Below are positions 1 through 35,322 of a stretch of DNA of 35,322 nt, in pieces. Made by a program: the position numbers and the translations under genes. The DNA is taken from IMG/VR virus record IMGVR_UViG_3300047455_000225, positions 1-35,322 of that record. The stretch is one strand, 5' to 3'. The first letter of the stretch is position 1. Each line of letters opens with the position of its first letter. A model generated the notes under the pieces. The model had not been told where the DNA came from and did not search any database. It worked only from the letters and a program-made list of their open reading frames with translations. Origin of the DNA: a virus.

Positions 1-1
1 C

Positions 2-985
2 GTTGGTTATCCTGACACCAGTAGCCCAGCCGCCGAACACGGGACAATGCTGCATGGCATTGCTGAAGAAGTTCTGCGCATTGGGTTCACTGACGCCTCG
101 ACCTTAGAGGCTTCTGATTGGGAAATGGTTCAGAACTATTGTGCCTACGTTAAAGAGTACGCTGGGCCTGGCGCCCATCTCTACGTTGAGCACAATGTTT
201 CCCTTGAGCAGTACGTCACTGACATGCGCGGATCGATTGATGCGCTGATCGTAAGTGATGAGGCCATCCACGTCATCGACCTGAAGACCGGGCAATTTGG
301 TGTATACGCCTCAGACAATCCGCAGTTGATGGCCTATGCCCTTGGCGCCACTGATGAGTTCGATGGCTGGGCCAAAGAAATCTATGTGCATATATGGCAA
401 CCGGGCAACGTGAACCACTTCCACGTATCTGAGGAAGAGCTCACCAAGTTTAGTGAGCGCCTTGTGGCCAGCGCCGATATTGCCCTAGCGCCCAATGCCC
501 CAAGAAATCCATCGGAGGATGCCTGCAGGTACTGCAAGGCGGCGCCTGAGTGCCCGGCTCTGTATAAGGATCAACTGGCGATTGTCGGCGGTGACTTTAC
601 CGACCTGACAGACCCAGAAAAGCTGACCGATGAGCAGATCGCCACGGTGGTGCTGAACAAAGCGCGGGTAGAAAAGTGGATGAAGTCCGTATGGACGCAT
701 GCGCTGGATCGACACAATCGCAACCAGCCGCTCGAGGGCGTAAAGGTTGTGGAGGGTAGAGCCATGCGGAAATTTACTAAAGAGGGTAAGGAAGCCCTTG
801 TGAGTTATCTAGGAGATGAGGCGTATGAGAAAAAGGTCATTGGCGTGACCGCAGCCGACAAGCTCCTGGGGAAAGAATTGGTGGACGCAATGACCGTAAA
901 GGTAGGTTCGCCAACATTGGCTGGTCTTGATGATACTAGGCCGGCCTTAACTAACGCGATCGATGACTTCGATCGTCTAAACTGA
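2..985 (+). CDS. DUF2800 family PD-(D/E)XK nuclease, RecB/Cas4-like (5' end outside window)
   Basis: The first ATG in this frame is at 47, but the frame is open back to base 2 and the upstream codons read VGYPDTSSPAAEHGT, which matches the conserved family start where an A-E-G-T-like motif precedes a histidine helix. The gene therefore begins before the window. Counting from the ATG at 47, the nuclease core is visible: G-S-I-D (D65), then V-I-D-L-K (D78, K80), then N-P-Q-L-M-A-Y (Q93), the D...(D/E)xK...Q pattern of RecB-like exonucleases. A C-terminal cysteine group (C160, C163, C169) resembles the iron-sulfur ligands of Cas4/AddB-type nucleases; a further ligand would be upstream. Such genes commonly sit beside a DUF2815 gene in phage replication operons, as here. 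The likely role is processing DNA ends in phage recombination or replication. Family assignment is firm; the biochemical role is inferred. Confidence 0.85.
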   Translation, partial: VGYPDTSSPAAEHGTMLHGIAEEVLRIGFTDASTLEASDWEMVQNYCAYVKEYAGPGAHLYVEHNVSLEQYVTDMRGSIDALIVSDEAIHVIDLKTGQFGVYASDNPQLMAYALGATDEFDGWAKEIYVHIWQPGNVNHFHVSEEELTKFSERLVASADIALAPNAPRNPSEDACRYCKAAPECPALYKDQLAIVGGDFTDLTDPEKLTDEQIATVVLNKARVEKWMKSVWTHALDRHNRNQPLEGVKVVEGRAMRKFTKEGKEALVSYLGDEAYEKKVIGVTAADKLLGKELVDAMTVKVGSPTLAGLDDTRPALTNAIDDFDRLN

Positions 986-998
986 AAAGGAACTAACA

Positions 999-1532
999 AT
1001 GTCTAAGTTAATGTTAAAGAACGTCCGCCTGAGTTTCCCATCACTGTTTGAGCACGCCGAATACAGGGGTGACAGCTTGGGTAAGTATGAGTGTACCTTC
1101 TTGATCGACAAAGAGTCTCCGCAGTTGGCGGAAATTCAGGCCAAGATCAAAGAGATCGGCACTGACGTGCTGGGTAAAGAGTGGTCTAAGGCGAAACTCT
1201 GCCTGCAGGACGGCGCCTCAAAGGATTACGATGGCTATGAAAATTGCTTCGCCCTCAAGGCGACTACCAAGAAACGGCCGATCGTCATCAATAAGGATAA
1301 GTCAGCTGTCACGGCTGATGATGACGTGATCTATGCCGGCTGTTATGTCAACGCATCGGTATCTATCTATGCGTTCCAGAACACCTACGGGAAGTTTGTC
1401 CAGGCCCAGCTGAACGCTGTGCAGTTCAGTAAGGATGGCGACCGCTTCGGTGGTGGTGATGACTTCAGCATCGATGAGTTTGAGTCGATCGACAGTGATG
1501 ATGGCGATGACGGGGACACAATCCCCTTCTAG
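999..1532 (+). CDS. DUF2815 family single-stranded DNA-binding protein-like
   Basis: This 177-residue protein starts 13 bases after the DUF2800 stop, with AAGGA about 8 bases ahead of ATG. The N-terminus (LMLKNVRLSFPSLFE) is typical of DUF2815, whose members are often annotated as phage ssDNA-binding proteins. The last 25 residues are strongly acidic (repeated D, E, S) and end in D-G-D-T-I-P-F, very like the D-D-D-I-P-F tip that bacterial SSB uses to recruit replication partners. That supports an SSB-like role in which the tail docks the neighbouring nuclease or helicase or host factors. The core fold is not provable by eye. A strong hairpin follows the gene at 1542-1565. Confidence 0.8.
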   Translation: MSKLMLKNVRLSFPSLFEHAEYRGDSLGKYECTFLIDKESPQLAEIQAKIKEIGTDVLGKEWSKAKLCLQDGASKDYDGYENCFALKATTKKRPIVINKDKSAVTADDDVIYAGCYVNASVSIYAFQNTYGKFVQAQLNAVQFSKDGDRFGGGDDFSIDEFESIDSDDGDDGDTIPF

Positions 1533-1541
1533 GATCCTACC

Positions 1542-1565
1542 GGGGCGACTCCTCTGGAGCGCCCC
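1542..1565 (+). terminator. Intergenic GC hairpin without U-tract
   Basis: GGGGCG (1542-1547) and CTCC (1549-1552) pair with GGAG (1556-1559) and CGCCCC (1560-1565) around a TCT loop, leaving one unpaired A. The ten base pairs are mostly GC. No T-run follows, so it is more likely an attenuator, pause or 3'-end stabiliser than a complete intrinsic terminator. It separates the SSB-like gene from the helicase gene and shares the 12-mer TACCGGGGCGAC with the hairpin at 4073. Confidence 0.5.
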
Positions 1566-1602
1566 ACCCCTCCAAAACGTAACCTAAAATTTGGGGAGTT
1601 GT

Positions 1603-2784
1603 ATGGTATACGCCAGCCACCAGATTCAAGCCAGTGACGATATAGCCGATAGGCTGGAGCGAGACAAGTTCGCCGCGCTCGCAGGCGCCCCCCGATCAGG
1701 AAAGACAGCCACGGCCATACGGGCCTGTGAGCTCCTACATTATGACTCTGTCCTCGTGTTCACCCCGAAGGCAGCAATACCGGGCTGGCACTCTGAGATT
1801 GAGCGCACCGGCACCAAGACCCATATCACCGTGACCAACTACGAGCAGGCGCACAAGCTAGACCCTGATGACTATGACTTTGTGATACTGGATGAGAGCC
1901 ACCGCTTAGGTAATAGGGGTAAGCCCACCAAGCGGGTGCAGAGTATCGCCCGTGTGGCGTATAACAAGCCGCTACTGATCATGTCCGGGACGATGATCAT
2001 TGAGACGCCGCTCTCGATCTTCTACCAACAGGCCATCAGCCGGCACGGGCCGTTCCAGTTCCAGAGCTTCTACAAGTTCTTCAAGGAATACGGCATCCCT
2101 AATACGATCAGCATTAATGGCCGCACCATTGAGCAGTACAACCGGGCCAGGCCCGAACTGGAAGAGGCCATAGGCGAGTTTGTGGTGACCATGACCCAGC
2201 AGGACGCCGGCATTAAGGTCTCCGCGGTCGATCAGCTGCACGCCGTTAAGCTCAGCCCGGAGACCAAGCAGATGATCAAAGACGTGAAGGAAGGCGTGCT
2301 AGAAATCGCCGGCCGGGAGTACCTGTTTGAGTCGTTGATGGCTGAGCGATCCGCCATTCATCAGCTGGAGTACGGTGGGCTGAAAATCGGCGATGAATAT
2401 TGGGAGTCTGGTACGGATGAGGTAGCCGATTACATCCTAAAGACCTTTGGCGACCACGATAAGATGGCTCTGATGTGTCACTACATTAGCACCCGCCAGG
2501 TGTTTGAGCGCAAGTTCAAGAACGCCCGGTTGCTGTCCTCCAACGCGCACGCAGAGGGTGTAGATCTATCGCAGTACACAGACTTTGTGGTGGCTGGGAC
2601 TGATTTCTCTGGCGCCAAGCACGCGCAGCGGCGGGAGCGTGGGATCAACATGATGCGTAAGGGTGAGGTGACCGTCCACTTTGTTATCACCAACGGCGGT
2701 ATCAGCCGGCCGGTCTATAACGCGGTGACCAGCAAGAAGGACTTTAACTTATCTCAATATCGGAAATGGCGAGGTACGCTATGA
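1603..2784 (+). CDS. SF2 (SNF2/DEAD-like) DNA helicase
   Basis: A 393-residue ATPase. The start is placed at the ATG at 1603 because GGGGAG (1593-1598) lies 4 bases ahead of it; an in-frame TTG at 1591 would overlap that site. Walker A is G-A-P-R-S-G-K-T (residues 28-35), the Walker B/DEAH-like motif is V-I-L-D-E-S-H (94-100), motif III is S-G-T (128-130), and a C-terminal Q-R-R-E-R fits motif VI with its arginine finger. SNF2-like helicases with VRR-NUC and DUF2800/DUF2815 genes form a common phage replication cluster. The protein is somewhat short for an SNF2 helicase, with little accessory sequence. It probably remodels or unwinds DNA during phage replication or recombination. Its last 41 bases overlap the 3' end of the opposite-strand VRR-NUC gene. 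Confidence 0.85.
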   Translation: MVYASHQIQASDDIADRLERDKFAALAGAPRSGKTATAIRACELLHYDSVLVFTPKAAIPGWHSEIERTGTKTHITVTNYEQAHKLDPDDYDFVILDESHRLGNRGKPTKRVQSIARVAYNKPLLIMSGTMIIETPLSIFYQQAISRHGPFQFQSFYKFFKEYGIPNTISINGRTIEQYNRARPELEEAIGEFVVTMTQQDAGIKVSAVDQLHAVKLSPETKQMIKDVKEGVLEIAGREYLFESLMAERSAIHQLEYGGLKIGDEYWESGTDEVADYILKTFGDHDKMALMCHYISTRQVFERKFKNARLLSSNAHAEGVDLSQYTDFVVAGTDFSGAKHAQRRERGINMMRKGEVTVHFVITNGGISRPVYNAVTSKKDFNLSQYRKWRGTL

Positions 2785-3031
2785 CCTCTTCCAGAGACTC
2801 AGCCAGTATGGCCACACCGCCGGCCGCTTCGATGCGCTTGAGTTGCGCTATCTGCAGTTTGCTTGCCTTGCCCCCTGGGGCTTTAACTTCTATCGCCACA
2901 AACTTACCGCTGATCACAGCGAGGATGTCAGGCGTGCCGCGCTTGTTTGCTGCCATCACCTTGACCACCCAACACTCATCTAACGTCGATAAGTAATCGG
3001 AGATCTTCTTTTGTATGTCTGACTCAAACAT
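2744..3031 (-). CDS. VRR-NUC domain nuclease, antisense to its neighbours
   Basis: Ninety-five residues from the ATG at 3031; the frame stays open to a TTG at 3085, but the fold starts at M-F-E-S-D. The VRR-NUC core is clear: R-G-T-P-D-I-L (PD at 34-35), then V-A-I-E-V-K (E48, K50), then Q60 and a C-terminal A-G-G-V-A-I-L strand, a PD-(D/E)XK fold seen in phage nucleases and in FAN1. Phage members are regarded as structure-specific or Holliday-junction nucleases. The gene usually travels beside the SNF2 helicase on the same strand; here it is inverted, overlapping the helicase 3' end by 41 bases and the zinc-ribbon 5' end by 17. No good Shine-Dalgarno site is visible. Conserved catalytic residues argue strongly against a chance frame. 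Confidence 0.8.
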   Translation of the reverse strand: MFESDIQKKISDYLSTLDECWVVKVMAANKRGTPDILAVISGKFVAIEVKAPGGKASKLQIAQLKRIEAAGGVAILAESLEEVIAYLAISDIEIS

Positions 3032-3170
3032 AAAGGATTCTAAACCCTGCGAGAAATGTGGCGCAACTGCAGAAGCGGTGCGCAAGGCACAGGATCTAAG
3101 TCTAGTAGGATTCTACTGTCCTACATGCAGACACTACGACAAAGCTATAGGAAGAGAGAGGAAACTGTGA
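3015..3170 (+). CDS. Small zinc-ribbon protein (51 aa)
   Basis: ATG at 3015, TGA at 3168-3170. The protein carries C-E-K-C (C12, C15) and C-P-T-C (C35, C38) 19 residues apart, the layout of a zinc ribbon, with a basic end (R47, R49, K50). It is the only + strand frame that fills the gap between the helicase and the terminator at 3217-3248. GGAG (2999-3002) lies 12 bases ahead of ATG, longer than ideal. The start overlaps the 5' end of the opposite-strand VRR-NUC gene. Such small phage zinc ribbons may bind nucleic acid or host polymerase, but no specific role can be assigned. The two paired CxxC motifs make a chance frame unlikely. Confidence 0.65.
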   Translation: MSDSNIKDSKPCEKCGATAEAVRKAQDLSLVGFYCPTCRHYDKAIGRERKL

Positions 3171-3183
3171 TACAAAATACATG

Positions 3184-3212
3184 CCGGGAACTTTGCAAAC
3201 GTTTGAACCCGG
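3184..3212. repeat. Nested inverted repeat ahead of terminator
   Basis: CCGGG (3184-3188) pairs with CCCGG (3208-3212), and the enclosed stretch contains the perfect 10-base palindrome CAAACGTTTG (3196-3205). This could be a dyad operator or an RNA hairpin. GGTAA (3211-3215) can instead pair with TTACC (3228-3232), so this arm competes with a second structure next to the terminator. Confidence 0.45.
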
Positions 3213-3216
3213 TAAG

Positions 3217-3248
3217 GCCCGCTTGAGTTACCCCTCGGCGGGCTTTTT
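3217..3248 (+). terminator. Rho-independent terminator of the rightward operon
   Basis: GCCCGC (3217-3222) pairs with GCGGGC (3238-3243), with an inner GAG (3225-3227) to CTC (3234-3236), followed at once by TTTTT (3244-3248). This is a classic intrinsic terminator for + strand transcripts from the helicase/zinc-ribbon genes. The T-run overlaps the stop codon of the opposite-strand gene 3247-3489; in that direction the hairpin is not followed by a U-run. Confidence 0.8.
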
Positions 3249-3489
3249 ATTGCCGCCTCCAGAGCCGCACGGTGTCGCCTGGCTCTTTGCGCTGAGTGAA
3301 GCGCCACTTCATTGTCCGCTCAAAGTACGCCTTAATCCTTAGGCTCGTTTTGCCGTCCACAACAATGCATTGGCCAATCTGCCAACCCAGTAAATTGGAG
3401 TAATCGTGTCGCGTTCTGGTCTCAGGCATCGGGTGCCCATCCATTAACTGCATAAATATATTCCGTACATTTTGTATAGATGCTATCAT
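3247..3489 (-). CDS. Small hypothetical protein (80 aa)
   Basis: I do not recognise this protein. It is basic and rich in R, K, Q and W (ends R-L-W-R-R-Q), with a compact body from T-R-T-R-H-D-Y to W-R-F-T-Q-R, compatible with a small nucleic-acid-binding protein. Initiation at the ATG at 3489 is uncertain because upstream signals are weak; ATGs at 3453 and 3444 are alternatives that would leave an AT-rich 60-70 base divergent promoter region before the + strand gene at 3517. It points the same way as the VRR-NUC gene, 215 bases further along, so the two may share a leftward transcript. The position between divergent small genes suggests a regulator, but that is inference only. Confidence 0.55.
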   Translation of the reverse strand: MIASIQNVRNIFMQLMDGHPMPETRTRHDYSNLLGWQIGQCIVVDGKTSLRIKAYFERTMKWRFTQRKEPGDTVRLWRRQ

Positions 3490-3516
3490 AAAACTCTAAA
3501 CAACGGGGCACAGTAT
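3454..3516. promoter_or_regulatory. AT-rich divergent promoter region (candidate)
   Basis: Between the rightward gene at 3517 and the alternative leftward start at 3453 lies an AT-rich stretch with several -10-like hexamers (TATCAT at 3484-3489 on the + strand; TATACA and TATATT on the - strand). -35 matches are poor in both directions. Divergent gene orientation is the main reason to place promoters here. Confidence 0.3.
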
Positions 3517-3777
3517 ATGATCATACAATGGACAGGGCCGGATAACGGAGACGGCCGGGTAGCTGACTTTGCCATCAGTAAGAGCGACATCGAGCACCGC
3601 AGGATGGAGGTTAGGCAGGCGATAGCGCAGCTGGGCGCCATGTCTGAGCTCTCAGTGGTCTCTGTGACGGAAATCTGCGAGTCACTGGGTATCGACGCCT
3701 ACCCAGTTATATCTGCCGTAGAGCGCCTTAGAGACGTTTCTGATAAGACCATACTTAAGCTAGAGGATTACATGTAA
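3517..3777 (+). CDS. Small hypothetical protein with possible winged-helix segment (86 aa)
   Basis: The start chosen is the ATG at 3517, with GGGG (3505-3508) 8 bases ahead; the frame is open upstream to a TTG at 3472, which has no ribosome site. Residues 49-73 (S-V-T-E-I-C-E-S-L-G-I-D-A-Y-P-V-I-S-A-V-E-R-L) read like a helix-turn-helix or winged-helix recognition unit, preceded by a helical segment (residues 23-40). No family is recognised. It is directly followed by the next gene (TAA then GTG), so the pair is probably one transcript. A DNA-binding role is a guess from the HTH-like pattern. Confidence 0.6.
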   Translation: MIIQWTGPDNGDGRVADFAISKSDIEHRRMEVRQAIAQLGAMSELSVVSVTEICESLGIDAYPVISAVERLRDVSDKTILKLEDYM

Positions 3778-4047
3778 GTGGCGATGAAGCTTAGCAACTG
3801 CGGACGATACTGGTTACCCGCGGCTGAGATGCCGTTCCCTGACAAAGAGTCCGCCAGAAAAGAGCTGCACTCGCACATTGAGGACTACCTGGCCCGCGGA
3901 GGGTCGATCGAAAAGCTGTCTCACACCAACTTTGCAGAGACTCCCCGGAGTGGTGAGGAGTACAGAGAGATGTTCAAGTCCAATCTGTCATTCGGCCATA
4001 ATCGGAATCGTAAGATCCAATTCAACCACAAGATAAAGTCAGATTAA
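3778..4047 (+). CDS. Small hypothetical protein (89 aa)
   Basis: GTG at 3778 abuts the previous stop, with AGAGGA (3762-3767) 10 bases ahead; an ATG at 3784 is an alternative with a poorer site. The protein is soluble, mixed charge and rich in E, K, N and R, with a basic C-terminus (H-N-R-N-R-K, then K-I-K). No domain is recognised. It is the last rightward gene before the convergent point, so it lies at the 3' end of the early/middle transcript. Confidence 0.55.
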   Translation: MAMKLSNCGRYWLPAAEMPFPDKESARKELHSHIEDYLARGGSIEKLSHTNFAETPRSGEEYREMFKSNLSFGHNRNRKIQFNHKIKSD

Positions 4048-4110
4048 TGGTGGCCCTGGGGGCATTACGGGTTACCGGGGCGACCGCAATGAACGCCCCC
4101 CCAGGACCAT
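4047..4110. terminator. Long inverted repeat between convergent gene blocks
   Basis: ATGGT and CCTGGGGG near 4047-4062 pair with CCCCCAGG and ACCAT at 4098-4110, leaving a GGC bulge. Inside lies a second hairpin, GGGGCG (4077-4082) with CGCCCC (4094-4099). The repeat lies exactly where the rightward genes (ending 4047) and leftward late genes (ending 4115) meet, as expected for a bidirectional terminator. No T-run is present on either side, so termination may rely on hairpin stability or Rho. Confidence 0.5.
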
Positions 4111-4114
4111 AAAC

Positions 4115-4993
4115 TCAACTACAAACTGGCGGTTTCGGTGAGAAGGCAACTGACTGACAATTCACATAAACCGTCTCAGTTGTCCCGTCCCCGTCTGATC
4201 CAGCTACCGCTACACCATCTAGGTCGATTGAGTAAGCCGCACCGGCCGCATTAAGTGAGGCGATGAGCTCGGCCATAGACATGTTGCTGCCTTCGTAGTC
4301 GATAATGTAATCAGTGTGGTCATTGATGCCGGTGTTAACGAATCCGTTATCGGTGGCTGCATATGAGGTCGTTGTAGTTGTGTTGCTATCCTGGCTGGAA
4401 GTGGAACTGGTGTCGGCACTGCTAACACTGGACTGATCAACATAGGCGTTATCGCTTAGCTGATACAAATCCCCACCGGCCGATATGCCAACCTGATTTG
4501 CGGCCGCAGTGCCCAAGTCTGCCACAGACTGAACGATCGCTGCGTCTGCCGCCTGATCGCCTAACAGGATCTTGCGGTTGTTATTGCTCTGGTTCTTGGC
4601 AACGTCACTCTGCATCTGGGCGATGGCTACTCCGGTTATCAGCCCGGCCACTGGAGCGGCCAAGACCTTGGCGTACTCGAGACCCGTGTCTCGCTGTTGC
4701 TGCAACTGCAGAACGGGTGCATCGTCGAAGTCCTCCTCTGTGCCCTCAACGCCTATGACGGCCAAGGCCACTGTCACCGCAGGGCAATGATCTGGGTTGG
4801 CCTCGCACACGCGAGCAAGGCTATCGAACAGCTTCTCGTTGGAGGATGCTTTGGCTTTCTTTTCCTGCAGCCTAGCCTCTCGCTGAACTGCGACCATCTT
4901 GATCTGATCAGCTGAGTGCTGTTGTGTCCGAATGTTGCCGGTCTTGGTCGCACAGCCGGTCAAGAAAATTACTGCTATTAACAAATACTTCAT
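4115..4993 (-). CDS. Phage lipoprotein of unknown function
   Basis: A 292-residue protein starting M-K-Y-L-L-I-A-V-I-F-L-T-G-C: a short signal peptide with a lipobox (L-T-G-C, lipid on C14). Alanine at the +2 position predicts outer-membrane rather than inner-membrane retention in a Gram-negative host. A helical, basic, Q/K-rich stretch follows (about 25-55), then a hydrophobic Ala/Gly segment (about 110-128), a Ser/Thr-rich linker and a C-terminal region with two cysteines. AGGAG lies 7 bases before ATG. It is the last gene of the late block. It could be a superinfection-exclusion lipoprotein or a lysis (spanin-like) factor, but it is far longer than typical o-spanins and has no clear motif for either role. 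Confidence 0.75.
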   Translation of the reverse strand: MKYLLIAVIFLTGCATKTGNIRTQQHSADQIKMVAVQREARLQEKKAKASSNEKLFDSLARVCEANPDHCPAVTVALAVIGVEGTEEDFDDAPVLQLQQQRDTGLEYAKVLAAPVAGLITGVAIAQMQSDVAKNQSNNNRKILLGDQAADAAIVQSVADLGTAAANQVGISAGGDLYQLSDNAYVDQSSVSSADTSSTSSQDSNTTTTTSYAATDNGFVNTGINDHTDYIIDYEGSNMSMAELIASLNAAGAAYSIDLDGVAVAGSDGDGTTETVYVNCQSVAFSPKPPVCS

Positions 4994-5017
4994 GGGGCGT
5001 CTCCTACTGGTAATTGT

Positions 5018-5620
5018 TTATCTCACTACTTCTGGCATTTCGGGCCAGGTGATGTTCTTTGGCCATCCTTCTGTTGTGGGTAAGTCGCGCAAAGCCTGCC
5101 GGAAATCTAGCCACTCCTGCAGGTTCTTAACGCATGCGTCTGGTGCGTGAACAAAATCACTGCGCGCGAGGACATCGTTCCGCTCAAAGCGAAACGCCAT
5201 TTCCATGTGCGCGTACTGGGCCTCCGCTTCCTCTTCGGTGTACTTAACAATGTCCCAGCCGACCGTCTCCTGGTGTGGTGAGGTGATGTCCTGAGCGACC
5301 AGATACTCTGTCCAAACGTCAAACTCAGGCTGGGGCAGTGAGCGCGTGTGTATCTCTTGCGCCATATAGACCTCTGGCTCAACGTCCATCTCGCCGGTCA
5401 TGGGAATCGGGCATTCACTCTTATGAGCCTGCGCCCTATTCCAGAAGCCGGTGACTACGGACCCGACCGCCTTAATCAGTTCTTCTAGCTTCTCTTTGCT
5501 GAAGTCGGGCGGGTTGAGCGACTTGTAATACTGCCAATCTGGGTTATCCGGCGAAGTAAACTTCAGCAGGATATACTCTCTCTCAGGCTCATATTCTTCA
5601 ATCTCATATTTGATCTTCAT
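5018..5620 (-). CDS. Tail fiber assembly chaperone-like protein
   Basis: A 200-residue protein whose C-terminal 50 residues (147-195) have the pattern R-N-D-x-L-A-R-S-D ... D ... W-L-D-F-R-Q-A-L-R-D-L-P ... W-P, the signature of phage tail assembly chaperone / tail fiber assembly proteins (PF16778-like). Members usually lie directly after the fiber or adhesin gene they serve. Here it follows the glycine-rich adhesin by 12 bases, with AAGGAAGGA before its ATG. The N-terminal 145 residues are acidic and not recognised. The likely role is folding or attachment of the adhesin or neighbouring fiber; whether it stays in the virion cannot be told. Confidence 0.7.
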   Translation of the reverse strand: MKIKYEIEEYEPEREYILLKFTSPDNPDWQYYKSLNPPDFSKEKLEELIKAVGSVVTGFWNRAQAHKSECPIPMTGEMDVEPEVYMAQEIHTRSLPQPEFDVWTEYLVAQDITSPHQETVGWDIVKYTEEEAEAQYAHMEMAFRFERNDVLARSDFVHAPDACVKNLQEWLDFRQALRDLPTTEGWPKNITWPEMPEVVR

Positions 5621-5632
5621 ATCCGTCCTTCC

Positions 5633-6709
5633 TTAACAAGTTCTGTATGCGATATACATCGCGCCGTAGTCACCCTGCTTGCCCGATTCGGCATAGACGC
5701 CGTTGCTGTACGACCCGCCGCCACCTCCTCCAGCGCCCTTCTCCGATCCTGCTGTGGCATAGCCTGTCGATGGCGTAGGAGAAACCGACTTGCCGCCACG
5801 GCCTCCGCCCTTAACGCCGCCATCCTTGTAATGCCCGATCCCGGCTCCTGTTCCACCAGCGCCGTACCGGGTCTGCTGAACCGTATAGTTGAGACCGTTG
5901 CCGCCCTTGCCGCCGTATCGGTAGGTGTCATTCGCGCCCGGAACGCCAGCCTGACCAGCTTGCTCGGACCCGCCTCCTCCTCCGCCGCCACCTGAGTTGC
6001 CAGCTCCGCCGTTTTTCTGACGGCCTGTTCCGCCCGCGAACGAATTGCTCGCGCCGTACTTGCCCGCGCCACCTCCGCCGTTTCCGCCGCCAAGGCCGGT
6101 TTCGGTATTGCCATTTGAGTAAGTTCCGCCCCCGCCCCCGCCGTAAAACGTTGCAGAAGCATCGACAATCGTGCTTCCTCCGGTTGCGCCTCGATTGTTA
6201 TAAGTGCCTCCTGCTCCGGGCTTTCCGGGAACAGCGCCATTGCCAGCGCCAGCGACTGCGGCATAGGTAGCCAGAGCCGTCTGGCCTCCGCCGCCTCCTC
6301 CGCCACAACGCGAAGCTCCGCCATTTTGCTGGTGAGCGTTGCCTCCTCCTCCACCGCCGCCGCCGCCAGCCGTTATCATACGATAAAGATTGTTATCCAT
6401 GCCGCCAGAAGCGATAGACGTAACGGTGAAACGAGTCGAAGCGTTGCTGTTTGTGATCTTGTGGATCTTCCATACACCTTCGGTGACGACGCTGTTGCCG
6501 CCCGATCCGACGATGCAACTCGTAGACGATGCGCCCCAGTAATGACTGATCGCACAGTTGTTGTGGCCGCGCCCCAAGCTTGTATTCTTCGGACACCAAT
6601 CGGCATTGGTCGATCCATCTCGGCGAAGGTTAAAGTTACTGATAGTTCCTGCGGCGAACTCGGCCCAGATCTGGGTCATCTTCAGCATTCCGTTCGGGGC
6701 TAAAGCCAT
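5633..6709 (-). CDS. Glycine-rich tail-tip/receptor-binding adhesin candidate
   Basis: 358 residues. The N-terminus (M-T-Q-I-W-A-E-F ... I-S-N-F-N-L-R-R-D-G-S) resembles the short lead of other phage glycine-rich tail proteins. From about residue 115 to 340 the protein consists of many glycine runs (up to nine in a row) broken by short variable loops containing N, S, T, Y and Q. This layout resembles the T2/S16 gp38-type tip adhesin, in which glycine-rich strands form a polyglycine-II sandwich and the loops bind the receptor. It lies between an S74 tail fiber and a tail-fiber chaperone-like gene, as expected for a distal receptor-binding protein. Its start overlaps the fiber stop (TAATG). The adhesin role is inferred from layout and context, not homology proven here. 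Confidence 0.65.
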   Translation of the reverse strand: MALAPNGMLKMTQIWAEFAAGTISNFNLRRDGSTNADWCPKNTSLGRGHNNCAISHYWGASSTSCIVGSGGNSVVTEGVWKIHKITNSNASTRFTVTSIASGGMDNNLYRMITAGGGGGGGGGNAHQQNGGASRCGGGGGGGQTALATYAAVAGAGNGAVPGKPGAGGTYNNRGATGGSTIVDASATFYGGGGGGTYSNGNTETGLGGGNGGGGAGKYGASNSFAGGTGRQKNGGAGNSGGGGGGGGSEQAGQAGVPGANDTYRYGGKGGNGLNYTVQQTRYGAGGTGAGIGHYKDGGVKGGGRGGKSVSPTPSTGYATAGSEKGAGGGGGGSYSNGVYAESGKQGDYGAMYIAYRTC

Positions 6710-8313
6710 TAGTCTTCTCCTTTCAACTCTTCATTGACCTCGTCGAGATCTTCCTGCAGCTCAAGGACTTGTGTCTTTAGCTTGCGAAGCTCCTCGGACA
6801 TTTCTCTCATGGCCTCAATCATCGGCGCTATCAGCTTCTCTATCTTGACGCCCTTGAACCCGTTGGCCTGCTCCCGGACTAGCTCAGGAAATATCGTCTC
6901 AACATCCTGGGCGATAACTGAGTAGTCATGTGAGCCGACCTCATAAATATCCTGCTTATCGTTCCAATCGTACTCAACCCCGCGCAGCGACAATACCTTC
7001 TGCAGTGCAGACTCAATCGGTTGGATGCGATCCTTCAGCCGTTCATCTGAAGTGTAGTAAGCGATCACGTCCTGCTTGCTTCTGATGACACTCGACGCAT
7101 CGATGTACGTCACATTCAATCGGTCGCCTAGATCGAGACCAGACCTAAAGGTGTAAACCGACGATGACGCAAAAGTGCCGGCAGTGATATTCGCCGCACT
7201 ATGGTTGTGCGAGGATGGAGCGTATCCAGTGTGAGCGTGAGACCCCCGGGCCACGTTGTCATAGCCCTCACCGAAGATCTTGTTAAAGGCACTGTTCTTG
7301 GTGAACGCAGGCTCATACGGGTGCGTGTGGTTAAGAGGCGCGTACTCATTACCATGGCCGTGATTGGACAGCGCGTAGTTACTGTGACCGTGGTTGCCCT
7401 CTGCTACCGTCCCGGCACTGGTGCCAAAGTTCTTGTTAAAGGCAGTGTTCTTTGCGAATGCGTTTTCGTAGTTGCCTTTCTCCTGATACCAAGCGTCGAG
7501 CGTTGTCTTATTGACTGATACCACCGGTGCAGCAGGCGTTGCGTTATTGACAGAGATACCCGAACCGGCGCCGATACTAGTGATGCCGCCAGTGAAAACC
7601 TCGCCCAGTAGGAACCAGGCCCCACCAGTTCCTTCAGGAACCTGATCACCGTTAGCGTTGTGATTCTTGGAGTAGCCCATCGCGTTACCGACGTTGACGT
7701 ACTGACCAGCAATGCCGATCCAGTTACTAGCGGCAGTTCCAGAATTGTTGTTGATGTACATGTCGCCATGACCAGGACCGGCTGGCGGCTGGGTGGTCAC
7801 GTCGTAACCGCCCATAAAGTTAAGCTCAGTCTCTATCAGCTTAGGCGGATTGTTCTCCCAGCTTGCGCCGTTCCATTGCAGGTAATCGTCTTTGGTCAGG
7901 CTGCTTAGGCCAACATCGCCCAGTAGCTCCATGGTGTAATCGTTCTCTGCAGGTTGGATGTTGCCGTTCTCATCCGGGTTCCTACCGTTAAAGGTTAGAA
8001 CACCGTTCTCGATATTGACCTCAATCCACTCAAGCAGTTCGATCTCGTTGATGATGTCCAGCCCGGCGCCATTACTGTTACCGATCTTTACGTCAACGCT
8101 GCCGGTGTAAACATAAACGCCAACCGACCCATCGGCTTCCTGCTTACTCCACAGGCCGCCACCTTCCGTATAGGGAGGTCTGGAATCGCCAAGGTTGTTA
8201 GTGTCGATAGACTCAACAAACGAGTTCAGGAAAGCTGCAAGGTCAATACCGCTTGTGTCGTAAGGGCTTATGGGCCAAGGACTACCCTCTGGCCGCTGGT
8301 CTCTATTGCTCAT
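6709..8313 (-). CDS. Tail fiber with C-terminal S74 (intramolecular chaperone) domain
   Basis: 534 residues. The C-terminus holds the Peptidase_S74 chaperone: T-S-D-E-R-L-K-D (predicted autocleavage serine S422), then V-I-A-Q-D-V-E and F-P-E-L-V, ending in a coiled coil (about 490-534). The middle carries five H-x-H sites (N-H-G-H twice, N-H-T-H, S-H-A-H, S-H-N-H), the motif that coordinates iron in the T4 gp37 needle. The N-terminus probably docks on the J-like protein encoded just upstream (4-base ATGA overlap). It is expected to be a trimer that trims its own chaperone after folding. The S74 call is firm; the receptor is unknown. Confidence 0.88.
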   Translation of the reverse strand: MSNRDQRPEGSPWPISPYDTSGIDLAAFLNSFVESIDTNNLGDSRPPYTEGGGLWSKQEADGSVGVYVYTGSVDVKIGNSNGAGLDIINEIELLEWIEVNIENGVLTFNGRNPDENGNIQPAENDYTMELLGDVGLSSLTKDDYLQWNGASWENNPPKLIETELNFMGGYDVTTQPPAGPGHGDMYINNNSGTAASNWIGIAGQYVNVGNAMGYSKNHNANGDQVPEGTGGAWFLLGEVFTGGITSIGAGSGISVNNATPAAPVVSVNKTTLDAWYQEKGNYENAFAKNTAFNKNFGTSAGTVAEGNHGHSNYALSNHGHGNEYAPLNHTHPYEPAFTKNSAFNKIFGEGYDNVARGSHAHTGYAPSSHNHSAANITAGTFASSSVYTFRSGLDLGDRLNVTYIDASSVIRSKQDVIAYYTSDERLKDRIQPIESALQKVLSLRGVEYDWNDKQDIYEVGSHDYSVIAQDVETIFPELVREQANGFKGVKIEKLIAPMIEAMREMSEELRKLKTQVLELQEDLDEVNEELKGED

Positions 8314-11300
8314 GGGTTCTGTTCCTCTTTGGCATAAACCAGAATGCGAGACTTCTCAATACCGATCTCTTCCTCTGGAGTTAAGTTAACTAGCCGGATT
8401 CGGTATTTAACCTGACCGGAAATTGGGAAGGCTGAGTCCTCAAACTGTTGCCAGAACGTAGACCCAGGGAGTTGCACTTCGTGATATATCTCTAGGTTCG
8501 ATGAGCCGCCGCCTGTCTGCGCCATTGTCTCCACCTCGCCCAAGGTAGGCCAATCGGAGATAAACTCCCATGGGTCTTCTATTGAGCCGTAAGGCACAAG
8601 CGTCTCACTGATGATGCGAGTTTCGCCCAATGTCGGAATGTTGGTGTCTTCATCGTAATAGAAGAAGGCTTCACTCAATCCTGGGGACATGAAAATCGTG
8701 TTCACCCCGTCCCTACGCTCAAGACCATCCAGCACGCCAATCCAATCGTTGTGGCCTTGTATGCTCTGGATCAATGTCCAGCCGTCTGTATCGATACCGC
8801 CAGCATCAAACGTGACTTCAGCTATCTGGCCTGGATTGTCGCTAGTGTCTGTATAGCGAACCATGTACTTGCCCGGACGGTTCTCAGCGATGTAAGTCAT
8901 ATTGCCGTCGACGTAAGCCTGGTCCTCCCAAGCAATACGATCCATCGGCTCAGCTTCATCCCACGGCATGTCAATGCGTCGAGCGTAACGGATCTCAACC
9001 TCATCAGGATCTGGGTCTGCAGGTAGCGTCCACGTTAGCTCTATGGAGTCCTCATCGATCTCTCTCACCAATAACGGAACTGGCGCAGCGGGCCCGATGT
9101 TGTCGTACTCAATCTGCCACTCCTGTATGCCCTTCTCTGTGCCTACCGACATGTCATCGATCAGACCCTCAACGACAATCTGCCCTTGATGGTATATGTC
9201 GCCACGCGGCAGTTGCGCAATCTCAAACCATCCCGTGCCATTAGCGATAACGGCCGGGTCGGTTGTAGTCCACAGCAACCAAGGCCCAGAACGGCCATCC
9301 GGGCCGTTAGGGTTCATACCCTCAAACTCTTCTGCCGGCAGGAACTGATTCAGATCCATGTCATTAGAGAGCCACTCGTGATCGTAGATGTTGCGACCTT
9401 CCGCCTGACGCGGATACAGCCAAGCACGAACCTTGTTAACCTGATCAGCAAATTCGCCCTGCGTTACCCAACTGGTGTAGGACTTGGTGAACGGCATTCG
9501 GTCAACGTAGAACATCTCCTGATAGTCATTAGTGATGACTATCTGGTAATCAAGCTCAGACGTTGAGGTTCTGTTCCACGGGCCGTAGAAACCGAAGCGG
9601 TCTCTAGCCCTGATCCACCATGCTCCCTCTTCCGGCCATCCGCCGGGCCCCAGCAAATACTCATGACTCCTATCGGCTGCATAAGCCGGCGGGACAAAGT
9701 CCATAGTCTGAGTGTCGCCAGATGATGGGAACTCCTGATTCTCATTTGGGCTGAACCGCAGTTCATATCCCTGAATCAAGTTGTTGGGGTCAACCAAGTC
9801 GAGCCAGTAAAGCCTAGCGGGAGCATCGGTGATGATGTCGAACGGCTCAACCATTCCGGGCTTGGGTACGCCAAACTGTAGCCCATCGAAATAAGCCAAC
9901 TCACTGGTGTTACCGCTAGTATCAGTGCAGCTTATCCAGAAGCACATACCGTTCTGCGCAAAGGTCAGCGGCTCGTAATGATAGAACTCATCCCAATCCA
10001 CAAGCGAGACCAAGAAGGTGCTCGGATGATTGATGTCATCCTCTGTGATCTCATTGAAGCCGTTGTCTATTCTCCTTAGACCATAGATCTGATAGCCGCC
10101 AATGTCTGGCGCGTCAGGACGCTCCCAGAAAAACTTTGTCCAGCCCGGCTCAGCTACCACTCGGAACTTTCGTGGTGGGCCTGGTGGCAGTCGGTCTATG
10201 GACTGTCCCACAAATACACTGCGCGCCTGCGCTCGATAGCCCAACTGCATTATCGGAGTGACCGTGTAAATTCCTGGGCCAAACTCATTACTGTTGGACT
10301 GATACCTATGCTCGTAAGCGCGCTTGTCGGCGGTGATCAGATCAATGTCTATACGGGTGTCCTGCCCGGACTGCGTCCACTGGATCTCCCATGACGCAAT
10401 CTGCGCGTCAGCGGTCTCTAGATCCCATGTGAGGGACGATACGGATATGGGCTGACGGTTGTCATACTCTAAGTACGAGAACCCCTGCAGGTTGTCTGCT
10501 CTAGCGTTACCGCCATTCTCTGGGTTCTGAGGGTCACCATCACCGCCGGGAGACCACTCAGGGAATGAGCCGTTGTCAGTGTCATACAGTGCCGCATCGT
10601 AAGGCACCAAGGTTAGCTCAGCACTGAAGTCCGCGAGCGGCCTTATAGTAGCGATGATGTACTTCTTGGTCACCAATCCCTGCTGGCCGATTACGATGAC
10701 ATTGGTATCATCAGCATTCACTGGCTGGAAATCCCTATCCAGCTGCACAGTCCTGCCAACCTGTCCGATTACGTCACCTTGGAATACACCCTCATTAGTC
10801 TTAATGGTGTAGTGAGCATTCTCATAATCGTTGGGCTCTTCGCTCAGTATGAAAGTGTCGGGAGATGGATGACTTACAATAAGGTGAGAGCCACCGCCCA
10901 GGGCCGCTACGTCAGTTGCGACTTCAACTACATCACCCCTCTGTACCACTAGAGACTCTGCTGCAACCTTGAGCGTAAACTTCTCCTGCCGTAATACCAT
11001 CTGGCCAAATGAGTACATGCCGAACTGCGCGGCCATGTGCCAGTTAGTACAGGCAAACGTTTTGAGCGGCTCCAGTAATGTAGCGTTAGCCTCACTGTAC
11101 CCGGGGCGGAACACAATGACCTCACCCTTCTGGTAGCCAAGCTCAGGAGATACGAACTCTACTTTTAACGCATGAGGAATCCTGGGGAATAGACGCTCCC
11201 CGCTGAAGCCCCATGAGTTAGCCGGCGTGAAAACCTGTCGAACCTCGTCCGCTCGATCTTCATCCATCATGATCTGGATCTTGCCGTTCTGACCAATAAT

Positions 11301-13745
11301 CAGCGCGGCTCTGGCCATGCCTAGAATGTTCTGTATGGTCTCCATAAGCGGAGCTTTGTTTGAGCAGACAAAGTCTGCCGTGTACCTAAACCGCTCTACT
11401 GTCTGGCCCTTGTATTCGTAAGAGACCTTTTGGCTACAGACTGCAGCAAACCTTCTGAAGGATGCTATGTCAATCTGATCAGCTGTCACATAGCCCGGAC
11501 AATCCTGACCGTCATATGGGTAACGCACCTGTTGCGCGTGATAGCCCGTGAGCAAATCTGCCACGATCCATGCCGGGTTACGGCTGCCGGTAGCATCAGT
11601 CCAGCTAGTGCCGTTATGTCCTCTCAGCCTAGATGTTGCAGTGGCAGTAATCTGATTGAGGTTGCCCTGTATCGTCTCACTGGCCTCCAGCCTGATCTCC
11701 ATCATGGTGTGGAAGCGCGAAAGGTTTAGGATGGATCTTCTGCCATCAGATATATTGTTAAAGGGGTAGCCGCGAGATGCGATCCTAGTCCAGTAGCAGG
11801 CGTTAAAGTATTGGTTCTTATCGTCGCTGTTCTCAGTGTCTCCCACGCGAGTGACTCTGACCTGATATTCACCCATCTCCGGGAACTGAATAACAATGCT
11901 GGCCTTACCCGGCTTGACGGCATTGCCGTACAGGCTGAACCTGGCACCCAATAGTGACGGATCAAAGTTTGGTAAGTTGGGGAACAGAAAGCGGCCATTA
12001 AACCCGCCACCCATTCTGCTGGCAGAGCCGTCACCATTCTTTAGCGTCCAGTATTCAGTTATCTGAACCGTGCCCAGAAATCCAGGAGAGATAACGTTAT
12101 CTTGGAACACGCCTGAGTAGCTCATAAATCCGGCAGTGCTGCTCGACACTTGCACGCCCTTCACAAATACAGAGAACACGCTCTGAAACCAAGTGCCGCT
12201 ATCTCCCGGCTCATAGGTGTAAAGGGCCGCAGAGCCCGAAACTCTAACGTAGGTCTCATTGCCCGGAGTGCGGTCATACAGGTCATCATCCGGCTCAGGG
12301 TCTGGGCCACCACCACCAGCGTTTTCGTCTACCACCTGGAAATTGTTAGATACGTAAGCGGTGTCGGGTAATGTGATGCCGTCAGGCGGAGGGCCGTCTA
12401 CAAAGTTCTGTAGGTTGGTGGCAACAAAATACTGCTTAACGTCGCCAGTGATATTTGGTGACCTATACTGATACTGCCAAACCTGATTAGGTGTTATCTC
12501 TACTGCAGACACCCGCACAAACTGATCAGTAACATCGACAGTGTCTGACGCCCTAAAGAATCGGAAGTCTTCTTCATCGACCTGATAGACGGCTTGGTTA
12601 AAGCTGACAGTGATTACAAACAGATCACCCTCAGTAACCCTAACCGGAACTGTTATATCAACCGAAGTATCTTCTGGTGGATTAGGGCCGCCCGGATCTA
12701 CATTACCTGTGCCGAACCAAAGGGCATCATCTCCTGCGTACCCCTCGGTTCCGCTTGGCCAAGGGAGCCATTCATCAGAATCGACACTTTTGTATTCGCC
12801 ATTGAACGATACGCCCAATGTCTGCAGGTTGCCGTTCTTATCGTAGAAGGCAATGCCCTGGGGGAAGGTTAGCTCAACTACTGCGGAGAATGCGGTAGGG
12901 ACTGTATTAGCAGTACCCTGATCAGCGTCGGTGCTAAGGCCAACACTAAGCTCCTGCGACTTAAGTGGATACTGCAGCAACTGCAGTGGCACCGGAGACA
13001 ATCCGTCCTGAGGACGATTGGGGTTTATGTAGCTCGGCGTGTGAGTGTGCTCAATCTTAGTGGCGTTAAAGAACTGTATCTGAGTGTCGCCAGCCCTAAT
13101 GTCATTAATGAATACATCACCCAAGCCAAAATCTAGAAGCGCGGTAAACACGGTAGAGTCCCCGGCAGAAAATATCTCAGGCGAGGAGGCCAGGTTTGCA
13201 ACAATCTTGGTGGTGCCGTACACAACAGGCACAAGCTCATAGGGTCGAGCGGCGTTCCGCTGCCCGGTGATGAAGTAACTCTCGCCGGTGTCAAAGCCAC
13301 TATTAGGTAGGTTGATTGAGGGAGGAGGTATGAGGGCATTGACCACCAACGCACCTACCGTAGCGATCACAGCAGTAGCAACAATGGTCGCGGTTGATGC
13401 CGCCGTACCTGCCGCATTAAGTGCGGCAAAGCCAAGTTTCTCAACGGCCCAAGGTGCAACATTGATTGCAATAACTGCAACAACAATAGTGGCGACTAAC
13501 CGAAGAATTTGCTTCCCGCCGTCACCTCCGGCTGGGCGAACCCAGATGCCAATATGATCATTGTCTCGTGGCACAAAGAACGGGAACTGATCGTCGGCTA
13601 GATTCGTGCCGTTAACACTGACAACAACAAATGGCATCACCCCGGCAGGGATGTTGGCCTTCTCTAATATCTCAGCAATAGTATGACCGGGATCAATTCC
13701 GATCACTACGTTACTGTCTGTATTCCGCTCAATTAATTCGCCCAT
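8310..13745 (-). CDS. Giant J-like tail tip / host specificity protein with gpI-like N-terminus
   Basis: 1811 residues, the largest gene here. Residues 1-72 look like a small ubiquitin-like domain (H-T-I-A-E-I-L ... V-S-V-N-G ... H-I-G-I-W-V-R-P), followed by G-G-D-G-G-K-Q and two hydrophobic stretches (80-97 and 115-139), the layout of lambda gpI. No separate I gene exists between the K-like gene and this one, so an I-J fusion is likely. The centre fits phage tip attachment protein J (hub and lectin-like parts). At least two fibronectin type III-like repeats lie near residues 1180 and 1550. It forms the central baseplate hub or tip and is a likely receptor determinant. Its start overlaps the NlpC gene by 13 bases. 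Confidence 0.85.
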   Translation of the reverse strand: MGELIERNTDSNVVIGIDPGHTIAEILEKANIPAGVMPFVVVSVNGTNLADDQFPFFVPRDNDHIGIWVRPAGGDGGKQILRLVATIVVAVIAINVAPWAVEKLGFAALNAAGTAASTATIVATAVIATVGALVVNALIPPPSINLPNSGFDTGESYFITGQRNAARPYELVPVVYGTTKIVANLASSPEIFSAGDSTVFTALLDFGLGDVFINDIRAGDTQIQFFNATKIEHTHTPSYINPNRPQDGLSPVPLQLLQYPLKSQELSVGLSTDADQGTANTVPTAFSAVVELTFPQGIAFYDKNGNLQTLGVSFNGEYKSVDSDEWLPWPSGTEGYAGDDALWFGTGNVDPGGPNPPEDTSVDITVPVRVTEGDLFVITVSFNQAVYQVDEEDFRFFRASDTVDVTDQFVRVSAVEITPNQVWQYQYRSPNITGDVKQYFVATNLQNFVDGPPPDGITLPDTAYVSNNFQVVDENAGGGGPDPEPDDDLYDRTPGNETYVRVSGSAALYTYEPGDSGTWFQSVFSVFVKGVQVSSSTAGFMSYSGVFQDNVISPGFLGTVQITEYWTLKNGDGSASRMGGGFNGRFLFPNLPNFDPSLLGARFSLYGNAVKPGKASIVIQFPEMGEYQVRVTRVGDTENSDDKNQYFNACYWTRIASRGYPFNNISDGRRSILNLSRFHTMMEIRLEASETIQGNLNQITATATSRLRGHNGTSWTDATGSRNPAWIVADLLTGYHAQQVRYPYDGQDCPGYVTADQIDIASFRRFAAVCSQKVSYEYKGQTVERFRYTADFVCSNKAPLMETIQNILGMARAALIIGQNGKIQIMMDEDRADEVRQVFTPANSWGFSGERLFPRIPHALKVEFVSPELGYQKGEVIVFRPGYSEANATLLEPLKTFACTNWHMAAQFGMYSFGQMVLRQEKFTLKVAAESLVVQRGDVVEVATDVAALGGGSHLIVSHPSPDTFILSEEPNDYENAHYTIKTNEGVFQGDVIGQVGRTVQLDRDFQPVNADDTNVIVIGQQGLVTKKYIIATIRPLADFSAELTLVPYDAALYDTDNGSFPEWSPGGDGDPQNPENGGNARADNLQGFSYLEYDNRQPISVSSLTWDLETADAQIASWEIQWTQSGQDTRIDIDLITADKRAYEHRYQSNSNEFGPGIYTVTPIMQLGYRAQARSVFVGQSIDRLPPGPPRKFRVVAEPGWTKFFWERPDAPDIGGYQIYGLRRIDNGFNEITEDDINHPSTFLVSLVDWDEFYHYEPLTFAQNGMCFWISCTDTSGNTSELAYFDGLQFGVPKPGMVEPFDIITDAPARLYWLDLVDPNNLIQGYELRFSPNENQEFPSSGDTQTMDFVPPAYAADRSHEYLLGPGGWPEEGAWWIRARDRFGFYGPWNRTSTSELDYQIVITNDYQEMFYVDRMPFTKSYTSWVTQGEFADQVNKVRAWLYPRQAEGRNIYDHEWLSNDMDLNQFLPAEEFEGMNPNGPDGRSGPWLLWTTTDPAVIANGTGWFEIAQLPRGDIYHQGQIVVEGLIDDMSVGTEKGIQEWQIEYDNIGPAAPVPLLVREIDEDSIELTWTLPADPDPDEVEIRYARRIDMPWDEAEPMDRIAWEDQAYVDGNMTYIAENRPGKYMVRYTDTSDNPGQIAEVTFDAGGIDTDGWTLIQSIQGHNDWIGVLDGLERRDGVNTIFMSPGLSEAFFYYDEDTNIPTLGETRIISETLVPYGSIEDPWEFISDWPTLGEVETMAQTGGGSSNLEIYHEVQLPGSTFWQQFEDSAFPISGQVKYRIRLVNLTPEEEIGIEKSRILVYAKEEQNP

Positions 13746-14116
13746 CGGTAAACCTCGTGAAGGCGCCTATTCCATGCAATACCAGACAACCGCTCCAGAC
13801 AGGATTGAGTTCCTTGGAAGGCGTGCAAAAAATCATCGCCGTGCATTTTGATGCCTACATGCATCGGGTAGCCCGCAATCTTAAATACCAGCACATCACC
13901 GAACTGCGGCTCATCGACCGATGTCCATTCCTTCTTGTGCTTCTTTATTGCGTCGGATACAGACTCAAAGTCATTTGCTGCAGTGTAGGCATAAAGATAA
14001 TCATCAACAGTTATGTTGAGTTGCTCCTGATACCAAAGCTGGACCAGGCCCCAGCAGTCAACACCGTCCCTGTCCCGGCCGCGGTTCGTGTACGGGATGC
14101 CGATATAACTATTCAT
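13733..14116 (-). CDS. NlpC/P60 tail-tip cysteine peptidase (lambda gpK-like)
   Basis: 127 residues with a complete NlpC/P60 core: D-C-W-G-L (catalytic C21), M-H-V-G-I (H86) and F-L-H-A (H98). The family cuts peptidoglycan stem peptides. In lambda-like tails the K protein sits at the tail tip between L and I/J, and this gene has exactly that position. Lambda gpK also has a JAMM domain, which is absent here, so only the peptidase half is present. It probably opens the cell wall locally during DNA injection or helps tip assembly. It overlaps the upstream gene by 4 bases. Confidence 0.88.
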   Translation of the reverse strand: MNSYIGIPYTNRGRDRDGVDCWGLVQLWYQEQLNITVDDYLYAYTAANDFESVSDAIKKHKKEWTSVDEPQFGDVLVFKIAGYPMHVGIKMHGDDFLHAFQGTQSCLERLSGIAWNRRLHEVYRWAN

Positions 14117-14592
14117 TGGAGCGCAAAGAACAAGCCGGGAAACTCGGCCTGGTTGTATGTGGCCTGCAAGGTCTTGCGGGCGGAAAAGTTATTAGCGATA
14201 AGCGTAAACGTGATGGTCAGTGCGTCGTAGGTAGCACCGCCAACAGACATAAAGTCTATTGTCTTCTCAACCTCATCAAGGTCTCTAGTCGATACTAGCT
14301 CAAGCTTCACCTCAGGAGGGGACTGTGCCTGCCTGACCAAGTCCATGAATTCATCAGATAGATTGTAAGTGACCAGCTTCAGGTCTTTAGGCGTGCCACC
14401 ATCTTCCGGTGGCAGCCTTATCTCAAACGGGAACGCCTCAAAAGTCCTACCGCGTGAGACAACTGCCTCATTGTTGTTTACGCAGTAAATCTCTTCGTTT
14501 AGTTCCTCAGACGTTATCGTCATAAGGAACAGCAATGCCTCATCGGAATGATTGGCAGAGAGCTCGTTCTCAAATTCGACAGTAACGCTCAC
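14113..14592 (-). CDS. DUF1833-like minor tail protein (lambda gpL position)
   Basis: 159 residues. The beta-rich sequence with F-E-A-F-P-F-E-I-R-L-P, a V-x-L-E-L-V strand and a C-terminal A-R-K-T-L-Q-A-T-Y-N segment matches the DUF1833 tail family found between the M-like and NlpC genes of many siphoviruses. In position it corresponds to lambda gpL, the distal tail hub component. It lacks the iron-sulfur cysteines of the lambda gpL C-terminus (a single Cys, at residue 37). ATGA overlaps join it to both neighbours. Confidence 0.7.
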   Translation of the reverse strand: MSVTVEFENELSANHSDEALLFLMTITSEELNEEIYCVNNNEAVVSRGRTFEAFPFEIRLPPEDGGTPKDLKLVTYNLSDEFMDLVRQAQSPPEVKLELVSTRDLDEVEKTIDFMSVGGATYDALTITFTLIANNFSARKTLQATYNQAEFPGLFFALQ

Positions 14593-14957
14593 GTCCAGTT
14601 AGACCCCTGATACATTGTGACACTAGCCTCAAAGTGATTGGAATCTATCCAATTTATAGTTGGCGGCCCTGTCCACAGGAATAGCTCAGTAGTCCCGTAA
14701 GGGGTCTTGACGTATGTCGGTATCGTCCCCTGCCTCTGATCTCGATTAAACCAATCCTTGAACGGTATGTACTTGTCTGAGGTTAGCTTGACCGAACAAG
14801 TGACTGCTCTGGTGATACCAGTAAATCTGCGGCGGGTCTTTACGTTTCCCTTGTCCATGGTGTTACGGACTACGTTGTCTGTCTGCTGCTCAGTCCAAGT
14901 TGACCAGCAACCATCTAGTTCATCCGGCCTATCGCCGATGTCTCCGTTATATGGCAT
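14589..14957 (-). CDS. Minor tail protein (lambda gpM position)
   Basis: 122 residues, starting in a TAATG overlap with the tape measure stop. Sequence features are modest: K-T-R-R-R-F-T-G-I-T-R, an F-K-D-W-F segment and a C-terminal Y-Q-G-S-N-W-T. Small proteins with an 'F-x-x-W-x-...-G-x-x-F/Y' pattern just after the tape measure are distal-tail or tip components in lambda-like phages. The function is inferred mainly from position. Confidence 0.6.
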   Translation of the reverse strand: MPYNGDIGDRPDELDGCWSTWTEQQTDNVVRNTMDKGNVKTRRRFTGITRAVTCSVKLTSDKYIPFKDWFNRDQRQGTIPTYVKTPYGTTELFLWTGPPTINWIDSNHFEASVTMYQGSNWT

Positions 14958-16675
14958 TAGTAACCAAGCCTCCTAAGTCCGAACGTGGTGGCCAAAGAGC
15001 TATCGAAATCCCCACCGCCAAACCCTTGCTTGACTGTCTCTTTAATCAGCACGTCAATCTCAATCCCATTATCAGTATTAGCCTGCCTTACCTCTACCTC
15101 ATCCTTGCCGTAGTTATTGACGTTAACAGTCACGTTTCCACTGCCACCGTCTAAGTTCCTGGAGGCGCCCGGAATCCTGCTAATAGACTCACCGTAATTG
15201 TACATCGGGGCGGCAGATGGCGGGGGCTCTATTGCCCTAAACTGCAGGGGGTTCACCCCAGTTGAGGGAGAGGGTGAGCCAGTTCCTCCAAGGCCGCCCA
15301 GGCCCGGTATTGCGTTAGCAAGCAGCAAGAAAAAAGGCTCAAATACTTTACTAAGGGCCAATCGGGCGAACTGCTCTAGCGCAAAGTTGATGAAGTCCTT
15401 GACGGCAAACTTGCCTGTCTTCATCGCATTGATAATGTTGTCCTCAAATGACTTGCCAATATCAACGATAATATCTTGCAGATCTTCCCAACGGTCTATT
15501 TCAATCAGCCCGGCAATCGCTCTTTTACCCTCATCAAATAGGATGATCTGCGCATCCATTGCCGCATTGATCCTATTAATAGATTCCTCAAGAGGCGATC
15601 TTTTGGTCAGAGCCTCAAGAAAACCCGTCTGTGGATTGATAGTAGTAAGGGCTTTTACCTGGTCATCGAATTTCTTGAATGTAGCCCTAGCCTGCTCAAC
15701 TCCTGCCTCAAGTTGCCCGATTCTTTCAACCCAGACATCGCCCCAGGAACTAGGGTTCTCGCCAAGGACTTCGGTTAACCCTTCCTTGAGACGCCTTAAC
15801 TGCTCTTCGGCCTGCTCAAGATCAGTAAATGCGAAAATGAATCGGTCAAGCGCCGGGTTCTCAGCTAATGCCGCAAGTTCTTTGCCAGACTGCTCCAGTA
15901 GCGAGAAAAATTCATCAGTCCCTCGTGTGGCCGCAGCAAGGTCTGCCAGAGTTGACTGAAATGATCTTGCCGCCGCGTCGTTGGCCTCCTGTATTTCTAT
16001 TAAGGCGCCAGCGACTGCGCCACCAATCTGGTCATCATCGAAGAATCTACCTATTGGAAACCTGGTAAGGATTACTTCTTTAGCCGTGCTTAAAGCCTTA
16101 CCCAAAATCCCGACAACTGCGTCCCATCCTGTAACCGGGGGTGGCTGCAGAGCCTTTCGCAAATCTACGGCGGCAAGTCGCTCCGCGTAAACAGCGGCAT
16201 CCAGCAACCTCGCATTTACATAAGTAGCCTCTTCTAGATATTCTGCCTGGGCGTCATTGAACTTCTCCCATTCAACGCCATATTTTTCTACATACTCAGT
16301 ATTTTGCTTGGTCGCTTTAGCTTGCTGCTGAAGCATTACAACCACAGATGCACCAATCGCCGCAACCGCGCCCAGCACAGCACCAAAGGCGCCAAAGCCA
16401 GCAAGTAACTGCGGAAGCTGCGTGGCAAGAGCTCGGCCTACGCCAACACCGCCCTGCATCATAACGAAGAAGTCAGCGATCTGATAAGAGGCGTTCTGCG
16501 CAACGTAACCTAAGTTACGTGTAGCGAGCGCGGCGCCACGAGCGTTCTTCGTTACCTTCCCCGTTGAGGCGGCCACTGCGCCCATTCTATTGTTAAGAGA
16601 CTGCGCCACTGCATTATTCTTGGAATCCTGCATGACAGTGATCTTGTACAGCCGATTGACGGGAGCTAAGTTCAT
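14957..16675 (-). CDS. Tail tape measure protein
   Basis: 572 residues, starting in an ATGA overlap. The N-terminus is basic and helical. A long hydrophobic Ala/Gly segment (about 88-115) and a second near the C-terminus (L-A-L-S-K-V-F-E-P-F-F-L-L-L-A-N-A-I) flank long helical, E/Q/A-rich stretches, as in tape measures that are held in the tube and ejected with the DNA. Position (after the chaperones, before M/L/K) fits. It is short for the family: at about 0.15 nm per residue the tail would be only about 85 nm. Confidence 0.85.
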   Translation of the reverse strand: MNLAPVNRLYKITVMQDSKNNAVAQSLNNRMGAVAASTGKVTKNARGAALATRNLGYVAQNASYQIADFFVMMQGGVGVGRALATQLPQLLAGFGAFGAVLGAVAAIGASVVVMLQQQAKATKQNTEYVEKYGVEWEKFNDAQAEYLEEATYVNARLLDAAVYAERLAAVDLRKALQPPPVTGWDAVVGILGKALSTAKEVILTRFPIGRFFDDDQIGGAVAGALIEIQEANDAAARSFQSTLADLAAATRGTDEFFSLLEQSGKELAALAENPALDRFIFAFTDLEQAEEQLRRLKEGLTEVLGENPSSWGDVWVERIGQLEAGVEQARATFKKFDDQVKALTTINPQTGFLEALTKRSPLEESINRINAAMDAQIILFDEGKRAIAGLIEIDRWEDLQDIIVDIGKSFEDNIINAMKTGKFAVKDFINFALEQFARLALSKVFEPFFLLLANAIPGLGGLGGTGSPSPSTGVNPLQFRAIEPPPSAAPMYNYGESISRIPGASRNLDGGSGNVTVNVNNYGKDEVEVRQANTDNGIEIDVLIKETVKQGFGGGDFDSSLATTFGLRRLGY

Positions 16676-17526
16676 CTGAATTTATTCCTATATCCGCGGC
16701 CGGCAGTTCTCTTACCCCTGTTAAGTATCACAAAGATCAAGGTGAACGGCCCCTTCCCTGGGCCAGCCCAATAGACTTCGTTTGGGTCTGCGAATGCCTG
16801 TGTGAATGAGGCGTACATGGTAAGCCCCGAAAATTGAGTGCGGCGTTTAAGCGCCTTGATAGTCTGCCTTGCGTAACCGTGATTGTTGGTTGACGTTACG
16901 CCTTTGTTCTTACCGCGCTTAGGGGTGTAGTTCTGACCACGCTGAGCAACCCTAGAGTTGACCATGGAGGCGTAGTTGTAGCCCTTACCCCTTGAGTTAA
17001 ATATTCTCTGGCTAGGACGGATCAATAGCCTGTCGCCATACTGCCACTCTTTTAGTTCTCTAGGATCATTTAGCTTCGTTGCGTTACCACGCTTCCTGTC
17101 CGCACTAAACGGTAGGTAATACCAATCCCAGTTCCTCATATCGGACAGCTTGCCCGTCTGAGGAGTAGTATTCTTTAATATCATCTTGCGCAGAGTGCGC
17201 TCAAAGTTAGTGATCAGAAGTTGATCAACAACGTCGCCAAAGAATGTCTCAGTCTTTTGCCTGACATCCCTTAGGTTTTTGGCGTCACTGCCATCTACTA
17301 GAAATCTTGTGGGCTCGTTGTCTAGCTTAAGCTGCTCGTTGATTGCCTCAACCGTGACCAACTGGATCATGTCACGGGCATCTTCCTTGGACACAAGTAT
17401 CACGTCATCAGCAAGGCTGAACGTCTCCCGAACTCCTTTCTGAGCGTACAAGCCAACATCGACAACCTTTGTCTGCGGCACGGCCAGATCAAAGAGATCC
17501 AGTGGCCCTTTAACTTTAGCGACCAC
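16672..17526 (-). CDS. Unknown late protein between tail chaperones and tape measure
   Basis: 284 residues from a GTG start at 17526, with AAGGGG 7 bases ahead. The start overlaps the last 11 bases of the GT frameshift extension, so translation may be coupled to the chaperone. I recognise no domain. The C-terminal half is basic (K-R-G-K-N-K, K-A-L-K-R-R, R-G-K-R-T-A-G-R-G-Y-R-N-K-F-R). In lambda the GT gene is followed directly by the tape measure, so this gene is an insertion in the standard order. It may be an additional tail or tape-measure partner, or an injected DNA-binding protein; neither is shown by sequence. Confidence 0.7.
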   Translation of the reverse strand: MVAKVKGPLDLFDLAVPQTKVVDVGLYAQKGVRETFSLADDVILVSKEDARDMIQLVTVEAINEQLKLDNEPTRFLVDGSDAKNLRDVRQKTETFFGDVVDQLLITNFERTLRKMILKNTTPQTGKLSDMRNWDWYYLPFSADRKRGNATKLNDPRELKEWQYGDRLLIRPSQRIFNSRGKGYNYASMVNSRVAQRGQNYTPKRGKNKGVTSTNNHGYARQTIKALKRRTQFSGLTMYASFTQAFADPNEVYWAGPGKGPFTLIFVILNRGKRTAGRGYRNKFR

Positions 17527-17985
17527 CGGTTAACCCCTTAATCAAGTCGCCCTTAGAACCAGCGAGTAGATTGCTTTTGCCGCTCATTGAGTCAGCTTCC
17601 TTCTTAGAACGCTTCTCGAGGAAGTCTATCCAACCCATATATTCATGAACTGACATTCTGGCTTCTATGTCCTCCACCAGCATGCCCAGTTCAGTCGCTA
17701 TATGATATAGACCCTCCTCAAAAGGCGTTATTCGACGTTTCCCAAGCCGTTGATCTCCACAATCAGGCTGGACAACTCAAGGTAATCAGCAAACTCAAGA
17801 TCATCCATGATCTCTTTAAGCTGAACACCATCCTTGTAGACACTTTCCGCAACCATCTGCTCATGAGCTGCAGCCTGTTGTGGCGCCTCACCCTGTAGGG
17901 CAGGCATGAGTTTCCTCATAGTCCCCATCTTAAGCGTATGAATTTCGTACTCGGTTCCGTTAACTACTTTCTTCTGTACTGACAT
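17516..17985 (-). CDS. Tail assembly chaperone GT fusion made by -1 frameshift
   Basis: The G-like frame (17985 to 17737) joins by a -1 slip to a 73-codon frame (17737 to 17516, TAA at 17516-17518), giving about 156 residues. The extension has no start of its own at the right place and reads R-R-I-T-P-F-E-E-G-L-Y-H-I-A-T-E-L-G-M ..., then R-M-S-V-H-E-Y-M-G-W-I-D-F-L-E-K-R, resembling the T domain of tail chaperones (x-R-M-S-x-x-E-x-x-x-W). The slip site GGGAAAC is in phase as G-GGA-AAC. Lambda makes gpG and gpGT the same way, with GGGAAAG. GT recruits tube subunits while G coats the tape measure. Confidence 0.85.
17728..17985 (-). CDS. Tail assembly chaperone G-like (zero-frame product)
   Basis: 85 residues; GAGG lies 6 bases before the ATG at 17985. 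It lies between the tube gene and the tape measure, the conserved place of gpG. It is small, helical and acidic overall, with I-H-T-L-K-M-G-T-M-R-K-L near the start, in keeping with chaperones that recognise a tail-tube target. Two codons after the slippery site it meets TAA. Most ribosomes should finish here, with a minority shifting to give GT. It is expected to be absent from the mature virion. Confidence 0.8.
   Translation of the reverse strand: MSVQKKVVNGTEYEIHTLKMGTMRKLMPALQGEAPQQAAAHEQMVAESVYKDGVQLKEIMDDLEFADYLELSSLIVEINGLGNVE
17737..17743 (-). promoter_or_regulatory. Programmed -1 ribosomal frameshift site (GGGAAAC)
   Basis: On the coding strand the codons run TTG GGA AAC GTC GAA TAA, so the heptamer G-GGA-AAC fits X-XXY-YYZ in phase and lies 6 bases before the zero-frame stop. 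A GGAG stretch ends 11 bases upstream of the heptamer, a spacing at which a Shine-Dalgarno-like site stimulates -1 slipping in E. coli dnaX. No strong downstream pseudoknot is obvious by eye. Confidence 0.85.
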
Positions 17986-18012
17986 AAATCACCTCGGCGT
18001 CGAAGGTATGAA

Positions 18013-18042
18013 GATGCCGCCACACATGAGCATGGCGACATC
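18013..18042 (-). other. Intergenic hairpin between tail tube and chaperone genes
   Basis: GATGCCGCCA (18013-18022) pairs with TGGCGACATC (18033-18042), one mismatch in ten, with a 10-base loop. No U-run follows in the leftward direction. It could lower transcription or stabilise the abundant tube mRNA ahead of the weakly needed chaperones. Confidence 0.4.
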
Positions 18043-18046
18043 AAGT

Positions 18047-18691
18047 TTAGAAGCAGTGCTTAAATGCTTCGGTTAAGGTCATGGTAAATGTGTAGGCGAT
18101 GGCACCGTCGATAGGAACCTGCCAGTTGACGCTAGACACACGGCCTCTAGCAACCAACCAACCCTGGTCCGGGCCAAGGTCTACTCTGAGTAAACGCTCA
18201 TCGCCAACCTGCCATGCGTCGTACAACGCAGGATAGTCAGGGCTTGTCACGTCTACGTATCCTTCCATGGATACCGTTCCAGCTTCCTGGACCTGGCTGT
18301 TTATTGTCGCAGTTGGAGAACAGAACGTAGCCACCGAAATTGTATTCGGCTCCGTTCCGTTAATGTTGATAGCAGACAGACACAGCTTGGTCAGATCGGA
18401 CTGCTTGTAATGATCTACAAATCCTTCGCTGACGGTTACAGTGTCATTGACCGTGCTTGAGCTTAATGCAGTAAACGTAGTGCCTTGTGCATTGCCTGCA
18501 GCCCAAGCGGCATTGAGATTATCGGACTGAGTATCGTAAATATATACAAGATCCCCGTCCTCATAAGCCTCAGTTGCAGCCTGAACTGTAACTACGGATG
18601 GTGACGCCTTACTGGCGCTTGTTACGGTGTCCTTAGAAGGATCACCAGTGGTAATCCAAATGGACACATCTTCTGTGGATTGAGCAGTCAT
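18047..18691 (-). CDS. Major tail tube protein
   Basis: 214 residues. Alternating beta-strand pattern rich in T, V, S and D, with A-I-N-I-N-G, G-T-V-S-M-E-G-Y-V-D-V and a C-terminal Y-T-F-T-M-T-L-T-E-A-F. This fits the phage tail-tube fold in which an N-terminal and C-terminal beta barrel stack into hexamers. It lies between the tail terminator and the chaperone genes, the standard place. Expected to be one of the two most abundant virion proteins. It is joined to the terminator gene by a 4-base overlap. Confidence 0.85.
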   Translation of the reverse strand: MTAQSTEDVSIWITTGDPSKDTVTSASKASPSVVTVQAATEAYEDGDLVYIYDTQSDNLNAAWAAGNAQGTTFTALSSSTVNDTVTVSEGFVDHYKQSDLTKLCLSAININGTEPNTISVATFCSPTATINSQVQEAGTVSMEGYVDVTSPDYPALYDAWQVGDERLLRVDLGPDQGWLVARGRVSSVNWQVPIDGAIAYTFTMTLTEAFKHCF

Positions 18692-19095
18692 GGTGTTCCC
18701 TCCTGATACTCGTATTCAACTAAATAAGAAACCTGATAACCCTGATTTGTAGACCCGGCACTTGCCTCCCTGGGTGGGTCAACCGCAGTGAGGCGTAATT
18801 TGTCATTAGGGTCGCGAATGGACATGAGCGTCTGCATGTCCTTTTCCGCTGCGGCCAAAACAACAGCATCTCCAATCCCCGGCAGGCCGGTGTAAACGAC
18901 ATTAACGTCGCCTTCTTCCTGCCAAGAACTATTACAAAAGGTTAGGCGCTCTCTGAACGTAGCGTCAAATGAAGCTGTCGCCCATATATCGTCAGTAGGG
19001 GTCTGATCCCGATTGATGGTGTCATAGAAAGGCACATCTATCTCTGCCTTCACTAGCCACTCACGAACAGTCTGTCGAACATAAAGAGCAGACAT
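18688..19095 (-). CDS. Tail terminator protein (lambda gpU-like)
   Basis: 135 residues starting immediately after the previous gene's stop. The N-terminus (Y-V-R-Q-T-V-R-E-W-L) and the C-terminal strands (G-Y-Q-V-S-Y-L-V-E-Y-E-Y) fit the small alpha/beta terminator family (gpU / DUF4128-like) that caps the growing tube and joins it to the head. The gene order connector - stopper - terminator - tube supports this. The exact family is not certain from sequence alone. Confidence 0.7.
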   Translation of the reverse strand: MSALYVRQTVREWLVKAEIDVPFYDTINRDQTPTDDIWATASFDATFRERLTFCNSSWQEEGDVNVVYTGLPGIGDAVVLAAAEKDMQTLMSIRDPNDKLRLTAVDPPREASAGSTNQGYQVSYLVEYEYQEGTP

Positions 19096-19419
19096 TTAAT
19101 TACCCCGGACGTAACAACGCCAACCGCAAAATAAATCGTTAAGCATTACTGGATCGCAGAAATCTAGCGTGTAAACCTGATCCATAATAAAGACACGATC
19201 CAACTTCTTTACCGGACTTACCTCGGCAGCCCGGATGGTTATTATCTTAGCTCCGATGCCCCAGGAGTTAATTATTTCTTCATCCTTGGTAGTCTTAAAC
19301 CCAACGATGCACTCAGTCTCGATGCCTTCGGTGCTGACATGCCTAGCAGGAACTCCAAGCGCCTTGACGCCCTCGTTCCATTGCTTAAACAAATACTGCT
19401 TGTCAGAGTTACTTAGCAT
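19096..19419 (-). CDS. Head-tail joining (stopper-like) protein
   Basis: 107 residues, beta-rich after an N-terminal helix (K-Q-Y-L-F-K-Q-W-N-E-G-V). Strands such as V-F-I-M-D-Q-V-Y-T-L-D-F and C-Y-V-R-G-N fit the small barrel of head-closure proteins (lambda gpFII / SPP1 gp16-like). Assignment rests mainly on position between the gp6-like connector and the tail terminator; a 7-base overlap joins it to the connector gene. Confidence 0.6.
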   Translation of the reverse strand: MLSNSDKQYLFKQWNEGVKALGVPARHVSTEGIETECIVGFKTTKDEEIINSWGIGAKIITIRAAEVSPVKKLDRVFIMDQVYTLDFCDPVMLNDLFCGWRCYVRGN

Positions 19420-20147
19420 TCATGCAACCTATACAAATCCAGAAGTATCTGATCTGCCTGAGAGATCGGCCCAAAATCTGCACCCAATCCTATGCTGGAG
19501 CTACTGCCACTGTTATTAGCATATGTGATTGTACCCACATCAGGTATCGTAATCCTGCTTATATCTTGGCTGGAAGCGGAACCTCCGCTACTGGTCAGTT
19601 CCCACTGAACCTTTATAGCGTTATAGAGCACGTACAATAAATCTGCCGGCCACTCATCGGACTTATATCCACCTGAGTATTGGAGCATGTGAAAATTGGT
19701 GTAATTGTAATTGGGGAACCAGACTATGCCTCGCTCGTTATCGACCAGATACTCATTCTTGGTCTCATCGATATACAGGTCGCCAGAGACAGGCCATAGG
19801 TGTAACTGCCATCCCTTGCCCTTCACCGGAACCTGGAGCTCCTGATGGTTATCGCGCCACTCAAACAGTCGGTTGCAGTAACGCTCTAGAAATCCCATAA
19901 CTATCTTCATTGCTGCAAGCACCTGATCGTCATGATCCGGCACCTCTATACCCAGCAAATCCTTAATGCTTTCCAGATCCCAACCAGGCCCATTAGCCTC
20001 AACATCCTGACAGCCCACATCGCGCCATACTCCGGGTACGCTTGAGCCCGGTGGCAGTAACGTGTATTCCCAAGTACGGCCACCTTCACTATGTATGTCG
20101 CCCTGCTCTGGCCCTTCTGGCCAATGAATCTCTCTAAGCTGTGTCAT
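19413..20147 (-). CDS. Head-tail connector / adaptor protein
   Basis: The start is set at the ATG at 20147 (M-T-Q-L-R-E-I-H-W), with AAGGG 9 bases upstream; a longer in-frame start at 20207 would overlap the previous gene by 47 bases. 244 residues. The helical part (D-D-Q-V-L-A-A-M-K-I-V-M-G-F-L-E-R-Y-C-N-R) and a later P-A-D-L-L-Y-V-L-Y-N-A-I-K segment fit the HK97 gp6-like adaptor (DnaK-substrate-like 'gp6' family), which forms a ring under the portal. The N-terminal and C-terminal extensions (Gly/Ser-rich near 210-230) are longer than usual. Confidence 0.7.
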   Translation of the reverse strand: MTQLREIHWPEGPEQGDIHSEGGRTWEYTLLPPGSSVPGVWRDVGCQDVEANGPGWDLESIKDLLGIEVPDHDDQVLAAMKIVMGFLERYCNRLFEWRDNHQELQVPVKGKGWQLHLWPVSGDLYIDETKNEYLVDNERGIVWFPNYNYTNFHMLQYSGGYKSDEWPADLLYVLYNAIKVQWELTSSGGSASSQDISRITIPDVGTITYANNSGSSSSIGLGADFGPISQADQILLDLYRLHEC

Positions 20148-20160
20148 CTTTTGCGACCCT

Positions 20161-20427
20161 TCATTCTGCTTTCTCCGTATCAAAATACGTATGGTCGGTT
20201 TCCACACCTAAATACTCAAATGCGGATTCGTTGATCTGGTAACCACTTTCATTCTTATAAACCCGCTTAATGTCTCCGTCCTTTTTGTTAATCAAAAAGT
20301 GAACTTGAAGTGACTTATTTCCCTCTTCGATATTCACACACTTAGATAAGGCGTCTTTTTCAGCAGAGGCGTCAATCTCAACAGCCCTTATCAAACTGAA
20401 CGGATCTTGAATTATGGCGAGATACAT
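20161..20427 (-). CDS. Small hypothetical protein in fiber block (88 aa)
   Basis: A mixed alpha/beta, charged protein starting M-Y-L-A-I-I-Q-D-P. No domain is recognised. It lies 2 bases after the preceding fiber-block gene and 13 bases before the connector gene. It could be a small accessory of the fiber module (tail-fiber assembly factors are often this size and close their modules), but there is no motif to show it. Confidence 0.6.
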   Translation of the reverse strand: MYLAIIQDPFSLIRAVEIDASAEKDALSKCVNIEEGNKSLQVHFLINKKDGDIKRVYKNESGYQINESAFEYLGVETDHTYFDTEKAE

Positions 20428-20429
20428 TC

Positions 20430-21071
20430 TTAAAGTTTCCTTAATCTGACGTTGGTAAAGACGCTGTTGTAGTCAGTGTTATATCTGGCACCTTCAGATA
20501 TTCGAACTAACTGATAGCAAATTAAAGTTATATAGGGATACCCAGCAGGGACAGAAAAATTAGCATTGATATTTGTCTTCGACTGCCCTTCTAAGTTCCA
20601 AGGTACGACCTGTGACCCACTCAGCCACCCATTGCTATTGGCAACAGCGGACATAGACCAAGGCGCAGACGGAGCTTGGTATATCCCTGTAAGATCTGCC
20701 TGACCTGAGACATTGTAGGTGCCTGCTTCGGAGTAACCCGGATACCTGATCTCAGCAAAAGCGTCTACATTTGCAGTATTGCAAGAGCAAGTTACTAAAA
20801 CCTGCTCAGTTTTATCTCCGGTCGGAAAAGTTATGTCTCTACGATTGCTGTTTTGTTCTTTGCAATAACTCGTATAAGGGTTAGCGGGTGCCAAGCCGTA
20901 GTTGGAGTTGTGGCTGTAACACATTGCGGTTGTTGCGCCTTTTAACTGGGCAAGCCCAATTGGACCTGTTTGGAAGCCAGCTATCCTAGCCCTAAAATGC
21001 ACACTGGTCAGGGGAGATCCCGGCAAGCCTATATCAAGAGCGGCCTGAGCAAGATTTGATCCAATAGCCAT
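20430..21071 (-). CDS. Beta-rich virion protein, unknown
   Basis: 213 residues, starting in a TAATG overlap with the S74 fiber stop. Rich in S, N, G, Y and T with predicted beta strands, without charge clusters, and with five cysteines (two near residues 51-69, a C-S-C pair near 94-96, one near the end), suggesting a secreted-type or virion-surface beta sandwich. The opening (H-F-R-A-R-I-A-G-F ... I-G-L-A-Q-L-K-G) resembles leads of phage tip proteins. Position suggests a cap or adhesin for the S74 fiber upstream. No family recognised. Confidence 0.6.
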   Translation of the reverse strand: MAIGSNLAQAALDIGLPGSPLTSVHFRARIAGFQTGPIGLAQLKGATTAMCYSHNSNYGLAPANPYTSYCKEQNSNRRDITFPTGDKTEQVLVTCSCNTANVDAFAEIRYPGYSEAGTYNVSGQADLTGIYQAPSAPWSMSAVANSNGWLSGSQVVPWNLEGQSKTNINANFSVPAGYPYITLICYQLVRISEGARYNTDYNSVFTNVRLRKL

Positions 21072-23242
21072 TACTTAGACCCCTCCAGATCCTTGACCCT
21101 CGCTGATAACTCCTTAACAGCCTCAATCAAGTAAGCCGTCAAACCGCTGTAGGAAACTGCTTTCATCCCTTCAGAGTCTTCATTGACAAGATGGGGTAGC
21201 ACCTGCTCAAGCTCCTGTGCGATCACGCCAGAGCCTTTAGCGCCGGTCTTGTTCCACTCCCACTCCCTGCCGTTTAACTGCTCTATGACGCCCAAAGGAG
21301 CGTCTATGATGTTTCTCTTTAGACGCACGTCACTTGTAGCAACAAAGTCTGTCGCTGTGAGCGTCCCTGCGATAGTTGAGTTACCCGACAGCGGAACAAA
21401 ATCACCGCCGCCGCCTGCGCCCTTTAACTCGTACTTGGCATCACTTTCAGCCTTGGTGTAGGAAGCGCCCACAGCGGCGTAGCTGTGGCTGTGGCTTGCA
21501 GGAGCATAAACGCCGCTGTGATTGTGGTTGGACGCCGCGTAACTTCCTGCTGGCTGGTAGACACCGCTGTGGTTGTGATTGGACGCCGCATAGTTGCCAG
21601 CCGGTTGATAGCTTCCTTTCGGTTGCCACTTGGTGTCGGACTCGGCCTTGGTATACGACGCGCCGACTACAGCGTAGTTCCCTTGAACCTGATACTTACC
21701 ATCTGACTCGGTCTTGGTGTAATACTCGGAGAGATCAACGTCACCGCCACCACCGCCAGTACCGACGATGCTGTTGCCGTCTGCGTCGAGGTAATCATCT
21801 GCCGTTATGGTTCCCTCAACAGTCACCCGCGCACGTCGATCTTCGTCTGGATCTACTCCGGCCCTAATTTCAATATGTGGGCTATATTTGAGATCACCAA
21901 TAACGACCTGATCATTAACACCATGAAGCATAAAAAACGGCTCGTGTTCACTCCAAGGGTATTCTGGGTCGACGCCATACTCCGCGCGAGAGTATGTCAA
22001 CTCACCGTGAGTCATACGCAACTCAAAGTCACAGTCATCGTCGACGATGAAGTTCTGGGATGCCTCCCACCCGCCACTCTGACACACCAAAATTGAACCT
22101 TGAACATCGGCGTCTGGAAGTGAACCGCCACCACCGATAGCGTTACCGTCCATGTCGGTAAAGGCGCGAGCGCGGATCGTACCGTCTTTGTCAATCTCTA
22201 CCGTTCGACCAAGGGTTTGATGGGTTACGGACAGGGCGTACTGGACAGACTTCTCATCTGCGCCGTAAGGCAATTCATCAGGTCGGTCTGCATCAGCGGC
22301 GGTAATATTGAGACCGCCCAAGATCGTGTGTTCAACAGAGAAAGCATTCCGAAAATACGCCGGGGCTTTGGCAACAAGACTTCCGGGGTCATCCTGCCCG
22401 TCAATACCAATCTCTATATTGGGTGCGGTTATTTTCAGATATGGCCCAAAAATGTCGGTTGCTTCCAATTTGTCAACCATCACCGTTTCTTCTAACCGGC
22501 TGAGTTCTCCTGCCAAGTTGGACAAGGGTTCCACACTTAGCGCCCAGAACTCACCTCTGGTGTATCCACCAAAGCCGAGGCTAACGAATCTATATTCGTC
22601 GGGGTAGTACTTCCAAACTTGCTGGTCAATGTTGAGCTTGAGATTAAGCTCTGATTTAAGTCCATTTACTTCACTTATCTCATGGGTGTGAGCCTCGGGT
22701 GTAAACTCTGTTGGTTTACCTGTGATACTTGCCCAATCGCTTGCACCACCGCCACCGACAATGCTGTTGCCGTCAGCGTCTAAGAAGTCAGCCGCCTGCA
22801 CATAAGAGAACCCGGTAATCCAAGGGCGCTCGCTTGTCAGTCGGTCAGCAATGCCCAGTATCTCTGAAGGGCCATGTAACTCAACGTCACCATCACGGCC
22901 TATGCTGAACGTGCCGCGATTACCGTTAACGTACAAGAAGGAGCCGTCTAGTGAATTGGGATCGTTTGAGTTTTTGTTGTAGCCAATGCGCCCGTTGAAC
23001 GGGAAGTCTGCATCTGCTGAGTCATCCCATACAATCTGAAACGAACCCTCGACTACGTCGTTCTTCTTCGTGCTGTCGATTAAATTAGACAGGTCGACGC
23101 CTTCTGGCGGCTCGTTTATCTCAGTTACAACACTACCGACCAACGAATAAAGTGCGCCGGTATCTGTGTCTATAGCAAGCTCGCCCGCCTCTAGACTGTC
23201 AGGCTTACCGACCCCTCGCTTAATCTTGATAGTGTTAGACAC
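21071..23242 (-). CDS. Second S74 fiber with Mtd-N-like head, in the head gene block
   Basis: 723 residues. The N-terminus (T-I-K-I-K-R-G-V-G-K-P ... L-E-A-G-E-L-A-I-D-T-D-T-G-A-L-Y) matches the Mtd N-terminal docking motif common on phage fibers. A central region carries 17-residue repeats (Y-A-A-S-N-H-N-H-S-G-V-Y-Q-P-A-G; 51-base DNA repeats near 21500-21610) with four H-x-H sites in total. The C-terminus is S74: T-S-D-V-R-L-K-R (predicted cut at S637), V-I-A-Q-E-L-E and a short coiled coil. It should trimerise and self-trim. It is not near the tail fiber genes but between portal and connector. Confidence 0.85.
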   Translation of the reverse strand: MSNTIKIKRGVGKPDSLEAGELAIDTDTGALYSLVGSVVTEINEPPEGVDLSNLIDSTKKNDVVEGSFQIVWDDSADADFPFNGRIGYNKNSNDPNSLDGSFLYVNGNRGTFSIGRDGDVELHGPSEILGIADRLTSERPWITGFSYVQAADFLDADGNSIVGGGGASDWASITGKPTEFTPEAHTHEISEVNGLKSELNLKLNIDQQVWKYYPDEYRFVSLGFGGYTRGEFWALSVEPLSNLAGELSRLEETVMVDKLEATDIFGPYLKITAPNIEIGIDGQDDPGSLVAKAPAYFRNAFSVEHTILGGLNITAADADRPDELPYGADEKSVQYALSVTHQTLGRTVEIDKDGTIRARAFTDMDGNAIGGGGSLPDADVQGSILVCQSGGWEASQNFIVDDDCDFELRMTHGELTYSRAEYGVDPEYPWSEHEPFFMLHGVNDQVVIGDLKYSPHIEIRAGVDPDEDRRARVTVEGTITADDYLDADGNSIVGTGGGGGDVDLSEYYTKTESDGKYQVQGNYAVVGASYTKAESDTKWQPKGSYQPAGNYAASNHNHSGVYQPAGSYAASNHNHSGVYAPASHSHSYAAVGASYTKAESDAKYELKGAGGGGDFVPLSGNSTIAGTLTATDFVATSDVRLKRNIIDAPLGVIEQLNGREWEWNKTGAKGSGVIAQELEQVLPHLVNEDSEGMKAVSYSGLTAYLIEAVKELSARVKDLEGSK

Positions 23243-23256
23243 CAGAAATCTCCTAA

Positions 23257-24117
23257 CTATTTACGTGCTGCAGTGTAATTGCCGGCATCAATCGTGTCAG
23301 TCTTCTTGATGTAGTTGGCAAACTCAGTCATAAGGTCGGTCTGATTAGCAAGCGTCCCACCGATAGTTCCCCACTCTGTCGCATCAGTGTGGAAATCCAT
23401 CAAGATCCATCCATGCTGACCATCAGACAAAAGCCAATCCCCTGGGAATGCCTGGTTCCCATCCGCTCGGTGGTCGCCGGTGGCGGGAGATTGCACCTGA
23501 GTGCCTTCCAACGTCCCGCCAACCGTGACAATGACGTAAACCCCTTTAGTATCTTCGCTAATTGGTAGGTTTTGACCGTCAACCAGGCCCGCTGAAGTTC
23601 CGTCCGGGGTAACATCGAGCACCTGATTATTTTCGGCGTCGTACTTTCCACCCAGGACCAGCCCGGTAACGGCATCCCCCAGTGCAGCCCAAAGGTTGGC
23701 AATCTCTGTTACGTTAACTGCAACTTGACCAGACAGACCGTCATCGTCTCCATCGTCTGGGTCACCGTCTACAGTGATCTGCAAAGCCTTAATATCATTT
23801 TGGTTCTGCAGGATGTCGGAAGCGTTACTGCTAATGGCAGAAGCGTTATTACTAATGGCTTCCTCGTTGACCTCAACCCTTCCCTCAAGTTCAGTAATAT
23901 CAATGTAATCAGGATTACTAGGATCGATAGTCAAGATGAAGTCGGGCAGGCCAGTTATCTCGTCCCACTTAACCTCGCTAATACCCATCACGAGAATGTC
24001 CGTCCCGTTAGAGCTTGAGTAGATTACGTTTGAGCTTAGATCTAAACCTAACTCACCACGCTTCAATTGCCCCGCAGCGGGTGCTCCGTTACCGATCTTC
24101 TGGATCATGGTAGTCAT
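23257..24117 (-). CDS. Fiber-like protein with Mtd-N-like head
   Basis: 286 residues. The start (I-Q-K-I-G-N-G-A-P ... L-K-R-G-E-L-G-L-D-L-S-S-N-V-I-Y) is the same docking motif as in the S74 fiber downstream. Then comes a repeat-like helical stretch (E-A-I-S-N-N-A-S-A-I-S-S-N-A-S-D-I), typical of fiber coiled-coil shafts, and a domain with G-D-W-L-L-S-D-G-Q-H-G-W. It ends A-G-N-Y-T-A-A-R-K, echoing the end of the next-upstream gene. Probably a structural subunit of the same appendage. Confidence 0.7.
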   Translation of the reverse strand: MTTMIQKIGNGAPAAGQLKRGELGLDLSSNVIYSSSNGTDILVMGISEVKWDEITGLPDFILTIDPSNPDYIDITELEGRVEVNEEAISNNASAISSNASDILQNQNDIKALQITVDGDPDDGDDDGLSGQVAVNVTEIANLWAALGDAVTGLVLGGKYDAENNQVLDVTPDGTSAGLVDGQNLPISEDTKGVYVIVTVGGTLEGTQVQSPATGDHRADGNQAFPGDWLLSDGQHGWILMDFHTDATEWGTIGGTLANQTDLMTEFANYIKKTDTIDAGNYTAARK

Positions 24118-24120
24118 TAT

Positions 24121-24417
24121 TTAGCTCCTCGCTACTTGATAGTTGCCGGCCACAATCTCAGTCTCTAATGCTGATAGCCGTTCATCGATTAAACTGTTTG
24201 CGTCTTCCTGAGTGTTAGCTCCGCGCGCAATCGGGTTGGTCAGCTGCACATCAGCCGTTGTTGTTACTTGCTCAGCATAGCCAGAGGCAGATACGTAAAA
24301 ATCTCCCTGCCATACAAACAGCTGATTACCACCAGTTCCTCCAGTGTCAGTCCAGAAGTCACCGACTTCGACATCCTCTGGAGGTGGCGGTAAATCTGAA
24401 ACTATATTCTTACTCAT
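24121..24417 (-). CDS. Small fiber-module protein (98 aa)
   Basis: Residues 8-35 hold the module P-P-P-P-E-D-V-E-V-G-D-F-W-T-D-T ... L-F-V-W, which recurs in the collagen-like protein ([14 protein letters not shown]). The C-terminus is helical and ends A-G-N-Y-Q-V-A-R-S, like the end of gene 23257-24117. Three bases separate it from that gene. Probably a fiber connector or a piece of a formerly larger fiber; the function is not known. Confidence 0.65.
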   Translation of the reverse strand: MSKNIVSDLPPPPEDVEVGDFWTDTGGTGGNQLFVWQGDFYVSASGYAEQVTTTADVQLTNPIARGANTQEDANSLIDERLSALETEIVAGNYQVARS

Positions 24418-24420
24418 AAT

Positions 24421-24645
24421 TCACACCCGAACGTCGATGATTCTTCCGCGCGTACTGTCTGTACTGGGAACTGTGTCAACCCCTTTAGCGGTGTAAGGCA
24501 TCTTGGCCGAATCCGCAGGTATCTGACTGTTTGCAATATTGATAGGATCCATTGCCGGGTTTGCTGCACCAGCGACAACGCCAGTAGGGCGCTGAAAATC
24601 GTTCTGCCAGGTGATACCACCAATTTGTATAGGGTCACTTGCCAT
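24421..24645 (-). CDS. Small fiber-module protein (74 aa)
   Basis: Starts one base after the stop of the upstream fiber gene (TGA A ATG), with GGGAG about 11 bases ahead, and ends 3 bases before the next gene, which favours this frame over an overlapping 84-codon frame (24414-24668). Low in charge, rich in A, P, G, I and T. No domain is seen. In character it is like short linkers or chaperones in fiber clusters. Confidence 0.55.
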   Translation of the reverse strand: MASDPIQIGGITWQNDFQRPTGVVAGAANPAMDPINIANSQIPADSAKMPYTAKGVDTVPSTDSTRGRIIDVRV

Positions 24646-24646
24646 T

Positions 24647-26185
24647 TCAAGACGGCTCCCTCAGACATCGATCAAATTGCAGGAAGTAATTACCACTCAA
24701 AGTCTGATCGTTTGTATGGCCGTATTCTTCTAGGTCAAACGTCCACACTGCACCTGTGGTAGCGTCGCCTCCGGTTTCCCCGTCGCGCCTCGACGCGCCC
24801 GTTATAAACTTCGACAGGTGGATCTTTCCATCCATGCTCGTAAGGTGTATTTGGCCCTTGCCTGTTAGGTCATACCCCATCCACTCGCAGTCTTCAAAGC
24901 CCTCAATAATGTGGTACTCAAGGAACCTTGCGTCCTTAGACTTGGAGCAGACTCTGCCGCCTATATCCAGCATATTGAAGCAACCCTCATCGAGACCCGC
25001 ACCCTTGATCTGGAAATAGGACACAATGTTTGCGCTTTGCGATGCAGACCCGACCGCGTTGTCGACATAACCGACCGTCGCTAGATTGGTCTCGCTGTCC
25101 TGCTTGCCTTTGTAGTTGATCGCATCAAGGCCAGTGTCGTTGTGATATACACTAAGCAAATCTTTGTCGGGTCCATCGGCTGTCGCGCCCTTTAGTACAA
25201 AGCCATCCTTGTTTGTGCCTGTCTTGGCAATGGTCACTTTTCCGTCGAACTTGATTCTGGTTGTCTGGGCCTCTTGGATGCACTTAGCGCCGGTCATCCC
25301 CAAATACTGAACCGACATAATGGGGTTTGTTCCCATGTTGATGCCGCCGGTCAGATTGCCGCCGGTCTTCTTCAGATAGCGCGCGTCCAGATCCGTTAAT
25401 TGCAGGTCTTGCTCGTTGACTTGGAAGAAGCGTATCTCGCAAGTCTCACCGATCAGGATGTTCTGACCCTTGTCCTTCAGCGCCACCTCGACGTTGACGA
25501 TGCCCGTTCCATCTGGCTTCTTCGCAACCACAAACAGAACGTAATTAGCAGGCTCATCAAGGTCGACGATCTCAACGTAATCACCGACGTCGACATCGCC
25601 GAAGCCGTGAGTCGTTCCGTCCAAGTCCGTTGTGTTCAGCGTGATGATGTTATCGTTTGCTGACAGATCATCAGAGATCAACGCAAACTCGCCAGCATTG
25701 CGCGGGATGTTATCGCCAGAGAACCCAACATACTTCCACTTACCGTGCTCCCGCTGGACTAATAACGTCTCGAGCGCGAGCGCCACCTGGTCGATCTCTG
25801 CTTGCAGTTGCCGGTCGCCAGTGTCTACGTATTCAGTAGTGGGCAGATCATCAATCTGCGCCTGTAATCCTTCATCGACCTTAGTAAGCTTTCTTTCAAG
25901 GCTTTCATTGTCACCCTCAGACCAAGCATAACAACGCAGAATCTGATCCTCGAACTTAATATGGGCGACAGTGTTTAAATTGGACTCTTGGTCTATCTTC
26001 GCGTCGAGGACTTCATCGCGCATTTGGCTAGTGCGATCAACTTCATTAATCAGTGCCAGTGTTGCGTCATCAGCCTCGGCTCCACCAGACGCCAGCCACT
26101 TCTGACCATCAAAGGTGTACTCAACGCCTGTCTCTTCATTAGTGAAGGTAGCGCCTTCTGCCCAAGGCTTCTCTGGTAAGCTCAT
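24647..26185 (-). CDS. Fiber protein, divergent paralog of the collagen-like protein
   Basis: Start set at the ATG at 26185 (M-S-L-P-E-K-P-W-A-E-G), with AGGGA 10 bases ahead; the in-frame extension to 26329 would lie inside the upstream gene and reads as basic nonsense. 512 residues: a short label-like module (T-G-V-E-Y-T-F-D-G-Q-K-W), coiled-coil stretches (about 35-140), a beta domain beginning N-A-G-E-F-A-L-I-S-D-D, and a fiber repeat A-T-V-G-Y-V-D. The same order ([19 protein letters not shown]) occurs in the C-terminal half of the collagen-like protein, so the two are paralogs. Confidence 0.75.
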   Translation of the reverse strand: MSLPEKPWAEGATFTNEETGVEYTFDGQKWLASGGAEADDATLALINEVDRTSQMRDEVLDAKIDQESNLNTVAHIKFEDQILRCYAWSEGDNESLERKLTKVDEGLQAQIDDLPTTEYVDTGDRQLQAEIDQVALALETLLVQREHGKWKYVGFSGDNIPRNAGEFALISDDLSANDNIITLNTTDLDGTTHGFGDVDVGDYVEIVDLDEPANYVLFVVAKKPDGTGIVNVEVALKDKGQNILIGETCEIRFFQVNEQDLQLTDLDARYLKKTGGNLTGGINMGTNPIMSVQYLGMTGAKCIQEAQTTRIKFDGKVTIAKTGTNKDGFVLKGATADGPDKDLLSVYHNDTGLDAINYKGKQDSETNLATVGYVDNAVGSASQSANIVSYFQIKGAGLDEGCFNMLDIGGRVCSKSKDARFLEYHIIEGFEDCEWMGYDLTGKGQIHLTSMDGKIHLSKFITGASRRDGETGGDATTGAVWTFDLEEYGHTNDQTLSGNYFLQFDRCLREPS

Positions 26186-26187
26186 AA

Positions 26188-29040
26188 TCAAAAGATCCCT
26201 GAGATGGTTATGTAATAGATGGCGTCTGCTGTGAAGCTCTCTTTGGTGTGGTGCGATTTGATGTAGCAAACGACATCGGCGACGTGCCAATCGATCCTGT
26301 CGATACTGCCGTGCGCTCTCTGCTTCCACTTCCGTCTGGTTTCGTCAGCGCCTAGCGCGGGGTAATACCAGATCGTGTAGAACAGTGGGCCTTCATTGCC
26401 CTCCCAGAACCTGTCTCCGCTAATGTTTTGGCTCGCCCAATCGACGTTGAGAGACTTAGTGCTGATGCGGATCTTGTTCCTGCTGTCAGAGTTGTAATAC
26501 TGAAAGCACTTCTCACTCATGCCGCTACTGCCGGACTGATAGGTGAATGGCTGACCGGGCGGCGCATCCAACCGATCTTGTAACTCAGCAAACTTTCTTG
26601 CTATTTCATCGTCGACGTAACTCTTCGGAGTCGCGTGATGACCGCTGGTTGGCGTCTTGAGGTTGTAAGCGCCAAGCTGGCCGTTTTGAACATGCAGCAG
26701 GGTTTTGCTACTGCCGTTTATCTCTTGCTTGATCTTCCAATCAGTTTCATCAGGTAGCTGGTTGGTGCCTTCGTTTTTCAGAGTGACGCGCTCGAAGTAG
26801 GCGTTAAGAGTCAGCGTGTCCTGACGCAGGATTTCATCTTGCTGGTCAACGTAGGCGATAGTCGCTATGCCAGCCGGGTCATACTGCGACAACATGACGA
26901 ACCCGTATGGGCCGACAAACATTTCGTTTAGATCGCCGTTGATCTTGGTGACACTGAAGAAGCCTTGCGACTCACTAGTAACTCGCAACTCGGCCATGCC
27001 CATAGCGCCATGCGCTAGACGGATGACATCGCCAACCCCGACTCGGTCAATATCGACAGGCGAGCCGTCAGCGTCGACATTGCTGATCTGAATGTGCGCC
27101 GCCTCTTCGATCTTGTAGACCATCTGCATGGTATCGTCGAGAAGGTTGAACTCGCCATGCCTCGGAGTCTGATTGCTCTGAGTGAAGTTGAGCGTATGTT
27201 CACCGACCGCACCCTCAATCTGCTTCACCTTATTCTCAAGAGTGACTAGATCGCTTTTGATCTCCTGCTGCACGCCTTCGCCAACTTTGACTCGGCCCTC
27301 AATCGCACTCTGCTCGCCTAATGCGTGAACGATCTCAGCGGCGATGATCTCTTGCTTTGCTTCGCCTGCTTCAACGCGGCCCAGTATCTGCGCCTGTAGC
27401 GCCTCGCCAGCGTCCACCCGGGCGCCCAACGGGGAGCAAGGAAACCAGCCATCATTTGCATACACGAAAAGCTCAAGCCTGCCGGTGTCGTACCAGCACA
27501 GCCCTTCCTCGGGATTCTCTGGCGGATCTTCAGCAACGATCGTCCCGGGTGGTATCTCACCAGCTTCAATGTCCTCTATCTGCTGGAGCACAAAGCGGTT
27601 CACTTCCATCTGATTGGTAAGCTGATCAATCTCCTCAGGCGTAGCCCTAAAGCGGCCTTTCGTATCCCGGAAAAGGATGTCCGGCCGGGTCGCTACCTTG
27701 TCTGTAGTGAGATCTTCTAGATCTGCAACGATGTTGCCAACATACTGGTTGAAATCTTGCTGAGTGTTGTACTGACCTTGGATGTCCGATGTCTCTCTCT
27801 GCGGATTAGTCAGTAATACATTGTTTGTAAATATGGGGCCGCCATCTGTTCCGCCGCCACCGCCACCAGAGCCGCTGCCGCTACCCATGGACGATGCGCC
27901 ACCAATCAGGAACCAGTAATCAATGCCTGACTCAAAGGCAGAGCCCTTCGGGTAATGACCTTTGTTGGCCCTGTGAGCAATATAGATCTCATTGCCAAAG
28001 GTGATCATATCGCCGGCTGAGTAGCTGGCTCCTACTTCGTAAAGTCCGCGATAGAACCTGACCGGAACTGCCTTCTGGTCTTCGGCGTGGTGCATGTAAT
28101 TGCCGACTAGAAATTTGACCGTCTCTTCAACACGATCGAAAATCTTATCCTCTTCTGAGGCGTGATATGACTTAGTGATCTCGGCGGCAGCAAACATCAC
28201 CGGGCCCAGGTCAGCACCAAAGGTCTTGGTCTCTCCCTTGGCAGTCTTGGTCGATACGATTAACTGATCGCCCTCAACCTCAACATCGACAATGGTGTCG
28301 CCCTGGGCGCCATCAATGCCATCCTTGCCGTCAGTACCGTCACGGCCTTTGGCTCCCTTCAGTCCCTTTGGCCCGCGGCCGACAATAAGCCTGGCCTCAT
28401 CATCAGTCTGTAGGAAGCAGCCGTAGTCCTTTACGTAAAGATCACCGGGTAGAAATTTAGCTTCGGGAGAGTAAGCGCCAGCGAACCTGAATCCAAGGTT
28501 GCCTACTCGCTCCCAATCTTCGTTGTCTGGGTTTTGCGCTGTATCTTTCGTAGCACGGAAATACTGGCCGAAGTGATACTGGACCAGGTCCCCTTCGCGG
28601 TAGACTCGATCTTCCCATACATCGACTTCAATGCCGACGCCTTGGGCGCCTTCTTCGCCTTTGGCGCCATCTTCACCTTGGGCTCCGTCTTCGCCTTTGG
28701 GGCCGGCTTCGCCTTGCTCACCTTGCTCACCCGCTTCGCCTTGGGGGCCGACTTCGCCTTGGTCGCCTTGCTCGCCGGCTTCTCCCGGCTGGCCTTCTTG
28801 TCCTTGCTCACCTTGCTCTCCTTTCTCCCCGGTCAATCCTTGCTCGCCTTGGTCGCCCTGATCACCCTTGGGCCCGACAGCGCCATCAGCACCATCCTTG
28901 CCCTCTACGGGCGCAGGTTGCTGTATCAACTCATCGACAAGCTCTACTACTTCTGCCAAACCCTTTTGTAACGGTTCAGTCTTCTCGGTAACGAATGCGT
29001 TTATTTCGCCCGCTAAAATGTCTAAGTCGGTATCTTTCAT
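26188..29040 (-). CDS. Collagen-like phage fiber protein
   Basis: 950 residues, directly after the portal gene (4-base overlap). A helical N-terminus (1-43) leads into about 30 G-x-y triplets (47-135), rich in E, Q and D, then a beta segment with Y-R-E-G-D-L-V-Q-Y ... Y-F-R-A-T ... W-E-R-V-G, resembling CBM5/12-type carbohydrate-binding modules. A second collagen patch follows (223-248), then another [14 protein letters not shown] module, a poly-Gly/Ser hinge near residue 385, heptad stretches and a beta C-terminus. Triple-helical collagen repeats in phages form trimeric shafts. It is likely a long appendage; head or neck attachment is inferred from position. Confidence 0.85.
28636..28902 (-). 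repeat. Collagen-type G-x-y coding repeat
   Basis: About 30 consecutive 9-base units encode G-x-y triplets, mainly G-E-Q, G-D-Q, G-E-A and G-P-K. The near-identical units (GGCGAGCAAGGT type) make this the most internally repetitive stretch of the window and the cause of long spurious frames on both strands. Confidence 0.85.
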
Positions 29041-30374
29041 TTGCGCAATGCTTTCCTAAAGTCCAGTGCGTTAAACGCTCGCTCCTCTGTCTGCTCAGTT
29101 ATGGCAGCGGGTGCTGGCGCGGCGGCTACGGGCTCTGGTGGCTGATAGCCTAACGGAACCATCTGCTGCTGAACGATGGGATCTTCGCCGTTGGCAACTG
29201 GGTGCAGTCCTTCCTTCTTACGGGCCTCGTTAACTGTGTATAGACCGCCTTGAATGGCCGCAGTTAAGCCTGTGATCCTTGCCTCAAAGTCCGCACGCAA
29301 CAACGGCTGAGTATCAAAATCTATTCGCTCATTAGTCGGTAGGTCAAAAATCTTCGTGAACGATTGCTCAAGGTTCTCCAGGAAGCTACCCAGAGACACT
29401 GAGAGCCACAGAGAGATCATCTGCTCAACGTTAGACAGCGTTGCGTGACTCATGTCACCGATGATCGGCAATGGCGTACCGTAGACCTTACAGATCTCCT
29501 CAATCGACATGCGCTGCGCTTCTATAAGTTGCGCATCCTGCGATGTCACATGCATAGAAGAGAACTTAAGCCCGCCACTGAGAACTGGCACATGCCCCTG
29601 GGCAATACGCTGAGACTGCTTTGTCCATGCCTCACGTAAGCTCTCAATCTGGTCGCGGTTCAATACGTTGTCCGTAGATAATATGCCGCTTGGTCGGCTC
29701 ATCTGCGAAAAGAAGTGGGCCTGGCTGTTAGACAGCGCAACGTTAACACCGGCCGCTAATGCCGCACTGCGCAATGGCCCCTCACCAATTAACGGGTGCC
29801 TTGGGCAATGAGTGCGCAAGTGCAGAATATCTCTAGCAGGGAGCAACACAGTTACTTCATTGCTCAGAAACGGGTTGCTGCCGCCTACACCGTAGAAAAG
29901 CTCCTTCTCCTCTGGCGTAACATAAGGCGAGCAGGAGTTGCTGTCCGCTCGATCTAGACTAACAATCTCACCACGGTTGTTACGCGATGCCATGGCAAAC
30001 GCTTCACCGTCAAACATAAGCCCGGCCACTGAGTTCATGATGAACTGTGACCAAGTTTCATATGAGTTAGGGGTGCGGAAAATACGGGAGGCAGCACTAG
30101 TGGTTACTGTCTGCCACTCATCGTTGCCGACCATTCTTTTGTGTACAGGCCGGCACTGGCTTACCGCTCTGGCAGTAGCCATGACACAAGCGTAAGCGGT
30201 AGGTATCTCTCTACCATCCGATTTAGGCATCGTCAGATTGCGCTGGTAGCCGTCTTCTATGCTACCTAAGGGAAACCTGGTGCCGTACTCGCCATACCCT
30301 GCGAACGGCCCCCTGTTACTCCCCTCGGCACCACCGAAGGGCATCCATGACTTAATCTTCGACCTGAGGCTCAT
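29037..30374 (-). CDS. Portal protein, HK97 gp3 family
   Basis: 445 residues. Recognisable phage_portal (PF04860) features: early A-Y-A-C-V-M-A-T-A-R-A-V-S, a central L-P-A-R-D-I-L-H-L-R-T-H with P-L-I-G-E-G-P-L, the R-P-S-G-I-L strand, E-E-I-C-K-V-Y-G-T-P-L-P-I-I-G, and the clip/crown end T-V-N-E-A-R-K-K-E-G-L-H-P-V. The dodecameric portal at the capsid vertex is the DNA channel and packaging motor dock. The C-terminal 60 residues are Pro/Ala-rich. Gene order capsid - small paralogs - portal differs from the usual portal - protease - capsid order. Confidence 0.92.
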   Translation of the reverse strand: MSLRSKIKSWMPFGGAEGSNRGPFAGYGEYGTRFPLGSIEDGYQRNLTMPKSDGREIPTAYACVMATARAVSQCRPVHKRMVGNDEWQTVTTSAASRIFRTPNSYETWSQFIMNSVAGLMFDGEAFAMASRNNRGEIVSLDRADSNSCSPYVTPEEKELFYGVGGSNPFLSNEVTVLLPARDILHLRTHCPRHPLIGEGPLRSAALAAGVNVALSNSQAHFFSQMSRPSGILSTDNVLNRDQIESLREAWTKQSQRIAQGHVPVLSGGLKFSSMHVTSQDAQLIEAQRMSIEEICKVYGTPLPIIGDMSHATLSNVEQMISLWLSVSLGSFLENLEQSFTKIFDLPTNERIDFDTQPLLRADFEARITGLTAAIQGGLYTVNEARKKEGLHPVANGEDPIVQQQMVPLGYQPPEPVAAAPAPAAITEQTEERAFNALDFRKALRK

Positions 30375-30642
30375 CTACCGACTCTACGTCCATTTGAATG
30401 GGAGCGCCCTTCTCTAACGAGCCGCTATCGATTGCTTTCTTCTTGCGTGTCTTCTTCTCCGCCAATGAGACGGGCTTGGTAAACAGATCCCGGCGCTTAA
30501 GCGCATAGGACGTTTTACCTTTGGGGTCTTCAGCGCAGTCCTTACTAACGGCTGCGTCAACCAACTCATCGGGAACCTCAATAAATCCGGTCTGCCCCTT
30601 AAGCTCAACGGTGCGCTTATACACCCACATCACTTTAGCCAC
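30352..30642 (-). CDS. Small late protein, paralog A of tandem pair (96 aa)
   Basis: GTG start at 30642, with AAGGAGAG about 6 bases ahead; an ATG four codons later lacks such a site. Residues 5-23 (M-W-V-Y-K-R-T-V-E-L-K-G-Q-T-G-F-I-E-V) closely match the neighbouring paralog. The C-terminal half is basic then acidic (K-K-T-R-K-K-K ... D-E-P-Q-V-E-D). Its end overlaps the portal start by 23 bases. Position after the capsid gene fits a small head or decoration protein, but no family is recognised. Confidence 0.65.
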   Translation of the reverse strand: MAKVMWVYKRTVELKGQTGFIEVPDELVDAAVSKDCAEDPKGKTSYALKRRDLFTKPVSLAEKKTRKKKAIDSGSLEKGAPIQMDVESVDEPQVED

Positions 30643-30654
30643 AATAATCTCTCC

Positions 30655-30900
30655 TTACTCAGGCTCAGGCTCTGGCTCAGGCTCAGGCTCTGGCTCAGGG
30701 TCAGGCCCTGGGGCAACAGATACAGGATCTGCGAAGTAATCGAATACCTCTAGGCTGTTTGCGCTCAATCCAGTTGGGTCTTGAGCCGCATCACCGTCAA
30801 CAAGCTGGGTATAAACAGGTTCCATAACCTGCTGAAAACCCGTCTTGCCATTTAATTCTATGGTTCGCTTATGAACCCACAGTGTTTCACCAGCTATCAT
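30655..30900 (-). CDS. Small late protein, paralog B, with Pro-Glu tail (81 aa)
   Basis: Starts at the ATG at 30900 behind a strong AGGAGGA site, directly after the capsid terminator. Residues 7-24 (L-W-V-H-K-R-T-I-E-L-N-G-K-T-G-F-Q-Q) mirror paralog A. The last 15 residues are alternating P-E, a rigid extended acidic tail coded by a 6-base microsatellite near 30656-30712. Expected to be made in large amounts, since it follows the capsid gene. Role unknown; head surface or portal-adjacent structural protein is the best guess. Confidence 0.65.
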   Translation of the reverse strand: MIAGETLWVHKRTIELNGKTGFQQVMEPVYTQLVDGDAAQDPTGLSANSLEVFDYFADPVSVAPGPDPEPEPEPEPEPEPE

Positions 30901-30913
30901 GATTCCTCCTAAC

Positions 30914-30937
30914 GGAAAAGGCGGCCCGAAGGCCGCC
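30914..30937 (-). terminator. Rho-independent terminator after the capsid gene
   Basis: On the leftward strand GGCGGCC pairs perfectly with GGCCGCC around a TTCG tetraloop, followed at once by TTTT. It lies 9 bases after the capsid stop, and the next gene's Shine-Dalgarno site begins within 10 bases. Partial termination here would raise capsid mRNA over the downstream portal and fiber genes, which must be reached by read-through. Confidence 0.85.
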
Positions 30938-30945
30938 GTTCATTT

Positions 30946-32265
30946 TTACCATGCAACGTTGTCGATCTGCTGAACAGATCCACTTCGCAATTCGGCCCAG
31001 TCGGTAAAGAGCACCATGCGAATTCCGCGAGTGTACGTCTGATAGAAGCTACGCACGGGATCAGCTGCAGTGCCATCAACGATAGGCGATACGTCTGCTT
31101 GTGTCTGCTCCATGTGGACAGTCGCTTCAGTTGACTCCATGAACTCAGGCGGATCCATCGCCAATACAAAGTTCGCAGTGTCTACCAACCATACCTTGTC
31201 ATTCGGTGCAGTGACCGAAGAGACAACTGGGTAGCCGCGCAAAGTGCCCTGAGCAAGCTCTGGGAACATAGGAGCACCAACAGCGTTGGTAGCCCACAGA
31301 AGCGCCATACGGTTAGATTCTGACATTACCCATACTGCACGTCGGCCCATGCTGTTAGCCGTCAGAGCGACTACAGCTTCGCCCAAGACAGTCATAGCAT
31401 CCTTGCCAGTAGCATCAATGTGCGGAGTAGCCGCAATCGCCTGCAATCCAGCAGGAGTAACATCATCACCAGCGAAGGCACTCAGGAATGCCTGATCAAG
31501 GGCAACCGAAGTATCTTCTACGATCCAACGTCGGAACTCACCCATAATGGCAGGAGTTGATCGACGGACGATCTCTTCTGACGCGGTTGAGATTACAGCG
31601 ATGGTCTTAGGTGTCAGAGTCTTGCTACCCAATGCCGCTTGTCCAACGCGGATAGGTGCGCCTTCCGCCCGGAAAGCACCAGCCAAGTTTGGCGACTGCT
31701 CACGGTATGGAATCTTGATGCTGGCAGAGTTGCCAAAATCAATAGGCGTAAGACCCATGTTAGGCAGGATAGCCTCTGGCTGAAGGAGCTCCATGAATTC
31801 TGCAATTGACTCTCTGCAGAGCTCAGCTGCCCAGCCCTCAACATTCGTCATCGCGGGAGCTGCTGCACCCTTGTTGACGATAGAAGCAACAGCCTTAACA
31901 GTGTCATCAGCACCAGCATAACGATCGATAACCTGATCAATAGGCCGGCCAGTGATAACTGACTCAAACTTCGCTGCAGCGTTCATTACCAAACGATCAA
32001 CTGGCTCAATGCGCTTGATCGTGTGAACACCAGGAGCCTGTACAGGAGTAGATTCTACTGCAACAGCCTTAGTCTTCAGGCGCTCTTCGATGCCGCGGAG
32101 GCGCTTAACCTCTGCTTCAGCAACGTCGATACCTTCGATCAACTCATCAATGACAACGGCTGACTCTTCGTTGCCTTCTTCGTAGGACTTCGACTCTGCA
32201 GTCAGAGCGTCCTTCAACTCAATGGCCTTTGCTTCGGCCGCTACGATTTTTTCTGCGGTAGACAT
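30946..32265 (-). CDS. Major capsid protein, HK97 fold
   Basis: 439 residues, with AAGGAGA before ATG. Residues 1-75 are a helical, charged scaffold (delta) domain typical of HK97 gp5, expected to be removed by the protease encoded just upstream. The mature part has the family pattern: E-G-A-P-I-R-V before a strand, the T-P-K-T-I-A-V-I-S-T-A-S-E-E-I-V-R-R-S spine-helix lead, L-D-Q-A-F-L, A-V-W-V-M-S, L-R-G-Y-P-V-V and a C-terminal I-R-M-V-L-F-T-D-W. Forms the icosahedral shell. A strong terminator follows the gene and a good promoter lies ahead of the protease. Confidence 0.93.
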   Translation of the reverse strand: MSTAEKIVAAEAKAIELKDALTAESKSYEEGNEESAVVIDELIEGIDVAEAEVKRLRGIEERLKTKAVAVESTPVQAPGVHTIKRIEPVDRLVMNAAAKFESVITGRPIDQVIDRYAGADDTVKAVASIVNKGAAAPAMTNVEGWAAELCRESIAEFMELLQPEAILPNMGLTPIDFGNSASIKIPYREQSPNLAGAFRAEGAPIRVGQAALGSKTLTPKTIAVISTASEEIVRRSTPAIMGEFRRWIVEDTSVALDQAFLSAFAGDDVTPAGLQAIAATPHIDATGKDAMTVLGEAVVALTANSMGRRAVWVMSESNRMALLWATNAVGAPMFPELAQGTLRGYPVVSSVTAPNDKVWLVDTANFVLAMDPPEFMESTEATVHMEQTQADVSPIVDGTAADPVRSFYQTYTRGIRMVLFTDWAELRSGSVQQIDNVAW

Positions 32266-32299
32266 TATCGTCTCCTTGATATTAGTGTGTAAAAATCAC

Positions 32300-33118
32300 C
32301 TAGCCTCTAGAGAGGAAGGCATCTGCTTTCTTAAGCGCAACGGCCGCGCGCTTCATTCTGTCCTCACGCTCAGACTCATAGTCGAAGAGCTCTTCGTCAC
32401 AGTCTAAGGGTGTGGATGAATACTGTTTAATGGTCGCAATCCCAGCATCTGCATTAGCCGGGATGGCCACTAATGATGTCTCAAAGATCTCTATCTGCTT
32501 AAAAAGCCGGCCGCCAGACTTAAGTGGCTCTGACTGCAACGGCCGGAAGCCGATAGAAAATGCCCGGATAAGACCGGCCTTAACTTGCTTGATGGCACGG
32601 TCTACATACTCAAGACCTGAGTCTTTCGGCAGCTCTGCCTCAATCTCAATGCCGACAGGCGTAACTTCAGCTTTGGTTACCTGGCCCACGGGCAAATCGT
32701 GATCGTGTGACGCCAGCAGCGGGAACGGTAGATTGAACTTGGCTCCCTTTGGCTCAACAATGTCACCATCCCGGTCAGGGGTTGGCGTAGAAGCGATGCC
32801 GGTGATCGTAAAATGATCTTTACCGTTATCAAGCTTCTTAATGGTTAGGGTTGAATAAGCTTTAGTGCTTTCCTGATCCATAGATCCACGCTCCGCAAAT
32901 GTGGCAGAAATGCCTTTCGGCCAGCCTTCGTAGTTAGAACGAAATGTCCCTGGGATAGCCTGGTCAGGCTCCCACTGAACGATGATGTGATGAGTGACGA
33001 TACCTTCGACTTCACGCTGTCGAATGTTGTCTGCTGTAAACCCGTGCTCTATTGCCCAATCAATTGCTGCTTCTTGGGTATATAAATCGGCCTCAAGCCA
33101 AAGGCATTGCAAATCCAT
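32300..33118 (-). CDS. Prohead protease, HK97 gp4 family
   Basis: 272 residues. The catalytic pair is visible: L-L-A-S-H-D-H (H138) and R-A-F-S-I-G-F (S188), with G-I-A-S-T-P-T-P-D-R-D-G-D and S-L-V-A-I-P-A-N-A framing the fold. It cleaves the capsid scaffold domain and itself during prohead maturation. Residues 1-79 form an extra N-terminal domain (W-A-I-E-H-G-F ... G-W-P-K-G-I), similar to leads seen on other phage proteases, so the full frame is kept. However, M80 has a better ribosome site (GGAG, 9 bases) than M1 and could be a second or true start. Confidence 0.88.
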   Translation of the reverse strand: MDLQCLWLEADLYTQEAAIDWAIEHGFTADNIRQREVEGIVTHHIIVQWEPDQAIPGTFRSNYEGWPKGISATFAERGSMDQESTKAYSTLTIKKLDNGKDHFTITGIASTPTPDRDGDIVEPKGAKFNLPFPLLASHDHDLPVGQVTKAEVTPVGIEIEAELPKDSGLEYVDRAIKQVKAGLIRAFSIGFRPLQSEPLKSGGRLFKQIEIFETSLVAIPANADAGIATIKQYSSTPLDCDEELFDYESEREDRMKRAAVALKKADAFLSRG

Positions 33119-33226
33119 CAGACCAGGCCCGACCGGTATTAACTGGGCGTGAACTAGCCCCAGAACCGTTGCCTCGATCTGGTTTACGAACCTGCTTTGT
33201 TGGCCTTTCCCTTGACATATATACTT

Positions 33227-33236
33227 CTACATGTAG
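33227..33236. promoter_or_regulatory. CTACATGTAG palindrome in the head-gene leader
   Basis: A perfect 10-base palindrome whose flanks (AC...GT four bases out) add partial symmetry. It lies about 16-25 bases after the expected start of transcripts from the promoter at 33259-33287, a place suited to an operator. It is the only strong symmetry in the 165-base gap between the large terminase and the protease. Confidence 0.35.
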
Positions 33237-33258
33237 TGGTATTAGCCCGGATAGGCCG

Positions 33259-33287
33259 AAGATAACCACAAGATATGGGTATGTCAA
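33259..33287 (-). promoter_or_regulatory. Sigma70-like promoter for protease/capsid genes
   Basis: On the leftward strand a perfect TTGACA (33282-33287) is followed after exactly 17 bases by TATCTT (33259-33264, four of six matches to TATAAT). It lies at the 3' end of the terminase gene, facing the 165-base leader, the longest gap of the late block. This would allow host polymerase to drive head genes apart from terminase. Confidence 0.55.
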
Positions 33288-34819
33288 GCAACCCAGAAGC
33301 TTAGGTCGCTACCCATTTCTTCCGGCTTGTGAACACAGGGGTAAACTGCCATCAGTGCAGCAACAACCGCATCAATTTTCGGCCCGTGCTCCTTTGGCTT
33401 GGACAGCTTGCGATTGCCACTAGGATCTGACACTGCAATGGCGGCAGCAAGACCCATATTCAGCACGGCGTTATTATCCATCTTCAGGCGCTTCTGCAGT
33501 AAGGCAGTCTCAAACGCCTCAAGCCGCGGAGACATAGACTGATAGCCCTGACCAATACCCTCTCGATGCGCCAGAGTGGCAAACCCTTTCTCATCAGCCG
33601 CCTTAAAGAACTCCTTTGCCCTCCAGCGGTCAAAATATACGCCAGACACCTCAACACCCTGATCATCAAGTAGCATCGTAAGCCACTCGCAAATCATCTC
33701 GTAATCCAGCGTCTCACCGGGAGGCGCATACAGTATGTCCTGATCGGCCCAAACATCGTAAGGAACCCTATCCCGGTTGGCCCGCTCCCTGATTCCGCCC
33801 AATGGCGTGAACGAAAGCGTCTTCAGGTGGATATGCTCACCATCATCCGCCGCCAGCACACAAGCGGTCAGGTCATTGACCTTGGACAGGTCCAGGCCCG
33901 CATAAACAGTGTTACTGCGGAACACAGCCCAATCAGATTCACCGTTATTATCCGCAACAATCTTAGGTGCAAAAGCCTGCCTCTCTAGCGAAATGCGGCA
34001 ATTGAGTAGCAAATTGCGGCTCATCGCCTCCATTGACGGCAATCTGCTGGCCTGGTGCAGCTGCTCAGCCAGATCTTCCTCCGACCGGAAAAGCCCCAAA
34101 CCTGGATTGGCCTTCTTCCACTGCTCTCGATCCATCAGATCGCAGTCATCATCGGCCCGATAGATATGAACAACCGTTTTCGGGTCATCCGACTTAATCG
34201 CATCGTCAATCAGGGATGACAGCAAATCAGCGTCATTAGCGGCCTGAGTGCTGATAAATATCTGTAACGGATTTTCATGTGCGCCCTGGGACGTAATCAA
34301 TGCGTCGATGAACTTATTCGACGGGCCCACGATCTGACCAGCCTCATCTGAGATGAGTACGGCAGGAGAAAGCCCGTGGGCGCTCTGTGCGTCCGCTGAC
34401 AGGGCTTTGTACGTAGTATTGGCCTTCAGCCCTATGATCGTCTTACTCGACGGTATGATGCGTGTGAGCGTCGACAGAGCCGGGTTCAGCTGAATCATCT
34501 TAACGGCAAGGTCAAACACCAATGCCGCCTGATCCCGGGTAGCGGCCGCAGACACAATGCTGGCGTTTGGCCGGCGTAATGCGGTTGAACACAGATGAGC
34601 CAGCAACAAAGCGGCGATTAGGGCTGTTTTGCCGTTCTTCCTAGCCATGCTGAGAATGGCTCGCCTAGTCTTCGATTCGTTGTCATAGACATCACGAATG
34701 AACTCAATCTGGAATGGAGCCAACTCCATCGGCTCACCAACCTTGGCGCCTTCCGGCACCTTGATATGGCGGGTAATGAACTCAATAATCTTATCGGACA
34801 GCAGATCAGATTGTGTCAT
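33284..34819 (-). CDS. terL: Terminase large subunit
   Basis: 511 residues. ATPase motifs: S-M-A-R-K-N-G-K-T-A (Walker A, K64), V-L-I-S-D-E (Walker B, D158/E159) and I-S-T-Q-A (coupling motif near T191). Nuclease residues: Y-A-G-L-D-L-S (D310), Y-F-D-R-W, and K-I-D-A-V (D483). This is the HK97/P27-type large terminase that pumps DNA into the prohead and cuts the concatemer. It overlaps the small-subunit gene by 14 bases. Length and motif order are complete. Confidence 0.95.
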   Translation of the reverse strand: MTQSDLLSDKIIEFITRHIKVPEGAKVGEPMELAPFQIEFIRDVYDNESKTRRAILSMARKNGKTALIAALLLAHLCSTALRRPNASIVSAAATRDQAALVFDLAVKMIQLNPALSTLTRIIPSSKTIIGLKANTTYKALSADAQSAHGLSPAVLISDEAGQIVGPSNKFIDALITSQGAHENPLQIFISTQAANDADLLSSLIDDAIKSDDPKTVVHIYRADDDCDLMDREQWKKANPGLGLFRSEEDLAEQLHQASRLPSMEAMSRNLLLNCRISLERQAFAPKIVADNNGESDWAVFRSNTVYAGLDLSKVNDLTACVLAADDGEHIHLKTLSFTPLGGIRERANRDRVPYDVWADQDILYAPPGETLDYEMICEWLTMLLDDQGVEVSGVYFDRWRAKEFFKAADEKGFATLAHREGIGQGYQSMSPRLEAFETALLQKRLKMDNNAVLNMGLAAAIAVSDPSGNRKLSKPKEHGPKIDAVVAALMAVYPCVHKPEEMGSDLSFWVA

Positions 34820-35246
34820 CGTCTGGATCTATGTCCTTAATCGCTATCGAACCGTTGGTCCTGGCCTGCTGAGCAACATCGAATATCCCACAAGCCCTAA
34901 GCTTAGAGTCATGCAGCTTGTGCAGATTCTGCCAGTGAGTCCAAAGCGGATTGATCGCACCCTTGCCCTTATCATCGGACAATACATCGGCCTCAACTGC
35001 CAGCTGTAGATCTAAGTTATCCAGCTTCCGGCGCAACTTAACCGCATCGAAAACCATGAATAACTCCACGTCACGCCAGTTATCCGCGGTGCGTAAGCTC
35101 GTGTACTCGGCAAACATCTGTTTCAGTGCAGGGTCTTGTTCAAGCACCTTTTCCATCGATGGCGGGATGCTTACTTCCCTTCGCTGGAACTGGGCAACCG
35201 CTCCCATAACCGAATCCTGGCGGTGCCGCTGCGCTACACGGGCCAT
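34806..35246 (-). CDS. terS: Terminase small subunit, P27-like
   Basis: 146 residues immediately upstream of the large subunit. The helical middle (W-R-D-V-E-L-F-M-V-F-D-A-V-K-L-R-R-K-L) and a later N-P-L-W-T-H-W-Q-N-L-H-K-L-H-D-S-K-L-R-A-C-G-I are typical of the P27-type small terminase oligomerisation core. The end is acidic (D-P-D-D-D). It recognises phage DNA for packaging and regulates the large subunit. ATG at 35246, with a weak AGG site about 10 bases upstream. It is the first gene of the leftward late block. Confidence 0.85.
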   Translation of the reverse strand: MARVAQRHRQDSVMGAVAQFQRREVSIPPSMEKVLEQDPALKQMFAEYTSLRTADNWRDVELFMVFDAVKLRRKLDNLDLQLAVEADVLSDDKGKGAINPLWTHWQNLHKLHDSKLRACGIFDVAQQARTNGSIAIKDIDPDDDTI

Positions 35247-35322
35247 ATTTCATATACCTAAATACTCTATGCCACAGACTATATCATATATATGGTTATA
35301 CAAAAGTGATTTAAAATTCGAC
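35247..35322 (-). promoter_or_regulatory. AT-rich region upstream of terminase (candidate late promoter)
   Basis: The last 76 bases contain no gene and are strongly AT-rich, with leftward -10-like hexamers TATGAT (35283-35288) and TATAGT (35278-35283) but only weak -35 matches (CTTTTG/TTTTGT). As the region ahead of the first late gene it probably holds the late promoter, and possibly a divergent one for genes beyond the window edge. No exact promoter can be assigned. Confidence 0.35.

Follow-up and report, generated by a model that had tools for sequence, protein, structure and literature searches.

A gene for a VRR-NUC (Holliday-junction-resolvase-like) nuclease is inverted inside an operon-like series of phage replication genes, overlapping the end of a helicase gene on one side and the start of a small zinc-ribbon-like gene (znr) on the other. 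We put at about 0.5 the probability that this locus acts like a noncontiguous operon with a regulatory role, setting the nuclease against the helicase-znr pair, and a timing switch for the nuclease is plausible from the arrangement of the genes. The present analysis supplies the anatomy of the locus, its conservation, intact coding on both strands and the rarity of the layout among relatives; we infer that helicase and znr are transcribed together, that a leftward transcript exists, that each of the two transcripts lowers the other and that the nuclease is needed later.

An inverted nuclease gene in a rightward gene run

The window, that is, the whole stretch of DNA analysed, is 35,322 bases long and forms one linear IMG/VR virus record. 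Its rightward run comprises a DUF2800/PHROG 69 exonuclease gene (2..985, +; Pfam/PHROG match), open at the left end of the window, an Enc34-type/PHROG 112 ssDNA-binding protein gene (SSB; 999..1532, +) and a SNF2/ResIII-type helicase gene (1603..2784, +), whose ORF extends from TTG 1591 and is used here from ATG 1603. The helicase matches ResIII in Pfam (E 3.7e-9) and PHROG 62 ‘DNA helicase’ (E 1.4e-39). The VRR-NUC gene follows on the other strand (2744..3031, -; ATG 3031, stop 2744, 95 aa), and then znr (3015..3170, +; ATG 3015, stop 3170, 51 aa). The latter looks like the final gene of the rightward unit, because a rho-independent-terminator-like hairpin and U-run on the plus strand (3213-3249) come after it and not before it; the fold of 3210-3252 has an energy of -19.4 kcal/mol (z -3.0, 0/200 shuffles as good), and the minus-strand fold of the same stretch has no U-run. 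The inversion and both overlaps described in the first-pass annotation are exact by ORF coordinates: helicase and VRR-NUC share 41 bp of coding sequence tail to tail (2744..2784), and VRR-NUC and znr share 17 bp head to head (3015..3031), from the znr ATG at 3015 to the VRR-NUC ATG at 3031. This three-gene anatomy is certain.

The genes between ~4.1 kb and 35 kb that encode structural proteins (tail fibres, tape measure, portal, major head protein, protease and large terminase) run leftward. A GC-rich hairpin lacking a U-run (4048-4118; minus-strand fold -34.3 kcal/mol, z -2.1) lies at the junction of the rightward and leftward blocks. An 89-aa ORF (3778-4047) has a sub-cut-off match to the SutA RNA-polymerase-binding domain (22.1 vs 29.3 bits). 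A tRNA scan of the window reported none, and the sole Rfam match (osmY, 936-1001; E 0.17) reached 21.2 bits where the gathering score is 46.9 and was taken as chance.

The same layout in two other phages

The order helicase, inverted VRR-NUC, znr recurs in two other records, IMGVR 3300047377_000453 (L038, the same as L005) and IMGVR 3300028388_002327 (L054). In L038 the helicase ends at 6188 (+), VRR-NUC spans 6148-6435 (-) and znr 6419-6574 (+); in L054 the corresponding positions are 7188 (+), 7133-7417 (-) and 7401-7595 (+). The tail overlap is 41 bp in the window and in L038 and 56 bp in L054, and the overlap between the VRR-NUC and znr starts is 17 bp in all three. L038 is the nearest relative of the window (79% identity for VRR-NUC, 78% for the helicase, 76% for znr), and L054 shares 47% identity in the helicase and 46% in VRR-NUC. 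Each of the three thus has an opposite-strand gene within an operon-like gene run, the arrangement that defines a noncontiguous operon or excludon. Structural modules differ among the three records, so the three-gene block has been kept in unlike backgrounds, and the presence of the layout in three separate records argues against an assembly error. By these comparisons, the inverted layout appears to be a conserved feature.

Same-strand placement is the rule elsewhere. The first-pass annotation had proposed a comparison of gene order in related phages: among the matches listed, 97 of 100 distinct VRR genes lie on the strand of the helicase and 3 are inverted, a ratio that is no population frequency, the panel having been gathered with the window’s proteins as seed. 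The 97 divide into 61 downstream and 36 upstream of the helicase, and the three inverted genes are all downstream (again among the matches listed). The sample comprised 319 records, many of which derive from the same contigs and overlap one another; VRR genes were counted as distinct by the exact DNA of the VRR domain and paired with a helicase homolog (E < 1e-30) within 3 kb, the window being counted through L047. An earlier pass with looser helicase matches gave 97 same-strand and 4 inverted entries among the matches listed, two of the latter being one contig. The replication modules of NrS-1, PH1, KF-1 and ctXG1253 resemble that of the window in having a helicase homolog with VRR-NUC close behind, but in 4/4 the nuclease is on the helicase’s strand, and no znr homolog was detected beside it in these four. 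A scan of bacterial genomes found four helicase relatives, the best at 29% identity over full length, and an opposite-strand VRR gene at none of them. A limited search of the open-licence PMC literature found no phage replication operon in which a VRR-NUC or resolvase gene is inverted.

Origin of the inversion

In a helicase tree of 59 rows the trio forms one side of a branch (support 95/70; 96% of 200 bootstrap trees), nested in a group of 12 with full support, the remaining nine members being L085, L049, L053, L251, L252, L253, L051, L050 and L100. In eight of these nine nearest rows VRR comes straight after the helicase and on its strand, 0-8 bp away by domain coordinates; the contig of L049 ends there. 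Rows labelled ‘same’ number 56 in this tree, and a recheck of 36 found a same-strand VRR in 33 and none in 3. In this tree L054 sits on a long branch and has an odd composition. The VRR tree, with 48 rows and 88 columns, instead groups the same-strand L006 with the window and L005 (96/65), and these three with L054 in a set of four (95/81); the trio alone is a clade in 0/200 bootstrap trees, although the AU test does not reject such a clade (p-AU 0.33).

Because the nearest same-strand relatives have VRR directly behind the helicase, a single flip in place there would be the simplest history. The VRR tree breaks up the trio, and replacement of an older VRR by a VRR-znr cassette is therefore possible. 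The inverted cases are few, and the three probably share one origin: a working VRR-NUC gene would have been flipped, or swapped for a flipped copy, at its ancestral place behind the helicase, with the divergently overlapping znr either gained by the inverted gene or arriving with it, and the layout would then have been kept in at least three phages.

Proposed opposed transcription at the locus

If the locus is regulatory, rightward transcription of exonuclease, SSB, helicase and znr would run head-on through the whole VRR-NUC gene and yield RNA complementary to it, and the nuclease would stay low while the operon is busy. A leftward transcript would yield the nuclease at another time, in turn lowering helicase and znr; the nuclease might be needed later, for clearing branches before packaging. 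With helicase and znr co-transcribed, the joint RNA would be complementary to the VRR gene over its full length, and any VRR mRNA would reach across the start of znr and the end of the helicase. Of the earlier claim that the transcripts are antisense to each other, the geometric part stands, since complementarity over the full length of the nuclease gene follows if both RNAs are made; the promoter scans, however, give no supported leftward promoter.

These scans found no sigma-70 consensus promoter in positions 1-6000 of the window (4.2 expected); the sigma factors of the host may differ, and a promoter may be present all the same. The best promoter-like site before VRR-NUC (3037-3066, -; TTGCGC-18-TAGAAT) ends 5 nt before the ATG, and 24% of shuffles score as well or better; a site of this type is also present in L038, where 41% of shuffles match or beat it, and is missing in L054. 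A leaderless promoter adjoining VRR-NUC was rejected, its score being not above shuffles and the site absent from L054. L054 has one isolated leftward promoter match (8480-8451) ~1 kb upstream of VRR-NUC with a terminator-like site after it, and L038 has one rightward match (7411-7440). Inside the nuclease gene of the window, the plus strand carries a terminator-like site at 2865-2881, from a scan that gave 9 sites in 6 kb with 4.5 expected. None of the window, L038 and L054 has a clear Shine-Dalgarno sequence before VRR-NUC.

That the promoter scans identified no regulatory element fits a second reading, which we consider possible but less probable than regulation: the inversion would be kept by inertia and tight packing, with VRR-NUC expressed independently from a weak promoter of its own and the antisense RNA having no meaningful effect. 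Overlapping frames are hard to separate once formed, and their conservation needs no regulatory benefit. Nor did the VRR-NUC start yield a conserved regulatory block, a candidate that we discarded: the longest identical stretch around it, 23 nt at 3045-3067, is unexceptional, since other identical stretches measure 26, 21 and 20 nt, and is second to the longest of these, the 26-nt run in the exonuclease gene. Against inertia, the helicases have diverged down to 47% identity and yet orientation and the exact 17-bp overlap have been kept, and same-strand placement is the rule in relatives (97/100 among the matches listed).

The zinc-ribbon-like protein

The product of znr in the window matches zf-FPG_IleRS (E 3.1e-5) over a short stretch, other zinc-ribbon matches being below cut-off. 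A PDB search with its predicted structure (pLDDT 71.7, pTM 0.47) gave nothing at E <= 0.001; RNA polymerase II subunit chains came first, the best of them at E 0.28, and a search of annotated phages gave no znr match at E <= 0.05. Between the window and L038 the dN/dS of znr is <0.042. From the best 80 of 81 relatives we collected 59 distinct znr homologs, of which the trio alone (3/59) have znr within 2 kb of VRR. A NinG-like gene lies within 1.5 kb in 19/59 of this set and is directly adjacent on the same strand in 12/59 (L088, L216, L217, L174, L179, L181, L183, L186, L189, L197, L202 and L248); that of L216 was confirmed by Pfam (E 1.1e-47). Seven other znr homologs (L187, L190, L192, L193, L198, L199 and L208) adjoin a UvrD-like helicase gene, recognised by motif only.

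The NinG neighbours, together with the place beside VRR-NUC in the trio, suggest that znr may encode a small companion of junction nucleases, possibly a partner. The start codons of znr and VRR-NUC are 17 bp apart on opposite strands, so the initiation region of each mRNA is antisense to that of the other. The pair might accordingly form a divergent switch that sets either a helicase-znr replication mode or a nuclease branch-clearing mode, with znr perhaps a partner or regulator of the junction nuclease; we think this more specific arrangement unlikely.

The strand shared with the structural genes

VRR-NUC lies on the strand of the head, tail and terminase genes in 3/3 inverted records and on the opposite strand in the same-strand relative L085 (record G003). 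It could be that the flip put the nuclease on the structural strand, where leftward read-through, late or regulatory, would make it and antisense would be a by-product. Between the structural genes of the window and VRR-NUC the scan lists only one minus-strand terminator-like site, a weak one (3386-3369), which would leave such read-through some room. Sharing of the structural strand is, however, automatic after a flip and therefore gives no independent support. The gap from the last structural-strand gene to VRR-NUC is ~1.1 kb in the window and 1.8 kb in G002; in G001, measured from the last long gene on that strand, it is ~5.8 kb. Genes of the opposite strand intervene in each. G001 and G002, the two other inverted records, also carry primase genes on the VRR-NUC strand. 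Taken together, we judge capture by the structural strand quite improbable.

The same neighbourhood bears on the preferred reading, that of opposed regulation. Upstream of VRR-NUC on its own strand, the window has an 80-aa ORF without homologs in Pfam or PHROG; the region upstream holds plus-strand genes in L038 and Cro/YdaS-like and other leftward ORFs in L054. This difference in leftward content among the three phages, and the primases on the VRR-NUC strand in two of them, weaken the timing part of the proposal. The trio thus shares a nuclease gene opposed to the helicase-znr unit but no common leftward operon.

An intact nuclease gene

The VRR_NUC family (PF08774) is matched by the window’s protein at E 3.6e-5 (24.2 bits against a cut-off of 23.8), and L038 (24.0 bits) and L054 (31.5 bits) are also above cut-off; PHROG 93 ‘endonuclease’ matches the window’s protein at E 3.7e-21. 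Residues E3, D35, E48-V49-K50 and Q60, which we take to be the PD-(D/E)xK catalytic set, are invariant in alignments of 11 and 12 homologs. The sequence profile of the window’s VRR-NUC matches 4qbo at E 4.2e-8, and its AlphaFold2 model (pLDDT 92.9) has 4qbl, 4qbn and 4qbo as best PDB matches, with 10 chains at E <= 0.001, of which 8 are VRR_NUC and 2 RecU (2fco). We infer cleavage of four-way junctions by the window’s enzyme from its family.

Between the window and L038 the dN/dS of VRR-NUC is 0.068 over the 76 codons outside the overlaps and 0.116 over all 95, and the frame is full-length in 3/3 inverted records. The gene looks intact and under purifying selection. Decay of the inverted copy, which the first-pass annotation had raised as a possible objection, is thus not what we see, the gene holding the same place in three divergent phages. 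A decaying remnant might be suspected from an inverted frame that is overlapped at both ends and has no evident ribosome-binding site, but the low dN/dS outside the overlaps, the invariant catalytic residues and the full length in every inverted record make this very improbable.

Both overlaps are more conserved than their flanks. Nucleotide identity between the window and L038 is 0.829 and 0.824 in the two overlaps and 0.735 and 0.735 in the adjoining stretches. Helicase third positions have changed in 2/13 overlap codons versus 198/393 overall, and just 3 of 381 13-codon segments of the helicase show equally few third-position changes; such a deficit is expected where both strands code. A Fisher test for a deficit of synonymous change in the overlapping part of the helicase (p 1.6e-4) was set aside, as it relied on rounded counts and took the fast-changing neighbouring 80 codons as control, and the sliding comparison is fairer.

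A plus-strand ORF antisense to VRR-NUC (2781-2996) shares an ATGA at its start with the helicase stop and is open in 3/3 records, with runs of 74, 74 and 80 codons that just 4.6% of 109 same-strand VRR genes equal, and its dN/dS is low (0.085) because its third positions are in common with VRR-NUC. That it is the real gene and VRR-NUC its shadow is scarcely credible and was rejected: open runs of this length are expected from each VRR protein and genome codon usage (P 0.27, 0.54 and 0.24), first/second position changes number 16/7 in the VRR frame and 7/16 in the plus frame, a coding-like order that fits VRR-NUC (p 0.09), and the ORF has no Pfam match whereas VRR-NUC has many homologs.

Relation to known systems

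The geometry is of the published noncontiguous-operon kind, and the layout is conserved, ordered and unusual, not categorically new. The Staphylococcus aureus menE-menC-MW1733-ytkD-MW1731 operon, as described in PMC7154746, likewise holds an opposite-strand gene whose mRNA is fully complementary to an inner part of the polycistronic RNA. That account demonstrates both transcripts, their mutual interference and RNase III processing, whereas the window is known from DNA anatomy and conservation, and the menE-menC operon genes are unrelated to those of the window. A closer likeness in biology is the ith-1/tha-1 pair of phage 80alpha, a phage gene antisense inside an operon in a layout conserved among phages, which is described as a lysis-lysogeny switch between life-cycle states (PMC11087260). 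Its effect is reported to be kept in an RNase III deletion and the regulation is ascribed to polymerase collision (PMC11087260); because the 80alpha effect survived that deletion, we favour interference over dsRNA decay as the mechanism that would act here. The 80alpha layout, by the same description (PMC11087260), governs a defence gene in a lysogeny module, whereas that of the window concerns a recombination nuclease in a replication module and has coding overlap at both ends.

Among characterised enzymes, psNUC, stNUC and saNUC (PDB 4qbl, 4qbn and 4qbo) resemble the window’s protein as single-domain VRR-NUCs of ~95 aa with the same predicted fold and catalytic residues, and are described as dimers that cut four-way junctions (PMC4103454). 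The novelty would lie in gene orientation and not in the enzyme, whose activity in the window is predicted. TseV2 and TseV3, effectors with a VRR-NUC domain, are reported to kill E. coli and to induce double-strand breaks (PMC9635880). VRR-NUC domains can therefore be toxic, and control of their expression could matter.

Worked examples of noncontiguous operons are few. If the regulatory reading is true, gene orientation by itself would be enough for a phage to time a branch-cutting nuclease, and a dedicated regulator would not be needed. A ready comparison set exists in the three inverted records together with L085 and other same-strand sister phages. Within it, the window and IMGVR 3300047377_000453 are mosaic phages, with replication blocks at 69-79% protein identity joined to unlike structural modules. 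The record of L085 (G003) carries near its tail genes a reverse transcriptase gene (27515-28528, minus strand; PHROG 1423, E 1.6e-124), possibly part of a diversity-generating retroelement.
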